This document shows positions 1 to 64,000 of a stretch of DNA of 64,000 nucleotides, piece after piece (the stretch's first letter is position 1; every line of letters starts with the position of its first letter). The stretch is from Rubrivivax sp. Its GTDB lineage: Bacteria > Pseudomonadota > Gammaproteobacteria > Burkholderiales > Burkholderiaceae_C. The stretch is from NCBI GenBank assembly GCA_016789955.1, contig JAEUPB010000072.1, positions 44,021 to 108,020 on the forward strand, in the 5' to 3' direction. The notes beneath the pieces were generated by a model that was not told the DNA's origin, did no database searches, and saw nothing but the letters and a program-made list of their open reading frames with translations. A program made the position numbers and the translations under genes.

Positions 1-236
1 GATCGCATCGAGCGCGGCCATCGGGGCCCGGCGCACCGCCGCGAAGACATCGGCGAACCGGTTGGTCTCGTAGAAGTGGTCACGCGCACGGGCCAGCGAA
101 TCCACCGCCGACAACGACGTGAGGAAGCCCGCCACGCCGCTGGCCACCACCAGCGCGATCGTCAGCGCCTGGCTCCACATCGCGCGCAGGTCGCGCAGCA
201 GCTTCCGGTCCAGGGCCTTCATGCGCAGCCGGGCGC

Positions 237-240
<4 letters not shown>
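1..240 (-). CDS. ABC transporter permease, FtsX/MacB type (N-terminal fragment)
   Basis: Only the N-terminal 80 or so residues are inside the window; the gene runs off the left edge. The visible protein has a basic start ([16 protein letters not shown]), one hydrophobic membrane segment ([19 protein letters not shown]) and the beginning of an extracytoplasmic region, the usual start of FtsX-family permeases. I chose GTG at 240 because it overlaps the stop of the upstream ATPase gene as GTGA; ATG at 222 in the same frame is an alternative. Together with the ATPase it should form an export or lipoprotein/drug efflux ABC complex; substrate unknown. Confidence 0.75.
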
Positions 241-952
<712 letters not shown>

Positions 953-956
<4 letters not shown>

Positions 957-1405
957 GTCGACGGCGCCTGCCGCACCACCAGCACCGGCACCGGGGACAG
1001 CCGCACCACGCGCTCGGCATCGCTGCCCAGCAGCACGCGCTCGATGCCGTGCAGGCCGTGGCTGCCGACCACGACCAGGTCGCAGCGGTGCTCGGTGGCC
1101 TGCTGCGCGATGACCTCGCCGACCCGCGACGTGTAGGCCTCGACGATCCAGGTCTCCGACGCGATCCCGGCGGCCGTCGCCGCCTCGTGGGCGCGCGCGA
1201 GCACGCCCTTGCCGTGCTCGCGCAGCGACTCGCCGAACTGTTCCCAGGTCATGGCCAGCGAGGCGTCGGCCACCATCGTCGGGTGCTCGACGACGTGCAG
1301 CAGCACGAGGCTCGCGTCGAAGGCGCGCGCCATCGCGCAGGCAGCGTCCAGGCCGCGTTGTCCGGCGTCGCTGCCGTCGATGGGGACGAGGATGCGTCGG
1401 TACAT
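953..1405 (-). CDS. Universal stress protein, UspA family
   Basis: This 150-residue single-domain Usp begins [22 protein letters not shown] and ends with the nucleotide-binding signature [35 protein letters not shown], the G-x2-G-x9-GS pattern of ATP-binding UspA proteins. Such proteins are cytoplasmic dimers induced by stress. A purine-rich ribosome-binding site (CGGAGA) lies upstream of the ATG. It is the first gene of a leftward three-gene unit: its stop overlaps the ATPase start by four bases, which ties its translation to the ABC transporter. That link is unusual for a Usp but its purpose is unknown. Confidence 0.93.
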
Positions 1406-1556
1406 GGACGGATCTCCGAGAGGGCTGGGGGCGGATCTTGCGGTGGCGCCGATGCGGGGGGATTGATGCACCGCAAGCCCGCCCGCGCCGCCGCACGCGC
1501 CCGCGGTCGTGTACCGTCGGCCGTGCAGGGCCGGCGCCATGGCCTGGGGGACGGCG

Positions 1557-1955
1557 ATGCCGGGTGCACGGGCGGAATGGATGCGGCGCGCGGCCGTGGT
1601 GGTCGTGCTCGGCCTGGCCGCGGCGCATGCCGAGGCAGTCGCCACGCTCGTCGACATCGCGTGGGACGCGCGGGGCCGCTTCCGCCACTCCGCGCCGCTG
1701 CCTGCGGGCCAGGTGCTGGAGGTGTGCGGGCGGCTGCAGGCCGGCGTGGTGGTGGCCTGGCGCCACGACACCTCGGTGCCGGTGGCCTTCAACATCCACT
1801 ACCACGTCGGCCAGGACGTGGTCTATCCGGTGCAAGTGGCGTCGACGCGCGGCGGCGCTGACCGGCTGCGCGTGACGCAGGAGCAGGACTACTGCTGGAT
1901 GTGGACGAACAAGACCGGCGGCGCCGCCACGGTCACGCTGGAGCTGCAGCGCTGA
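1557..1955 (+). CDS. Small secreted protein of unknown function
   Basis: A 132-residue protein I do not recognise. It starts with a signal peptide ([27 protein letters not shown]), so it is probably periplasmic. The mature part is beta-rich: a Pro/Val segment, [20 protein letters not shown], then [20 protein letters not shown], reminiscent of small beta-sandwich domains. I chose ATG 1557 because GGGGGA lies just upstream; in-frame ATGs at 1509, 1539 and 1581 are alternatives. It is divergent from the stress-protein operon and convergent with the copper-chaperone-like gene; hairpins at 1978-2033 separate them. Confidence 0.65.
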
Positions 1956-1977
1956 TCGCGGGCCCGCAGGTCCTCAG

Positions 1978-2003
1978 GCCGGCTGCCTCATCGATCAGCC
2001 GGC
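1978..2003. terminator. Hairpin, copy 1 of a tandem pair
   Basis: GCCGGCTG pairs perfectly with CAGCCGGC around a 10-base loop. It lies 22 bases after the stop of the secreted-protein gene and is repeated exactly 30 bases further on. No T-tract follows, so termination is inferred from position between two convergent genes. Confidence 0.5.
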
Positions 2004-2040
2004 TCACGCCGGCTGCCTCATCGATCAGCCGGCTCACGCC
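1981..2040. repeat. Perfect 30-bp tandem duplication
   Basis: Bases 1981-2010 are repeated without mismatch at 2011-2040. Each unit carries one complete hairpin, and the second unit also contains the stop codon of the CopZ-like gene. This looks like a recent slippage or duplication event that doubled a terminator. Confidence 0.9.
2008..2033. terminator. Hairpin, copy 2 of a tandem pair
   Basis: The same 8-bp stem and 10-base loop as the hairpin at 1978-2003. It begins immediately after the CopZ-like gene's stop codon (2034-2036) on the minus strand, the right place for its terminator. Confidence 0.5.
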
Positions 2041-2231
2041 GGCTGGGGCGCGTAGCCTTCCTCGGAGAGCTGCCGCTCCAGCGTGGCCGGCTCGGCCACG
2101 GTCTGCACGCGCACGCGGTGCGTCGGCAGGTCGATCTCGACCTGCGCCTGCGGGTCCGCGCCGAGCACGGTCTTCCGGACGACGCCGGCGCAATGCCCGC
2201 AGGTCATCGTGGGGATGGTCCATTCGATCAT
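2034..2231 (-). CDS. Heavy-metal-associated domain protein, CopZ-like copper chaperone
   Basis: A 65-residue protein made of one HMA domain. The metal-binding motif MTCGHC is at residues 9-14, followed by a helix and a strand ([15 protein letters not shown]) in the normal beta-alpha-beta order. Such small HMA proteins bind Cu(I) in the cytoplasm and hand it to CopA-type ATPases. It is transcribed divergently from a copper ATPase gene, supporting a copper role. The stop codon lies in the second unit of a 30-bp tandem duplication, so the C-terminal residues border a recently rearranged sequence. Confidence 0.85.
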
Positions 2232-2320
2232 GCTGTACTCCAGTCTGGCTCGATCATCGCTCGACCGCGAGGCCGGCGCGCCGATGAGGCCGCGCCGGTC
2301 TTGCGGTGGGTCAACGATGG

Positions 2321-2341
2321 AGCTTGCCACCGTGTCAAGGT
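2321..2341. promoter_or_regulatory. Candidate CueR (MerR-family) operator
   Basis: AGCTTGCCA-CCG-TGTCAAGGT is a 9-3-9 dyad with 7 of 9 positions symmetric and resembles the ACCTTGCCA/TGGCAAGGT half-sites of proteobacterial CueR operators. It sits between the divergent CopZ-like and CopA genes. A possible -10 (CATGCT, 2343-2348) follows directly, as in MerR-type promoters, which would put the copA transcription start close to the ATG at 2355. No CueR gene is in the window. Confidence 0.45.
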
Positions 2342-2354
2342 CCATGCTGCGCTC

Positions 2355-4687
<2,333 letters not shown>

Positions 4688-4691
<4 letters not shown>

Positions 4692-5773
4692 CGCACCCGC
4701 TCCGCCGCCGCACCCTCCTCGCCGCCGGCCTGCTCGGCAGCAGCACGCTCGCGAGCGCGCAGACGCCGCCGCGCCCGGCGGCCTCGCGGCCCGCAGGCAC
4801 GCCGGCACCCGCGCGGGCCGGCGCGGCGCCCGCCGCCGCGGCCGCTGCAGCCGCCCCGCGCGTGGCACCCGCTGCCGCCGGCGCCTGGCCCACGCAGACG
4901 GTGAAGATCCTCGTCGGCTTCCCCGCAGGCTCCACGCCCGACCTGTCGGCGCGCATCCTGGCCGAGGCGCTGGCCAAGCCGCTGGGGCAGTCGGTGGTGG
5001 TCGAGAACCGCCCCGGAGCCTCGGGCAACATCGCTGCCGACCTCGTGGCCAAGGCGCGCGACGACCACACGCTGGGCGTCGTGATCAACGGCAACCTGAC
5101 CTCGGCCAGGATGCTGAACCCGAAGCTGCCGTTCGACCCGGCGAAGGACTTCACGCTGCTGTCGCTGCTGACCACCGCCCCGCTGGCGCTGGTGACGCAG
5201 GCCAGCCAACCGGCAGGTGCCGAGTTCTTCACCGCCGCGCGTGACGCCGGCAAGAAGTGGAACTACGGCTCGGTGGGCATCGGCTCGGTGGGGCACCTGG
5301 GCCTGGAGTACCTGAAGAGCAAGGCCGGCCGCTTCGAGGCCGTGCACGTGCCCTACAACGGCAACCCGGCCGTCATCACCGCGCTGATCCAGGGCGACGT
5401 GCAGATGGCGCTGATGCCGCCCGGCATCGCGCTGCCTCAGATCCGCGCCGGCAAGCTGCGTGCGATCGGCCTCACCGGTGGCCGCAGCACGCTGGCGCCG
5501 GAGATCCCGTCGCTGCAGTCGCTGGGCGTGCCGTTGTACGACCTCGAGGTGTGGACGGCGCTGGTCGGCCCGGCCAGCCTGTCGGCCGCCGCGCAGGCGC
5601 GGCTGGCCGCCGAGGTGCCGGCGCAGGTGCGCAGCGCCGAGGTGCGCCAGCGCCTCTTCAACGCCGGCTGGCAGGCGCAGGGCAGCGCGCCCGAGGGCCT
5701 GAAGCTGCGCGTGAAGAGCGAGACCGCGGTGATGGGCGGGATCATCGCGATGCAGGGCATCACGGCGCAGTGA
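4688..5773 (+). CDS. Tripartite tricarboxylate transporter receptor, Bug family
   Basis: A 361-residue periplasmic solute-binding protein. A twin-arginine-like leader ([20 protein letters not shown]) is followed by a low-complexity Ala/Pro stretch up to residue 65, longer than usual. The Bug core then begins: [52 protein letters not shown], with later family segments [22 protein letters not shown] and GKLRAIGL. Bug proteins bind carboxylates and other small anions, often without a cognate transporter nearby, as here. Its ATG overlaps copA's stop and its stop overlaps the oxidoreductase start. Confidence 0.92.
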
Positions 5774-7107
5774 GTTTCATCGCCGAGCCGGCGCGGCACA
5801 CCGAGGTCCTCGGTGAGTTCGACGTGGTCGTCGCCGGCGGCGGGCCCGCCGGCTCGGCCGCCGCGGTCAGCGCCGCACGGCACGGCGCGCGCACGCTGCT
5901 GGTGGAGCGCTACGGCTTCCTCGGCGGCATGGGCACTGCCGGCGGCGTGACGAACTTCGCCGGCCTCTACGGCCGCCGCGGCGGGCAGATGCAGCAGCTG
6001 GTGCGCGGCGTCGTCGACGAGCTGCTCGCACGCATCGACGCGCTCGGCGGCCTGAACGCGCCGCAGGACGGGCTGCAGGGCCGCATCCGCGTGCGCTCGT
6101 ACGACGTGCCGGCCTACCAGTGCGCGGCCGACCAGTGGCTCGCGGCGGCCGGCGCGCAGGTGCTGTTCCACGCCTGGATCTGCGGCGTGGCGATGGGCGC
6201 CGACGACACGCTCGATGCGCTGATCGTCGAGACCAAGTCCGGCCGCCGAGCGGTGCGCGCGCGCCAGTTCATCGACGCCACCGGCGACGCCGACGTGAGC
6301 CACCTCGCCGGCGTGCCCACCGAGTGGGGCGACGGCGCCGGCAACGCGCTGTACCCGAGCACGATGTGCCGCATCGGCGGCGTCGATGCGCCGCGTGCGC
6401 TCGACGCGGTGGGCGAGTTCAAGGCCATCGAGCGGCTGATGGACGCCGCCGCGGGCCGCTATGCGTTCCCGCGCCGCGGCGCCATCCTCAGGCCGCAGAA
6501 GGACCCGACGGTCTGGCGCGCCAACGTCACGCAGTTGCGCAACGCCGAAGGCCGCGCGGTGGACGCCACCGACGCGCATCAGCTCAGCGCGGCCGAGGCC
6601 GAGGGGCGGCGGCAGATCGTCGACTACCTGCGGTTCCTGCGCGCCGAGGTGCCCGGCTTCGAGCGCGCGACCGTGCTCGACATCGCGCCTCAGATCGGCG
6701 TGCGCGAGACGCGCCGCGTGCGCTGCGCGACGATGCTCACCGCCGAGCACGTGCTGGGCGGCGCGCGCTTTCCCGACGCGATCGGCCTGAACGCCTGGCC
6801 GATCGAGCAGCATGTCGACGGCGGCATCGCCTGGGCCTTTCCGCGCGACCCCGACAACGCCTGCAACCAGCTGCCCTTCGGCATGCTGGTGCCCGCGCGC
6901 ATCGGCAACCTGCTGGTGGCCGGCCGCTGTGCAGGCATGGAGCACCTCGGGCAGGCGGCGGCGCGCGTCAGCGGCGGCTGCTTCGTGATGGGCCAGGCGG
7001 CCGGCACCGCGGCGGCGCTGCGGGTGCAGGACAGGTTTTCGTTGGGGCGGTTGCAGCAGGTGTTGCACCAGGACGGGGTGGAACTGGGCCAGCCGGCCGC
7101 TGGCTGA
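5770..7107 (+). CDS. FAD-dependent oxidoreductase (FAD_oxidored type)
   Basis: A 445-residue flavoprotein. The N-terminal FAD-binding dinucleotide fold is clear: [31 protein letters not shown], then [15 protein letters not shown]. The C-terminal flavin segment ([37 protein letters not shown]) is the signature of FAD-dependent oxidoreductases related to fumarate-reductase-like flavoproteins. The start is GTG 5770, overlapping the Bug gene's stop by four bases. Coupling suggests it oxidises or reduces a ligand captured by that Bug protein, but the substrate is not identifiable from sequence. Confidence 0.88.
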
Positions 7108-7117
7108 CGCTCGACAG

Positions 7118-7132
7118 GCCCCTCTCCGGGGC
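7118..7132. terminator. Short GC hairpin after the oxidoreductase gene
   Basis: GCCCC-TCTCC-GGGGC, a perfect 5-bp stem starting 11 bases after the stop codon. A second hairpin, CCCCGC-TCCGC-GCGGGG, follows at 7170-7186. Neither has a strong T-tract, so termination is only suggested. Confidence 0.35.
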
Positions 7133-7264
7133 GTGCGGAAGGTCAACCGTCCTTTCCGGCACTACTTTCCCCCGCTCCGCGCGGGGATCGCATCCGAAGA
7201 TCCGGTGTCATCGAGCGCATCTGTCACCGCCCCGGGCGGGTGGTGCGGCGCCGAGGGAGGCACC

Positions 7265-8794
7265 ATGAAACTGAGCTGCAAGCTGCCGCTGATGCTGACG
7301 GCCATGCTCGTCGCGACGCTCGTCGCGGCCGGAGTCGGGCTGCACGGGCTGAACCGCGCGCTGGACATCTACGTCACCGATGTGGATCCGCGCAACGACG
7401 ATGCGCGCGAGGTCGCCCTGCTGTCGTCGACGTTCAAGACGCAGGTGCAGGAATGGAAGAACGTCCTGCTGCGGGGCAAGGACCCGAAAGCCCTGGAGCG
7501 GCACTGGGGAGAGTTCCAGAAGCTCGAGGGCGAGGTCGGTTCGGTCTCCGCGCGGATCATCGGGCGCATGCCCGATGGCGAGGCACGCCGGCTGGTGGCG
7601 GACTTCGCGTCGGCGCATGCCACGATGGGCCGCAACTACCGCAAGGGCCACGCCGCGTTCCTTGCGGCAGGGCTCGATCCGGTCGTCGGCGACACCGCCG
7701 TCAAGGGCATGGACCGCGAGCCCGCGAAGCTCCTGCTGGCGGCCGAGCAGAAGGTGGCCGCACTGGCCGACCAGGCGTCCACCGAGGCCGCGGAGCGGGC
7801 GCAGCGCTCCCTGGTGACCAGCGTCACGACGCTGCTGACGGTCTTCGGCGCGTGCCTGTGTGCCGGCATCGTCTGGAGCCGGCGCCTGGTGAGGCCGCTG
7901 GCGCAGGCTGCCACGGTGGCGCGCGCCGTGGCCGAGGGCGACCTGACGCAGCCGGTGCCGCCGACCACCCCCGACGAGGTGGGCGAGCTGATCACGGCGC
8001 TCGGGCGCATGCAGCAGAGCCTGTCGTCCCTGGTGGGCACGGTGCGCGACGGCGCCCAGGGCGTGGCCACGGCCAGTTCGCAGATCGCCCAGGGCAACAG
8101 CGATCTGAGCGCGCGCACCGAACAGCAGGCTGCGGCCGTCGAGCAGACGTCGGCCACGATGACGCAGCTGAGCACCACCGTGCGCAGCACCGCCGAGAAC
8201 GCGCAGCAGGCCGACCGGATGGCGCAGTCCGCGTCCGAGGTCGCCGCCCGGGGCGGCTCGGTGATGAGCGAGTTCGTGCAGACGATGCGCGGCATCGAGG
8301 AGAGCTCGCGTCGCATCGCCGAGATCATCGGCACCATCGACGGCATCGCCTTCCAGACCAACATCCTGGCGCTCAACGCCGCGGTGGAGGCGGCGCGCGC
8401 CGGCGAGCAGGGGCGCGGCTTCGCGGTCGTCGCCGGCGAAGTGCGCACGCTGGCGCAGCGCAGCGCCGAGGCCTCGCGCGAGATCCGGCGGCTCATCGGC
8501 GAGAGCGTCGAGCGCGTGGGCCAGGGGTCGGCCCTCGTCGAGCGCGTGGGCAGCACGATGCAGGACGTGGGGGGCTCGATCCAGCGCGTGTCCCAGATCG
8601 TGCAGGAGATCAGTGCGGCCAGCCGCGAGCAGGCGCTCGGCGTCGGACAGGTCGAGCAGGCGGTGGGGCAGATCGACCGCACGACGCAGCACAACGCGGC
8701 GCTGGTCGAGGAGTCGGCCGCCGCGGCCGAGAGCCTGGAGACGCAGGCGTCCCGCCTGGTCCAGGCCGTGGCGGTGTTCAAGCTCGCCACCTGA
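7265..8794 (+). CDS. Methyl-accepting chemotaxis protein
   Basis: A 509-residue membrane chemoreceptor. The first membrane helix ([20 protein letters not shown]) is followed by a roughly 160-residue periplasmic four-helix sensor, a second membrane helix near 186-208 ([16 protein letters not shown]), a HAMP domain ([23 protein letters not shown]) and the cytoplasmic signalling domain. The conserved hairpin tip [20 protein letters not shown] lies near 375-395, where CheA and CheW dock. No C-terminal CheR-binding pentapeptide is seen. A strong ribosome-binding site (GAGGGAGG) precedes the ATG. Ligand unknown. Confidence 0.96.
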
Positions 8795-8892
8795 CGCCGC
8801 CGGGGCCGGCCTCGACGGGGGCCTCGCCCGGCGGCGCGGCGCAGCAGGAATCGTCAAGACGCGCGGCCGCGACGCCCGTATCGTGGCCGGCC

Positions 8893-9303
8893 ATGAAGAG
8901 CGTAGCGATCCGTTGGGGCGCCGTGGCCGGCGCGCTGCTGCTGGCCGAGGCGGTGCTGGTCGGCGCCGCGTTCGCGTGGGTGGCGATCTACAGCCACCTG
9001 CTGAACCCGGGCCAGCCGATCGCCATCTACCAGGGCCATGCGCAGGCGTCGGGGCCGTGGGTGTCCATCCTCGTCGGGATGCCGCTGTTCGCGGCGATCG
9101 GCTGCCGCCTGCCCGGGCCGCCGGCCACCGCCTGGGCGTTCATCGCCGCCTACCTCGTGCTCGACGCCGCGGTGCTGCTGGCGGCTGCCGGCGCGGCGCT
9201 GCCGGCAGGGCTGGTGGTCGCGAGCTACGCGAGCAAGGGGCTCGCGCTGGTGGCCGGACGCCGCTGCCAGCGGGCGCGCCGACCCGCTGCCGCGGGCGCA
9301 TGA
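8893..9303 (+). CDS. Four-helix membrane protein of unknown function
   Basis: A 136-residue protein with about four hydrophobic segments (AVAGALLLAEAVLVGAAFAWVAI, ILVGMPLFAAIGCRL, WAFIAAYLVLDAAVLLAAAGAAL, GLVVASYASKGLALV) and a short basic tail. I do not recognise a family. Its stop overlaps the start of the AraC-type regulator as ATGA, so the two are translated together; proteins in this position are sometimes targets of their partner regulator's ligand response, but this is inference. Confidence 0.7.
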   Translation: MKSVAIRWGAVAGALLLAEAVLVGAAFAWVAIYSHLLNPGQPIAIYQGHAQASGPWVSILVGMPLFAAIGCRLPGPPATAWAFIAAYLVLDAAVLLAAAGAALPAGLVVASYASKGLALVAGRRCQRARRPAAAGA

Positions 9304-10178
9304 ACGACGCACTGGCGCGGCTGCTGCCGCTGCTCGTGCATGTGCAGGCGCAGCTCGACGGCGACCTGTCGGCCGCGGCGCTGGCCCGGCACGCCGGGCT
9401 GTCGGTGTCGCGGCTGCACCGGCTGTTCGTCGCCGCCACCGGCGAGACGCCGAAGGCCTACGTCACGCGGCTGCGTCTGGAGCGGGCCGCGTTCCGGCTG
9501 CACCTGCACGAGGCAACGCTGCTCGAACTGGCGCTGGACAGCGGCTACCGGCACCACGAGACCTTCACGCGCGCCTTCGTCCGCCACCACGGGGTGCCGC
9601 CGGGCGCCTATCGCTCGGCTGCGCGCCGCAGGCGCGGCGATCAAGCCCAGCGGGCCCCGGTGCCGCGGCACCCGGCGGGGCTGGCGCCACTGGCCTACGA
9701 ATTGTCGGCCTCGCGCGTGCAGCGGCTGCGCGCGCAGCATCTGGCCTTCGTGCGCCACGTCGGGCCGTACGAGGAGGTCCCCGGCAGCCTGTTCGATGAG
9801 TTGCTGGACTGGGCACAGGGCTGCCGGCTGCCGGGGCCTTGGATCTGGCTGGGCATCGGCCACGACGCGCCGTCGACCACCGCCGCCGACCGGCTGCGCT
9901 TCGACGCCGCGGTGGTCGTGCCGCGGCCGTTCGCGCCTTCCGGCCGGGTGGCCTGCCAGCTGCTGCCCGAAGGCCTGTATGCAGTGGTCACGCACGTGGG
10001 GCCGTTCGGCACGCTGCCGCAGGCCTACGCGCAGGCGTATGTCCAGGCTCTGGCGCTGCCCGGCCATCGGCTGGTGGGGCTGCCGGCAGTGGAGATCTAC
10101 CGGGCGGCACGCGTCGACATCCGGCACCGGCTGAACCAGACGGACATCTGCCTGCCGGTGCAGCGCGCTGCGGGCTGA
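9300..10178 (+). CDS. AraC-family regulator with GyrI-like effector domain
   Basis: A 292-residue cytoplasmic transcription factor. Residues 1-105 are an AraC/XylS double helix-turn-helix (LSAAALARHAGLSVSRLHRLF and LLELALDSGYRHHETFTRAF, ending in FVRHHGVPPGAYR). Residues about 130-290 form a GyrI/BmrR-type small-molecule domain (LRAQHLAFVRHVGPYEEVPGSLFDELLDWA, GLYAVVTHVGPFGTLPQAY). This is the Rob/SoxS-type layout used to sense amphipathic compounds. It overlaps the preceding membrane-protein gene by four bases (ATGA). Confidence 0.92.
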   Translation: MNDALARLLPLLVHVQAQLDGDLSAAALARHAGLSVSRLHRLFVAATGETPKAYVTRLRLERAAFRLHLHEATLLELALDSGYRHHETFTRAFVRHHGVPPGAYRSAARRRRGDQAQRAPVPRHPAGLAPLAYELSASRVQRLRAQHLAFVRHVGPYEEVPGSLFDELLDWAQGCRLPGPWIWLGIGHDAPSTTAADRLRFDAAVVVPRPFAPSGRVACQLLPEGLYAVVTHVGPFGTLPQAYAQAYVQALALPGHRLVGLPAVEIYRAARVDIRHRLNQTDICLPVQRAAG

Positions 10179-10243
10179 CGGGGGCCATCCCGGGGCGCGG
10201 TTCTTGCGACTCGGGGGGCACCCCGTCAGCGCACCCACCCACC

Positions 10244-12778
<2,535 letters not shown>

Positions 12779-12805
12779 ACCCCTCAGGCCACGAGCGAGA
12801 GTGCG

Positions 12806-15800
12806 ATGAGCCCAGACACCCCGACGCCGATCCGCTCGCTGCTGATCGCCAACCGCTCCGAGATCGCCATCCGCGTGATGCGCGCCGCCGCCGAGCTGCG
12901 CATCCGCACCGTGGGCATCTACTCGCAGCAGGACCGCCAGTGCCTGCACCGCTACAAGGCCGACGAGAGCTACCTCGTCGGCGAAGGGCAGAAGCCGCTC
13001 GCCGCCTACCTCGACGGTGCCGACATCCTGCGCGTGGCGCGCGAGGCCGGCGTGGATGCCATCCACCCCGGCTACGGCTTCCTCTCGGAGAACCCCGAGT
13101 TCGCCGAGAGCGTGATCGCCGCGGGCATCCGCTGGGTGGGCCCCTCGCCCGAGGCGATGCGCACGCTGGGCAACAAGGTGGCCGCGCGCAACGCGGCCGT
13201 GAAGGCGGGCGTGGCGGTGATGCCGGCCACGCCGCCGCTGCCGCGTGATCTGGCGGAGTGCCGGCGCCTGGCCGAGGGCATCGGCTTCCCGGTGATGCTG
13301 AAGGCGAGCTGGGGCGGCGGCGGCCGCGGCATGCGCGTGATCGAGGGTGCCGACGACCTGCCGGCGGCGCTGGAGGCCGCGCGGCGCGAGGCGCTGGCGG
13401 CCTTCGGCAACGACGAGGTGTACTTCGAGAAGCTGGTGCGCCGCGCGCGCCACGTGGAGGTGCAGATCCTCGGCGACCGCCACGGCAACCTCGTGCACCT
13501 GCACGAGCGCGACTGCACCGCGCAGCGGCGCAACCAGAAGGTGGTGGAGCGCGCGCCCGCTCCCTACCTCGACGCCGCCGGCCGCGCCGAGCTGTGCGAG
13601 AGCGCGCTGCGGCTGATGCGCTCGGTGGGCTACACGCATGCCGGCACCGTCGAGTTCCTGATGGATGCCGACACCGGGCAGTGCTACTTCATCGAGGTCA
13701 ACCCGCGCATCCAGGTCGAGCACACGGTGACCGAGATGATCACCGGCATCGACATCGTCAAGGCGCAGATCCGCATCACCGAAGGCGCGTGGATCGGCCT
13801 GCCGCCGGGCGACGTGCGCGCGTCCGCCGGCGTGCCGGCGCAGGGCGACATTCCGCTGAACGGGCACGCGCTGCAGTGCCGCGTGACCACCGAGGACCCC
13901 GAGAACGGCTTCCTGCCCGACTACGGCCGCATCGCCGCGTACCGCAGCGCGGCCGGCTTCGGCATCCGGCTCGATGCCGGCACGGCCTACACCGGCGCCG
14001 TGATCACGCCGTACTACGACTCGCTGCTGGTGAAGGTCACCGCGTGGGCGCCCACGGCGGCCGAGACCACGCAGCGCATGGACCGCGCGCTGCGCGAGTT
14101 CCGCATCCGCGGCGTGGCCACCAACCTGCCGTTCCTCGAGAACCTGATCAACCACCCGGCCTTCATCGCCGGCGGGATTACCACGCGCTTCATCGAGACC
14201 ACGCCGGAGCTGCTGGCCTTCAGCGCGCGGCGCGACCGCGCCACCAAGCTGCTCGGCTTCCTGGCCGAGACCGCGGTGCACGGCAATCCCGAGGTGCAGG
14301 GGCGCGAGCGCCCGCCGCTGCCGCTGCCCAAGCCGGTGCTGCCGAAGGTCGACCGCTCCGCCCCGGTGCCCGAGGGCACCCGGCAGCTGCTGAAGACGCT
14401 GGGCCCGGCCGGCTTCGCGCAGTGGATGCTGGCGCAGGAGCGCGTGCTCGTCACCGACACCACGCTGCGCGACGCGCACCAGTCGCTGCTGGCCACGCGC
14501 ATGCGCACCGCCGACATGCTGCCGGTCGCGCCGTACTACGCGCAGCGGCTGTCGCCGCTGTTCTCGCTCGAGTGCTGGGGCGGCGCCACCTTCGACGTGG
14601 CGATCCGCTTCCTGAAGGAGGACCCGTGGGAGCGCCTGGCGGCGCTGCGCGAGCGCGTGCCCAACCTGCTGTTCCAGATGCTGCTGCGCGGCTCCAACGC
14701 GGTGGGCTACACGAACTACGCCGACAACGTGGTGCGCCACTTCGTGCAGCAGGCCGCCGCCGGCGGCATCGACCTGTTCCGCGTGTTCGACTCGCTGAAC
14801 TGGGTGGCCAACATGCGCGTGGCCATCGACGCGGTGCTCGAAACCGGCACACTGTGCGAGGGCGCCATCTGCTACACCGCCGACGTGCACGACCCGGCGC
14901 GGCCGAAGTACGCGCTCGGCTACTACCTCGGCATCGCGCGCGAGCTGCAGAAGGCCGGCGTGCACATCCTCGCGATCAAGGACATGGCCGGCGTCTGCCG
15001 CCCGCGTGCCGCCGCGGCGCTCGTGAAGGCGCTGAAGGAAGAGACCGGGCTGCCGATCCACTTCCACACGCACGACACCAGCGGCGCCGCGGCGGCCTCG
15101 GTGCTGGCGGCCATCGAGGCCGGTTGCGACGCGGTGGACGGCGCGCTCGACGCGATGAGCGGGCTCACGTCGCAGCCCAACCTGTCGGCGATCGCCGCGG
15201 CGCTGAAGGGCACGGCGCGCGACCCCGGGCTCGATGCCGACGCGCTGCACGCGGCCTCGACGTACTTCGAGGGCGTGCGGCGCTTCTACGCGCCGTTCGA
15301 GAGCGAGATCCGCAGCGGCACCGCCGACGTCTACCGCCACGAGATGCCCGGCGGCCAGTACACCAACCTGCGCGAGCAGGCGCGCGCGCTGGGCCTGGCG
15401 CACCGCTGGAGCGAGGTGTCGCAGGCCTACGCCGACGTGAACCGGCTGTTCGGCGACATCGTGAAGGTCACGCCCACGTCCAAGGTGGTCGGCGACATGG
15501 CGCTGATGATGGTGGCCAGCGACCTCACCGCCGCCGACGTGCTCGAGCCCGCGCGCGAGATCGCCTTCCCCGAGTCTGTGGTGTCGCTGTTCCGCGGCGA
15601 GCTGGGCTTCCCGCCCGACGGCTTCCCGGCCGACGTGTCGCGCAAGGTGCTGCGGCTGCAGGGCGGCGAGACGCCGCCGGCACCCTACCGCCCGGGTGAC
15701 CGCCTGCCGCCGGTGGACCTGGCCGCGGCGCGGCAGCGCGCCGAGCAGGAGTGCGAGCAGCCGCTTTCGGAGGCGCAGTTCTCGTCGTGGCTGATGTACC

Positions 15801-16297
15801 CCAAGCCGATGCGGGAGCTGTGCGCGCACCAGCGCCGCTGGGGCGATACCTCGGTGCTGCCGACGCCGGTGTACCTCTACGGCCCGCAGCCGCAGCAGGA
15901 GATCGCGATCGAGATCGACCCTGGCAAGACGCTGCTGGTGGCGCTGCAGTCGGTGGCCCCGGATGGCGAGACGGCGCAGAAGGTGCAGTTCGAGCTGAAC
16001 GGCCAGTCGCGCACGGTGCGCGTGGCGCTGGCCACCGCGGGCGCCGCGTCGGCGCGGCCGCAGGCCGACCCCGGCAATCCCGGCCACGTGGCGGCACCGA
16101 TGCCCGGCGCCATCGTCAGCGTCGCCGTGGTGCCCGGCCAGCGCGTCGGCGCCGGCAGCACGCTGCTGGCGCTGGAGGCGATGAAGATGGAGACGCACGT
16201 CACCGCCGACCGCGAGGCGATCGTCGAGCAGGTGCTGGTGGCGCCGGGCGACCGGGTGCAGGCGAAGGAGCTGCTGGTGGTGCTCAAGCCGGCCTGA
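12806..16297 (+). CDS. pyc: Pyruvate carboxylase
   Basis: A 1163-residue single-chain biotin enzyme that converts pyruvate, bicarbonate and ATP to oxaloacetate. Order of domains: biotin carboxylase (about 1-460: [31 protein letters not shown], ATP-grasp [10 protein letters not shown]), carboxyltransferase (about 535-830: [38 protein letters not shown]), PYC_OADA region, and a biotinyl domain with biotin on Lys1127 in EAMKMETH. The full alpha4-type arrangement separates it from acetyl- or propionyl-CoA carboxylase subunits. The next gene is convergent, separated by a hairpin. Confidence 0.97.
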   Translation: [1163 protein letters not shown]

Positions 16298-16316
16298 CGA
16301 GGCCGAGCTGGCCTCG
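16298..16316. terminator. Bidirectional terminator hairpin
   Basis: CGAGGCC-GAGCT-GGCCTCG, a perfect 7-bp stem filling most of the 24-base gap between the convergent pyruvate carboxylase and FAD oxidase genes. It starts directly after the carboxylase stop codon. Confidence 0.6.
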
Positions 16317-16321
16317 CCGTC

Positions 16322-17509
16322 TCAGGACACGGCGCCGGAGCCGTACCGGCCCACGAGCAGCGAGCCCGTGGCGAACCGTGCGATGGAGTAGGGCGCCAGC
16401 GACACGTCCGTCGGCAACCCCAGCGCTTCCTGGGCCAGCACGAGCCCGACCGTGGGCGACAGCTTGAACCCGTGGCCCGAGAAGCCGAAGCCGACCACCA
16501 GCCCGTCGATGCCGGGCAGCCGGCCGAGCACCGGGTTCCAGTCGGGCGTCACGTCGTAGACGCCGGTCCACGACGACGCGAGACCCGCCTCGCCGTAGGA
16601 CGGGAATCGTTCGGCCACCTGCGCGCCGATCTCGGCCACGACGTCCAGCGGCACGTCCCCCTGCTCGGCCTCGGCGGCCGTGAGTTGCTCACCCGCGAGC
16701 CCTTCGCTCACGAGCATCTGGCGGCCGCCGTAGCTGCGGCAGTACAGCATGCCGGGGGACGAGAGGTCCTTGAACACCGGCATCGCCGACGTGTACGGCG
16801 CATTCGAGCTTGCCAGTGCCAGCACCGCGTGACGTTCCGGCACCAGTGGCAGGGCCATGTTCAGCCACTGCGCCAGCTCGCGGGTCCAGATGTTCTGAGT
16901 GCTGACGAGCGCACCGCACGCGTAGTCACCCTCCTCGGTGGTCACGCCGGTCACGCGCGAGCCGTCCATGATCAGCCGCCTGACCCAGGCACCTTCCCGG
17001 ATCGTCACGCCGGCCCGCCGAGCGGCTCGGGCGAAGCTGGCGGCGGTCATCGTGGCGTCGGCGTAGCCCGCGTCGGGTTCGTAGCCGATCAGCGCGGCGT
17101 CGTCGAACCGGGCGATCGGCAGCAGGGCCTCGGCGGCCCGGCGGTCGAGAATGTCGACCCGCACGCCCTGGGCCTGTTGCTGCGCGAGCGACGCGCGCAG
17201 CGGTTCGACCTTGTCGCCCTCGGCCGCAGCGATCAGGTAGCCGCAGGTCATGAGGCCGCACGAGGCCTCTTCATCCCCGAGGTAGGCCGCGAAGTCGCTG
17301 AACACGCCCCAGGAGCGCCGCGCCAGCTCCACGTTCTCGCGCACCGAGTAGTGCGTGCGCAGGATGCCCGACGACTGCGACGTGGTGCCCGAGCCGATGG
17401 TCTGGCGCTCCAGCAGCAGCACGCGCCCGGCGCCGAGCCTGGCGAGGTGCAAGGCCACTGACGCGCCGATCACGCCTCCACCCACCACGATCACGTCGTA
17501 CTTGTCCAA
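16322..17509 (-). CDS. FAD-dependent oxidoreductase, DadA / sarcosine-oxidase-like family
   Basis: A 395-residue DAO-family flavoenzyme. The FAD-binding motif YDVIVVGGGVIGASVALHLARLGAGRVLLLER sits at the very N-terminus, followed by GTTSQSSGILRTHYSV; the C-terminus has YDVTPDWNPVLGRLPGIDGLVVGFGFSGHGFKLSP, the family's flavin-contact segment. Such enzymes oxidise amino groups of amino acids, sarcosine or related compounds. I chose TTG 17509 because AGGAG stands six bases upstream; GTG 17524 would add five residues but has no such site. It is divergent from the FMN hydroxyacid dehydrogenase gene. Confidence 0.88.
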   Translation of the reverse strand: MDKYDVIVVGGGVIGASVALHLARLGAGRVLLLERQTIGSGTTSQSSGILRTHYSVRENVELARRSWGVFSDFAAYLGDEEASCGLMTCGYLIAAAEGDKVEPLRASLAQQQAQGVRVDILDRRAAEALLPIARFDDAALIGYEPDAGYADATMTAASFARAARRAGVTIREGAWVRRLIMDGSRVTGVTTEEGDYACGALVSTQNIWTRELAQWLNMALPLVPERHAVLALASSNAPYTSAMPVFKDLSSPGMLYCRSYGGRQMLVSEGLAGEQLTAAEAEQGDVPLDVVAEIGAQVAERFPSYGEAGLASSWTGVYDVTPDWNPVLGRLPGIDGLVVGFGFSGHGFKLSPTVGLVLAQEALGLPTDVSLAPYSIARFATGSLLVGRYGSGAVS

Positions 17510-17781
17510 ACGCCACTCCTGCACGGATGCGCCATTGTCGAGTGGCCCGCGTGGAGGGCGGTCCGACAGGGGCGGCCCTGGCGCCGGCACGAGCGATCGC
17601 CGGGTGCCACGAGCCGGTACAGTGCATCTGCGCGGCGTATGGGAAGTTGCCACGCAGCACCCCGACCACCTCGCATGTTCCCGAAGACGCGCCTCGCCTT
17701 CCTGCACCGTGGCATGGGGTCGACCTCTTGCACGAGGCCGGATGTCAGCCACGCGGACAGTGCGGCTCCGCCGTCGAACCG

Positions 17782-18960
17782 ATGCTGCGGCCGCTGAACG
17801 TCGCCGACTATCGCGAACTCGCGCGGCGGCGGCTGCCGCGCGGCGTGTTCGAGTACGTCGACCGCGGCACCGAGGACGAAGTCGGCCTGCGCGCGCTGCG
17901 CACCGCGCTGGACGCCGTGCGCTTCGCGCCGCGGGTGCTGCGCGATGTCTCCGCGCTCGACTTGTCCACCGAGGTCTTCGGCCGGCGCCAGCCGCTGCCC
18001 GTGATCGCAGCGCCCACCGCGATGGCCGGCCTGCTGTGGCACGACGGCGAGGTGCAGCTCGCTCGCGCCGCGCGCGACGCGGGCATCCCGTTCTGCATCT
18101 CGACGCAGTCGACCACGTCGATCGAGGACATCGCTGCCGGCGCGCCCGGCGCCGAGCTGTGGTTCCAGCTCTACGTGTGGCAGAACCGCACGCTCACCGG
18201 CGAGCTGCTCGCGCGCGTGCGGGCCGCCGGCGCCAGCACGCTGGTGCTGACCGTCGACACCCCGGCCAGCCCGAAGAAGGAGTGGAACGTCCGCAACGGC
18301 TTCGGGGTGCCGATCGCGCCCAGCCTGCGCGGCGGCATCGACGTGGCGCTGCATCCGCGCTGGCTGCTGCGCGTGCTGCTGCGTCGCGCGCTGGCCTCGG
18401 GGCTGCCGACCTATGCACACTACCCCGAGGCGTTCAAGACGCGCATCACGCGCGCCGCCGCCGCGCCCGACCTGCGCCTGGCCGCGAACGTCACCTGGGA
18501 CGAGCTGCGCGCGCTGCGCCGGCAATGGCCGGGGCGGCTGGTGTTGAAGGGCATCCTGCGGGCCGACGACGCGCAGCAGGCGCTGGACTGCGGCGCCGAC
18601 GGCATCGTCGTCTCGTCGCACGGCGGCCGCAACCTCGATGGTGCGCCGGCGCCGATCGACGTGCTGCCGGCCATCGCCGACCGCGTCGGCACGAAGATCA
18701 CCGTGCTCGCCGACAGCGGCGTGCGGCGCGGCAGCGACATCGCGAAGTACCTCGCCCGCGGGGCCCGCGCGGTGATGCTCGGCCGCGCGCTGCTCTACGG
18801 CACCGCGGTGGCCGGCACCGCCGGCGCGAGCGACGTGCTGGCGATCCTGCGCGACGAACTCGAGCGCACGCTGGCCTTCGTCGGCCAGCCGTGCGCGGCC
18901 GCGCTGTCGGCGGCCGACCTGGGTGACCCGCCCGGGGTCAGTTCGTCGCGGGGCGGATGA
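17782..18960 (+). CDS. FMN-dependent alpha-hydroxy-acid dehydrogenase/oxidase
   Basis: A 392-residue TIM-barrel flavoenzyme of the lactate dehydrogenase/mandelate dehydrogenase/glycolate oxidase family. Visible: N-terminal [35 protein letters not shown]-binding [20 protein letters not shown], substrate and flavin residues in [14 protein letters not shown] and WFQLYVW, and the catalytic histidine (280) in [16 protein letters not shown]. The membrane-anchoring loop region (about 165-230) is fairly hydrophobic and basic, as in membrane-bound MdlB or LldD. Which hydroxyacid it uses cannot be decided. The 3' end overlaps the convergent H1-like gene by 23 bp. Confidence 0.92.
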
Positions 18961-19387
18961 TGTCGGCGCCGGGCTTGCCTTCGTCGTCGGCCGGCAACGG
19001 CGTCGCGGCCGGTGCCGGCGGCATCGCCACCGCAACCACCGCCTGAGGCGCCACTGCCTTCTTGGGCGTCGGCGCCTTCTTCGGTGCCGCCTTCTTCACG
19101 GCCGCCTTCCTGGCCGGTGCCTTCTTCGGCGCAGCCTTCTTGGCAGGCGCCTTCCGGACCATGGCCTTCTTCGCCGGAGCCTTCCTGGCGGCCGCCTTCT
19201 TGGTAGGCGCCTTCTTCGCAACGGCCTTCTTCGGTGCCGCCTTCTTCGCGGCGACCTTCTTCACCGCGGTCTTCTTGGCGAGTGCCTTCTTGGCCGGAGC
19301 CTTCTTGGCGGGGGCCTTCTTCGCCGCCACCTTCTTCGCCGCCTTCTTGGCCGGAGCCTTCTTCGCGGCAACCTTCTTCGCGGGCAT
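18938..19387 (-). CDS. Histone H1-like lysine/alanine-rich nucleoid protein
   Basis: A 149-residue protein. About 115 residues are an irregular series of AKKA/APAKKA repeats ([19 protein letters not shown] and so on), followed by a lysine-poor tail rich in Ala, Pro and Val and ending [16 protein letters not shown]. This matches the eukaryotic-H1-tail-like DNA-binding proteins common in Burkholderiales (Bordetella BpH1 type) that compact or condense DNA. The coding repeats are also DNA repeats, so length may vary between strains. GGAGAA precedes the ATG. The acidic tail end is less typical. Confidence 0.88.
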
Positions 19388-19498
19388 GCAGGGTTCTCCT
19401 TCCTCGCGGACATCCACTGCCCGCGCGTTCACGTTACGCGAAGACGTGCGCAGCCGCAAGATTGCGTGCGCAACGTGGCGCAGCGAGCGACAGGCGCT

Positions 19499-22396
19499 TC
19501 AGGTCTTGAAGATCGTCAGCGGCACCAGGTCGCCGTAGACGCGGCACACCGGCGTCTGCGGTTTCGCGCCGGCGCGGGCGGTGACCTCGGGCACGATGCG
19601 CTGCACGCGCGCGACGAGCTCCGCCATCAGCACTTCCAGGCCCTCGCGCGCCGTGCGGCCGCGCGGCTGCGCCTCGCGCAGCGCCGCGAGCAGCGAGGCG
19701 GTGAGCACGCCGTAGCGACTGGTGGCGTCCTCGCGCGCCAGTTCGTCGGCGCGCGCGGCGCTGACGAGGTACATGCCGCGCTCGTGGATGGCCTGCACGC
19801 GCCGCGCCACCTCCTCGGCGTCGAGCCCGCCCATCACGCCGCCGCCGGAAAGGCCCGCGTGGCAGGCGTCGAGCACCAGCACCACCTCGGCCGGCACGGA
19901 GGTGATGCGGTCGCCCAGGTCGAGCATCGACAGGCCGGTGGCGGCCACGTCCTCCCAGGTCGGCTTCATGTCGTGGTTCTGGAAGTACAACTCGGCGCGG
20001 TCGCCGTCGATGAGCCGCGTGCCGTGCCCGGAGAGGAACACGAACAGCACGTCGCGCTCGGCACCGGCCTGCCGGTGGCGCGCCTGGATCTCCGCGCACA
20101 TGCGGTCGAGCTCGCCGAGGATCGCCGCCTTGGTGGCCTGCCGGTTGACGAGCAGCCTCGCATCCACCGATTCGAACGCGCGGTTGCCCGGCTTGCCGCG
20201 CACCGGCCGCGGCAGCGCCAGGCGGCCGTGCGCGATGGCGTCGTGCACGGCCTGCGCGTCACGGTGCGGATAGCGCAGCGGCCGCGTGCCGGGGTCGGCG
20301 TACTCCGAGACGCCCACCGCCAGCAGGTACAGGCGGCCCGGCGCGTCCAGCGGCGTGGCGGCGTCGCTGCTCACCTCCGGGCCGATGAGTTCCAGCTCCA
20401 GCGGCACCGACTTCGACCACACGTTCTCGGCGTGGATCGAGAACCGGTTCGGGCCGGGCAGCAACGGCAGCGGCGGCACCACGCAGCGGGCCGGCGTGCG
20501 CTGCGGCGGCGCCCGGTCGACCCACACCACGCGGCCGTTGCGCAGCACGCTCACGCGCGTGGGCAGCGCGCCCGGCGAAGGCGATTCCACCGTCAGCACG
20601 AAGCCGACGCGGCCGGCGGCGCGCCGGATCCCGTGCCGCGCCAGCTCCACGATCGGCGGCAGCACGTGCGTCACGGGGATGCGCGGGATCTTGACGCCGG
20701 CCGCCCGCGCGCGCTCCTCGGTGCCGTGCTTGACGATGGCGCGGATCAGGTCGGGGCGGTAGAAGAACTTGAAGCGGTCGCTGGGCACCAGCAACGCCTC
20801 CTGCCGCGGGCCGCGGTTGATGCGGTAGCCGATGCGCCGCGCCGCCTCGGGGCTGCCGGCGTCGTAGTAGCCGCTGGGGCTCCAGATCACCCACTGGTCG
20901 TCGGTGCCGACGAACAGGTTGAGGTCGGGCGCGCGCTCGGCGATCCCCTCGTCGCCATCGCCGCGGAACCACAGCGGGATCACCGGGCTGTCCTCGTAGG
21001 CTACCCGCCACTTGCGCGACGCGTCGTCGTTCCAGCGGACGTCGCTGGCGGCGGTGGTCGACAGGCGGAGGCGGCGCAGGTCGAAGCTCTGCTGCCGCTT
21101 CGCGTGGCCGGGCGGCAGCAGCCGCATCGGCACGCTGCCGAACAGCACGCGCTCGTCGGCGGTGATGCCGGGTTCGATGGCCACCCGCCCGACGCCGCGC
21201 AGCACCGCCTGCGCCTCGGCGATGCGCCGCGCCGGGCTCCACACATGCAGCGCCTGGTTGTCGCCGCCGCAGCTCACCACGGCATCGTCGCCGGCGAAGG
21301 CCAGCCCGCTGACGGTGCCGTCATGCCCGTAGTAGGTGCTGCGCAACGCCACGCCGCCGCCGGGCGGCGCCTCGTAGGTGCTGACCTGCACGGTCTGCGT
21401 GCCGGTGGCGGCGTCGAGCGCGCCGTCGGGGTCGACCCACAGGCCCACGGCCAGCAGCCGCCCGGACGGCGAGAACGCCGCGGAGGCGGGCGGCGCCTCG
21501 GTGTCGACCTCGCCGTGCCGCGTGCCGTCGTGCAGCTGCCAGTGGAAGCGCCCGCGCCGCTTGCGCCCGGTGGGCGGCACCGAGGCCACCACCGCCATCT
21601 CGGCGCTCACCGCAAGCGTGTCGGCTGCCAGCGGTTCGGCAGTGCGCGCCTCGCGCTCGACCACCAGGCCTGACGTCGGCGCATAGCGCAGCCACGCCAG
21701 CAGCCCGCGGGCGCCGGTGAGGTCGCCCACGGCCACCACCAGCGGCAGCGCACCGCGCCGCGCCGCGCCGGCCCCGCGCGCTGGCGGCACGAAGCGCACC
21801 GAGGTCGGCACCGTCGCGCCGCGCCGCGGCGTGCCGACCGCGATCCGCGCGCGCGGCGGCAGGGCCGACGTGCGGCGGGTGACCTCGGACAGCGAGTGGA
21901 TCGCCACCTCCACCTGCCGGTTGCGCCCGACGCGCACGTCGGAGGCGCAGGCCAGCCAGCGGCCATCGGGGCTGATGTCGACGTCCAGCAGTTGCCCGGG
22001 GTGCAGGTGGCGCGCCTGCAGGTTGCCGGTGGCCACCTCGAACACCTGCAGCTCGGCCACCCAGCCGGCGTCGTGGCCGATGCCGGCGGCCGCGGGTTCG
22101 TGCGCCACCGCGTGCGCATGGCGCCATGGCTTGATCGCGACCAGCCAGCGACCATCGGGGCTGAACGCCATGCGCAGCACGCGGCCGCTGACGGCGCTGT
22201 CGTCGGTGGCGTCGTGCACCTGCCCCAGCAGCAGCCGCTCCAGCCGCCGCTCTGGCAGCTGCCACACGCGCAGGGTGGTCTCGCCGGCAGTGACCACGCG
22301 CTGGCCGTCGCGCGTGGCGCGCAGCCGCACCCCGCGGCCAGGGTGCGTGCCGGCGTCGAGCTGCGGATGGGCTTCGTAGCGGGCCGGTGCGGTCAT
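19499..22396 (-). CDS. WD40-repeat caspase-like (peptidase C14) protein
   Basis: A 965-residue protein with no signal peptide. The first 600 or so residues contain WD40/beta-propeller blades (RVVTAGETTLRVWQLP, RMAFSPDGRWLVAIKPW, LDVDISPDGRWLACASD, VSGLAFAGDDAVVSCGGDNQALHVWSP), then a beta-rich linker. The C-terminal 250 residues are a caspase p20 fold: LYLLAVGVSEYAD, the catalytic histidine His791 in FLSGHGTR, and the catalytic cysteine Cys845 in VLDACHAG. Both catalytic residues are present, so it is probably an active protease. Its start overlaps the cyclase-ATPase stop as ATGA, suggesting a sensor-effector pair. Confidence 0.92.
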   Translation of the reverse strand: MTAPARYEAHPQLDAGTHPGRGVRLRATRDGQRVVTAGETTLRVWQLPERRLERLLLGQVHDATDDSAVSGRVLRMAFSPDGRWLVAIKPWRHAHAVAHEPAAAGIGHDAGWVAELQVFEVATGNLQARHLHPGQLLDVDISPDGRWLACASDVRVGRNRQVEVAIHSLSEVTRRTSALPPRARIAVGTPRRGATVPTSVRFVPPARGAGAARRGALPLVVAVGDLTGARGLLAWLRYAPTSGLVVEREARTAEPLAADTLAVSAEMAVVASVPPTGRKRRGRFHWQLHDGTRHGEVDTEAPPASAAFSPSGRLLAVGLWVDPDGALDAATGTQTVQVSTYEAPPGGGVALRSTYYGHDGTVSGLAFAGDDAVVSCGGDNQALHVWSPARRIAEAQAVLRGVGRVAIEPGITADERVLFGSVPMRLLPPGHAKRQQSFDLRRLRLSTTAASDVRWNDDASRKWRVAYEDSPVIPLWFRGDGDEGIAERAPDLNLFVGTDDQWVIWSPSGYYDAGSPEAARRIGYRINRGPRQEALLVPSDRFKFFYRPDLIRAIVKHGTEERARAAGVKIPRIPVTHVLPPIVELARHGIRRAAGRVGFVLTVESPSPGALPTRVSVLRNGRVVWVDRAPPQRTPARCVVPPLPLLPGPNRFSIHAENVWSKSVPLELELIGPEVSSDAATPLDAPGRLYLLAVGVSEYADPGTRPLRYPHRDAQAVHDAIAHGRLALPRPVRGKPGNRAFESVDARLLVNRQATKAAILGELDRMCAEIQARHRQAGAERDVLFVFLSGHGTRLIDGDRAELYFQNHDMKPTWEDVAATGLSMLDLGDRITSVPAEVVLVLDACHAGLSGGGVMGGLDAEEVARRVQAIHERGMYLVSAARADELAREDATSRYGVLTASLLAALREAQPRGRTAREGLEVLMAELVARVQRIVPEVTARAGAKPQTPVCRVYGDLVPLTIFKT

Positions 22397-25300
22397 GGTC
22401 GGCGTTGGGGTGTGGCGGGATCGTGCGGGAGCAAGTCGTCGGTGTGCGCGGCGCGCCCGACCAGCGCCGCACGGCCGCGGGTCTCGATCGCCGCCGCGCG
22501 GGCATCGCCGCCGCCGCGCAGCACGCGCAGCGCCGCGGCGTGCAGCGCCGGCGGCAGTTCGGCCACGCCGGGCGCGGGCTCGGCCAGCAGCCGCGGCAAC
22601 AGCCGCGACTCCAGCCGCCGCAGCGCGTCGGCGGGCCGGCCCGCCTCCAACAGCCGCAGCGCCTGCGCAGCGTCGATCTCGAGCGTCAGTGCATCGTCGC
22701 CGAGCGTCCGCGAGAGCGCATCGGCCGCATCGAGCGACGCCTCCGCCGCGGCCGCATCGCCGGCAGCGGCCTGCACCTGGCCCAGGTGCAGCCGGGCACT
22801 CGCCTCGCGGGCCGGCGCGCCGATGTCGGCGGCGATGCGCACCGCCTCCCGCAGCGAGGCCAGCGCGTCGGCTCGGCGGCCGAGCGCTGCCTCGGCCAGG
22901 CCGGTGTTCTCCAGCACCAGCGCCTCGCCGGCCCGGAAGCCGCTCGCGCGCAGCAGCGCCAGCGCCTGCGCCGACAGCACCAGCGCACGTGCCGGCTCGC
23001 CGCGTTCACGGTGCGCCTCGGCGAAGTTGACCAGCGCCAGCGCGTGCTGCACCGGCTCGCCGGCGTCGGCGTACATGCGCGCGGCGGCCTCGCTGTGCCG
23101 CGCGGCCTCGTCGTGGCGGCCCGCGGCCAGGCAGGCGCTGCCGAGGTTGTTCAGCAGCATCGCCTCGCCGGGGCGGTCGCCGATGCGCCGCGCCAGTTCC
23201 AGCGCCTGCGCGTAGTGCGCGGCGGCCTCGTCGTGGCGGCCCTGCGCCTTGACCATCACGCCCAGGCTGCCGAGCAGGTTCACGCGGCGGCGCGGCTCGT
23301 CGAGCGCGGCGGCCAGGGCCAGCGCCTCGTGCAGAACCCGTTCGGCGGCCGCGTAGTCGCCGTCGTGGTGGGCCACGGCGGCGGCCTGCGACAGCGCCTG
23401 GATGCGCAGCGGGTGGCCCGCGAGGCGCGTGTCGGCGAGCGTGCGGGCCTGCTCGATCGGGCCGCGCGCGCCGGCAGCGTCGCCCGAGGCCAGCGCGGCG
23501 CGGGCCTGCTGCAGCCGCGCGGCCACGCGCAGCGCCATCGCGGCGTCGGCCCGTTCAGCCGGGGCCTCGTCGAGCGCAGCGATCGCCGCAGCTGCAGCCG
23601 CACCGGCGGCCGCGTAGTCGCCGCGTTCGGCCTCGAGCGTGGCGCGCAGCGTGGCCGCCTCGGCGCGCCGCAGCTCGGCGTCGGCCAGCCGAGGGGCGAG
23701 CCGCTCCAGCGCCTCCAGGTCGTGCCGCTGCGAGTCGCGCCGGCCGAGCAGGTCGTGCAGTGCCACCCGGCGGCGCAACACGTCCCAGTGGCCGTCCAGG
23801 TCGGCGGCGGCCAGCCCCTGCAGCGCGCGCTCGAAGTGCGCGAGCGCCTCTGCGTTGGCGTAGCGGGCCGCGGCCTGCTCGCCGGCCAGCCGGTGGTATC
23901 GGCAGGCCTCGGCGGTGCTGCCGGCGCGTTCGTGGTGGTGCGCCAGCAGCGGCGCGAGCCGCAGCGGCACGCCGCCCGGGGCGCGGCCTTCCAGGTACCG
24001 CGCGTACTGCCCGTGCAGCCGCGCCCGCGTCTCGTGGCCGATGCTCTCGTAGCTCGCCTCCAGCGTCACGAGGTGGCCGAACACGTGCGTGGGCTCGGCG
24101 GCGTCGGGCAAGGCCGGCGCGTGGCCCAGCCGGGCCAGTTCGGCGAGGTCGGCGGCTACCGCGTCGGCCGTGCCCAGCGTCGGGCAGTAGCCGTGCAGTT
24201 CGGCCAAGGTGAACTCGCGCCCGATGATGCTGGCGGCCTTCAGCAGCCCCTGTTGCGTGGCGGGCAGCCGGTCCAGCCGCGCCAGCACCAGGCCGTGCAG
24301 GCTGGCCGGCAGTTCGAGCGCCTGCACGGCCTCGGGGCGGCGCGGGTCCAGCCCGCGGTCGTGCAGCGAATCGAGCAGCTGCTCGACGTAGAACGGGTTG
24401 CCCTGCGCACGCTCGGCCATGCGCGCCAGCAGCTCCGTCGGCACCGGGCCGCTGCGGTCGGGGAAGCGCAGCGCCAGCTTGCCGCGCACGATGTGTTCGA
24501 CATCGGCCAGACCGATGCCGGCCAGCTCGAGCTGCCGCACGTGCGGCAGCGCCGCCAGCGCCTGCGCGGGGCCGTCGGCGGCGCCGCGCTGCGGTCGCTC
24601 GGTGGCGAGCACGAGCACCGGCAGCGTCGCCACCGCGCGTGCCACGGCGGCGAGCAGCTCGCGCGAGAGCGGGTCGGCCGCATGCAGGTCTTCCAGCACC
24701 AGCAGCAGCGAGTGCCCGTCCTGGGCCGCCTCGGCCGCCGCTCCTTCCAGGCAGCGCAGCAGCACCGCCTCGAGCAGCGCCTTGCGGTCCTTGGGCTGCA
24801 GCGCGGCGGTGAATGGCGCGTCGGGCCAGTCCTGCCCGAGCACCGCGCCGAGCAGCGGCCAGGCTTCGACGTGCTCGGGCGCGAGCGCCTGCAGCTCGGC
24901 CTGCACGGCCGCGCGCAGCCGGCGCTGCGGCAGTGCGGGGTCGAGGTCGAAGAAGGCCGTCCAGATGCCCTGCCACACGAGGTAGGGCGTGCGCACGCCG
25001 TCGAGCCGGCAGGCACCGCCGTAGCCGATGAAGCCGGCGCGACGAGCGAGCCGGATGCCCTCCGCCAGCAGCCGCGACTTGCCCATGCCCGCATCGCCCA
25101 CGATGCGCAGCACGCTGCCGTGGCCGTCGCGCGCCTGCTCGATCACCTCGGCCAGCACCGCGGCCTCGGCCGCACGCCCGACCATCGGCAGCAGCGCGGC
25201 CGGCTCCTGCAGCCGGATGGCGCGCCGCTGCTGCAACCCGGTGATCGCGAACACGGGCAGCGGTTCGGACTTGCCCTTCATCGCGATCGGCGGCCGCGGC

Positions 25301-26535
25301 TCGGCGGCGAACACGTCGTCGCCCGCGGCCTGGCGCACGCGGCCGGAGGCCAGGATCTCGCCCGGCTGCGCGAGGCTCATCAGCCGCGCCGCGGTGTTGA
25401 CCTCGTCGCCGATGGCGCCGTACGAGCGCCGCGACGCGCTGCCGTAGCCGCCCACGCACAGCGTGCCGGCCGAGACGCCGATCTGCGCCGCGAGGCCCGC
25501 ATCGTCGAGCTGCTGCCGCAGCGCCAGCGCCGCGCGCAGTGCGCGCGCTCCATCGTCCTCGTGCACGTGCGCGGCGCCGAAGTTGCCGTACAGCGCGGTG
25601 CCCGAGGCATCCACGGCCACTTCCAGCAGCACGCCGCCATGGTCGCGCAGCAGGCGCTGCACCTGCGCCACGTGCCGCGCGAGGCCGGCGCGGTCGGCCT
25701 CGGCGGCGAGGTCGTCGTCGGCCCCGGCCGTGCCCAGCGCCAGCCGCACGAACACCGCGGTTGCCGGGCGCAGGTCGGTGGCGAAGAGGCCGCCGCTGGC
25801 GAGTTCACGCTGCGCGACGAAGGGCAGCACCCAGGGGCGCAGCACGGCGGCGTCGGGCTCGGCGGCGGGTACCGAGACGGTGGCCGGGGAGTCGTCGGCC
25901 GGGCCGCCGTCGTCGCGCAATGGATGGAAGACCTCGCCGTCGGGTGCCGTGCGCGCGGCGCCGGCCTGCACGCCGGCTGCCGCAGCGGCGCCCCCCATGG
26001 CCGCGCGCACCACCGCCGCGTCGGCCACTACGTCGCCCGCATCGGCCAGCCGCTCGGCGCGCGCGGCCCGCGCCACCGTGGCGCCGGCCAGCAGATCGAT
26101 GCATTGCAGCGCAGGGTCGCCCACCACCAGCCGCTGCACGGCGCCGGCGGCCAGGCCCACCTTCACCGACAGCTCGGGGAAGCGCCGCATCGCACGCTGC
26201 AGGGCCAGCGCGCAGCGCGCCGCGGCGCTTGCGGCCTGGTCCACGTCAGCCGCATCGGCCGCGAACCAGCAGGTGAGCCCGTCGCCGGCGAAGCCGATCA
26301 CGCTGCCGGCGCGCCGTTCCACCTCGTCGATCAGTGCCTGGTGCACGGCGTTGATGCGCCGCGCCACCTCCTCCACGCCGCGGCGGGCGCCGCTGCCGTG
26401 CGTCAGCGTCTCGGTGAGCGTGGTGAAGCCGGAGATGTCGGCGAACAGCACGGCGCCGCGGTCGAGTTCCGGCAGCGCATGGCCGAGGGCCAGGGCGCGG
26501 CGGCGATCCTGCGGCAGGTAGGCGTGCAGCGCCAC
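22393..26535 (-). CDS. Soluble-adenylyl-cyclase-like protein: two cyclase domains, AAA/STAND ATPase, TPR
   Basis: A 1380-residue multidomain signalling protein. Cyclase homology domain 1 (about 25-175) has both metal aspartates, Asp33 in LFADISGF and Asp85 in AGDGL. Cyclase domain 2 (about 250-400) lacks those but has the catalytic Asn380 and Arg384 in GDEVNTAARL. Next come a P-loop ATPase (Walker A GDAGMGKS, 480-487; Walker B LLLVLED, 610-616) and about 500 residues of TPR-like helical repeats. This order matches mammalian soluble adenylyl cyclase (ADCY10) and related bacterial proteins. The stop overlaps the WD40-caspase start (ATGA); an NAD(P)-binding protein gene ends 6 bases upstream. 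Confidence 0.92.
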   Translation of the reverse strand: MALHAYLPQDRRRALALGHALPELDRGAVLFADISGFTTLTETLTHGSGARRGVEEVARRINAVHQALIDEVERRAGSVIGFAGDGLTCWFAADAADVDQAASAAARCALALQRAMRRFPELSVKVGLAAGAVQRLVVGDPALQCIDLLAGATVARAARAERLADAGDVVADAAVVRAAMGGAAAAAGVQAGAARTAPDGEVFHPLRDDGGPADDSPATVSVPAAEPDAAVLRPWVLPFVAQRELASGGLFATDLRPATAVFVRLALGTAGADDDLAAEADRAGLARHVAQVQRLLRDHGGVLLEVAVDASGTALYGNFGAAHVHEDDGARALRAALALRQQLDDAGLAAQIGVSAGTLCVGGYGSASRRSYGAIGDEVNTAARLMSLAQPGEILASGRVRQAAGDDVFAAEPRPPIAMKGKSEPLPVFAITGLQQRRAIRLQEPAALLPMVGRAAEAAVLAEVIEQARDGHGSVLRIVGDAGMGKSRLLAEGIRLARRAGFIGYGGACRLDGVRTPYLVWQGIWTAFFDLDPALPQRRLRAAVQAELQALAPEHVEAWPLLGAVLGQDWPDAPFTAALQPKDRKALLEAVLLRCLEGAAAEAAQDGHSLLLVLEDLHAADPLSRELLAAVARAVATLPVLVLATERPQRGAADGPAQALAALPHVRQLELAGIGLADVEHIVRGKLALRFPDRSGPVPTELLARMAERAQGNPFYVEQLLDSLHDRGLDPRRPEAVQALELPASLHGLVLARLDRLPATQQGLLKAASIIGREFTLAELHGYCPTLGTADAVAADLAELARLGHAPALPDAAEPTHVFGHLVTLEASYESIGHETRARLHGQYARYLEGRAPGGVPLRLAPLLAHHHERAGSTAEACRYHRLAGEQAAARYANAEALAHFERALQGLAAADLDGHWDVLRRRVALHDLLGRRDSQRHDLEALERLAPRLADAELRRAEAATLRATLEAERGDYAAAGAAAAAAIAALDEAPAERADAAMALRVAARLQQARAALASGDAAGARGPIEQARTLADTRLAGHPLRIQALSQAAAVAHHDGDYAAAERVLHEALALAAALDEPRRRVNLLGSLGVMVKAQGRHDEAAAHYAQALELARRIGDRPGEAMLLNNLGSACLAAGRHDEAARHSEAAARMYADAGEPVQHALALVNFAEAHRERGEPARALVLSAQALALLRASGFRAGEALVLENTGLAEAALGRRADALASLREAVRIAADIGAPAREASARLHLGQVQAAAGDAAAAEASLDAADALSRTLGDDALTLEIDAAQALRLLEAGRPADALRRLESRLLPRLLAEPAPGVAELPPALHAAALRVLRGGGDARAAAIETRGRAALVGRAAHTDDLLPHDPATPQRRP

Positions 26536-26541
26536 GGGTAC

Positions 26542-27195
26542 TCAGCCGCCGAGGCGCTGCATCTCGCCGGACGGCAACACCCGCCGCCCCTGCGCGCGCG
26601 GCAGCTCGCGCAGCAGCGCACGGGCCACCGTGGTGGCGGTGATCGGACGCAGGTCGGCGGGGATCAGCGGCCCCAGCACGCGGCTCACCGCGAGGCCGAT
26701 GCGCTCGCCGGGCCGCTCGGGCTGCGCCAGCGCCGCGCGGTCGCCGGCGAGCAGCGAAGGCCGCGCGATGACGAGCGCATCGAAGCCGAGCCCGGCCAGC
26801 GCCTCTTCCAGCTCGCCCTTCACGCGGCTGTAGAACACCCGCGACGACGGGCTCGCCCCCATCGCGCTGACCAGCCCGGCGCGGCGCGCACCGGCCGCCC
26901 GCGCCGCGCGCGCCACCGCGAGGTTGGCGTCGTGGTCCACGGCGCGGAAGCCCTGCTGGCTGCCGGCCACCTTGATCGTCGTGCCCAATGCCAGATAGAC
27001 CTCGTCCACCGCCGGCAGCGGCGGCAGCGCGGCGAAATCCACCCGGTGGGCGACCAGCTTCGCGTGCTGCAGCGGCGGCTCGCGCCGGCCCAGGCTGTGC
27101 ACCTCCGCGACGCCGGGGTCGGCCAGCAGCCCCGCGAGCAGCTCGCGGCCGACGAGGCCGGTGGCGCCGGCGATCAGCGCCGTGCGTGCGGCCAT
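26542..27195 (-). CDS. NAD(P)-binding, atypical short-chain dehydrogenase-like protein
   Basis: A 217-residue Rossmann-fold protein with the N-terminal motif TALIAGATGLVGRELL and the later segments YLALGTTIKVAGSQQGFRAVDHD, GLVSAMGASPSSRVFYSRVKGELEEAL and IARPSLLAGDR. This places it with NAD(P)H-binding/HTATIP2-like oxidoreductases (extended SDR-like). The YSRVK segment keeps the Tyr-x3-Lys pair. It is first in the leftward operon with the cyclase-ATPase, six bases before that gene. A functional link to the signalling pair is not established. Confidence 0.87.
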   Translation of the reverse strand: MAARTALIAGATGLVGRELLAGLLADPGVAEVHSLGRREPPLQHAKLVAHRVDFAALPPLPAVDEVYLALGTTIKVAGSQQGFRAVDHDANLAVARAARAAGARRAGLVSAMGASPSSRVFYSRVKGELEEALAGLGFDALVIARPSLLAGDRAALAQPERPGERIGLAVSRVLGPLIPADLRPITATTVARALLRELPRAQGRRVLPSGEMQRLGG

Positions 27196-27328
27196 GGGGT
27201 CGGTGTTCCGTGCTGCGGGGTGCTCGTCATCGTGGATGCCGGTTCGGTGGGGCGTGTCGCGGCCCGGGCGGGCGGCTGCGGCGGCAAGGCATCATCGCCG
27301 ATCGGCGCGCTCCGCCCGGAACCATCGC

Positions 27329-28138
27329 ATGCCGCATCCCTTCGACGAGTCGATCCACCTCGCCCCCACCGCCGACGACACCTGGGCCGGTGCCACGCAC
27401 CCGGCCTACGCCAACATGATCGGGCCCTACGGCGGCACCACCTGCGCGGTGCTCTTGCGGGCCGTGCTGCTGCACGCCGCTCGGCAAGGCGACCCGATCG
27501 CGCTCACCGTCAACTACGCCGCGCCCATTGCCGACGGGGCCTACGTCGTGCAGGCGCAGCCGCTGCGCACCAACCGCTCCACGCAGCACTGGGCGATGCA
27601 GCTCGCGCAGGGCGGCGAGGTGTGCGCCAGCGGCACCGCGGTGCTGGCGGTGCGGCGGCCGACGTGGTCGGCGCCCGAGGCCGAGCCGCCGGTGGGCATG
27701 CCGGCGGCGCTGGAGCTGCCGCGCGCGCCGGCGCCGCGCCACCCGCCGTGGATCTCGCGCTACGACATGCGCTTCGAGCCCGGGCAGATGCCGCGGCTGG
27801 GCGGCGGCGTCGAGCAGACCCACTCGCGCACGCGCCAGTGGGTGCGCGACGAGCCGCCGCGCGCGCTCGACTACGCGTCGCTGGCGGCGATCTGCGACGT
27901 GTTCTTCCCGCGCGTGATGCTGCGCCGCGGGCGGCCGGCACCGATCGGCACCATCTCGCTGACGACCTACTTCCACGCCGGCCCGGCGCAGCTCTCCGCG
28001 CAGGCCGACCGCCACGTGCTGGGCACCGCGCGCGGGCTGAACTTCCGCGACGGCTACTTCGACCAGAGCGCCGAGGTGTGGGGCGACGACGGCACGCTGC
28101 TGGCGAGCTCGCACCAGATGGTCTACTTCCGCGAATGA
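27329..28138 (+). CDS. Acyl-CoA thioesterase, double-hotdog (TesB-like) family
   Basis: A 269-residue protein with two hotdog halves. The first contains HPAYANMIGPYGGTTCAVLLRAVLLH and LTVNYAAPIADGAYVVQAQPLRTNRSTQHWAMQLAQGGEVCASGTAVLAVRR; the second ends [37 protein letters not shown]. These are typical of TesB-like thioesterases that hydrolyse acyl-CoAs. The start at 27329 fits the domain boundary. The stop overlaps the downstream deaminase start as ATGA. Confidence 0.88.
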   Translation: MPHPFDESIHLAPTADDTWAGATHPAYANMIGPYGGTTCAVLLRAVLLHAARQGDPIALTVNYAAPIADGAYVVQAQPLRTNRSTQHWAMQLAQGGEVCASGTAVLAVRRPTWSAPEAEPPVGMPAALELPRAPAPRHPPWISRYDMRFEPGQMPRLGGGVEQTHSRTRQWVRDEPPRALDYASLAAICDVFFPRVMLRRGRPAPIGTISLTTYFHAGPAQLSAQADRHVLGTARGLNFRDGYFDQSAEVWGDDGTLLASSHQMVYFRE

Positions 28139-28611
28139 CCCCCGTGCAGGCCATCGCGGCGCTGCGCCGCGCCAACGAGGTGGCGCGGCGCGCGCTCGCG
28201 CAGGGCCACCACCCGTTCGGCGCCGTGCTGGTCGACGCCGACGGGCACACCGTGCTGCTGGAGCAGGGCAACGTCGACAGCGTCAACCATGCCGAGGCGG
28301 TGCTGGCCCGCGAGGCGGCGCGGCGCTGGGACGCGCATCGGTTGTGGCGCTGCACGCTCGTCACCACCGTGGAGCCGTGCGCGATGTGCGCCGGCACGCA
28401 GTACTGGGCGCACATCGGGCGGCTGGTGTACGGCCTGTCGGAGCGGCGGCTGCTCGAGATGACCGGCAACCACGCCGAGAACCCGACGCTGGACCTGCCG
28501 TGCCGCGAGGTCTATGCGCGCGGCCAGAAGGCCATCGAGGTGATCGGCCCGGTGGCCGAGGTGGAAGAGGAGATCGCGGCGCTGCACCGCGACTTCTGGC
28601 GGCAGCGCTGA
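28135..28611 (+). CDS. Nucleoside/nucleobase deaminase, CMP/dCMP-type zinc fold
   Basis: A 158-residue cytidine-deaminase-fold enzyme. Zinc ligands and catalytic glutamate are visible: His52 and Glu54 in NHAEAV, Cys82 and Cys85 in PCAMC. The family covers guanine deaminase, tRNA adenosine deaminase (TadA) and related enzymes. The C-terminal half ([32 protein letters not shown]) resembles guanine-deaminase-like members more than TadA, so a nucleobase substrate is likelier. It overlaps the thioesterase stop by four bases. Confidence 0.88.
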
Positions 28612-28801
28612 CGCGCACCCCATTCGGCGAGCAGCCGCGCCGGAATCGGACTCCGGCCCCGCGTCGGCCCCGTCCTACCCGCGGCCTGCATCGCCGCCGA
28701 CGTGCCGGCGGGCACCGCGCCGAGCGACGCCCGCCGCGGCGCGCCGGAGACTGGCTCCCATCGCGCGATCGGCGCGACGACCCGAACCCAGGAGCCCTCC
28801 C

Positions 28802-28966
28802 ATGCTGTACTACGCCGCCGTCTTCTTCATCATCGCGCTGGTCGCCGCACTGTTCGGCTTCGGCGGCATCGCCGCCGGTGCCGCCGGCATCGCGCAGATC
28901 CTGTTCGTGGTGTTCCTGGTGCTCGCGGTGGCCGGCTTCCTGCTCGGCTTGCTGCGCAAGTCCTGA
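28802..28966 (+). CDS. DUF1328 (YtjA-type) small membrane protein
   Basis: A 54-residue, almost entirely hydrophobic protein beginning [20 protein letters not shown] and ending LLGLLRKS. Sequence and length match the DUF1328/YtjA family of two-helix inner-membrane proteins of unknown role, often expressed under stress or in stationary phase. AGGAG lies about eight bases before the ATG. It is the first of several small membrane-protein genes in a row. Confidence 0.88.
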
Positions 28967-29006
28967 CCCGCTTCCAACATCTGCCCTATCCCCACCGGAG
29001 ATCACC

Positions 29007-29213
29007 ATGAACACCCGCAGCCTGTCCTCCCGCTCTCCTTCGGCCCGCGCCGTTCGCAAGGGCTTCCTCGACGTCGTCGACCAGGCCGCGCGCCAGGGCA
29101 GCCGGGCGCTGTCGCACGCGAAGGCACATCCGACGCAGGCCGCGCTGATCGGCGCCGCCGTGGGCGCCGCGGTGCTCGGCCTGTTCGCGGCCGTGTTCCG
29201 GCGGCGGCTCTGA
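29007..29213 (+). CDS. Small protein with a C-terminal membrane helix (DUF883/ElaB-like)
   Basis: A 68-residue protein. A basic, Ser-rich N-terminus precedes an amphipathic stretch (FLDVVDQAARQGSRALSHAKAHP) and one membrane helix (AALIGAAVGAAVLGLFAAVF) ending in RRRL. This layout resembles the ElaB/YqjD (DUF883) tail-anchored proteins that bind ribosomes or membranes in stationary phase, but it is shorter than usual. CCGGAG precedes the ATG. It lies 40 bases after the DUF1328 gene. Confidence 0.7.
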   Translation: MNTRSLSSRSPSARAVRKGFLDVVDQAARQGSRALSHAKAHPTQAALIGAAVGAAVLGLFAAVFRRRL

Positions 29214-29359
29214 GCACCCGCGGCCACCGCTCAACTTTTCCGAACGGTGCCCACAACCGGGCTGAGCCCCGGACCGGCCCTGACTGCCCACACTTCGCTC
29301 CGTGTCTGGGGGCCGCTGCAGTCCGCGGCGGCCCTCCCAACAACCCCAAGGAGTGAAAC

Positions 29360-29788
29360 ATGTCCGATGCCACCAAGACCTCTCTCGTCATCGCCGGCCG
29401 CCTGCTGCTGGCGCTGATGTTCGTGCTGGCCGGCTTCAGCAAGCTCGGCAACCTCGAAGGCACCGCCGGCTACATCGCCTCGGGCGGCCTGCCGATGGCC
29501 TCCGTGCTCGCGGTGATCGTCGGGCTGCTCGAACTGTTCGGCGGCCTCGCCATCGCGGTCGGCTTCCAGGCCCGCTGGGCGGCGTTGGCGCTGGGCCTCT
29601 TCACGCTCGCCGCCACGCTGCTCTTCCACCGCTTCTGGGCCGTGCCCGCCGAGCAGGCCTTCGTGCAGCAGCTGATGTTCATGAAGAACCTGTCGGTGGC
29701 CGGCGGCCTGTTCCTGGTCGCCGCCTTCGGCGCCGGCCCGGCCAGCATCGACAACGCGCGCAAGCCGGTGCAGCTGCGCACGGCCTGA
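29360..29788 (+). CDS. DoxX family membrane protein
   Basis: A 142-residue four-helix inner-membrane protein. The DoxX signature is clear: GRLLLALMFVLAGFSKL near the start, then VLAVIVGLLELFGGLAIAVGFQARWAALALGLFTLAATLLFHRFW and a last helix after KNLSVAGGLFLVAAF. DoxX proteins are linked to quinone or thiol redox functions, which fits the redoxin gene just downstream. AAGGAGTG gives a strong ribosome-binding site. A GC-rich hairpin at 29824-29845 follows. Confidence 0.93.
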   Translation: MSDATKTSLVIAGRLLLALMFVLAGFSKLGNLEGTAGYIASGGLPMASVLAVIVGLLELFGGLAIAVGFQARWAALALGLFTLAATLLFHRFWAVPAEQAFVQQLMFMKNLSVAGGLFLVAAFGAGPASIDNARKPVQLRTA

Positions 29789-29823
29789 TCGTCTCGGCCT
29801 GACGGGCCCGGCCCGATCGATCG

Positions 29824-29845
29824 GCGGGGCGCTGCGGCGCCCCGC
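29824..29845. terminator. Strong hairpin between DoxX and selenoprotein genes
   Basis: GCGGGGCGC-TGCG-GCGCCCCGC, a perfect 9-bp stem with a 4-base loop, 35 bases after the DoxX stop. There is no long T-tract. It may stop or attenuate transcription before the redoxin gene at 29893. Confidence 0.5.
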
Positions 29846-29892
29846 TGCGCGTTGTCGCGGCGCAGAATCCTGTCGATGCGAAAGGCCGATCG

Positions 29893-31014
29893 ATGATCAC
29901 CCTCCTCCACGAACAACGCCGCACCATGCTGGCCAGCTCCGGCGCCCACGCCGACGGCGAGGCCCTGTGGCTCACCGCCGCCGACATCGAGGCGGCCACC
30001 GGCTGGCAGTGGAAGCCCGAGGGGCTGTGCCTGGGCGACGTGTGCCGGCCGATCCCACCGGCGGCGCGCGCGACGGTGACGCGGGCGTCGGCCGAAGGCG
30101 AGCCGCAGCTCGACCTGGCGGCGATGTGGCGCCGCGCCGGCAACCCGGTGGTGCGCGACGCCGCCGGCGAGACCTGGGTGCTGGGCACCGGCGCCGCCGA
30201 GCGCCGCGCGGCGCTCGAGACGCTCGAGGCACCCGACTTCGCCTTGCCGGACCTCGACGGACGCGTGCACCGCCTCTCGGACCTGCGCGGCCGCAAGGTC
30301 TTTCTCGCCACCTGGGCGAGCTGGTGAGGCTGCCGGCTGGACTTGCCCGTGTGGCAGTCGCTGGTGGAGGAGCTGCAGGGCGAGGCCTTCGAGGTGGTGG
30401 TGGTGGCGCTGGACAGCGCCGAAGCGGCGCGGCCGTGGATCGAGGCCGCAAAGCCGACCTACCCGTGCCTGATCGATGCCGGCCACCACGTGGCCGCGCT
30501 CTACAACTTCGTCAACGTGCCGCAGGCGGCGTGGATCGACGAGGCCGGTCGCGTCGTGCGCCCGCCCGAGACCGCGGGGTCCACCGACGGCTTCCGCGCG
30601 CTCGACCGCCGCACCAACACGCTGCCCGAGGCCGTGGTGGCCGAGCGCCAGCGCGTGAAGGCCGCGTACTTCGACGCCGTGCGCGACTGGGTGCGGCGCG
30701 GCCCGCACAGCGCCAACGCGCTGGCGGCGCCGCAGGCCGCGGCGGCGCTGTCGCTGCCCGACGAGGCCGTGGCCGAGGCCCACGCGCACTTCCGGCTCGC
30801 GCAGCACTTGCGAGGACTGGGCCGAGAAGACGAGGCGCAGGCGGCGTATGCCCGCGCATCGGAGCTGCATCCGGACTCGTGGGCGATCTGGCGCCAGGCC
30901 GCACCGAAGGACGCGCGCGGCCTCGCTGCGGGCGATGCGTTCTGGGCCCGCGTGGAGGCGCTGGGCGAGCGGGCGTACTACCCGCCGGCCCGCATCGTGG
31001 CACCGGAGGGCTGA
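29893..31014 (+). CDS. Candidate selenoprotein: redoxin with WAxxUGC motif (in-frame TGA at 30325-30327)
   Basis: One reading frame of 374 codons with a single internal TGA. Upstream is a thioredoxin-fold entry (APDFALPDLDGRVHRLSDLRGRKVFLATWASW); the TGA is codon 145; the frame continues GCRLDLPVWQSLVEELQGEAFEVVVVALDS, the rest of a TlpA/ResA-like domain, and then a TPR-like helical tail. The TGA stands where redoxins have the resolving-site cysteine (WASWC), giving WASW-Sec-G-C. I recall a ResA-like family defined by WAxxUGC, which this fits. A TGA-distal stem-loop is present. No selA, selB or tRNA-Sec gene is in the window, so the alternative is a nonsense mutation. Confidence 0.82.
30330..30357 (+). 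promoter_or_regulatory. Candidate bacterial SECIS stem-loop
   Basis: Directly after the TGA, CTGCC (30330-30334) pairs with GGCAG (30353-30357), and GGC (30335-30337) with GCC (30345-30347), leaving a 7-base apical loop TGGACTT with a GG and a 5-base bulge on the 3' side. The position fits a bacterial SECIS element, but such elements vary greatly and the inner stem is short. Confidence 0.4.
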
Positions 31015-31041
31015 CGGGCACGCGCAGAATCGGCGCTGCCC

Positions 31042-31749
31042 ATGCCGGGCGACGGGCGGGAGCCACTCGTGCGCAAGCTGTACACGTCGGAGCTGGACAT
31101 CGCCGAGGAGCACCTGGACGCCTTCGTGCAGTGGTACGCCTTCCGCCACGCGCCCGACATCTACCAGATCGGCTTCGGCGTCTGCACGTCGTACCGCAGC
31201 GTGGCCGGCGACATGGCGATCCTCGACCTCTACGAGATCGACAGCGTCGACATCTTCGACACGCCGCGCTACCGCGCGATCGCGCCCGCCGACCCGTACT
31301 TCGATGCCGTGCTGTCGCACCGCACCGGCAAGGCGCATTCGGTGTACTCGCAGGTCCACGTGTCGCCGGCGCCGGTGGACGACCGGGCGCTGCTGAACGC
31401 CGACTGGCTCAGCGTCGAGCGCTTCGACCACGCGGCCGATGACGACGAGCCTCTGCTGCGGTACCTGGCGGAAGGCGAGGCCGAGCGCATCCTGCTGGCC
31501 GGGGCCAAGCGCGTGCGGCTGGCGCGGCGCACGAAGGCCGGGCCGAAGCACTTCTCGAACCGCCCGCGCTGGATGCTGATGGTCGAGTGGGCGCAGCCGC
31601 CCGCGATCACCGACATCGGCGAGCGGCTGCAGGCGCGCTTCGGCAACCAGGTCACTCAGCGTTCGTTCTTCCGCGGCTACCGTCTCTATCCCTGGGCCGA
31701 CCGGCCCGACCTGTTGCCCGAGGCGGCGCGACCGCTGCGCGGGCGATGA
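31042..31749 (+). CDS. Protein of unknown function
   Basis: A 235-residue soluble protein I do not recognise. It seems to have two similar halves: YTSELDIAEEHLDAFVQWYAFRHAPDIYQIGFGVCTSYRS at the start, and PRWMLMVEWAQPPAITDIGERLQARFGNQVTQRSFFRGYRLYPW at the end. Helix-strand alternation suggests two ferredoxin-like (dimeric alpha-beta barrel/EthD-like) units, but this is a guess. GTG 31069, with GGGAG six bases upstream, may be the real start. It lies between the selenoprotein and a Bug receptor gene, 31 bases before the latter. Confidence 0.7.
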   Translation: MPGDGREPLVRKLYTSELDIAEEHLDAFVQWYAFRHAPDIYQIGFGVCTSYRSVAGDMAILDLYEIDSVDIFDTPRYRAIAPADPYFDAVLSHRTGKAHSVYSQVHVSPAPVDDRALLNADWLSVERFDHAADDDEPLLRYLAEGEAERILLAGAKRVRLARRTKAGPKHFSNRPRWMLMVEWAQPPAITDIGERLQARFGNQVTQRSFFRGYRLYPWADRPDLLPEAARPLRGR

Positions 31750-31780
31750 ATCCCTGTCACTCCTGATCCGGAGCCCCATC

Positions 31781-32752
31781 ATGACCGCACGACCCTGGAT
31801 CCGCATCGCCGCGCTGCTGGCGGCCGTCACCCTGTCCGGCGGCGTCGCCGCGCAGGACTTCCCGAACAAGCCCATCCGCGTCGTCGTGCCCTACCCGCCG
31901 GGCGGACAGTCGGACATCTTCACGCGGCTCATCGCCGACGCGATGCAGAAGTCGCTGAACGTGCCGGTGAACGTGGAGAACCGGGCCGGCGCCGGCACCA
32001 CGCTGGGGGCCGGCGTGGTGGCCAAGTCGCCACCCGACGGCTACACGTTGCTGCTGGCGGCGGCCAGCGCCACGGCGATCACGCCGATGACGATCAAGAG
32101 CGCCGCGTTCGACCCGAAGACGATCACCCCGATCACGCTGATCGCCAAGGTGCCCTACATCCTGGTGGCGGCCAAGGAGTTCCCGCCGAACACCGTGGGC
32201 GAGCTGATCGCCTACGCGAAGGCCAACCCGGGCAAGGTGAACTGGGCCACGCACGGCATGGGCGCGGCGCAGCACCTGACGGGCGAGATGTTCGCCAAGG
32301 CGGCCGGCATCCAGATCACGCCCATCCACTACCAGGGCAGCACGCCGGGCGTCGTGGACATGCTGGGCGGGCGCGTGGAGCTGATGTTCGACGGCGCCGG
32401 CACGGGCCTGGCCAACGTGCGCTCGGGCAAGCTGAAGGCGCTGGGCATGGGCAGCGACCGGCGCGTGCCGTCGGAGCCGAACCTGCCGACCTGGAAGGAG
32501 AGCGGCGTGCCGGTCAGCGCCTACACGTGGTACGGGATCTTCGCGCCCACCGGCACGCCGATGCCGGTGCTGGAGAAGCTGCACGCGGCGATCACCGAGG
32601 CGATCAACGGCGCGCCGTACAAGACGCGCATCGCGCAGGCCGAAGGCGAGATCCCGCAGATGTCGATCGCCGACACGCGCAAGTTCATCGCCGACGACAC
32701 CGCGATGTGGCAGCAGCTGATCCCGTCGCTGAACCTGAAGCTGGGCGAGTGA
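31781..32752 (+). CDS. Tripartite tricarboxylate transporter receptor, Bug family
   Basis: A 323-residue periplasmic binding protein with a signal peptide cleaved near GVAAQ/DFPN. The Bug hallmarks are complete: FPNKPIRVVVPYPPGGQSDIFTRLIADAMQKSLNVPVNVENRAGAGTTLGAGVVAKSPPDGYTLLLA, then YQGSTPGVVDMLGGRVELMFD and SGKLKALGM. Length is standard, unlike the extended Bug protein at 4688. Ligand is unknown. It is followed after 13 bases by an Old Yellow Enzyme gene, so the two could serve uptake and reduction of the same compound. Confidence 0.95.
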   Translation: MTARPWIRIAALLAAVTLSGGVAAQDFPNKPIRVVVPYPPGGQSDIFTRLIADAMQKSLNVPVNVENRAGAGTTLGAGVVAKSPPDGYTLLLAAASATAITPMTIKSAAFDPKTITPITLIAKVPYILVAAKEFPPNTVGELIAYAKANPGKVNWATHGMGAAQHLTGEMFAKAAGIQITPIHYQGSTPGVVDMLGGRVELMFDGAGTGLANVRSGKLKALGMGSDRRVPSEPNLPTWKESGVPVSAYTWYGIFAPTGTPMPVLEKLHAAITEAINGAPYKTRIAQAEGEIPQMSIADTRKFIADDTAMWQQLIPSLNLKLGE

Positions 32753-32765
32753 CGGTGCTGCTGGA

Positions 32766-33896
32766 ATGAGCCTGCTGTTCTCGCCGTTCACGATGCGCGG
32801 GCTGACGCTGCCCAACCGCATCGTCATCGCGCCGATGTGCCAGTACAGCGCCGTCGACGGCTGCGCCACCGACTGGCACGTGATCCACCTCGGCCACCTG
32901 GCGCTCTCGGGCGCGGGGCTGCTGGTGCTCGAAGCCACCGGCGTGGAGCCGCAGGGCCGCATCTCCAGCCACTGCGTGGGCCTCTACGACGATGCCTGCG
33001 AGGCGGCGCTGGCGCGTGTGCTCGCGGTGGTGCGCCGCCACTCGCGCATGCCGCTCGGGTTGCAGCTGTCGCACGCCGGGCGCAAGGCGTCGACCAAGCG
33101 GCCGAGCGACCCCGGGCCGGTGGACACGCGGGCCTGGCCGCTGGTGGGGCCGTCGCCGATCGCCTTCGCCGACGACCGCCAGGTGCCTGCCGAACTCGAC
33201 CGCGCCGGCATGGACCGCATCGTCGCCGCGTTCGCGCTGGCGGCGCGGCGGGCCGCGCGGCTGGGCCTGGACCTGCTCGAGATCCACTCGGCGCACGGCT
33301 ACCTGCTGAGTTCCTTCCTCTCGCCGATCGCCAACCACCGGCGCGATGCCTACGGCGGCAGCCTGGAGAACCGCCTGCGCTTCCCCCTCGAGGTGTTCGA
33401 GGCGGTGCGCGCCGCCTGGCCGGCCGAGCGCCCGTTGGGCGTGCGCTGCAACGGCACCGACTGGCACGAACGCGGCATCACGCCCGACGAGGCCGTGGCC
33501 TATGCGCGGGCGCTGCGCGAGCGCGGCTGCGACTTCGTCGACGTGTCCAGCGGCGGCAACGCCGTCACGCCGATCCCGATCGAGCCCGGCTACCAGGTGC
33601 CGTACGCCGCGAAGGTGCGCGCCGAGGCGGGCATCGCCACCCGCGCCGTCGGGCTGATCCACGACCCGCACCAGGCCGAGGCGATCCTGCAGGCCGGCCA
33701 GGCCGACCTCATCGCCATGGCGCGCGGCATCCTGAACGATCCGCGCTGGCCCTGGCACGCCGCCGAGGCGCTGGGCGAGACCCTGGCCGTGCCCTCTCAG
33801 TACCGGCGCGCCGCTACCCGCGCCGGGCTGCCGACCCGCGATCACATCCCCGTGCCGCCGGCGCAGTACCGGTCGCCTTCCGGCGCCGGCGACTGA
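32766..33896 (+). CDS. NADH:flavin oxidoreductase, Old Yellow Enzyme family (YqjM type)
   Basis: A 376-residue FMN-dependent ene-reductase with a TIM barrel. Conserved points: PNRIVIAPMCQYSAVDGCATDWH with the flavin-tuning Cys25 typical of YqjM-class enzymes, LQLSHAGRKAS, the substrate-binding EIHSAHGYLLSSFLSPIANHRRDAYGGSLENRLRF, and FVDVSSGGN. These enzymes reduce activated C=C bonds using NAD(P)H. It starts 13 bases after the Bug gene, likely in one transcript. Confidence 0.95.
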   Translation: MSLLFSPFTMRGLTLPNRIVIAPMCQYSAVDGCATDWHVIHLGHLALSGAGLLVLEATGVEPQGRISSHCVGLYDDACEAALARVLAVVRRHSRMPLGLQLSHAGRKASTKRPSDPGPVDTRAWPLVGPSPIAFADDRQVPAELDRAGMDRIVAAFALAARRAARLGLDLLEIHSAHGYLLSSFLSPIANHRRDAYGGSLENRLRFPLEVFEAVRAAWPAERPLGVRCNGTDWHERGITPDEAVAYARALRERGCDFVDVSSGGNAVTPIPIEPGYQVPYAAKVRAEAGIATRAVGLIHDPHQAEAILQAGQADLIAMARGILNDPRWPWHAAEALGETLAVPSQYRRAATRAGLPTRDHIPVPPAQYRSPSGAGD

Positions 33897-33993
33897 AGGC
33901 CCGAGGAACGGGGCCGCTGCGCGCGGCCGTTTGCCGCGCGTCAAGCCCCGCGTCAGCGCCGGCTCCTAGGATGGCCCGCAGGAGACAACACCC

Positions 33994-34932
33994 ATGCTGG
34001 CCGCCTACATCACGCACCCCGACTGCGCCCGCCACGAGATGGGCCCGGGCCACCCTGAATGCCCCGAACGGCTCGGGGCCATCGCCGACCGGCTGCTCGC
34101 CCGCGGCCTGCTCGACTACATGGTGCCCTACGACGCACCGCTGGCCACGCCCGAGCAGCTCGCCCGCGCGCACTCGGCGCTGCACGTGCAGCGCATGCTC
34201 GACGCCGCGCCGGCCGAAGGCTATCGCGCGATCGATCCCGACACGTCGATGAACCCGTACACGATCCCCGCGGCCCTGCGCGCCGCCGGGGCGGCGGTGC
34301 AGGCCACCGATCTGGTGCTCGCCGGCGAGGTGGGCACCGCGTTCTGCGCCGTGCGCCCGCCCGGCCACCACGCCGAGCGCGAGGAGGCCATGGGCTTCTG
34401 CTTCTTCAACAACGTGGCGGTGGGCATCCGCCACGCACTGGACGTGCACGGCCTCACGCGCGTGGCATTGATCGACTTCGACGTGCACCACGGCAACGGC
34501 AGCGAGGACATCTTCGCCGGCGACGAGCGCGTGCTGATGTGCGGCACCTACGAGATCGGCCTGTACCCGTTCAACGGCGACGGCCGGCGCACCGTGGCCG
34601 ACACGCCGAACATGGTCAACATCGGGCTGCCGTCGCGCAGCGGCGGCGCGGCCTTCCGCAGCGCGGTGGAGACGCACTGGATCCCCGCGCTGGACGCCTT
34701 CCGCCCGCAGCTCATCTACGTCAGCGCCGGCTTCGACGCGCACCGCGAGGACGACATGGGCAACCTCGGCTTCGTCGACGCCGACTACGAGTGGGTGACG
34801 CGGCAGCTGGTCGCGGTGGCCGCACGCCATTCGATGGGCCGCATCGTGTCGTGCCTGGAGGGCGGATACGTGCTGGAATCGCTCGCGCGCAGCGCCGCCG
34901 CGCACGTGCGCGTGCTCATCGGCGCCGACTAA
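33994..34932 (+). CDS. Histone deacetylase family protein (class II / AcuC-like amidohydrolase)
   Basis: A 312-residue zinc amidohydrolase of the arginase/deacetylase fold. The active-site segments are intact: VRPPGHHAEREEAMGFCFFNNVAVGIRHAL, IDFDVHHGNGSEDIF (zinc ligands Asp and His), YVSAGFDAHREDDMG, and CLEGGYVLESLARS. Bacterial members remove acetyl or other acyl groups from lysines, polyamines or small molecules. The next gene, 30 bases on, encodes an acyl-CoA-ligase/acetyltransferase fusion, so the pair may form a reversible protein-acetylation switch. Confidence 0.94.
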   Translation: MLAAYITHPDCARHEMGPGHPECPERLGAIADRLLARGLLDYMVPYDAPLATPEQLARAHSALHVQRMLDAAPAEGYRAIDPDTSMNPYTIPAALRAAGAAVQATDLVLAGEVGTAFCAVRPPGHHAEREEAMGFCFFNNVAVGIRHALDVHGLTRVALIDFDVHHGNGSEDIFAGDERVLMCGTYEIGLYPFNGDGRRTVADTPNMVNIGLPSRSGGAAFRSAVETHWIPALDAFRPQLIYVSAGFDAHREDDMGNLGFVDADYEWVTRQLVAVAARHSMGRIVSCLEGGYVLESLARSAAAHVRVLIGAD

Positions 34933-34962
34933 GGCTCTCTTCGTCGCACCTGCAGTACCCGC

Positions 34963-37653
34963 ATGGACAAGCACTACCTCACGCCCCTCTTCCTGCCCGC
35001 CTCGGTGGCGGTGTTCGCCGGCCCCGAGGGCGACCCCTCCCGGCAGACCCGCGAGGCCCGTGCGCTGCGGCAGGCGCTGGCCACCGCGCCGGGCACCGGG
35101 ATGCTGCAGTTCCTCGACGTCACCACCACCGGCACGCTCGGCGACCTGGCACGCTCTCGTGCCGACCTGGCGATCATCGCGCTGCCGCCGGAGGAGATCG
35201 CTGCGGCGCTGGAGGTGGCCGGGCGCATCGCCTGCCGCTCGGCGCTGGTGATCGGCAGTGGCGTCGATGCCGAGCAGGCGGTGGCGCTGAAGCGCATCGC
35301 GCGGCGCGAGGGCGTGCACCTGCTCGGGCCCAATTCGCTGGGCTTCCAGCGACCGCAGCTCAAGCTCAACGCCAGTGCGCTGGGGCCGCTGGCGCTGGAG
35401 GGGTCGCTGGCGCTGGTGTCGCAGTCGGGCGCGCTGACCACGGCGATGCTCGACTGGGCGCGGGCGAACGCGGTGGGCTTCAGCCAGGTGGTGTCGCTGG
35501 GGCCCAACGCCGCGATGGACCTGGCGCAGGTGCTGGACTTCCTGGCCTCCGACGGCCGCACGCAGAGCATCCTCGTCTACCTCGAAGGCATCTCCGATGC
35601 GCGCCGCTTCATGAGCGCGCTGCGCTCCGCGGCCCACGCCAAGCCGGTGGTGGTGCTGAAGGCCGGCCGCAAGAACGCCGGCAACGAGGCGGCGCTGACG
35701 CACAGCCGCGCCATCGTCGGCAGCGACGACGTGTTCGATGCCGCGCTGCGCCGCTCGGGCGCGGTGCGCGTGCGCTCGTTCGTCGAGCTGTTCTCCGCGG
35801 CGCGCTGCCTGGCCTCGCACGATCGCGCCGTGGGCAAGCGGCTCGCGGTGGTCACCAACGGCGGCGGCCCCGGCGTGCTGGCGGCCGACTGGGTCAGCGA
35901 GATCGGGCTGCAGCTCGGCCGGCTGTCGCCCGAGACCGTGCGCACGCTGCAGCCGCAGCTGCCGCCGCGCGCGTCGCTGGCGGACTTGATCGACCTCACC
36001 TCCGAAGCCGAGCCGGCGCACTACCGGCTGGCGCTGGAAGCGGCCGCGCGCGATGCCGCGGTGGACGGCGTGCTCGCGCTGTTCGCGCCGCAGCCCGGCG
36101 TGGACCCCACCGCCGCCGCGCAGGCGCTGGTGCAGGCGCGCGGCACCACCGGCAAGCCGGTACTGGCCTGCTGGATGGGCGACGAATCGGTGGGCGAGGC
36201 GCGCCGCACGATCGACGCCGCCGGCATCGCCGGCTTCCGCACGCCGGAGGCGGCGGTGGGCGCCTTCGGCAACATCGCGGCCTTCTATCGCAACCGGCAG
36301 CTGCTGCAGCAGACGCCGCCGCCGATGTCCAGCCTCGTGCAGCCTGACGTGGAGGCGGCGCGGCTGCTGATCGAGAGCGTGCTGGCCGAGCGACGCCACA
36401 CGCTGACCGAACTGGAGAGCAAGGCGCTGCTGGCGGCCTTCCACATCCCCGTCACGCAGACCGTGCTGGCGCGCTCGCCCAACGAGGCGATGATGGTGGC
36501 CACGCAGCTGGGCTTCCCGGTGGCGCTGAAGATCGACTCGCCCGACATCCTGCACAAGAGCGACGTGCAGGGCGTGGCGCTGAACGTGCCCAACGGCGCC
36601 TCGGCGCGCGACACCTACGCCGAGATGGTCGAGCGCGTGCGGCGGCTGCAGCCGCAGGTGCGCATCAACGGCGTCACGGTGCAGCGCATGGCCGCGGCGC
36701 GGCGCGGCCGCGAGGTGTCCATCGGCATGGTGACCGACCAGCCCTTCGGCCCGGTGATCGTGTTCGGCGCCGGCGGCACGATGATCGAGCTGATCGCCGA
36801 CCGCGCGATGGAGCTGCCGCCGCTGAACACCTACCTCGCGCGGCAGCTGGTCGAGCGTTCGCGTGTGGCGGCCATGCTGGGCGCGCGCGCCGGGCTGGCA
36901 CCGGCCAACATCGAGGCGCTCGAGCAGGTGCTGCTGCGCGTCAGCGAGATGGTGTGCGAGTTCCCGCAGCTGCGCGAGATGGACATCAACCCGCTGATCG
37001 TCGACGAGCACGGCGCGGTGGCGGTGGATGCGCGCATCGTGCTGCACCCGCTGGGGCAGGGCGGCGGCAACCGGCTGCCCGACTACCACCACCTGGCGAT
37101 CCTGCCGTACCCCGCGCGCTACGAGCAGGTGTGGCCGCTGGCCGGCGGCGGCGAGGTGACGGTGCGGCCGATCCGCCCCGACGACGCGCAGATGCTGCAG
37201 GCGCTGGTGCGCGGCCTGTCGCCCGAGAGCCGCTACTTCCGCTTCGTCAGCGCGATGAACGAGCTGCCGGCGCCGCTGCTGGCGCGGCTGACGCTGATCG
37301 ACTACGACCGCGAGATGGCGCTGGTGGCGGTGGTGCGCGACCGCATCGCCGCCGAGACCGGCGAGATCACCGAGACCGAGCGCATCGTCGGCGTGTCGCG
37401 CTATATCACCAACCCCGACCAGTCGAGCTGCGAGTTCAGCCTCGTGGTGGCCGAGGACCACGGCGGCAAGGGCCTGGGCTCGCGGCTGATGGAAAGCATC
37501 ATGGACGTGGCGCGCGAGCGCGGCCTGTCGGAGATCGACGGGCTGGTGCTGGCGAACAACGCGAGCATGCTGAAGCTGATGAGGGGCCTCGGCTTCTCGG
37601 TCAAGGCGTTCCCCGACGACCCCGACTTCAAGCTCGTGACGCACGCGCTGTAG
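34963..37653 (+). CDS. Acyl-CoA ligase (ADP-forming type) fused to GNAT acetyltransferase, Pat-like
   Basis: An 896-residue fusion. In order: CoA-binding domain (about 1-130), succinyl-CoA-ligase-like domain (130-440; VSQSGALTTAMLDWA, VTNGGGPGVLAADW), ATP-grasp domain (about 480-700; VALKIDSPDILHKSDVQGVALNV, VFGAGGTMIELIADRA) and a C-terminal GNAT domain (735-896; EFSLVVAEDHGGKGLGSRLMESIMDVA). This is the layout of the protein lysine acetyltransferases Pat/PatZ. A histidine at 247 (THSRAIVGSDDVFDAALRRSG) aligns by eye with the phosphohistidine loop of ADP-forming CoA ligases, so ligase activity may persist. Confidence 0.93.
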   Translation: MDKHYLTPLFLPASVAVFAGPEGDPSRQTREARALRQALATAPGTGMLQFLDVTTTGTLGDLARSRADLAIIALPPEEIAAALEVAGRIACRSALVIGSGVDAEQAVALKRIARREGVHLLGPNSLGFQRPQLKLNASALGPLALEGSLALVSQSGALTTAMLDWARANAVGFSQVVSLGPNAAMDLAQVLDFLASDGRTQSILVYLEGISDARRFMSALRSAAHAKPVVVLKAGRKNAGNEAALTHSRAIVGSDDVFDAALRRSGAVRVRSFVELFSAARCLASHDRAVGKRLAVVTNGGGPGVLAADWVSEIGLQLGRLSPETVRTLQPQLPPRASLADLIDLTSEAEPAHYRLALEAAARDAAVDGVLALFAPQPGVDPTAAAQALVQARGTTGKPVLACWMGDESVGEARRTIDAAGIAGFRTPEAAVGAFGNIAAFYRNRQLLQQTPPPMSSLVQPDVEAARLLIESVLAERRHTLTELESKALLAAFHIPVTQTVLARSPNEAMMVATQLGFPVALKIDSPDILHKSDVQGVALNVPNGASARDTYAEMVERVRRLQPQVRINGVTVQRMAAARRGREVSIGMVTDQPFGPVIVFGAGGTMIELIADRAMELPPLNTYLARQLVERSRVAAMLGARAGLAPANIEALEQVLLRVSEMVCEFPQLREMDINPLIVDEHGAVAVDARIVLHPLGQGGGNRLPDYHHLAILPYPARYEQVWPLAGGGEVTVRPIRPDDAQMLQALVRGLSPESRYFRFVSAMNELPAPLLARLTLIDYDREMALVAVVRDRIAAETGEITETERIVGVSRYITNPDQSSCEFSLVVAEDHGGKGLGSRLMESIMDVARERGLSEIDGLVLANNASMLKLMRGLGFSVKAFPDDPDFKLVTHAL

Positions 37654-37724
37654 TTCACGCACCGCCCCCGCGTTCGGCGGGTCCCGACGCGCAGGCCCTC
37701 GGGTAGAGTGCGCCGCCTGCAGCC

Positions 37725-38753
37725 ATGGCCGTCATCGAGCGCATCACCCCGAACAGCGGGCGCCTGGCGTGGATCGGGGTCTCGATCGCGGTCGGGGCCT
37801 TGTTTCTCGTCTCGTTCCTGATCGGGCCCTATCCCGTCCCGCCGCGCACCGTGTTCGCGGTGGCGCTGCACGAGCTCGGCATCGGCGAGGCCACCTGGCC
37901 CGACGCCGTGCGCATGGTGGTGATGGAGATCCGGGGCCCGCGCATCGTGGGCGCGCTGCTGATCGGCGCGGCGCTGGCCACGGCCGGCGCGACCTTCCAG
38001 AACATCTTCCGCAACCCGCTGGTGTCGCCCGGCGTGCTGGGTGTCTCGGCCGGCGCCGGCTTCGGCGCGGCGCTGGGCATCCTGATCGGCACCACCGGCC
38101 TGATGATCCAGGTGCTGGCGTTCGGCTTCGGGCTGCTGGCCACCGGGCTGGCGATGTGGCTGGGCCGTTCGCTGGACCGCGCCGCGCTGCTCTCGCTGGT
38201 GCTGGCCGGGCTGGTGGTGTCGGCGCTGTTCCAGGCGCTGGTGTCGCTGCTGAAGGTGGTGGCCGACCCGCTCAACCAGCTGCCCAGCATCACGTTCTGG
38301 CTGCTCGGCGGGCTGCACCGGCTCAATGGCGCGGCGCTGCTGTCGGTGGCCTTGCCCATCCTGATCCCGGGCGCGCTGCTCTACGCGCTGCGTTGGCAGG
38401 TGCACGCCATGGCCGCCGGCGACGACGAGGCGCGTGCGCTCGGCGTGGACGTGACGCGCACGCGGCTGGTGCTGATCGTCGCCGCCACGCTGATGACGGC
38501 GGCCTGCGTCAGCGTCAGCGGCATCGTCGGCTGGGTGGGGCTGCTGATCCCGCACCTGGTTCGGTTGCTGGTAGGCCCGAGCTTCGCCCTCGTGCTGCCG
38601 CTGTCGGCGCTGGGCGGCGGCGCTTTCCTGCTGGCGGTCGACAACGTCGCCCGCGTCGGCGCCAGCGAGATCCCGCTGGGCATCCTCACCGCGCTGATCG
38701 GCGCGCCGCTGTTCGCGGCGGTGCTGATGCGCACGCGGCAGCGGTGGTCGTGA
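37725..38753 (+). CDS. FecCD-family ABC transporter permease
   Basis: A 342-residue inner-membrane permease with eight or more membrane helices. Family signatures are MEIRGPRIVGALLIGAALATAGATFQNIFRNPLVSPGVLGVSAGAGFGAALG and the C-terminal GIVGWVGLLIPHLVRLLVG, which contacts the ATPase. FecCD/BtuC permeases form homodimers that import iron-siderophores, haem or cobalamin. Its stop shares one base with the ATPase start (TGATG). Confidence 0.95.
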   Translation: MAVIERITPNSGRLAWIGVSIAVGALFLVSFLIGPYPVPPRTVFAVALHELGIGEATWPDAVRMVVMEIRGPRIVGALLIGAALATAGATFQNIFRNPLVSPGVLGVSAGAGFGAALGILIGTTGLMIQVLAFGFGLLATGLAMWLGRSLDRAALLSLVLAGLVVSALFQALVSLLKVVADPLNQLPSITFWLLGGLHRLNGAALLSVALPILIPGALLYALRWQVHAMAAGDDEARALGVDVTRTRLVLIVAATLMTAACVSVSGIVGWVGLLIPHLVRLLVGPSFALVLPLSALGGGAFLLAVDNVARVGASEIPLGILTALIGAPLFAAVLMRTRQRWS

Positions 38754-39532
38754 TGCTGAAGGCCGAAGCGCTGCACCATGCCTACCCCGGCGGCCGGCCG
38801 ATCCTCGAGGACGTGTCGCTCGAGCTGCGCCCCGGCACCACGGTGTGCCTGCTGGGGCAGAACGGCGCCGGCAAGTCGACGTTGCTGCGCTGCCTGCTGG
38901 GGCTGGAGAAGCCCGCACGCGGCCGCGTGCTCGTCGACGGCGAGGACATCTCGGCGCACGGCGCTCCCTGGCGGGCACGGCACATGGCCTATGTGCCGCA
39001 GACCAGCGACGGGGCGTTCCCGTTCACGGTGCACGAGGTGGTGATGATGGGCCGCAGCGCCCACCTGCGCTTCATGGCCGACCCCCGCCCGGCCGACCGC
39101 CGCGCGGTGGCCGACGCGCTGGCGCGCCTGCAGGTCGGCCACCTCGAGCCGCGCCTGTACAACCACCTCTCCGGCGGCGAGCGGCAGCTCGTGCTGCTCG
39201 CGCGCGCGCTGGCGCAGCAGGCGCGCATCCTCGTGATGGACGAGCCCTGCACCGGGCTGGACCTGGGCCACCAGGTGCAGGTGCTGCAGGCGATGCGCTC
39301 GCTGGCCGCCGACGGCTATGCGATCCTGCTGTCCACGCACCTGCCCGAACATGCCTTCGTGCTGAATGCCGACGTGGCCTTGCTCAGCCAGCGCCGCCTG
39401 ATCGGCCCGGGGCCGGCGGCCGAACTGCTCACGGCGCGGCAGCTGTCGGACCTGTACGCGACGCCGGTCGAACTGTTGGCGATACTCGACGGCCCCGCGA
39501 AGGGCCAGCGCGCCTGCATCCCGGTCGTCTGA
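38753..39532 (+). CDS. FecE/BtuD-type ABC transporter ATPase
   Basis: A 259-residue ATPase with Walker A GQNGAGKST, Q-loop PQTSDGAFPF, signature LSGGERQLVLLARAL and Walker B ILVMDEPCTGLD, in the arrangement of iron-chelate and cobalamin importers. It starts on the last base of the permease stop, and the binding protein gene follows after 27 bases, completing the transporter. Confidence 0.95.
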   Translation: MLKAEALHHAYPGGRPILEDVSLELRPGTTVCLLGQNGAGKSTLLRCLLGLEKPARGRVLVDGEDISAHGAPWRARHMAYVPQTSDGAFPFTVHEVVMMGRSAHLRFMADPRPADRRAVADALARLQVGHLEPRLYNHLSGGERQLVLLARALAQQARILVMDEPCTGLDLGHQVQVLQAMRSLAADGYAILLSTHLPEHAFVLNADVALLSQRRLIGPGPAAELLTARQLSDLYATPVELLAILDGPAKGQRACIPVV

Positions 39533-39559
39533 TCCCGTTCCATCCCGAGGGAGCTTGCG

Positions 39560-40573
39560 ATGATGAAGCGACGTGAACTGCTGATGGCCACGCTGGCCGC
39601 CTCTGCCGGCTCGGCGCTGGCCGCGGACCCGGCCCGCGCCGTCACCGACATGGCCGGCCGCAAGGTGGTGCTGCCCGGGCGCATCGAGCGCGTGGTGACG
39701 CTCGGCTCGCTGCCGGTGATCAACAGCTTCGTGTTCACGATGGGCGAGGGCCGCCGCATCGTCAACGGCCTGGCGGACTTCAACAAGCCGCACTGGAAGT
39801 ACCAGACGGTGTTCGCGCCGCAGCTCGCCGCGCAGCCGACGATGCAGCAGCCCAACCGCGAGCCCAATCTCGAGGCCCTCCTCGCCGCGAAGCCCGACGT
39901 GGTGATCACGATGCACCGCGAAAGCGTCGAGCGCGTGGCGGCACTGGGCATCCCGGTGGTGTTCCTCGCCTGGCGCGAGGCCGAGGACGTGAAGCCCTGC
40001 ATGACCGTGCTCGGTCAGGTGTTCGGCAAGCCCGAGGTGGCGCAGCGCTACGGGGCCTGGTTCGACGGTACCGTGGCCCGCGTGCAGGAGGGCCTGCGCG
40101 GCGTGCCGGCCGAGCAGCGGCCCAAGGTGCTGTACCTCCAGCCCGAGACCCTGTCGCAGCCGCGGCTGATCGCCGAATGGTGGATCCCGGCCGCCGGCGG
40201 CATCAGCGTCACCGACGACAAGCGCAAGACCGAGACGCGCACCTTCACGATGGAGCAGGTGCTGCTGTGGAACCCCGACATCCTGCTGCTCGCGTCCCCC
40301 GAAGGCCTGGAGCGCGTGCGCAAGGACCCGACGTTCGCCGGACTCAAGGCCGTGAAGAGCGGCCAGATGCACTTGGTGCCCGTCGGCGCGCACACCTGGT
40401 CGAACCGCACCGCCGAGCAGCCGCTGACGGTGCTGTGGGGCGCCAAGACGTTCCACCCGCAGCGCTTCGCGTCGCTGGACATCGGGGCCGAGACGCGGCG
40501 CTTCTATCGCGACTACTTCGGCTACACGCTCAACGACGCGCAACTCGCCGAGATCCTGAGCGGCACGTTGTAG
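39560..40573 (+). CDS. Periplasmic binding protein for iron-chelate/cobalamin-type ABC importer
   Basis: A 337-residue secreted protein with a leader (MKRRELLMATLAASAGSALA) that resembles a Tat signal. The mature part starts VTDMAGRKVVLPGRIERVVTLGS, the standard opening of class III (FecB/BtuF) binding proteins, and includes NLEALLAAKPDVVITM and a C-terminal cluster (WSNRTAEQPLTVLWGAKTFHP). The ligand is unclear; the Trp-Ser-Asn-Arg region differs from classical BtuF. GAGGGAG precedes the ATG. It is last in the three-gene importer operon. Confidence 0.93.
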   Translation: MMKRRELLMATLAASAGSALAADPARAVTDMAGRKVVLPGRIERVVTLGSLPVINSFVFTMGEGRRIVNGLADFNKPHWKYQTVFAPQLAAQPTMQQPNREPNLEALLAAKPDVVITMHRESVERVAALGIPVVFLAWREAEDVKPCMTVLGQVFGKPEVAQRYGAWFDGTVARVQEGLRGVPAEQRPKVLYLQPETLSQPRLIAEWWIPAAGGISVTDDKRKTETRTFTMEQVLLWNPDILLLASPEGLERVRKDPTFAGLKAVKSGQMHLVPVGAHTWSNRTAEQPLTVLWGAKTFHPQRFASLDIGAETRRFYRDYFGYTLNDAQLAEILSGTL

Positions 40574-40678
40574 CCGCGGCGGGGAGAGCGGCGGAGGTCA
40601 CGAGGCCTCGCAGGGGCGGCAGTGGCTGTTGCCGGCGCATTGCGGTCGTTGAGAGCCTGGCGTGCGTAGGCCGTAGCG

Positions 40679-40702
40679 GCAAGGCTGTGGGTGGGCCCTC
40701 GC
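40679..40702 (+). repeat. Left 24-base arm of inverted repeat, copy A
   Basis: Starts GCAAGGCTGTGGG and is the exact reverse complement of 40903-40926. Imperfect complementarity continues about 17 bases inward, so the full stem may exceed 40 bp. Confidence 0.95.
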
Positions 40703-40902
40703 AGCGGCTCAGCATCGAGCCGTTGCGCGCCGCTTGGCGGCGCGTCCCCTGCGATGCTCGTCCCTGCGGCCCACGGCGGAACTCGCTCCGCTCACTTGCG
40801 TTCGCTGTGCTCGAACAATCGCCGTGAGTCAGATCACGAAGCGCGCCTTGCGGCGCGCGGCCGCAGGGCCCGCGCTTCTCGGGCGTCTCGATATTCGCCG
40901 CC

Positions 40903-40926
40903 GCGAGGGCCCACCCACAGCCTTGC
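40903..40926 (-). repeat. Right 24-base arm of inverted repeat, copy A
   Basis: Pairs without mismatch with 40679-40702 and closes the roughly 200-base interior of copy A. Confidence 0.95.
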
Positions 40927-40971
40927 TGGAACCTCGGTGGCGTGCGGTCCACGTGTGAGGCGGTGGTGGTG

Positions 40972-41155
40972 GCAAGGCCGAGGGCCAGGCAGGGCCTGGG
41001 GCGAATCGCGAGGCTCCCGAGCATCGCAGGGGACGTGCCGCGCAGCGGAGCGCAAGGCCGAGCGTCTGAGCCCGGGGCCCTGCCCGGCCCTCGGCCTTGC
41101 TGCACGGCCTGGACAAGTCCAACAGCGCGAACGCCCGCAATGCGCCGAGAACAGC
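40972..41155 (-). repeat. Dispersed structured repeat, copy B (reverse orientation)
   Basis: Read on the minus strand from 41155 it begins like copies A and C (GGCGCATTGCGG, then TTCGCGCTG and AGGCCGTG), passes the shared segments CTCAGACGCTCGGCCTTGCG and GTCCCCTGCGATGCTCG, and closes without the later 'CGCTCCGCTCACTTGCG' module found in A and C. Arms 40972-41002 and 41070-41100 are 31-base inverted repeats with 28 pairs. The arm sequences differ from copy A's beyond the terminal GCAAGGC, yet pair within the copy. Confidence 0.82.
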
Positions 41156-41216
41156 CGCCCGACCTTGGACGCTCGAACGAGCCGCGAGGTGAGTCCCGCG
41201 CCGCGCGCGGCGCCCG

Positions 41217-42749
41217 TTACATCGTCGCGCCCAGCACCCAGGGCACGAACTCGTTCTGCCCGTACCCGTGCTGCTCGCTCTTCGTGCGCTCGCCGCTGGC
41301 AGTGGCCAGCATGCGGCGGAAGATGCGTTCGCCGACCTCGTCGACGCTCGCCGAGCCGTCGACGATGTCGCCGCAGTTGATGTCGATGTCGTCTTCCTGG
41401 CGCTGCCACAGCGCGGTGTTCGTGCTGAGCTTCAGCGATGGCGACGGCGCGCAGCCGTAGGCCGAGCCGCGGCCGGTGGTGAAGCAGATCAGGTTCGCGC
41501 CGCCGGCTACCTGGCCGGTGGCCGACACCGGGTCGTAGCCCGGGGTGTCCATGTAGACGAGGCCCTGCGCGCGCACGGTCTCGGCGTACTCGACGACGTC
41601 GACGAGGTTGGTGGTGCCGCTCTTGGCGATGGCGCCCAGCGACTTCTCGAGAATGGTCGTGAGGCCGCCGGCCTTGTTGCCCGCCGAGGGGTTGTTGTCC
41701 ATCGAGCCATCGTTGCGCTCGACATAGCGCTCCCACCAGCGGATGCGCGACATCAGCTTCCCGGCCACCTGCGGCGAGACGGCACGTCGCGTCAGCAGGT
41801 GTTCGCCGCCGTAGATCTCGGGCGTCTCCGACAGGATCGCCGTGCCGCCGTGGCGCACGAGGCGGTCGACCGCGGCGCCCAGCGCCGGGTTGGCGCTGAT
41901 GCCCGAGTAGCCGTCGGAACCGCCGCACTGCAGGCCCACCATCAGGTGCTTCGCGGGCACCGGCCGGCGCTGCACGCGGTTGGCGTCGTCCAGCATCCAG
42001 CGCACGAGTTCGATGCCGTGGCGCACGGTCTTCGCGGTGCCGCCGGTCTCCTGGATGTTGAAGGTGTGCAGCGAGGCGCCGGTGGACAGGCTCTCCTGCT
42101 CGAGCAGCCCGTTGATCTGGTTGGTCTCGCAGCCCAGCCCCACCACCAGCACCGCGGCGAAGTTGGCGTGGCGCGCGTAGCCGCCCAGCGTCCGCCGCAG
42201 CAGCTGCAGCGGCTCGCCGTCGCTGGCCGTGGCGCAGCCGGCGCCGTGCGTCAGCGCGACCACGCCGTCGACGTTCGGCCAGGCCGCGAGCGCGTCCCCT
42301 CGGAAGTGGTCGGCGATGGCGCGCGCCGCGGTGGCCGAGCAGTTCACCGAGGTCAGCACACCGATGTAGTTGCGCGTGGCCACGCGGCCCTTGCGCCACG
42401 GCTCTTCGCGGACGATGCCCTGGAAGGTGGCCGGCTCGGCCTCGTAGGCGGTGGGTTTCACGTCGGCGCCGACCTCGCCCTCGCGCGCGAAGCTCGCGAA
42501 CTCGAGGTTGTGCGTGTGCACGTGCTGGCCGGGCGAGATGTCGGCCTTGGCGGTGCCGATCACCTGGTTGTAGCGGCGCACCGGGTCGCCGCGGCGGAGG
42601 GCTCGCACGGCCACCTTGTGCCCCGGCGGCACCAGGCCGCTGACGGTGATGCCGCAGCTCTCGATGCGCGCGCCCGACAGCAGCTGCTGCCGCGCGATCA
42701 CGACGTCGTCGGCCGGGTGGATGCGGATGACGGGGTCGGGTGCGGCCAT
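41217..42749 (-). CDS. UxaA/GarD-family sugar-acid dehydratase
   Basis: A 510-residue protein. The N-terminal 85 residues are an SAF domain (IRIHPADDVVIARQQLLSGARI through ISPGQHVHTHNLEF); the rest is the altronate/galactarate dehydratase domain (GRVATRNYIGVLTSVNCSATAARAIADHF, LTHGAGCATASDGEP, VGLQCGGSDGYSGISANPALG, LICFTTGRGSAYGC). UxaA and GarD are iron-dependent enzymes that dehydrate D-altronate or D-galactarate to 2-keto-3-deoxy sugar acids. The downstream leftward neighbours suggest a related substrate such as L-fuconate or L-rhamnonate, but that is inference. Confidence 0.92.
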   Translation of the reverse strand: MAAPDPVIRIHPADDVVIARQQLLSGARIESCGITVSGLVPPGHKVAVRALRRGDPVRRYNQVIGTAKADISPGQHVHTHNLEFASFAREGEVGADVKPTAYEAEPATFQGIVREEPWRKGRVATRNYIGVLTSVNCSATAARAIADHFRGDALAAWPNVDGVVALTHGAGCATASDGEPLQLLRRTLGGYARHANFAAVLVVGLGCETNQINGLLEQESLSTGASLHTFNIQETGGTAKTVRHGIELVRWMLDDANRVQRRPVPAKHLMVGLQCGGSDGYSGISANPALGAAVDRLVRHGGTAILSETPEIYGGEHLLTRRAVSPQVAGKLMSRIRWWERYVERNDGSMDNNPSAGNKAGGLTTILEKSLGAIAKSGTTNLVDVVEYAETVRAQGLVYMDTPGYDPVSATGQVAGGANLICFTTGRGSAYGCAPSPSLKLSTNTALWQRQEDDIDINCGDIVDGSASVDEVGERIFRRMLATASGERTKSEQHGYGQNEFVPWVLGATM

Positions 42750-42762
42750 CGCAGCGCCGCGG

Positions 42763-43629
42763 TCAGCCGTCGATCAGCGCCGGATCCCAGGCGTGCACCA
42801 CCTGGCGCTGCTCGCCCAGCCCCTCGATGCCCAGCCGCACCACGTCGCCGGCCTTCAGATACACCGGGTTCGGCTTCACGCCCATGCCCACGCCCGGCGG
42901 CGTGCCGGTGGAGATCAGGTCGCCGGGGTGCAGCGTCATGAAGCGGCTGACGTAGCTGACGAGCTGCGCCACGCTGAAGATCATCGTGCGCGTGCTGCCG
43001 TTCTGGTAGCGGTGGCCGTTGACCTCCAGCCACATCGGCAGCGCCTGCGGGTCGGGCACCTCGTCGGCGGTGACGAGGTACGGGCCCACCGGGCCGAAGG
43101 TGTCGCAGCCCTTGCCCTTGTCCCAGGTGCCGCCGCGCTCGATCTGGTATTCGCGTTCGGAGACGTCGTTGACCACGCAGTAGCCGGCCACGTGCTTCAG
43201 CGCGTCGGCCTCGCTGACGTAGCGGGTCTTGGTGCCGATCACCACGCCCAGCTCCACCTCCCAGTCGGTCTTCACCGAGCCCTGCGGCAGCACCAGCGCG
43301 TGGTTGCAGCCCACGCGCGCGCTGATCGGCTTCATGAAGAGGATGGGCTCCTTCGGGATCGGCAGCCCGGCCTCGGCGGCATGGTCGGCGTAGTTCAGGC
43401 CGATGCAGAGGAACTTCTCGCAGCTGGCCCACGGCGGCGCGTGCTGCGGCGTGCCTTCGACGATCGGCAGCGCGGCCAGGTCGATCGAGCGCAGCTTGGC
43501 CAGGCCGGCGGGCGTCAGCGTGGAGGCGGTGATGTCGGCGAGCACGCCGGACAGGTCGCGGGCACGGCCTTGGGCGTCGAGGGCGGCGGGGCGTTCGGAG
43601 CCCTTGGGGCCCAGGCGCATCAGCTTCAT
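42763..43629 (-). CDS. Fumarylacetoacetate-hydrolase-family protein (diketo-deoxy sugar acid hydrolase-like)
   Basis: A 288-residue FAH-fold enzyme: CIGLNYADHAAEAGLPIPKEPILFMKP, the metal-binding DWEVELGVVIG, CVVNDVSEREYQIERGGTWDKGKGCDTFGPVGPYLVTADEV, and the C-terminal STGTPPGVGMGVKPNPVYLKAGD. Close family knowledge links this form to the 2,4-diketo-3-deoxy-L-fuconate/L-rhamnonate hydrolases (LRA6 type) that yield pyruvate plus lactate. Located 13 bases upstream of the UxaA-type dehydratase gene and downstream of an SDR, it fits that pathway. Confidence 0.9.
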   Translation of the reverse strand: MKLMRLGPKGSERPAALDAQGRARDLSGVLADITASTLTPAGLAKLRSIDLAALPIVEGTPQHAPPWASCEKFLCIGLNYADHAAEAGLPIPKEPILFMKPISARVGCNHALVLPQGSVKTDWEVELGVVIGTKTRYVSEADALKHVAGYCVVNDVSEREYQIERGGTWDKGKGCDTFGPVGPYLVTADEVPDPQALPMWLEVNGHRYQNGSTRTMIFSVAQLVSYVSRFMTLHPGDLISTGTPPGVGMGVKPNPVYLKAGDVVRLGIEGLGEQRQVVHAWDPALIDG

Positions 43630-43699
43630 CGGTGTGTCTCCGTGATCGGTGATCGTTGAGTGGTTGTGGTGGAAACGGAAAGCCGGCCGCGGATGGCCG

Positions 43700-44458
43700 T
43701 CAAAGTGACCAGCCGCCGTCGATGACCTGGGTGGTGCCGGTCACGAAGGCCGAGGCGTCGCTGGCCAGGTACAGCGCCAGGGCGGCGATCTCCTCGGCGC
43801 GGCCCAGCCGCCCCATCGGCTGGCGCGCGACGAAGGCGGCCTCGACCTGCGCCAGCGTCTGCCCGCTGGCCGCAGCCTGCGAGGAGATGCGGTCGCGCAG
43901 GCTGGGCGACTCCACGGTGCCGGGGCAGATGGCGTTGCAGCGGACGCCCTTGCCGATGAAGTCGGCCGCGACGGACTTGGTGAGCCCCACCACCGCCGCC
44001 TTGGTCGTGCCGTAGATGAACCGGTTCGGCGCGCCCTTGATGCTCGACGCCGCCGAGGCCATGTTGATGATCGAGCCGCCGCCGCCGCGCTCGAGCATGC
44101 CCGGCAGCACCGCCTGGATCAGCCGGAACATCGAGCGCACGTTCAGGTTGAACGCGAATTCCCATTCGGCTTCGGTGGCCTGCAGGATGGTGCCGGCGTG
44201 CACGAAGCCGGCGCAGTTGAACAGCACGTCGACCGGGCCGCTGTCGGCCACCGCGCGGCCGATGGCGGCGGGGTCGGTGACATCGAGCACGCGGGTGGTG
44301 ATGCCCGGCGTGCCGGCGAGGCCTTCGAGCAGTGCGGGATTGATGTCGGTGGCCGTCACGCGGGCACCGGCTTGCGCGAACGCCAGCGCCGTGGCTCGCC
44401 CGATGCCCTGGCCGGCAGCGGTGACGAAAGCGGCCTTGCCGCCGAGCGTGAAGGACAT
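43700..44458 (-). CDS. SDR, 2-keto-3-deoxy-L-fuconate/rhamnonate dehydrogenase-like
   Basis: A 252-residue short-chain dehydrogenase with cofactor motif TAAGQGIGRATALAFAQAGARVTATDIN (Asp marks NAD preference), FNCAGFVHAGTI, INMASAASSIKGAPNRFIYGTTKAAVVGLTKSVA with the catalytic Ser, Tyr-Gly-Thr-Thr-Lys, and CPGTVESPSL. This resembles BDH2/2-keto-3-deoxy-L-fuconate dehydrogenases. First of three leftward sugar-acid genes, 70 bases before the FAH gene. Confidence 0.92.
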   Translation of the reverse strand: MSFTLGGKAAFVTAAGQGIGRATALAFAQAGARVTATDINPALLEGLAGTPGITTRVLDVTDPAAIGRAVADSGPVDVLFNCAGFVHAGTILQATEAEWEFAFNLNVRSMFRLIQAVLPGMLERGGGGSIINMASAASSIKGAPNRFIYGTTKAAVVGLTKSVAADFIGKGVRCNAICPGTVESPSLRDRISSQAAASGQTLAQVEAAFVARQPMGRLGRAEEIAALALYLASDASAFVTGTTQVIDGGWSL

Positions 44459-44560
44459 GGTCGGGAAGGGCGTTCAGAGGGAGCGGGCATTCTGGCACGC
44501 ACCCCTGCCGGGCCTGCCCGTCGATCCCTAGAATCATCCCGAACCACGGCACTCCAGACC

Positions 44561-46885
44561 ATGGTCGCGCCGCGCCGAGAACCCGCGAGCCCTGCCTCGG
44601 CGGCCCCCGACGCCGAGGGGGTCGCGTCGCGGCGTTCGGGGTGGCTGGGCGCGATCGGCGCGCTGCTCGGCGTGGCGCTGCTGGTGGTGGCCGCGGTGCA
44701 GTGGCGCCAGTGGGCGCTGATCTCGCAGACGATGCAGGAGGATGTCGGCCTGATCGTCGTCGACAGCCACCGCGCCGAATTCGAGTACCTGCGCCTGCGC
44801 GAGCTGTGGCCGCAACGGGACGACCCGCGGCCGGTCGGCGAAGCGCTCGTGCGGCAGTACGAGGTGTTCGTCGGCCGGCTGCGCCGCCTGACCAGCGACG
44901 AGTACCGGCCGCAGCGAGCGGCCCTGCCCGAACTGGAGGCCGTGTCCACCGTCGGCGAGGCCTTCGTCGCGCGTGCCGATCCGCTGTTCGCCGGGCTGCG
45001 CAGCGACACCCCGCCGGCCAGCGCGACGCTGCTGGCGCTGGCGGCGCCGCTCGAGCGGCTCGGCCCGCCGCTGCAGGAGCTGTCGCGCCATGCCGCGCTG
45101 CTCGGGGCACAGCGTGTCGAACAGCGGCGTGAGGTGCTGTCGCAGCACAACCGCATCGGCGTGGCGCTGACGCTGTTCCTCAGCGTGCTGACGCTCGCCT
45201 TCGGGGTGATCTCGCTACGCCAACTGCGCCGGCTCGAAGCGCGCCGAGAAGCGCTGGAGCAGCTCACCGCCACGCTGCGCGAGGCGCGCCGCGGCGCCGA
45301 GGCGGCCAGCGCCGCCAAGAGCGCCTTCCTCGCCAACATGAGCCATGAGCTGCGCACGCCGTTCCAGGGCCTGCTGGGCATGCTCTCGCTGCTGCGCGAG
45401 ACGGGGCTGGCGCCCCGGCAGATGGACTACCTGCGCACCGCCACCGAGTCGGCCGACCACCTGCTGCAGATCCTCAACGACATCCTGGACATGTCGCAGC
45501 TCGAGTCGGGCCGGCTGACGTTGAACCCGTCCGTGGTGGAGCTGCGCTCGCTGCTGCGCGACGTCGAGGCGCTGATGCGGCCGCAGGCGTTGCGCAAGAA
45601 TCTCGGGCTGCACCTGGGCGCCGATCCCGGCGTGCCCGAGCGGGCCCAGCTCGACGCCACCCGGGTCAAGCAGGTGCTCTTCAACCTGCTGGCCAACGGC
45701 ATCAAGTTCTCCGAGCGCGGCGACGTGGGGCTGGACCTTCGCGTGGCGCACCGCGACGGCGGCGATGCGCTGGAGTTCGTCGTCAGCGACACCGGCATCG
45801 GCATGGACGAGGCCACCGTCGAGCGGCTGTTCCGCCGCTTCTCGCAGGGCGACACCTCGCGCTCTCGCCGCTACGGCGGGGCCGGCCTGGGCCTGGAGAT
45901 CTCGCGCGACCTGGCACGGCTGATGGGAGGCGACATCACAGTGCGCAGCCGGGCCGGCCACGGCAGCGTGTTCACGTTCTCGCTGCCCCTCGTGGCCACA
46001 CCGGCCGAGGCGCCCGCGCCTCTCACGGCACCCGCACAGGGCGCCGAGCCGGCCGCCGTGCTGAGCGTGCTCGTCGCCGAAGACCACGACGTGAATCGCC
46101 AGTACCTCGAGGCCGTGCTCGACAGCCTGGGCCACCGCTCGCACTTCGTGCCCAACGGCCAGGACGCCGTGGCCGCCGTGAAGGCGCAGCGCTACGACCT
46201 CGTGCTGATGGACCTGCACATGCCGGTGATGGACGGCATCGCCGCGACGCGCGCGATCCGCGCGCTGGCCGACCCGGTGGCCGCCGCGGTGCCCATCTAC
46301 GCGCTCACCGCCGACGCCTTTCCCGAGACACGCCAGCGTTGCCTGCTGGCGGGCATGAACGACTTCCTCACCAAGCCCATCGTGCCGCAGGCATTGGCGG
46401 CGAGCCTGCGGCGGCTGTTCGGCCGCGCCTACGACGGCAACGGCGTTACGCCGCCTCTGCCGGCGCCGGCACCGCCGGCCTCGCAGCAGGCGGTGCGCCC
46501 GCTGCGACCCGAGAGCTTGGCGCCTCCCGCCACGGTGCTGGACCAGGCGGCCATCAACCGCACGCTGCAGGCGATGTCGCGCGAGCGGCTGCGCGGGTTG
46601 ATGCAGATCTTCTTCGACGACGCGCCAGCCACGCTGGAGCGGCTGCGCGCGGCGGTGCGCGATGCGCAGCCGCTGGACCTGCGCGTCCACGCCCACGCGC
46701 TGCGCGGGGCGGCGCTGAATCTCGGCCTCGCGGGCATCGCGGCCACCGCGGAGTCGCTGCGGGAAGGCGCCTCGCACCTGCCGGCGCACGAGATCGCGCT
46801 GCTGGTGCAGCGCTTCGAGACGCAGCTGATGCAGGCACGCGATGCGCTGGCGCCGCTCGGGTTGGCCCCCGCGGCGGCCCCCTGA
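44561..46885 (+). CDS. Hybrid sensor histidine kinase with receiver and HPt domains
   Basis: A 774-residue membrane protein. A first membrane helix (WLGAIGALLGVALLVVAAVQW) leads to a helical periplasmic sensor; a second helix (VALTLFLSVLTLAFGVISL) leads to the kinase. The H-box is FLANMSHELRTPFQ with His262; N and G boxes are NLLANGIKFSERG and DTGIGMDE. Then come a receiver domain (LMDLHMPVMDG, Asp551) and a C-terminal HPt domain with His712 in HAHALRGAALNLG. It can run an internal phosphorelay; the output regulator is not adjacent. The signal is unknown. Confidence 0.95.
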   Translation: MVAPRREPASPASAAPDAEGVASRRSGWLGAIGALLGVALLVVAAVQWRQWALISQTMQEDVGLIVVDSHRAEFEYLRLRELWPQRDDPRPVGEALVRQYEVFVGRLRRLTSDEYRPQRAALPELEAVSTVGEAFVARADPLFAGLRSDTPPASATLLALAAPLERLGPPLQELSRHAALLGAQRVEQRREVLSQHNRIGVALTLFLSVLTLAFGVISLRQLRRLEARREALEQLTATLREARRGAEAASAAKSAFLANMSHELRTPFQGLLGMLSLLRETGLAPRQMDYLRTATESADHLLQILNDILDMSQLESGRLTLNPSVVELRSLLRDVEALMRPQALRKNLGLHLGADPGVPERAQLDATRVKQVLFNLLANGIKFSERGDVGLDLRVAHRDGGDALEFVVSDTGIGMDEATVERLFRRFSQGDTSRSRRYGGAGLGLEISRDLARLMGGDITVRSRAGHGSVFTFSLPLVATPAEAPAPLTAPAQGAEPAAVLSVLVAEDHDVNRQYLEAVLDSLGHRSHFVPNGQDAVAAVKAQRYDLVLMDLHMPVMDGIAATRAIRALADPVAAAVPIYALTADAFPETRQRCLLAGMNDFLTKPIVPQALAASLRRLFGRAYDGNGVTPPLPAPAPPASQQAVRPLRPESLAPPATVLDQAAINRTLQAMSRERLRGLMQIFFDDAPATLERLRAAVRDAQPLDLRVHAHALRGAALNLGLAGIAATAESLREGASHLPAHEIALLVQRFETQLMQARDALAPLGLAPAAAP

Positions 46886-46910
46886 AGCCGGCCGCCGGGC
46901 GGCCGGACCT

Positions 46911-47954
46911 TCACACGATTACCGGTTCGGGTTCCAGCCGGATGCCGAAGCGTCCGTACACGCTCTCCTGGATCGCGCGCGCCAGCGTCACCACCTCGGC
47001 GCCGCTGGCGCCGCCGCGGTTCACGAGCACCAGCGCCTGCCGCTCGTACACGCCGGCGCGACCCACCGACTTGCCTTTCCAGCCGCAGGCGTCGATGAGC
47101 CAACCCGCGGCCAGCTTCACGCTGCCGTCGGGCATCGGGTAGTGCACGATCTCGGGGTCGCGGCCGATGATGTCGCGGCACTGCTCGGGGCTGACCACCG
47201 GGTTCTTGAAGAAGCTGCCGGCGTTGCCGATCGCGGCTGGGTCGGGCAGCTTGGCGCGGCGGATCGCGCAGACCCAGTCGTGGATCGTGCGCGCATCGGG
47301 GTGCGCGTTGCCCGTCTCGGCCATCTTGCGCTCGAGGTCGAGGTAGCCCAGAACCGGCTGCCACGGCCGCGGCAGCCTGAGGCGCACGCGCGTGATCAGG
47401 CTCTTGCCGGCCAGCGCCTGCTTGAAGATGCTGTCGCGATAGCCGAAGTGGCATGTGGCCGCATCGATCGTCACGCTGCGGCCGGTCACCAGGTCCACCG
47501 CGTCGAGCGACTCGAAGCGGTCCTTCAGCTCCACGCCGTAGGCACCGATGTTCTGCACCGGCGCGGCGCCCACCGAGCCGGGGATCAGCGCGAGGTTCTC
47601 CAGGCCCGGCCAGCCCTGCTCGAGCGTCCATGCCACCAGGTCGTGCCAGCTCTCGCCGGCGCCGGCCTCGACGATCCAGGCGTCGTCGCGCGCGTCCACC
47701 AGGCGCCGGCCCATGACCTCGACCTTGATCACGACCGCCTGCAGATCTCGCGTCAGCACGACGTTGCTGCCGCCGCCGAGGATGAACTTCGGGGCGCGGC
47801 CGTATTCGGGATGGTCGACGACGCGGCGCACGTCGGCGTCGCTGCCGATGCGCACGAGCGTCTGCGCCAGCGCCGGCAGGCCGAAGGTGTTGTGATCGCG
47901 CAGGTTGGCGCGCTGCTCGACGCGGAGTTCGGTGGCGGACATGCGTGTCATCAC
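46911..47954 (-). CDS. murB: UDP-N-acetylenolpyruvoylglucosamine reductase MurB
   Basis: A 347-residue cytoplasmic FAD enzyme that makes UDP-N-acetylmuramic acid in peptidoglycan synthesis. It is the short, E. coli-like type I form: NLRDHNTFGLPALAQTLVRI, FILGGGSNVVLTRDL, ENLALIPGSVGAAPVQNIGAYGVELKD, the catalytic FGYRDSIFK, NAGSFFKNPVVSPEQC with the catalytic serine, and AAGWLIDACGWKG. No cell-wall gene cluster surrounds it. A strong hairpin isolates it from the upstream caspase gene. Confidence 0.97.
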   Translation of the reverse strand: MMTRMSATELRVEQRANLRDHNTFGLPALAQTLVRIGSDADVRRVVDHPEYGRAPKFILGGGSNVVLTRDLQAVVIKVEVMGRRLVDARDDAWIVEAGAGESWHDLVAWTLEQGWPGLENLALIPGSVGAAPVQNIGAYGVELKDRFESLDAVDLVTGRSVTIDAATCHFGYRDSIFKQALAGKSLITRVRLRLPRPWQPVLGYLDLERKMAETGNAHPDARTIHDWVCAIRRAKLPDPAAIGNAGSFFKNPVVSPEQCRDIIGRDPEIVHYPMPDGSVKLAAGWLIDACGWKGKSVGRAGVYERQALVLVNRGGASGAEVVTLARAIQESVYGRFGIRLEPEPVIV

Positions 47955-47980
47955 GGGTGGAGCATACCCAGTCGAACGGG

Positions 47981-48014
47981 GCGGCCTGGCGCCGGGGTAC
48001 CGGCGCCAGGCCGC
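47981..48014. terminator. Strong 15-bp hairpin
   Basis: GCGGCCTGGCGCCGG pairs perfectly with its complement around a GGTA loop, 12 bases after the caspase gene's stop on the minus strand. Likely terminator for the caspase transcript, before murB. Confidence 0.65.
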
Positions 48015-48025
48015 CGCCGCGGCGT

Positions 48026-50044
48026 TCAGCGCCCGGCCACGTGCGGGCCCGCGACGCGGCGAGGCTCGAGCACGTCCAGCGCCGTCAGCTCGTGCCGGAT
48101 CCTCTGCTCGATCTGGCCGTCGATGCGCTCGGTGGTCTCGATCGCCACGGGCAGGGCCACGCCCGGAACGTACCAGTGCCTCGTCTGTCGCACGAGGAAC
48201 GGCCTTTCGCCCGTGCTGCGCTCGGCCCGACCGCTCAGGTTCGCATCGACCCGGCGCGCCTGGAACGTGCCGGCTGGCGTCACGACGGTCTCGATGCCGG
48301 CGAGGACCACCGTGCCGGTGAGCTGTACCTGGGTCAGCACGCCCGTGGCCGAGCGGGACTCGAGGCGCACCCGCACGCTGCGGCGCTCACCGGTGTCGCC
48401 CGCCGCCACCTCGGCGGTGGGCAGCGGCGGCGTCCATTCCTGCCATGCGCCCTGGCGCACGTCGTTGTGCAGGTGCGGCTGGCCGCGCGCGTCGAGGCGG
48501 ATCGCGCCGCCATTGACGACGATGTCGCCATCGGGCTCGAGGCCGTCGATGCGCCACAAGGGCAGCTGGCTGTCGAACTCCCCGCGCATCAGGTTGTGCG
48601 AGCGGTAGCGGTAGCGGTCGCCGACGCTGATGCCGTGCGGATTGGTGCGCGGACGCTCGGGTCGGCGCTCGGTACGCTCGTCGCCCCAGGCGGCGATCTC
48701 GGCGATGCGCTGTTGCGTGCGCAGGTCGGCGCGCGACCAGGCGTCGATCTGAGCGATGCGCTCTGCCGCGGCTTGCAGCGCGAGGCGGTTGCGTTCCTCG
48801 CGCTGCTGCGGCGTGAGCGTCTCGACGGGATCGTCCGCCGCCGCCGGCCCGCCCGGCGCGGACTTCGGCTCCGCCTGCGGCGCAGCCGGTACGGTGGGCC
48901 GGGCGACAGGCTCCGAGGTGGTTGGGGGCGCGGGGCGAGGACCCGGTTGCACCACCGGCCGCGACGCCGGCTGCGATGCCGGCACGACCTGGGCGATGGG
49001 GGGCGACGGAACTGCGCTCGCCGACGCCGGCGTAGGGCGTGCCGCTGCGGCGGCCGGGTCTGCGAGGCGGGCACGCGCTTCTGCGGCGTGGCGGCCTTCC
49101 GGGAACCGGCGCAGGTAGGTCTCGAGGTCCGCGCGCCGGCCGCCCTCGGTGAGCAGCGCCCACAGCGCGTCGTCGAGTGCACGCTGCGGGTCGGGCGGTG
49201 GTGCCGGTTCGACCGGCACTGGCGGCACGAAGTAGAAGTCGCCCTCGAGCGACGTCGATTCCCAAGGCACCTGGCGGCCCGCCGACGCCCGGCGCACGGC
49301 CGAGCGCACCTGCTTGAACACGTCCTCCACCTTCAGCCCCGGCAGCCGGATCGCGCCCAGCAGGTGCGAGGTGTACAGGCCGTTGCGGCCGCTGCCGTCG
49401 GCCGCCACCGCGCCGGGCGACGTGGCGAAGGCCACCAGCGTTCCCACCGGCGCATCCATCTGCGCCAGGCCCTGCCGTGCCGATCGGAAGGTGCGCGCGA
49501 ACGGGTTGTCGCGGCACGCGTCGAGGATCACGAGGTTGGTACCGTTGCCCGCCGACTCCATCTTGTCCAGCACCGCCTGCGCATCGAGTGCGGCGTAGGA
49601 GACTTCGTCCTCGTGCGCGATGTCGGCGCCGACCGGGATCAGGAAGTTGCGCCCCTTGATCTGCATGCCGTGACCGGCGAAATAGAACAGACCCACCGCG
49701 TCCGGCGCACCCTGGCGCAACTGCTCGCCGAACGCGCGCAGCGCCTGCGCCATCTCGGGCAGCGTCGCGTCGAACTGCACCGTGACCGAGAAGCCCGCGC
49801 CGCGCAATGCCTGGGCCATCTCGCGGGCGTCGTTGACCGGGTTCCTCAGCGGCGCCGCCGCATAGGCGTTGTTGCCGATCACCAGCGCCACGCGGCGGGC
49901 GGTCTGGGCCGCCGCGCCCGGGGTCAGCACCATCGACGCGAGCCAGCAGGCGAGCGCCATCCACAGTTGTGCTCGCCAGTCGGCGGGACCGTGCCAGGGA
50001 CTCGCGGCGGTGCGGTGCATTGCGGCAGGTGCGCGTGGGGCCAT
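48026..50044 (-). CDS. Periplasmic caspase-family (C14) protein
   Basis: A 672-residue protein with a signal peptide (WMALACWLASMVLTPGAAAQ), so the peptidase domain is exported. Residues 50-280 form the caspase p20 fold: RRVALVIGNNAYAAAPLRNPVNDAREMAQALRGAGF, His125 in LFYFAGHGMQ, Cys177 in VILDACRDNPF. A Pro/Ala-rich linker (335-410) and a C-terminal beta-rich domain of about 200 residues follow (GISVGDRYRYRSHNLMRGEF; VLAGIETVVTPAGTFQARRV). Catalytic residues are kept. Bacterial exported metacaspase-like proteins are poorly understood. An earlier or later Met may be the true start. Confidence 0.92.
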   Translation of the reverse strand: MAPRAPAAMHRTAASPWHGPADWRAQLWMALACWLASMVLTPGAAAQTARRVALVIGNNAYAAAPLRNPVNDAREMAQALRGAGFSVTVQFDATLPEMAQALRAFGEQLRQGAPDAVGLFYFAGHGMQIKGRNFLIPVGADIAHEDEVSYAALDAQAVLDKMESAGNGTNLVILDACRDNPFARTFRSARQGLAQMDAPVGTLVAFATSPGAVAADGSGRNGLYTSHLLGAIRLPGLKVEDVFKQVRSAVRRASAGRQVPWESTSLEGDFYFVPPVPVEPAPPPDPQRALDDALWALLTEGGRRADLETYLRRFPEGRHAAEARARLADPAAAAARPTPASASAVPSPPIAQVVPASQPASRPVVQPGPRPAPPTTSEPVARPTVPAAPQAEPKSAPGGPAAADDPVETLTPQQREERNRLALQAAAERIAQIDAWSRADLRTQQRIAEIAAWGDERTERRPERPRTNPHGISVGDRYRYRSHNLMRGEFDSQLPLWRIDGLEPDGDIVVNGGAIRLDARGQPHLHNDVRQGAWQEWTPPLPTAEVAAGDTGERRSVRVRLESRSATGVLTQVQLTGTVVLAGIETVVTPAGTFQARRVDANLSGRAERSTGERPFLVRQTRHWYVPGVALPVAIETTERIDGQIEQRIRHELTALDVLEPRRVAGPHVAGR

Positions 50045-50120
50045 GAAGGGTGCGACGAATCGGTCACGTCGGCCGGATGCGTGCAGACTTCGGCACGCTG
50101 CCGCGTGTCAGAATTTTCCC

Positions 50121-50624
50121 ATGCCCAGTTTCGATGCCGTGCTCGAGCCGAACCTCGTCGAGATCCGCAACGCGGTGGAGCAGGCGGTGAAGGAGATCGG
50201 CACGCGGTTCGACTTCAAGGGCACGAGCGCCGCCATCGCGCTGGCCGAGACGGGGGCCAAGGCGCGCGAGCTGACGCTCACGGCCGACTCCGACTTCCAG
50301 CTGCAGCAACTGCGCGAGCTGCTGGGTGCGCGGATGGGCAAGCGCAACGTCGACCTGCGCTTCCTCGACTTCAGCGGCGCGCCGCAGAAGATCGGCGGCG
50401 ACCGGCTGAAGTGGGTGGTGCCGGTGAAGAGCGGCGTCGACCCCGAGACCGCGAAGAAGATGCAGGCTGCGCTGAAGGCCGGCAAGCTCAAGGTGCAGTC
50501 GGCGTTCCAGGGCGACGCGCTGCGCGTCACCGGAGCCAAGCGCGACGAGCTGCAGGCGGCCATCGCGACGCTGCGCAAGACGGTCAGCGAACTGCCGCTG
50601 ACCTACACCAACTTCCGCGACTGA
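50121..50624 (+). CDS. YajQ family nucleotide-binding (cyclic-di-GMP-responsive) protein
   Basis: A 167-residue protein with the standard YajQ sequence: MPSFDAVLEPNLVEIRNAVEQAVKEIGTRFDFKGTSAAIAL, NVDLRFLDFSGAPQKIGGDRLKWVVPVKSGVDPETAKKM and DALRVTGAKRDELQAAIATLRK. Two ferredoxin-like domains bind nucleotides; Xanthomonas and Pseudomonas homologues bind cyclic di-GMP and act with LysR-type factors. The start lacks a clear Shine-Dalgarno site. The protease gene follows six bases later. Confidence 0.96.
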   Translation: MPSFDAVLEPNLVEIRNAVEQAVKEIGTRFDFKGTSAAIALAETGAKARELTLTADSDFQLQQLRELLGARMGKRNVDLRFLDFSGAPQKIGGDRLKWVVPVKSGVDPETAKKMQAALKAGKLKVQSAFQGDALRVTGAKRDELQAAIATLRKTVSELPLTYTNFRD

Positions 50625-50630
50625 AAGCAG

Positions 50631-51275
50631 ATGCGTCCCGCCCTGATTCGGCCGCTCGTTGCTTTCACGCTCGTCTTCGCCGCGCTTGCCGCGCGGGCCC
50701 AGGGCGTGGCGCTCACCGGCACGATGGGCAGCCGCGCGCTGCTGGTCATCGACGGGCAGCCGCAGGTGCTGGCGGTGGGCGACAGCGCGCGCGGCGTGAA
50801 GCTGCTCTCGCTCGACGGCGACCAGGCCCGCGTGGACGTGAAGGGCCAGGTCATCGCGCTGCGCGTGGGGGCGGCACAGGTCAGCGTCGGCGGCCCGGCA
50901 GGCGCCTCGGGCCGTGAGATCGTGATGACCGCAGGCCCCGGCGGCCACTTCCTCGCCGACGGCTCGATCAACGGCCGCGCGGTGCGCTTCATGGTCGACA
51001 CCGGCGCCACGAACGTCGCGCTGAGCGCTGCCGAGGCCACGCGACTCGGCATCGACTGGCAGCGCGGCCAGCGCGGCTACGCCAGCACCGCCAACGGCAC
51101 GATCGCGGTCTACCGCGTGAACCTGCGCTCCGTGCGCGTGGGCGATGTCGAGGTTGCCAATGTCGACGCCACCGTCGGCGCCGGCCCGATGCCGCACGTG
51201 CTGCTGGGCAACAGCTTCCTGTCGCGTTTCTCGATGCGTCGCGAGAGCGACGTGATGCGGCTGGAACTGCGCTGA
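50631..51275 (+). CDS. Retropepsin-like aspartic protease, secreted (clan AA)
   Basis: A 214-residue protein with a signal peptide (LVAFTLVFAALAARAQ). The C-terminal 120 residues are a retroviral-type protease domain: HFLADGSINGRAVRFMVDTGATNVALSA with the catalytic motif DTGA (Asp123-Ala126), then HVLLGNSFLSRF, the second loop of these folds. It would dimerise in the periplasm. It starts six bases after yajQ and ends before a strong hairpin. Confidence 0.9.
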   Translation: MRPALIRPLVAFTLVFAALAARAQGVALTGTMGSRALLVIDGQPQVLAVGDSARGVKLLSLDGDQARVDVKGQVIALRVGAAQVSVGGPAGASGREIVMTAGPGGHFLADGSINGRAVRFMVDTGATNVALSAAEATRLGIDWQRGQRGYASTANGTIAVYRVNLRSVRVGDVEVANVDATVGAGPMPHVLLGNSFLSRFSMRRESDVMRLELR

Positions 51276-51304
51276 CGTCTCCTCGAGCGGGGCCGGTGGA
51301 CGGC

Positions 51305-51328
51305 ACCCCCACTTCGTCACGTGGGGGT
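51305..51328. terminator. Terminator-like hairpin after the aspartic protease gene
   Basis: ACCCCCAC-TTCGTCAC-GTGGGGGT, a perfect 8-bp stem 29 bases after the stop; followed by TGTGCG, not a T-tract. Confidence 0.55.
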
Positions 51329-51398
51329 GTGCGCCTCGTGACGCGCTGCCTACAGTGATCCCACGGTCATCCGACCGCATGCCTCAGGGAGCACTGTC

Positions 51399-51455
51399 AT
51401 GGAATCCTCGGACCTCAAGCAGGAACTGTCGAACCGCCGTGCCGCACCGCGGTGA
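51399..51455 (+). CDS. Possible 18-residue leader peptide
   Basis: ATG 51399 opens MESSDLKQELSNRRAAPR and ends at TGA 51453-51455, six bases before the GTG of the next gene. CAGGGAGC stands seven bases upstream, a better ribosome-binding site than that of the following gene. It may be a leader peptide that couples translation, a tiny secreted or modified peptide, or chance. Confidence 0.35.
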   Translation: MESSDLKQELSNRRAAPR

Positions 51456-51461
51456 AGTGAC

Positions 51462-52763
51462 GTGGATGCGGTGACGACCGCGGACGCCCGGCGGGTCGCA
51501 CTGGCCGATCAGCTGCGGTCGTCCCTCCACGTGGCCCGCCTGCTGCTCGGCGAGGTGCTCACCGACGCCTATGCCCGCGTGGACCCGGCCGGCTATCGCG
51601 AGCTGGCCGGCAAGGCCGGCGGCGAGCTGGCGATGCTGCTGCGCATGGCGGCGCGGGCGCTGCCCGGTGCCGACGACCAGCGGGAGATCCGCGCGCTGGC
51701 GGCGCAACTGGCGCCGCTGGCGCGGCTGCCCGCGGTGGCGCGGAGCGTGCTGCTGCGGCCGTCGCGTGCGTCGATGCATGTGCTGGCGCACCTGTGCCTC
51801 ACCGAGCTCGGCGCGCCCGACGAGGTGCTCGACCGCGCCGCGCGCCGCGCGTTGCAGGCCAGCACGGCGGCGGCCAACGAGCGCGTGCCGTACCGCCAGC
51901 TCGACGCCGCCTGGACGCGCCACATCGCGTTCGGCGACCACGAGCTGCGGCATCCGGCGCTGCTGCTGTCGCCGATCGGCGCGGGCGTGGACCTGATCGC
52001 CGCCACCACCGCCGACGCCTACGCCTACACGCATGCGCTGCCGTACGCCACCGACTTCGGGCGCGTGCCGCTGCCGAGCGAGGTCGACCGGCGCCGCCTC
52101 ATCGGCATTGCAGAAGCCATCGTGCTGCAGGCGCTCGACGACGACGACTTCGACCTGCTGGCCGAGGTGTTGATGGCGCCGCCGATCCTGCGCAGGCCCT
52201 GGACGCCGCTGCTCGCCTTCGGCTGGCAGGTGCTCGACGCGGCCTGGCAGCACTTCGGCTTCGTGCCGGGGCCTGGCCTGCCGCCACCACACGCCGGCGA
52301 GACCCGCGCCGAGGAAGTGCGCCGCGTGCTGGGCACGACGTACCACACGACCTTTGCCGCCGGCCTGGCCTGCGCCACGCTGCTGGCCTGCGATGCGCTG
52401 CCGCCGCCGCTGGCCCGGGGCGGGCCGCCGGATGCCGATGAGCCACCCGGCCGTGGCTGCTGGTGGCGCGCGCAATGGCGGTTGCTGTCACCGTCGGCGC
52501 GGGCCTCGATGCCGCTGCTGCGCGCCGGCTTCGCACTGCGGCGCGCACTCGATGCCGGCAACCTGGCCGCAGTGCACGCCTTGCTCATCGACGCGGCCGC
52601 TGCCGGGCTGGCCGAGCATCCACTGATGGTGCAGGCGCTGGAGATGCTCGAGCGGGCAGCCGACCTCGCGGCGCTCGCCGATCACCCCGGCGGCCGTGCC
52701 AGCCAGAAGGCCACCGCCGCGGCGAGGCCGAGTGCGGCCATCGCCAGCATCACGTCGCGGTAG
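51462..52763 (+). CDS. Protein of unknown function, helical
   Basis: A 433-residue, mostly helical protein that I cannot assign. Notable segments: REIRALAAQLAPLARLPAVARSVLLRPSR, AAWTRHIAFGDHELRHPALLLSPIGAGVDLIAATTADAYAYTHALPYATDFGRV (a conserved-looking core with Tyr, Thr-His and Asp-Phe-Gly), and a central disordered region (RGGPPDADEPPGRGC). No signal peptide or membrane helix. The start is GTG 51462 with a weak site, just after a possible 18-codon ORF. The 3' end overlaps the convergent MFS gene by 82 bp. Confidence 0.72.
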   Translation: MDAVTTADARRVALADQLRSSLHVARLLLGEVLTDAYARVDPAGYRELAGKAGGELAMLLRMAARALPGADDQREIRALAAQLAPLARLPAVARSVLLRPSRASMHVLAHLCLTELGAPDEVLDRAARRALQASTAAANERVPYRQLDAAWTRHIAFGDHELRHPALLLSPIGAGVDLIAATTADAYAYTHALPYATDFGRVPLPSEVDRRRLIGIAEAIVLQALDDDDFDLLAEVLMAPPILRRPWTPLLAFGWQVLDAAWQHFGFVPGPGLPPPHAGETRAEEVRRVLGTTYHTTFAAGLACATLLACDALPPPLARGGPPDADEPPGRGCWWRAQWRLLSPSARASMPLLRAGFALRRALDAGNLAAVHALLIDAAAAGLAEHPLMVQALEMLERAADLAALADHPGGRASQKATAAARPSAAIASITSR

Positions 52764-53860
52764 CCCGACAGCGCCAGCAGCATCGCCGCGGCGGCCAGCG
52801 GCGCCGCGGCGCGCGCCATCAGCCCCATCGAGGACATCGCGCCGCCGATGCGGCCGATCTGCGTGCGGCCGAAGTACTCGGGCACCAGGCCGCCGCGCAC
52901 CAGCGTGACGAGCCCGTTGGCCAGGCCGAACAGCAGCGCGAAGGCCAGCAGCAGCGGCAGCGAGGTGGCCACCGCGAACAGCACCAGCGCCGCCGGCATG
53001 CCCAGCAGCACGAAGAGGCCCACCGCGCGCAGCGGCACGCGGCGCAGCGCGGCCACGAAGACCACCCGGCCCAGCACCTGCGCCGGGCCGATCCACACCA
53101 GCACCGAGAGGGCCTGCGCCGAGCTCCAGCCCTTCGACTCGAACGCCGGCATCACGTGCGCCCACAGCGCGGCCGATGCGAACGCGTACAGCGTGAAGGC
53201 CAGCGTCAGCAGCCAGAACGTGGGGTGGCGCAGTGCCTCGTGCAGCGTGGCGTCGGCGCGTTCATCGGCGGGCTTCTTCGGGCCGGCCACGATCGCCGGC
53301 CCTTGAAGCGCCCATGCGTGCAGCGGCACCACCACCACCAGCACCACCACCGCGATGACCACCAGCGCCATCCGCCAGCCGAGGCCGGCGATCAGCCACT
53401 CGCAGGCCGGGAACGACAGCGTGCTGGCGAAGCCGCCGACCAGCGTCAGCGCGGTGATGCCGTCGCGGTAGCGCTCGGGCTCGCGCAGCGTGAGGATCGC
53501 GAAGGCCGGCTCGTAGAGCGTCATCGCCATCGTGGCGCCCAACAGCGCCCACACCGCGTAGAGCATCCAGGGCTCGCTGACCTGCGACCAGCCCAGCAGC
53601 CCGAGACCCGCCAGCAGCGCACCGCCGGTCAGCACCCGGCGGCCGTGCCCGCGGTCGATCAGCGACCCCACCGCGTAGGTGGCCGCGCCCCAGGTGGCCA
53701 GGCCCAGCGTGAAGGCCCCCATCAGCGTGGCCTTGCTCCAGCCGAGGTCGCGCATCATCGGCAGCACGAACGACGAGTAGCCGTAGTACAGCGCGGCCCA
53801 CACGAGGATCTGCCCTGTGGCCAGGGCGGCGACGGTGGCGCGGAAGCTCGGGGCCGGCAT
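52682..53860 (-). CDS. Major facilitator superfamily transporter
   Basis: A 392-residue inner-membrane transporter with about 12 helices. The N-half begins ATGQILVWAALYYGYSSFVLPMMRDLGWSKATLMGAFTLGLATWGAATYAVGSLIDRGHGRRVLTGG, carrying the MFS loop-2 motif DRGHGRR; a cytoplasmic loop (GPKKPADERADATLHEAL) divides it from the C-half. It resembles MFS permeases of the oxalate/formate or monocarboxylate kind, but substrate assignment is not safe. Its last 82 bp overlap the unknown gene on the other strand. Confidence 0.9.
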   Translation of the reverse strand: MPAPSFRATVAALATGQILVWAALYYGYSSFVLPMMRDLGWSKATLMGAFTLGLATWGAATYAVGSLIDRGHGRRVLTGGALLAGLGLLGWSQVSEPWMLYAVWALLGATMAMTLYEPAFAILTLREPERYRDGITALTLVGGFASTLSFPACEWLIAGLGWRMALVVIAVVVLVVVVPLHAWALQGPAIVAGPKKPADERADATLHEALRHPTFWLLTLAFTLYAFASAALWAHVMPAFESKGWSSAQALSVLVWIGPAQVLGRVVFVAALRRVPLRAVGLFVLLGMPAALVLFAVATSLPLLLAFALLFGLANGLVTLVRGGLVPEYFGRTQIGRIGGAMSSMGLMARAAAPLAAAAMLLALSGYRDVMLAMAALGLAAAVAFWLARPPG

Positions 53861-54002
53861 CGGCGGGCATTGTCGCGGCCGTGCGGCCACGCCCTTGCCG
53901 CGGTGCCGTGGGCACGCCCTGTCACCCACGTGACAGGGTCGCGCCGGGCGAAAAAACGAACGGTCGTGCGGATAATGGGGCGATCTTCGTTCCGAGCCTG
54001 CC

Positions 54003-55184
54003 ATGGACCTGAACTTCACCCCCGCCGAACTCGAGTTTCGTGCCACCGTCCGCCAGTGGGTGCGCGCGAACCTGCCCAAGGACATCAGCGACAAGGTGCA
54101 CGGCGCGTTGCGCCTGTCGCGCGACGACATGCAGCGCTGGGCGAAGATCCTCGGCAAGCAGGGCTGGCTGGGCTGGGGCTGGCCGAAGGAGTTCGGCGGC
54201 CCGGGCTGGAACGCCGTGCAGCGCCACCTGTTCGAGGAGGAGTGCGCGCTGGCCGGTTCGCCGCGCGTGGTGCCGTTCGGGCCGATCATGGTGGCGCCGG
54301 TCATCATGGCCTTCGGCAGCCCCGAGCAGCACCGGCGCTTCCTGCCCGGCATCGCCAGCGGCGAGGTGTGGTGGAGCCAGGGCTACAGCGAGCCGGGCTC
54401 GGGTTCGGACCTGGCTTCGCTGAAATGCCGGGCCGAGCGCCGCGGCGACAAATTCATCGTCAACGGCCAGAAGACCTGGACCACGCTCGGCCAGTACGGC
54501 GAGTGGATCTTCTGCCTCGTGCGCACCAGCACCGAGGGCAAGCCGCAGACCGGGATCAGCTTCCTGCTGATCGACATGAAGAGCCCGGGCGTCAGCGTGC
54601 GGCCGATCATCCTGCTCGACGGCGAGCACGAGGTGAACGAGGTGTTCTTCGACAACGTCGAGGTGCCGGCCGAGAACCTCGTCGGCGAGGAGAACAAGGG
54701 CTGGACCTACGCCAAGTACCTGCTCTCGCACGAGCGCACCAACATCGCCGACGTGAACCGCGCCAAGCGCGAGCTCGAGCGGCTCAAGCGCATCGCCAAG
54801 GCCGAGGGCGTGTGGGAGGACCAGCGCTTCCGCGACCAGGTGGCGCTGCTCGAGGTCGACATCGTGGCGCTCGAGATGATGGTGCTGCGCGTGCTCTCGG
54901 CCGAACAGGGCGGGCGCCAGAGCCTGGACGTGGCCGGCCTGCTGAAGATCCGCGGCAGCGAGATCCAGCAGCGCTACACCGAGCTGATGATGATGGCCGC
55001 AGGCCCGTATTCGATGCCCTACATCCACGAGGCGATGGAAGCCGGCTGGCAGGGCGACCACGTCGGCGCCGCGCACTGCGCGCCGCTGGCCGGCACGTAC
55101 TTCAACTACCGCAAGACGACGATCTACGGCGGCTCCAACGAAGTGCAGCGCAACATCGTCTCCCAGACGGTGCTGGGGAGCTGA
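54003..55184 (+). CDS. Acyl-CoA dehydrogenase
   Basis: A 393-residue flavoenzyme for the first step of acyl-CoA oxidation. Typical segments: LSRDDMQRWAKILGKQGWLGWGWPKEFGGPGWNAVQRHLFEEE, WWSQGYSEPGSGSDLASLKCRAER, GQKTWTTLGQYGEWIFCLVRT, and C-terminal TYFNYRKTTIYGGSNEVQRNIVSQTVLG. The EPGSGSDLA form and size match pimeloyl-CoA-dehydrogenase large-subunit-like enzymes. The partner acyl-CoA dehydrogenase gene lies 170 bases downstream. Confidence 0.94.
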   Translation: MDLNFTPAELEFRATVRQWVRANLPKDISDKVHGALRLSRDDMQRWAKILGKQGWLGWGWPKEFGGPGWNAVQRHLFEEECALAGSPRVVPFGPIMVAPVIMAFGSPEQHRRFLPGIASGEVWWSQGYSEPGSGSDLASLKCRAERRGDKFIVNGQKTWTTLGQYGEWIFCLVRTSTEGKPQTGISFLLIDMKSPGVSVRPIILLDGEHEVNEVFFDNVEVPAENLVGEENKGWTYAKYLLSHERTNIADVNRAKRELERLKRIAKAEGVWEDQRFRDQVALLEVDIVALEMMVLRVLSAEQGGRQSLDVAGLLKIRGSEIQQRYTELMMMAAGPYSMPYIHEAMEAGWQGDHVGAAHCAPLAGTYFNYRKTTIYGGSNEVQRNIVSQTVLGS

Positions 55185-55354
55185 CATGACGACCCCCGGC
55201 CGTCTGGCGGCCGCCCCCCAAGGGGGCACCGGATCCGACCGGGCAACCCGGATCGGACCCGGCCCGTCTGCATGCGCCGCTGCCCCTGGCCGCTCTCGCG
55301 GCCTGTCCCCACGGGGACTTCCGCGCTGCGCGCGGACGCCTTTGGAGAACTGAC
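55185..55354. other. Hairpin-rich spacer between acyl-CoA dehydrogenase genes
   Basis: Four successive hairpins: GCCCCC-CAA-GGGGGC (55213-55227), CCGACCGGG-CAA-CCCGGATCGG with one bulge (55235-55256), GGCCGC-TCTC-GCGGCC (55288-55303) and TCCCC-AC-GGGGA (55306-55317). No open frame is convincing. It could tune expression of the downstream gene or be an intergenic repeat element. Confidence 0.6.
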
Positions 55355-56485
55355 ATGAACTTCGATTTCACTGACGACCAACTCTCGCTGCGCGACGCGG
55401 TGGCCCGCTGGGTCGACAAGGGCTTCACCTTCGAGCGCCGGCACGCGATCGCCAAGGGCGGCGGCCATACGCGCGACGTCTACGGCGAGCTGGCCGAGCT
55501 GGGACTGACCGGTCTCGTGATCCCCGAGGTGCATGGCGGCATGGGCTTCGGCCCGGTCGAGGCCATGGTGGTGATGGAGGAACTGGGCCGCGGGCTCGTC
55601 AACGCGCCGCTGGCCGCGGGTGCGCTGGTGGCGCCGACACTGTTGTCGGGGGCGCCCGCCGCGGTGCAGGCGCAGTGGCTGCCGAAGATCGCCGCGGCCG
55701 AGGCGCTGGTGGTGCTGGCGCTGCAGGAGCGCGGGGCCCGCTACCGCTGGCAGCGCGTCACGACGCGCGCCGTGCAGGCCGGCGGCGCCTGGCACCTCAC
55801 CGGCACCAAGAACCTGGTGCCGGCCGCCGACGAGGCCGACGCCTACATCGTGCCGGCGCGTATCGCCGGCAACGACGACGACGCGGCCGGGATCGGCCTC
55901 TTCCTCGTCGAGCGCGGCGCCGCGGCGTCGGTGCGCGGCTACCCCACACGCGACGGCGGCCGCGCCGGCGACGTGGTGCTCAAGGACAGCGCCGCCGCGC
56001 TGATCGAGGCCGAGGGGTACGCCACGCTCGAGCGAGCGATCGACGTCGCCATCGCCGCCGACTGCGCCGAGGGAGTTGGCGCGATGGAGAAGCTGGTCGC
56101 GCTCACCGTCGAATACATGAACACGCGCAAGCAGTTCGGCGTGACGCTGTCGACCTTCCAGGCGCTGCGCCATCGCATCGCCGACGTGAAGATGCAGCTC
56201 GAACTCGGCCGCTCGATGAGCTACTACGCCACGCTCAAGCTCGGCGAGCCGGCCCTGCAGCGCCGCCGCGCGATCTCGCAGGCCAAGGTGCAACTCGGCC
56301 AGAGCGTGCGCCACGTGGGCCAGCAGTGCATCCAGCTGCACGGCGGCATCGGCGTCACCGACGAGTACCAGGGCAGCCACTACTTCAAGCGGCTGACGAT
56401 GCTCGAGATGAGCTACGGCGACACGATGCATCACCTGGGCGAAGTGAATTGCCGCATGGCCGACACCGCCGGTGTCTTCGCCTGA
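55355..56485 (+). CDS. Acyl-CoA dehydrogenase, small-subunit-like
   Basis: A 376-residue acyl-CoA dehydrogenase family protein. Visible: MNFDFTDDQLSLRDAVARWVDKGF, LAELGLTGLVIPEVHGGMGFGPVEAMVVMEELGRGLVNAPLAAGALVAPTLL, MEKLVALTVEYMNTRKQFGVTLSTFQALRHRIADVKMQLELGRSMSYYA, and QQCIQLHGGIGVTDEYQGSHYFKRL. It matches the small-subunit pattern of pimeloyl-CoA-dehydrogenase-type heteromeric enzymes, pairing with the preceding gene. TTGGAGAA precedes the ATG. It overlaps the P1 peptidase gene by 14 bases. Confidence 0.93.
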   Translation: MNFDFTDDQLSLRDAVARWVDKGFTFERRHAIAKGGGHTRDVYGELAELGLTGLVIPEVHGGMGFGPVEAMVVMEELGRGLVNAPLAAGALVAPTLLSGAPAAVQAQWLPKIAAAEALVVLALQERGARYRWQRVTTRAVQAGGAWHLTGTKNLVPAADEADAYIVPARIAGNDDDAAGIGLFLVERGAAASVRGYPTRDGGRAGDVVLKDSAAALIEAEGYATLERAIDVAIAADCAEGVGAMEKLVALTVEYMNTRKQFGVTLSTFQALRHRIADVKMQLELGRSMSYYATLKLGEPALQRRRAISQAKVQLGQSVRHVGQQCIQLHGGIGVTDEYQGSHYFKRLTMLEMSYGDTMHHLGEVNCRMADTAGVFA

Positions 56486-57401
56486 CCTGAGCCCCGGGTC
56501 GATCACCGACGTGTCCGGCCTCGCGGTCGGCCACGCCACCGACGCGCGGCGGCCCACGGGCTGCAGCGTGGTGCTGTGCCCGCAGGGCGTGACCTGCGGC
56601 GTGGACGTGCGCGGCGGGGCACCCGGCACGCGCGAGACCGACCTGCTGAGGAGCGATGCCACCGTGCAGCAGGTGCACGCGGTGCTGCTCACCGGCGGCA
56701 GCGCGTTCGGGCTGGATGCCGCGGGCGGCGTGATGCGCTGGCTCGACGAGCGCGGCCACGGCCTGCCGGTGGGGCCGGCGCGGGTGCCCATCGTGCCGGC
56801 CGCGGTGCTGTTCGACCTGTGGGTGGGCGACCCGCGCGTGCGGCCCGATGCCTCGACCGGCTACGCGGCCTGCGAGGCGGCGTCCACGGCGGCGCCGGCG
56901 CAGGGCCGCGTCGGCGCCGGTGCCGGTGCGCGCGTGGCCAAGCTGCACGGCATCGAGCGCGCGCTGCCGGGCGGTATCGGCAGCGCGTCGTTGCGCGTCG
57001 GCGGCTACACCGTCGCAGCGCTGGTGGCCGTCAACGCGGTGGGGGACGTGATCGATGCCGACGGTCGCGTGCTCGCAGGACACGGGTTCACGAAGTCCCT
57101 CGTCGACGGCGATGGGCCGGCCCGCTGGATGCAGGCGCTCGCCGGCACGTCCACCACGATCGGCGTGGTGGCCACCGACGCTGCGCTGACCAAGGCGCAG
57201 GCCAACCGGCTGGCCACGCTCGCGCACCACGGCCTCTCGCGCGCGGTGGACCCGGTGACGGTGCACGACGGCGACACGCTGTTCGCGCTCGCCACCGGCA
57301 GCGCCGGGGCCGTCGGCGATCTCAGCGCGCTGGGTGCTCTCGCGGCCGAGGTCGTGGCCCGCGCGATCCGCAACGCGGTTCGCGCCGCGGCCGTCGCCTG
57401 A
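56472..57401 (+). CDS. P1 family peptidase (DmpA-like aminopeptidase)
   Basis: A 309-residue N-terminal-nucleophile hydrolase: ITDVSGLAVGHATDARRPTGCSVVLCPQGVTCGVDVRGGAPGTRETDLL, LTGGSAFGLDAAGGVMRWL and the autoprocessing region LPGGIGSASLRVGGYTVAALVAVNAVGDV, where cleavage before the Ser in GIGSAS would give two chains. DmpA-like enzymes remove N-terminal residues, including D-amino acids. The start is GTG 56472, inside the end of the acyl-CoA dehydrogenase gene. Cytoplasmic. Confidence 0.92.
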   Translation: MSSPDLSPGSITDVSGLAVGHATDARRPTGCSVVLCPQGVTCGVDVRGGAPGTRETDLLRSDATVQQVHAVLLTGGSAFGLDAAGGVMRWLDERGHGLPVGPARVPIVPAAVLFDLWVGDPRVRPDASTGYAACEAASTAAPAQGRVGAGAGARVAKLHGIERALPGGIGSASLRVGGYTVAALVAVNAVGDVIDADGRVLAGHGFTKSLVDGDGPARWMQALAGTSTTIGVVATDAALTKAQANRLATLAHHGLSRAVDPVTVHDGDTLFALATGSAGAVGDLSALGALAAEVVARAIRNAVRAAAVA

Positions 57402-57529
57402 GTCGCTGGCCGCGCCGCGCCGCTCGGGCTCGGCCCTGCCGCGACGGCACTGCGGGCTTGCGAGCGTGTCGCGGCCCCGTGGGCGCGGCCATCATCGGGC
57501 CTTCTGTACGTCGCTGGAGCCCGCCTGCC

Positions 57530-58891
57530 GTGCCGTCCCTGCCGTTGTCCCGCCGATCGTGGCTCGCGCTGTGCGCCGCCGCGCTGCTGACGTCCTGCGC
57601 CTCCGCGCCGCCACCGCCTTCCACGCCGGTCGTCTTCGTGCACGGCAACGGCGACAGCGCCGCGCTGTGGATCACCACGCTGTGGCGCTTCGAATCCAAC
57701 GGCTGGCCACGCGAGCGGCTGCATGCCATCGACATGCCGTTGCCGACGGCGCGCGACAACGACGCCGTGGCGCAGCCCGGCCGCAGCAGCGCCACCGAGT
57801 TCGCGCAGCATCTCGCGGCCGAGGTCGACGCCGTGCTCGCGCGCACCGGTGCGCGGCAGGTGGCGCTGGTGGGCAACTCGCGCGGCGGCAACGCGATCCG
57901 CCACTACGTGCAGAACCTCGGCGGCGCGGCCAAGGTGTCGGCGGTGGTGCTTGGCGGCGGTACCAGCCACGGCGTGTGGGCTGATCCCGCGTTCCTGCCG
58001 GGGAGCGAGTTCAACGGCGCCGGGCCTTTCCTGCAGCAGCTCAACGCACCGAAGGGGCCGGCCGGCGACGAGGTCACGCCCGGCGTGCGCTGGATGACGA
58101 TCCGCTCCGACCGCAACGACAAGTTCGCCCAGCCCGACGGCGTGTGGATCGGCCGCCGCGGCCAGCCGACCAACATCACCTACGACGGCCCGGCGCTGAA
58201 GGGCGCGCAGAACGTGGTGCTGCCCGGGCGCGACCACCGCGAGGTGAGCTACCACGCCGATGCGTTCGCCGAGACCTTCCGCTTCATCGCCGGCCGCGCG
58301 CCGGCCACCACCGACGTGCGCTCCGAGGCCCGCGTGCTGCTCGACGGCCGCGTCAGCGCGCCGGGCACCAATGTGCCGCTGCCGGGCGCGACGATCGAGG
58401 TCCATGCCGTCGATGCGGCCACCGGCGAACGCCAGGGCCCGCCGCTGCTCCGGCGCACCGTGGGTGCGGATGGGCGGTGGGGCCCGCTCGAGCTGTCGTC
58501 GACGCAGCCGGTCGAGTTCGTGCTGAGTGCGACCGGATACGCGACGTCGCATGTCTACCGCGGCCCGTTCCCGCGCTCCAGCAGCGTCGTGCACCTGCGT
58601 GCCGATCGCATCGCCGATGCCGACCGTGATGCCGCCGCGGTGGTCACGCTGGCGCGCCCGCGCGGCTACTTCGGCCTGCCGCGCGACCGCATCGTGCTCG
58701 ACGGGCAATCGCCCGCGCCGGGCATCCCGCCGGGCGTGGCCGGCGTGGCGTCGTCGAAGGTCAAGCTGCGCGAGACCGGCCGCGCGGTGGTGGGCGAGTA
58801 CACCACCGAAGGCGGCCGCACCGAGCGCCTCGTCGGCCGCGCGTGGCCGCTGGCCGAGAACCACGTGGTGACGCTGGAGCTGACCTGGTGA
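57530..58891 (+). CDS. Alpha/beta-hydrolase lipoprotein (esterase/lipase-like)
   Basis: A 453-residue lipoprotein with signal peptide and lipobox LTSC (Cys23), so anchored to a membrane on the periplasmic side. Residues 30-270 form an alpha/beta-hydrolase: TPVVFVHGNGDSAALWITTLWRF, nucleophile Ser117 in LVGNSRGGNAIRH, and His in LPGRDHREVSYH. A C-terminal beta-rich extension (VPLPGATIEVHAVDAATGER, TQPVEFVLSATGYATSHVYRGPFPRSSS) looks like a carboxypeptidase-regulatory-like fold. It resembles PHB/triacyl esterase-type lipases. GTG start chosen from the signal peptide; GTGA overlap with the next gene. Confidence 0.85.
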   Translation: MPSLPLSRRSWLALCAAALLTSCASAPPPPSTPVVFVHGNGDSAALWITTLWRFESNGWPRERLHAIDMPLPTARDNDAVAQPGRSSATEFAQHLAAEVDAVLARTGARQVALVGNSRGGNAIRHYVQNLGGAAKVSAVVLGGGTSHGVWADPAFLPGSEFNGAGPFLQQLNAPKGPAGDEVTPGVRWMTIRSDRNDKFAQPDGVWIGRRGQPTNITYDGPALKGAQNVVLPGRDHREVSYHADAFAETFRFIAGRAPATTDVRSEARVLLDGRVSAPGTNVPLPGATIEVHAVDAATGERQGPPLLRRTVGADGRWGPLELSSTQPVEFVLSATGYATSHVYRGPFPRSSSVVHLRADRIADADRDAAAVVTLARPRGYFGLPRDRIVLDGQSPAPGIPPGVAGVASSKVKLRETGRAVVGEYTTEGGRTERLVGRAWPLAENHVVTLELTW

Positions 58892-59694
58892 CGGCTGTGC
58901 CGGCCCGGCCCGACCTCGATGCGCTCGCGCAGCTCGCTCGCCGGGCCGGCGCGGAAGTGATGCGCATCTACCGCAGCGACTTCGCAGTGGCGGGCAAGGC
59001 CGATGCATCGCCGGTCACCGAGGCCGACGTGCTCGCCGAGGCCGTGATCCTCGAAGGCCTCGCAGCCCTCGATCCGCACACGCCGGTGGTGGCCGAGGAG
59101 TCGGTGGCCGCGGGCCGCGTGCCGGTGGTGGGCGCGTGCTTCTGGCTCGTCGACCCGCTCGACGGCACGCGCGAGTTCGTGCAGCGCAACGGCGAGTTCA
59201 CGGTGAACATCGCGCGCATCGAGCACGGCGTGCCGGTGGCGGGCGTGGTGTACGCGCCGGCGCTCGAGGCGCTGTATGCCGGCGCGGCGGGGCAGGGCGC
59301 ATGGCTGGAAGCCGCAGAGGGCGAAGCGATCGCTCGCCGGCCCATCCGCTGCCGCGCGTGCCCCGACGAAGGCGCCACGGTCGTGGCCAGCCGCTCGCAC
59401 GGCGACCCGCGCGATGTCGACGCCTTCCTGCGCGGCGTGCGCGTGGCAGGCCGCGTGCAGGCTGGCTCGTCGCTGAAGTTCGGCCTCGTCGCCGCGGGCC
59501 AGGCGGACTTGTACCCGCGGCTGTCGCGCACGATGGAGTGGGACACCGCCGCCGGGCATGCGGTGGTGGCTGCCGCGGGAGGCAGCGTCACCACGCCGGA
59601 AGGGGCGCCGTTCGTCTACGGCAAGCCGGGGCACGCCAACGGCGCCTTCGTGTGCCGAGGCCTGCCGCCGGCCACTCGCCGAGCCGGCGGGTAA
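58888..59694 (+). CDS. 3'(2'),5'-bisphosphate nucleotidase CysQ-like, inositol monophosphatase family
   Basis: A 268-residue metal-dependent phosphatase. Family motifs are intact: the metal site in PVVAEESV and FWLVDPLDGTREFVQRNGEFTVNIA, and the second site WDTAAGHAVVAAAGG. CysQ hydrolyses adenosine 3',5'-bisphosphate formed in sulfate assimilation; DGTREFVQRNGEFTVNI is typical of CysQ rather than inositol phosphatase. Start GTG 58888 overlaps the lipoprotein stop. Confidence 0.92.
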   Translation: MTAVPARPDLDALAQLARRAGAEVMRIYRSDFAVAGKADASPVTEADVLAEAVILEGLAALDPHTPVVAEESVAAGRVPVVGACFWLVDPLDGTREFVQRNGEFTVNIARIEHGVPVAGVVYAPALEALYAGAAGQGAWLEAAEGEAIARRPIRCRACPDEGATVVASRSHGDPRDVDAFLRGVRVAGRVQAGSSLKFGLVAAGQADLYPRLSRTMEWDTAAGHAVVAAAGGSVTTPEGAPFVYGKPGHANGAFVCRGLPPATRRAGG

Positions 59695-59734
59695 GCCCGG
59701 GAAGGGGGCCTGCAGGCGGTCCCTAGAATGGCCC

Positions 59735-60310
59735 ATGGCCCCCGCACGCCGAACCGCAGCTCCCGAGCCCGCCACCGCGAACCCCGCACCGGGCCCGCGG
59801 GTGCTGAAGAAGTACCCCAACCGGCGCCTGTACGACACGCACACCAGCAGCTACATCACATTGGCCGACGTGAAGGCCATGGTGTTGGCCGGCACCGAGT
59901 TCGAGGTGCGCGACGCCAAGACTGGCGACGACCTCACACGCAGCATCCTGCTGCAGATCATCCTGGAGGAGGAATCGGGCGGGCTGCCGATGTTCTCCAC
60001 CGAGACGCTGGCGCAGATCATCCGCTTCTACGGCCACGCGATGCAGGGCCTGATGGGCGCCTACCTCGAGAAGAACCTGCAGAGCTTCACCGAGTTCCAG
60101 TCGCGCCTGATGGAGCAGACGCGCGGCCTCGCCGACCCCAAGGCCTACACGCCCGAGATGTGGACGCAGTTCCTGTCGGGCCAGGCGCCGGTGATGCAGA
60201 ACCTGATGGGTTCCTACCTCGAGCAGAGCCGAGGCCTGTTCGAGAAGATGCAGGAGCAGATGAAGCTCTCGGGCACGCTGTTCCCCGGGTTCCCGCCCGG
60301 GCGCAAGTAA
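59735..60310 (+). CDS. phaR: Polyhydroxyalkanoate synthesis repressor PhaR
   Basis: A 191-residue regulator. The N-terminal PHB/PHA accumulation DNA-binding domain is VLKKYPNRRLYDTHTSSYITLADVKAMVLAGTEFEVRDAKTGDDLTRSILLQIILEEES, followed by PHB-binding-type helices (LMGAYLEKNLQSFTEFQSRLMEQTRGL and QNLMGSYLEQSRGLFEKMQEQMK). PhaR represses phasin and other PHA genes until polymer granules titrate it. No phaCAB genes are in this window. The start ATG at 59735 follows the domain position; another ATG seven bases upstream is out of frame. Confidence 0.96.
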   Translation: MAPARRTAAPEPATANPAPGPRVLKKYPNRRLYDTHTSSYITLADVKAMVLAGTEFEVRDAKTGDDLTRSILLQIILEEESGGLPMFSTETLAQIIRFYGHAMQGLMGAYLEKNLQSFTEFQSRLMEQTRGLADPKAYTPEMWTQFLSGQAPVMQNLMGSYLEQSRGLFEKMQEQMKLSGTLFPGFPPGRK

Positions 60311-60311
60311 G

Positions 60312-60326
60312 GCCGCCCGCGGCGGC
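60312..60326. terminator. Short hairpin between convergent phaR and SDR genes
   Basis: GCCGC-CCGCG-GCGGC, a perfect 5-bp stem occupying the 15-base gap. It may serve both genes; weak. Confidence 0.35.
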
Positions 60327-61027
60327 TACACCGATCGCATCAGGCCGCCGTCCACGCGGATGCTCTGGCCGGTGATGTAGGCGGCCTCGTCGGAGGCGAG
60401 GAAGGCGATCGTCGCGGCGACCTCGTCGACCGTGCCGTAGCGCTGCATCGGCACGGTCCGCCGGCGCGCTTCCTGTTCCGGCAGGCTGTCGATCCATCCG
60501 GGCAGCACGTTGTTCATGCGCACCCCGTGGGCGGCGTGCTGGTCGGCGAACAGCTTGGTGTAGGTGGCCAGGCCCGAGCGGAACACGGCCGAGGTGGGGA
60601 ACAGCTCGCTGGGCTCGAGCACCCAGGCCGACGAGACGTTGACGATGCTGCCGCTGCGCTGCGCGAGCATCGTCGGCGCCACCAGGCGCGTGGCGCGTAT
60701 GACGTTGAGCAGGTAGGTCTCCAGGCCGACGATCCACTGCTCGTCGGTCAGTTCGAGCACCGGGCCTTTCGGGCCGTGCCCGGCGCCGTTCACCAGCACG
60801 TCGATGCGGCCCCAGCGCTCCAGCACGCCGTCGACGAGCCGCCGCAGGTCGGGCACCGACCGGTTCGATCCGGTGACGCCGACACCGCCGAGCTCCGTCG
60901 CCAGCGCCTCGCCCTTGCCGGACGACGACAGCACGCCGACACGGTATCCGTCGCGGGCGAGGCGGCGCGCCGCGGCGGCCCCCATGCCGCTGCCGCCGCC
61001 GATGATCACGGCCACCTTGTCGTTCAT
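60326..61027 (-). CDS. Short-chain dehydrogenase-like protein lacking the usual catalytic Tyr-Lys
   Basis: A 233-residue SDR-fold protein with KVAVIIGGGSGMGAAAARRLARDGYRVGVLSSS, LVNGAGHGPKGPVLELTDEQW, IVNVSSAWVLEPSELFPTSAVFRSGLATYTKLFADQHAAHGVRMNNVLPGWIDSLP and YITGQSIRVDGGLMRSV. Where classical SDRs have Tyr-x3-Lys, this has Ser-Ala-Val-Phe-Arg, so normal reductase chemistry is doubtful unless other residues substitute. The FRSGL form is known to me from other proteobacterial SDR homologues. It runs opposite to phaR. Confidence 0.88.
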   Translation of the reverse strand: MNDKVAVIIGGGSGMGAAAARRLARDGYRVGVLSSSGKGEALATELGGVGVTGSNRSVPDLRRLVDGVLERWGRIDVLVNGAGHGPKGPVLELTDEQWIVGLETYLLNVIRATRLVAPTMLAQRSGSIVNVSSAWVLEPSELFPTSAVFRSGLATYTKLFADQHAAHGVRMNNVLPGWIDSLPEQEARRRTVPMQRYGTVDEVAATIAFLASDEAAYITGQSIRVDGGLMRSV

Positions 61028-61098
61028 CGTGTCCTCCAGGTCGGGTTCGATGACGCAGTATCGGCGGGAGCTTCGGCCGTTCGGCGAAAATCGGTGCC

Positions 61099-62487
61099 AT
61101 GACCCGAGACACCCCCGTCGACGGCGTCGCAGGCACGCCGAGGATCGGGTTCGTCTCGCTCGGCTGCCCGAAGGCGCTGACCGACTCCGAGCTGATCGTC
61201 ACGCAGCTGCGCGCCGAAGGCTACGACACCAGCCGCACCCTGGCCGGCGCCGACCTCGTCATCGTCAACACCTGCGGCTTCATCGACGACGCCGTCAAGG
61301 AGAGCCTGGACGCCATCGGCGAGGCGCTGGCCGACAACGGCCGCGTGATCGTCACCGGCTGCCTGGGCGCGAAGACCGGGGCGGACGGCGGCAACCTCGT
61401 GCGCGCGGTGCACCCCAAGGTGCTGGCCGTCACCGGACCGCACGCGACGCAGGAGGTGATGGACGCCGTGCACCTGCACGTGCCCAAGCCGCACGACCCC
61501 TTCGTCGACCTCGTGCCCGCGGCCGGCATCAAGCTCACGCCGAAGCACTACGCGTACCTGAAGATCAGCGAGGGCTGCAACCACCGCTGCACGTTCTGCA
61601 TCATCCCCAGCATGCGCGGCGACCTGGTGTCGCGGCCGATCGGCGACGTGCTCGCCGAGGCGCGCGCGCTGTTCGAATCGGGCGTGAAGGAGCTGCTGGT
61701 GGTCAGCCAGGACACCTCGGCCTACGGCGTCGACGTGAAGTACCGCACCGGCTTCTTCGACGGCCGCCCGGTGAAGACGCGCCTGTTCGAGCTGTGCGAG
61801 GAGCTGGGCAAGCTCGCCGAACCGCATGGCGCCTGGGTGCGCTTGCACTACGTCTACCCATACCCGCACGTCGACGACGTGCTGCCGCTGATGGCCGAGG
61901 GCCGCGTGCTGCCGTACCTGGACGTGCCGTTCCAGCACGCGCACCCCGACGTGCTGCGCCGCATGAAGCGGCCCGCCAGCGGCGAGCGCAATCTCGAGCG
62001 GCTGGCCCGCTGGCGCGAGCTGTGCCCGCAGATCGTCGTGCGCTCGACCTTCATCGCCGGCTTCCCCGGCGAGACCGACGCGGAGTTCGATGCGCTGCTG
62101 CACTTCGTGGAGGAAGCGCAGATCGACCGCGCCGGCTGCTTCGCCTACTCGCCGGTGGACGGCGCCACCGCCAATGGGCTGCCGGGGCAGCTGCCGCAGG
62201 CGCTGCGCGAGGAACGCCGCGCGCGCTTCATGGCCGTGGCCGAGCGGGTGTCGGCGGCGAAGCTCGAACGGCGCGTCGGGGCCACGATGCAGGTGCTCGT
62301 CGACCACGCGCCGGCGCTGGGCCGCAGGGGCGGCGTGGGCCGCAGCTACGCCGATGCGCCGGAGATCGACGGCACCGTGCAGCTGCTGCCGCCGCAGAAG
62401 ATCTCCAAGCAGCTCCACGTGGGCGAGTTCACGCGCGCCCGCATCGTCGGCACGCGCGGGCACGACCTCGTCGCCGAGCCGATCTGA
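61099..62487 (+). CDS. rimO: Ribosomal protein S12 methylthiotransferase RimO
   Basis: A 462-residue radical-SAM enzyme that adds a methylthio group to Asp89 of ribosomal protein S12. The order is UPF0004 domain ([61 protein letters not shown]), radical SAM domain with Cys160, Cys164, Cys167 ([25 protein letters not shown]), and a C-terminal TRAM domain ([12 protein letters not shown] through HDLVAEPI). The cysteines of the first cluster are also present. Divergent from the SDR gene. Confidence 0.97.
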
Positions 62488-62534
62488 CCCCGATCCAACG
62501 ACCGCGCCGCGCTGACGGCGCATCCGCTCCCGCC

Positions 62535-63701
62535 ATGACCCAAGACCTGACCACGCGCCTGATCCACCATCCCTATCGCCCGCCCGAAGGCTTCGAGGCA
62601 CCGCAGATGGCGGTGCACAAGGCCTCCACGGTGATGTTCCCGAGCGTGGCCTCGGTGCGCAACCGCGACTGGCGCCACAAGACCGGCTACACCTACGGCC
62701 TGCACGGCACGCCGACCACCTTCGTGCTCGAGGAGCGCATCGCCGAGCTGGAAGGTGGCACGCACGTGACGCTGGTGCCCAGCGGCCTGGCGGCCATCGC
62801 GGCGGTGGACCTGGCGCTGCTGAAGCCCGGCGACGAGGTGCTGCTGCCCGACAACGTCTACGGCCCCAGCCGAGAACTGGCGCGGCACGAGCTGGCGACC
62901 TTCGGCATCACGCACCGCCACTACGACCCGATGGACGCCGCGGGTCTGGCGGCGATGCTCACCGACAAGACGAAGCTCGTGTGGCTGGAGGCGCCCGGCT
63001 CGGTGACGATGGAGTTCCCCGACCTGCGCGGCCTGGCCGCGGCCTGCCGTGCGCGCGGCGTGATCTCGGCGCTCGACAACACCTGGGGCGCCGGCATCGC
63101 GTTCCGCGCGTTCGACCTGGGCATCGACATCGTGATGCAGGCGCTGACCAAGTTCCCCTCGGGCGGCGGCGACGTGCTGATGGGCTCGGTGTGCACGCGC
63201 GACGAGGAGCTCGGCCACCGCATCAAGCTCGGCCACATGCGGCTGGGCTACGGCATCGGCGGCAACGACGCCGAGCTGCTGCTGCGCTCGCTGCCGTCGA
63301 TCGCGCTGCGCTACGAGGCCAGCGACCGCGCCGGCCGTGAGCTGGCGGCCTGGCTGGGCACGCGGCCAGAGGTGTCGCGCGTGCTGCACCCGGCGTTCGA
63401 GAGCTGCCCGGGTCATGTGCACTGGAAGGCCACCTGCACCGCGGCGGCCGGCCTCTTCTCGGTGATGATCGATCCGCGCTACACGAGCGCGCAGGTCGAT
63501 GCCTTCGTCGATGCGCTGAAGCTGTTCAGGATCGGCTACTCCTGGGCCGGCCCGGTGAGCCTGGCCGTGCCCTACGACCTGGCCGGCATGCGCGGCACGT
63601 CGCCGTACCCGGGCACGCTGGTGCGCTTCTCGATGGGGCTGGAGGCGGTGGCCGACCTGAAGGCCGACATCGTGCAGGCGATGGATCGGGCGCTGCGCTG
63701 A
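62535..63701 (+). CDS. metC: Cystathionine beta-lyase-like PLP enzyme (MetC type)
   Basis: A 388-residue gamma-family PLP enzyme. Diagnostic segments: TGYTYGLHGTPTTFVLEERIAELEGGTHVTLVPSGLAAIAA, DEVLLPDNVYGPSRELARHEL, WLEAPGSVTMEFPDLRGLAAACR, SALDNTWGAGI, and the Schiff-base Lys206 in QALTKFPSGGGDVLMG. The C-terminus ends VRFSMGLEAVADLKADI. The sequence is closer to MetC than to MetB or gamma-lyase, hence the symbol, but other substrates are possible. Starts 47 bases after rimO. Confidence 0.9.
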   Translation: MTQDLTTRLIHHPYRPPEGFEAPQMAVHKASTVMFPSVASVRNRDWRHKTGYTYGLHGTPTTFVLEERIAELEGGTHVTLVPSGLAAIAAVDLALLKPGDEVLLPDNVYGPSRELARHELATFGITHRHYDPMDAAGLAAMLTDKTKLVWLEAPGSVTMEFPDLRGLAAACRARGVISALDNTWGAGIAFRAFDLGIDIVMQALTKFPSGGGDVLMGSVCTRDEELGHRIKLGHMRLGYGIGGNDAELLLRSLPSIALRYEASDRAGRELAAWLGTRPEVSRVLHPAFESCPGHVHWKATCTAAAGLFSVMIDPRYTSAQVDAFVDALKLFRIGYSWAGPVSLAVPYDLAGMRGTSPYPGTLVRFSMGLEAVADLKADIVQAMDRALR

Positions 63702-63770
63702 GGCGCCTGGCGCCTTGGTCGCGCCTCGCTCGGGCACAGAATCCGATTGGCGCAGATGCCTTGGTGATGT

Positions 63771-64000
63771 GGCCGCTTGCGGCGCTTTGCGGTCGTTCGC
63801 GCTGGTGGATCCGTGGAGGCCGTGAAGCAATGCCGCGGGCCGGGGCGGGCGGGGCCTGGGGCTCAGACGCTCGGCCTTGCGCGGCGCTGCGCGCCGCGTC
63901 CCCTGCGATGCTCGGTCGCCTGGCCCGCTGCGAAACTCGCTCCGCTCACTTGCGTTCGCTGTGCTCGAACAATCGCAGCGAGTCAGAAGACGTTGCGCGC
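63771..64000 (+). repeat. Dispersed structured repeat, copy C (cut by window end)
   Basis: Follows metC-like gene after 69 bases. It begins GGCCGCTTGCGGCGCTTTGCGGTCGTT in parallel with copies A and B, shares CTCAGACGCTCGGCCTTGCG with B, GCGTCCCCTGCGATGCTCG with both, and CTCGCTCCGCTCACTTGCG with A, then runs beyond 64000. A hairpin CGCGGCG-CTGCG-CGCCGCG sits before the core. The right arm is not in the window. Confidence 0.85.

Follow-up and report, generated by a model that had tools for sequence, protein, structure and literature searches.

An in-frame UGA in a ResA-like redoxin gene of Rubrivivax sp. is very probably read as selenocysteine

Does the single TGA that interrupts a redoxin frame in Rubrivivax sp. 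break the gene, or is it translated? The frame lies on the + strand at 29893..31014 of the window, i.e. the whole stretch of 64,000 nucleotides that was analysed, and the parts of the gene described below lie on the same strand. When the internal TGA (30325..30327) is read as U, the frame encodes 373 residues with U at position 145 and ends with a terminal TGA at 31012-31014. The context of the codon is ATWASW-U-GCRLDLPVW (with the wider upstream sequence, FLATWASWUGC), and the Cys of this U-G-C motif, Cys147 (30331..30333), does not vary in any of the 46 aligned members. The openness of the frame is weak evidence by itself, because in this G+C-rich DNA overlapping frames of the same stretch are open as well, over 491 aa on the + strand and 801 aa on the − strand.

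Homology on both sides of the TGA is more informative. The NCBIfam profile NF041054 ("ResA-like WAxxUGC motif-containing protein", WAxxUGC_long) has 354 positions and a curated cut-off of 300 bits. The piece before the TGA matched profile positions 8-115 with 87 bits, the piece after it matched positions 117-351 with 180 bits, and the joined read-through protein scored 288 bits. A match to the AhpC-TSA domain (PF00578) likewise spans the codon, with domain positions 4-35 before it and 40-121 after it. Since homology is found on both sides, this indicates one protein beyond what chance openness would give, and the two matches that cross the TGA bear out the view of an earlier note on this DNA that the single frame makes one thioredoxin-fold protein. 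The downstream half is conserved about as well as the upstream half: amino-acid identity after the TGA was equal to or higher than that before it for seven of the eight relatives shown, the exception being L074 (0.59 after, 0.61 before). The family of ResA-like WAxxUGC selenoproteins to which the earlier note had referred does exist, as NF041054. The C-terminal tail, which the same note had called an extra, turned out to belong to the family, as the NF041054 match reaches residue 365.

To see which codons relatives use in this column, named genomes were scanned, and the best 80 of 354 relatives were kept. Among these 80 the column holds TGA in 76, TGC in three and TGT in one, and no other codon; U/C-G-C is found in all 80 and in the window. 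The search leaned against TGA, because one of its two patterns required a Cys codon at the motif position. Among 399 genomes of the same order, the eight best NF041054 matches, including that of the window, scored 281-499 bits over at least 309 of the 354 positions, and each has one internal TGA, located at the motif. The next match in the order (L028, in genome G100) reached 107 bits; this relative is shorter, has U-x-C and carries a TGA too. A search of 200 genomes of the same family gave the gene in three others at E 1e-40 (G572, G436 and G442), all three with TGC. The TGA was thus correctly taken to stand in place of the motif Cys two residues before a retained Cys; a column with a sense codon other than Cys, or a decayed downstream half, was looked for in the homologues, and neither was seen. 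The Cys form of G436 (L141) carries an internal TAG in its tail and is perhaps a decaying copy, in a genome with neither selA nor a convincing tRNA-Sec.

As to distribution, the kept 80 loci place the branch mostly in Burkholderiales and Alphaproteobacteria, and the closest named relatives come from Burkholderiales assemblies, some of them labelled Rubrivivax. The gene is missing from two genomes of the window's genus, one of them with selA and the other without, and plasmids gave no match to the gene at 1e-40.

Insertion of selenocysteine (Sec) in bacteria calls for a hairpin after the UGA, and such a structure can be drawn here. The upper hairpin, GACUUGCC-CGUGU-GGCAGUC, lies at 30340..30359 with its loop at 30348-30352 and one bulged U in the 5' strand. 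The minimum-energy fold of the window sequence alone predicts an extended hairpin at 30332..30365 (z −1.0), in which a lower stem pairs 30332-30337 with 30360-30365. Conservation was then analysed in 82 TGA members, which comprise the 76 of the named-genome scan minus three duplicates (L067, L072 and L073, which repeat L027, L024 and L025), plus nine further loci (L020-L028, including the window and the shorter L028). With the T of TGA numbered 1, all 82 members can form the pairs 19-33, 20-32, 21-31, 22-30 and 23-29. The loop 24-28 is CGTGT in 80 of the 82 and in none of seven Cys homologues; a similar stem can still be folded in some of the latter (L077, L140 and L141). Pair 21-31 is G-C in 76 members and C-G in six, in which Glu replaces Gln155; this compensatory change counts as a single event, because the six form one clade with one distinct segment. 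The codons are biased as well. Val in the loop is encoded by GTG in 80 of 82 members, compared with 53% for the Val codons in the rest of these genes, and Leu in the stem by TTG in 45 of 82, compared with 9% in the rest; among the 57 distinct segments the counts are 55 for GTG and 33 for TTG, with binomial p-values that ignore relatedness. Folding energy was dropped as a sole argument, since the z-scores of the window hairpin are too weak (−2.05 for 23 nt, −1.01 for 42 nt and −0.34 for 51 nt). The E. coli fdhF SECIS likewise has a bulged U, with GU in its loop; the segment after the TGA of the host's own formate dehydrogenase can also form a hairpin with a bulged U, here with an AGUCU loop. 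Lying just after the UGA and tracking the TGA forms, the conserved hairpin behaves as expected of a SECIS-type element, and it is a putative binding site for SelB.

The machinery that would act on such a hairpin is present in the host. Its assembly (5.26 Mb in 116 contigs, completeness given as 79.6%) contains selA (582 bits), selB (446 bits) and selD (424 bits), all over their curated cut-offs, and a tRNA-Sec of 76.8 bits (gathering score 47). Three of them, selA, selB and tRNA-Sec, lie together on one strand of contig C48 within 3.5 kb, and selD is on C8. The four genes that the earlier note had proposed to look for are therefore all there, and a genome devoid of Sec machinery, which would have spoken against its reading, is not what was found. 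One in-frame TGA also occurs in the host's gene for the alpha subunit of formate dehydrogenase, which is full-length (1407 bits); the TGA in a second formate-dehydrogenase-like match, on C101, was set aside because it sits in an Ala-rich stretch. Within the 64 kb of the window there was no Rfam match at the gathering score, and tblastn at 1e-5 detected no selA, selB, selD or CoxS.

The Sec trait was then compared with the form of the gene in other genomes, for which selA was searched in those of 50 of the 80 named-scan loci and in 13 further genomes. Of the 54 genomes that carry the TGA form (46 plus 8, the window's own left out), 48 have selA over the cut-off, as do 108 of the 399 genomes of the order sample. 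Eight genomes of that sample have the long TGA form, and selA is present in seven of them (Fisher p 0.0006; 0.002 when the window's genome is left out; uncorrected for relatedness). Three of the six TGA-form genomes without selA (those of G103, L058 and L095) have a tRNA-Sec of 67-73 bits. The other three of the 54 (L069, L089 and L090) showed neither selA over the cut-off nor tRNA-Sec above background, L090 scoring 49.7 bits and L069 and L089 below 47, levels that are background elsewhere; it is possible that sequence is missing from these draft assemblies. Both L058 and L069 come from draft Burkholderiales genomes with the TGA form and no selA match, the former with a good tRNA-Sec and the latter not. 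Among seven genomes with the Cys form, four (G572 and three Myxococcaceae) have selA together with a tRNA-Sec that scores 65-80 bits, and three have neither selA nor tRNA-Sec above background (L075, 44.9 bits; G436, 44.1 bits; G442, 47.6 bits).

A maximum-likelihood tree of 88 proteins requires at least four changes between Sec and Cys. The Sec form of the window and the Cys form of G572 are sisters (100/98), as are the Sec form L058 and the Cys form of G442 (99/86), and the Myxococcaceae forms fall into a clade with Burkholderiales and Comamonadaceae forms (100/97). This last grouping suggests a transfer of the gene involving Myxococcaceae, as judged from the protein tree. A 100/100 split separates the window's branch from the Cys form L141 and four members with the motif WAPYUGC, which lie together on its other side.

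This split bears on how the gene is to be classified. With Cys substituted for Sec the window protein scored 288 bits against NF041054, below the cut-off of 300, even though its WASWUGC fits WAxxUGC and its alignment is near full length (8-351 of the 354 profile positions). Scanned singly, five proteins of its branch (the window, L058, L074, L104 and L105) scored 282-301 bits, and of 46 members tested 15 pass the profile and 31 fall below it, when E 2.5e-89 is taken as a stand-in for 300 bits. The four WAPYUGC members scored 481-499 bits (506 for L020 in a separate scan), and their identity to the window's branch is 38-43%. By sequence comparison, then, the window protein has the architecture and motif of NF041054 and is no formal member of it by the NCBI rule, and its branch is a divergent sister branch of the known selenoprotein family. 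The other NCBIfam models that match the protein are ResA, TlpA and StoA.

The protein itself can be divided into three parts. The N-terminal domain (residues 1-105, 29893..30207), searched as residues 1-110, has no Pfam or PDB sequence match: none of 46 members matched Pfam at 0.01, and no PDB sequence matched at E 1. It contains the motif TGWxxKPEGxC-x4-C, and in the searches made was seen only in the WAxxUGC redoxin family; among 100 genomes of the order it was found in the window's genome alone, in a sample that held no other family members from the order. Its CX4C (30028..30045), formed by Cys46 (30028-30030) and Cys51 (30043-30045), is invariant in 46 of 46 members and in eight of eight of a smaller alignment; in the same 46 members U/C145 and Cys147 are invariant too. 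The AhpC-TSA/ResA-like thioredoxin-fold domain follows at about residues 106-228 (30208..30576; PF00578, 1.4e-18). At residues 246-356 (30628..30960) the secondary structure of the model predicts a helical, TPR-like region, in which TPR_2 and TPR_14 match below the Pfam cut-off. An AlphaFold2 model built with the 46 members had a mean pLDDT of 95.3 and a pTM of 0.92. The best Foldseek match was ResA (1st9, E 5.7e-11); since it covers 146 columns, it corresponds to one domain. Among the 50 Foldseek rows listed, all are ResA, TlpA, StoA, thioredoxin and similar oxidoreductases, except for the hypothetical protein 3u5r (two rows). A simple hydropathy scan detected no strongly hydrophobic signal or anchor segment in any of the 46 members, where the highest mean hydropathy of any 19-residue segment was 1.25, and because of this a cytosolic location is suggested. 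A membrane anchor or export is usual for ResA and TlpA.

Could the TGA be explained without selenocysteine? A nonsense mutation or a sequencing error in an ordinary Cys redoxin, i.e. a broken Cys or Trp codon in a pseudogene or a misassembly, might be imagined, as three relatives of the same family carry TGC in this column and the TAG of L141 shows that decay may occur. However, errors would hardly place TGA at exactly the same codon in 76 of 80 relatives, leave conservation downstream undiminished, let a hairpin and a codon bias track the TGA, and do so in a genome with complete Sec machinery; this explanation is very improbable. A mechanical listing gives two ORFs of 144 and 223 aa, so that a first frame stopping at the TGA and a second protein starting from the TTG at 30343 might be supposed. 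Such a break would fall inside the thioredoxin active site and cut through one AhpC-TSA domain, and the Cys homologues encode the uninterrupted form, so we give two genes hardly any credence. Next to no weight can be given, either, to reading of the TGA as Trp or to general read-through: a frame that is open under another code is indeed no proof of Sec, but in the 80 relatives the column is TGA or Cys and never Trp, the hairpin after the TGA is kept, and the gene uses TGA as its own terminal codon.

A different doubt concerns the chemistry. The protein might be a selenoprotein whose UGC centre acts as a Prx-like peroxidase rather than as a disulfide reductase. Its domain does match AhpC-TSA besides ResA and TlpA, and UGC proteins are filed as "Prx-like" in surveys (PMC2398784, PMC9312934). 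On the other hand, the remaining NCBIfam matches are ResA, TlpA and StoA, the best fold match is ResA, and the peroxiredoxin motif PxxxTxxU, as given in PMC13188914, is absent at U145 (FLATWASWUGC). We therefore regard a peroxidase as unlikely. Preferably, the gene encodes a cytosolic selenoprotein in which Sec is inserted at codon 145 by means of the hairpin and U145-C147 forms the redox centre of a ResA/TlpA-like domain, a reading in which we have high confidence. On comparative sequence evidence the internal TGA is very probably read as selenocysteine, and the protein is likely to be a cytosolic thiol/selenol-disulfide oxidoreductase.

From the conservation of the UGA, the hairpin, the Sec machinery, the predicted fold and the cysteines, we infer the following course of events. 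SelB with Sec-tRNA(Sec) would bind the hairpin, whose upper part starts 12 nt past the UGA, and Sec would be inserted at codon 145. Sec145 and Cys147 would then form the redox centre of the ResA/TlpA-like thioredoxin-fold domain. Because the W-U-G-C loop is one residue shorter than the usual W-C-x-x-C, oxidation would produce a Se-S bridge that spans a single glycine. The pair may cycle between selenol-thiol and selenenylsulfide, swapping electrons with a small oxidant or with a disulfide in a protein, and might in this way reduce or exchange disulfides in the cytosol. Cys46 and Cys51 are a candidate second dithiol that could resolve the bridge or relay electrons, although the role of the CX4C may be redox, metal-binding or structural, and the helical tail is a candidate surface for binding a partner. 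A tentative extension, which we hold to be possible but rather doubtful, is a three-part cytosolic selenoenzyme in which the N-terminal CX4C dithiol exchanges electrons with the contracted U-G-C and the tail holds one dedicated partner. We know of no self-contained selenol-thiol relay of this kind among ResA/TlpA proteins.

The gene neighbourhood was also considered as a clue to function. Eight neighbours from the window were compared with the flanks of the 80 loci, and none proved to be a conserved neighbour pointing to a substrate: TctC was matched near 10 of 80 loci, an Old-Yellow-Enzyme-like protein and the neighbour w27161 near one each, and the other five near none, all of these counts being lower bounds because the flanks differ in length. 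At 25 of the 80 loci, among them L067, L103 and L104, the flanks contain a CoxS-like 2Fe-2S subunit (molybdenum hydroxylase); this link was set aside as a clue because 24 of the 25 belong to one Reyranella-rich clade of 25 rows (100/99). Neither selA nor selB lies near the gene in any of the 80 loci, and selD was seen once, as a fusion. This is the case at L105, in a gammaproteobacterial assembly, where a long protein (7229-9454) directly downstream of the selenoprotein gene has a SelD-like part, with 34.6% identity over 306 aa to the SelD of the window's genome; judging by its start, this part is fused to one that resembles an NAD(P)H dehydrogenase. At L059 a putative arsenite methyltransferase, by its appearance (5035-5946), lies on the strand of the gene, 55 bases upstream of it, and is absent near the other 79 loci. 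In the window the gene is flanked, on its own strand, by a DoxX-family protein upstream (29360-29788) and by a protein of 235 aa downstream (31042-31749) that matched no Pfam family; neither was matched near any of the 80 relatives.

How does the protein compare with known systems? Bacillus ResA (1st9 and others) has the thioredoxin-fold domain in common with it. In ResA, Cys74 and Cys77 (named in the PDB titles) form a CxxC, whereas the window protein has U-G-C, one residue shorter, and it also differs by its extra N- and C-terminal regions and by the lack of a visible membrane segment. Of the features that define ResA and TlpA, it thus shows the thioredoxin fold, and neither CxxC/UxxC nor a membrane anchor or export signal; it may work like a classical CxxC enzyme but is none.

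Short UxxC redoxins of the same order (L034, L049, L029 and L032) share with it the domain, a TGA after WASW and CGTG in the hairpin loop, and differ in having UxxC instead of UGC and in lacking both the N-terminal CX4C domain and the tail. These TlpA-like proteins (L034 at 1606) read WASW-TGA-xxC and have in common a 7-bp hairpin after the TGA, TGCCCTC-CGTGCA-GAGGGCA; other matches in the order with one TGA may be of the same kind. L028, with its TGA at oriented position 1594, encodes a U-S-C redoxin with a TPR-like tail and the CGTGT hairpin, without the N-terminal CX4C domain, and is perhaps an intermediate between the short and the long forms.

UGC proteins have been listed before. The GOS survey counts 46 Sec forms and 855 Cys forms under "Prx-like (UGC-containing)" (PMC2398784), a "UGC-containing Prx-like protein" appears again (PMC9312934), and a "UGC-containing TlpA disulfide reductase family protein" is listed elsewhere (PMC13188914). 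Compared by domain and motif alone, these share with the window protein pfam00578 or cd02966 and the UGC motif, and from this likeness they are probably NF041054 proteins. Functional work on a WAxxUGC redoxin was not found in the portions of the literature searched (PMC9312934, PMC13188914, PMC2398784, PMC5029168); the last of these makes no mention of UGC.

Taken together, the window gene is new as a member and ordinary in kind, and it is useful for extending annotation. It is plausible that the NF041054 rule misses it (288 bits against 300), and annotation might split each of the 31 of 46 members of its branch under the cut-off into two broken ORFs. The branch also offers clean natural experiments, with at least four changes between Sec and Cys and a CGTGT loop that is absent from all seven Cys forms; one such pair is the Sec form of the window beside the Cys form of its sister genome G572, which still has selA and tRNA-Sec.
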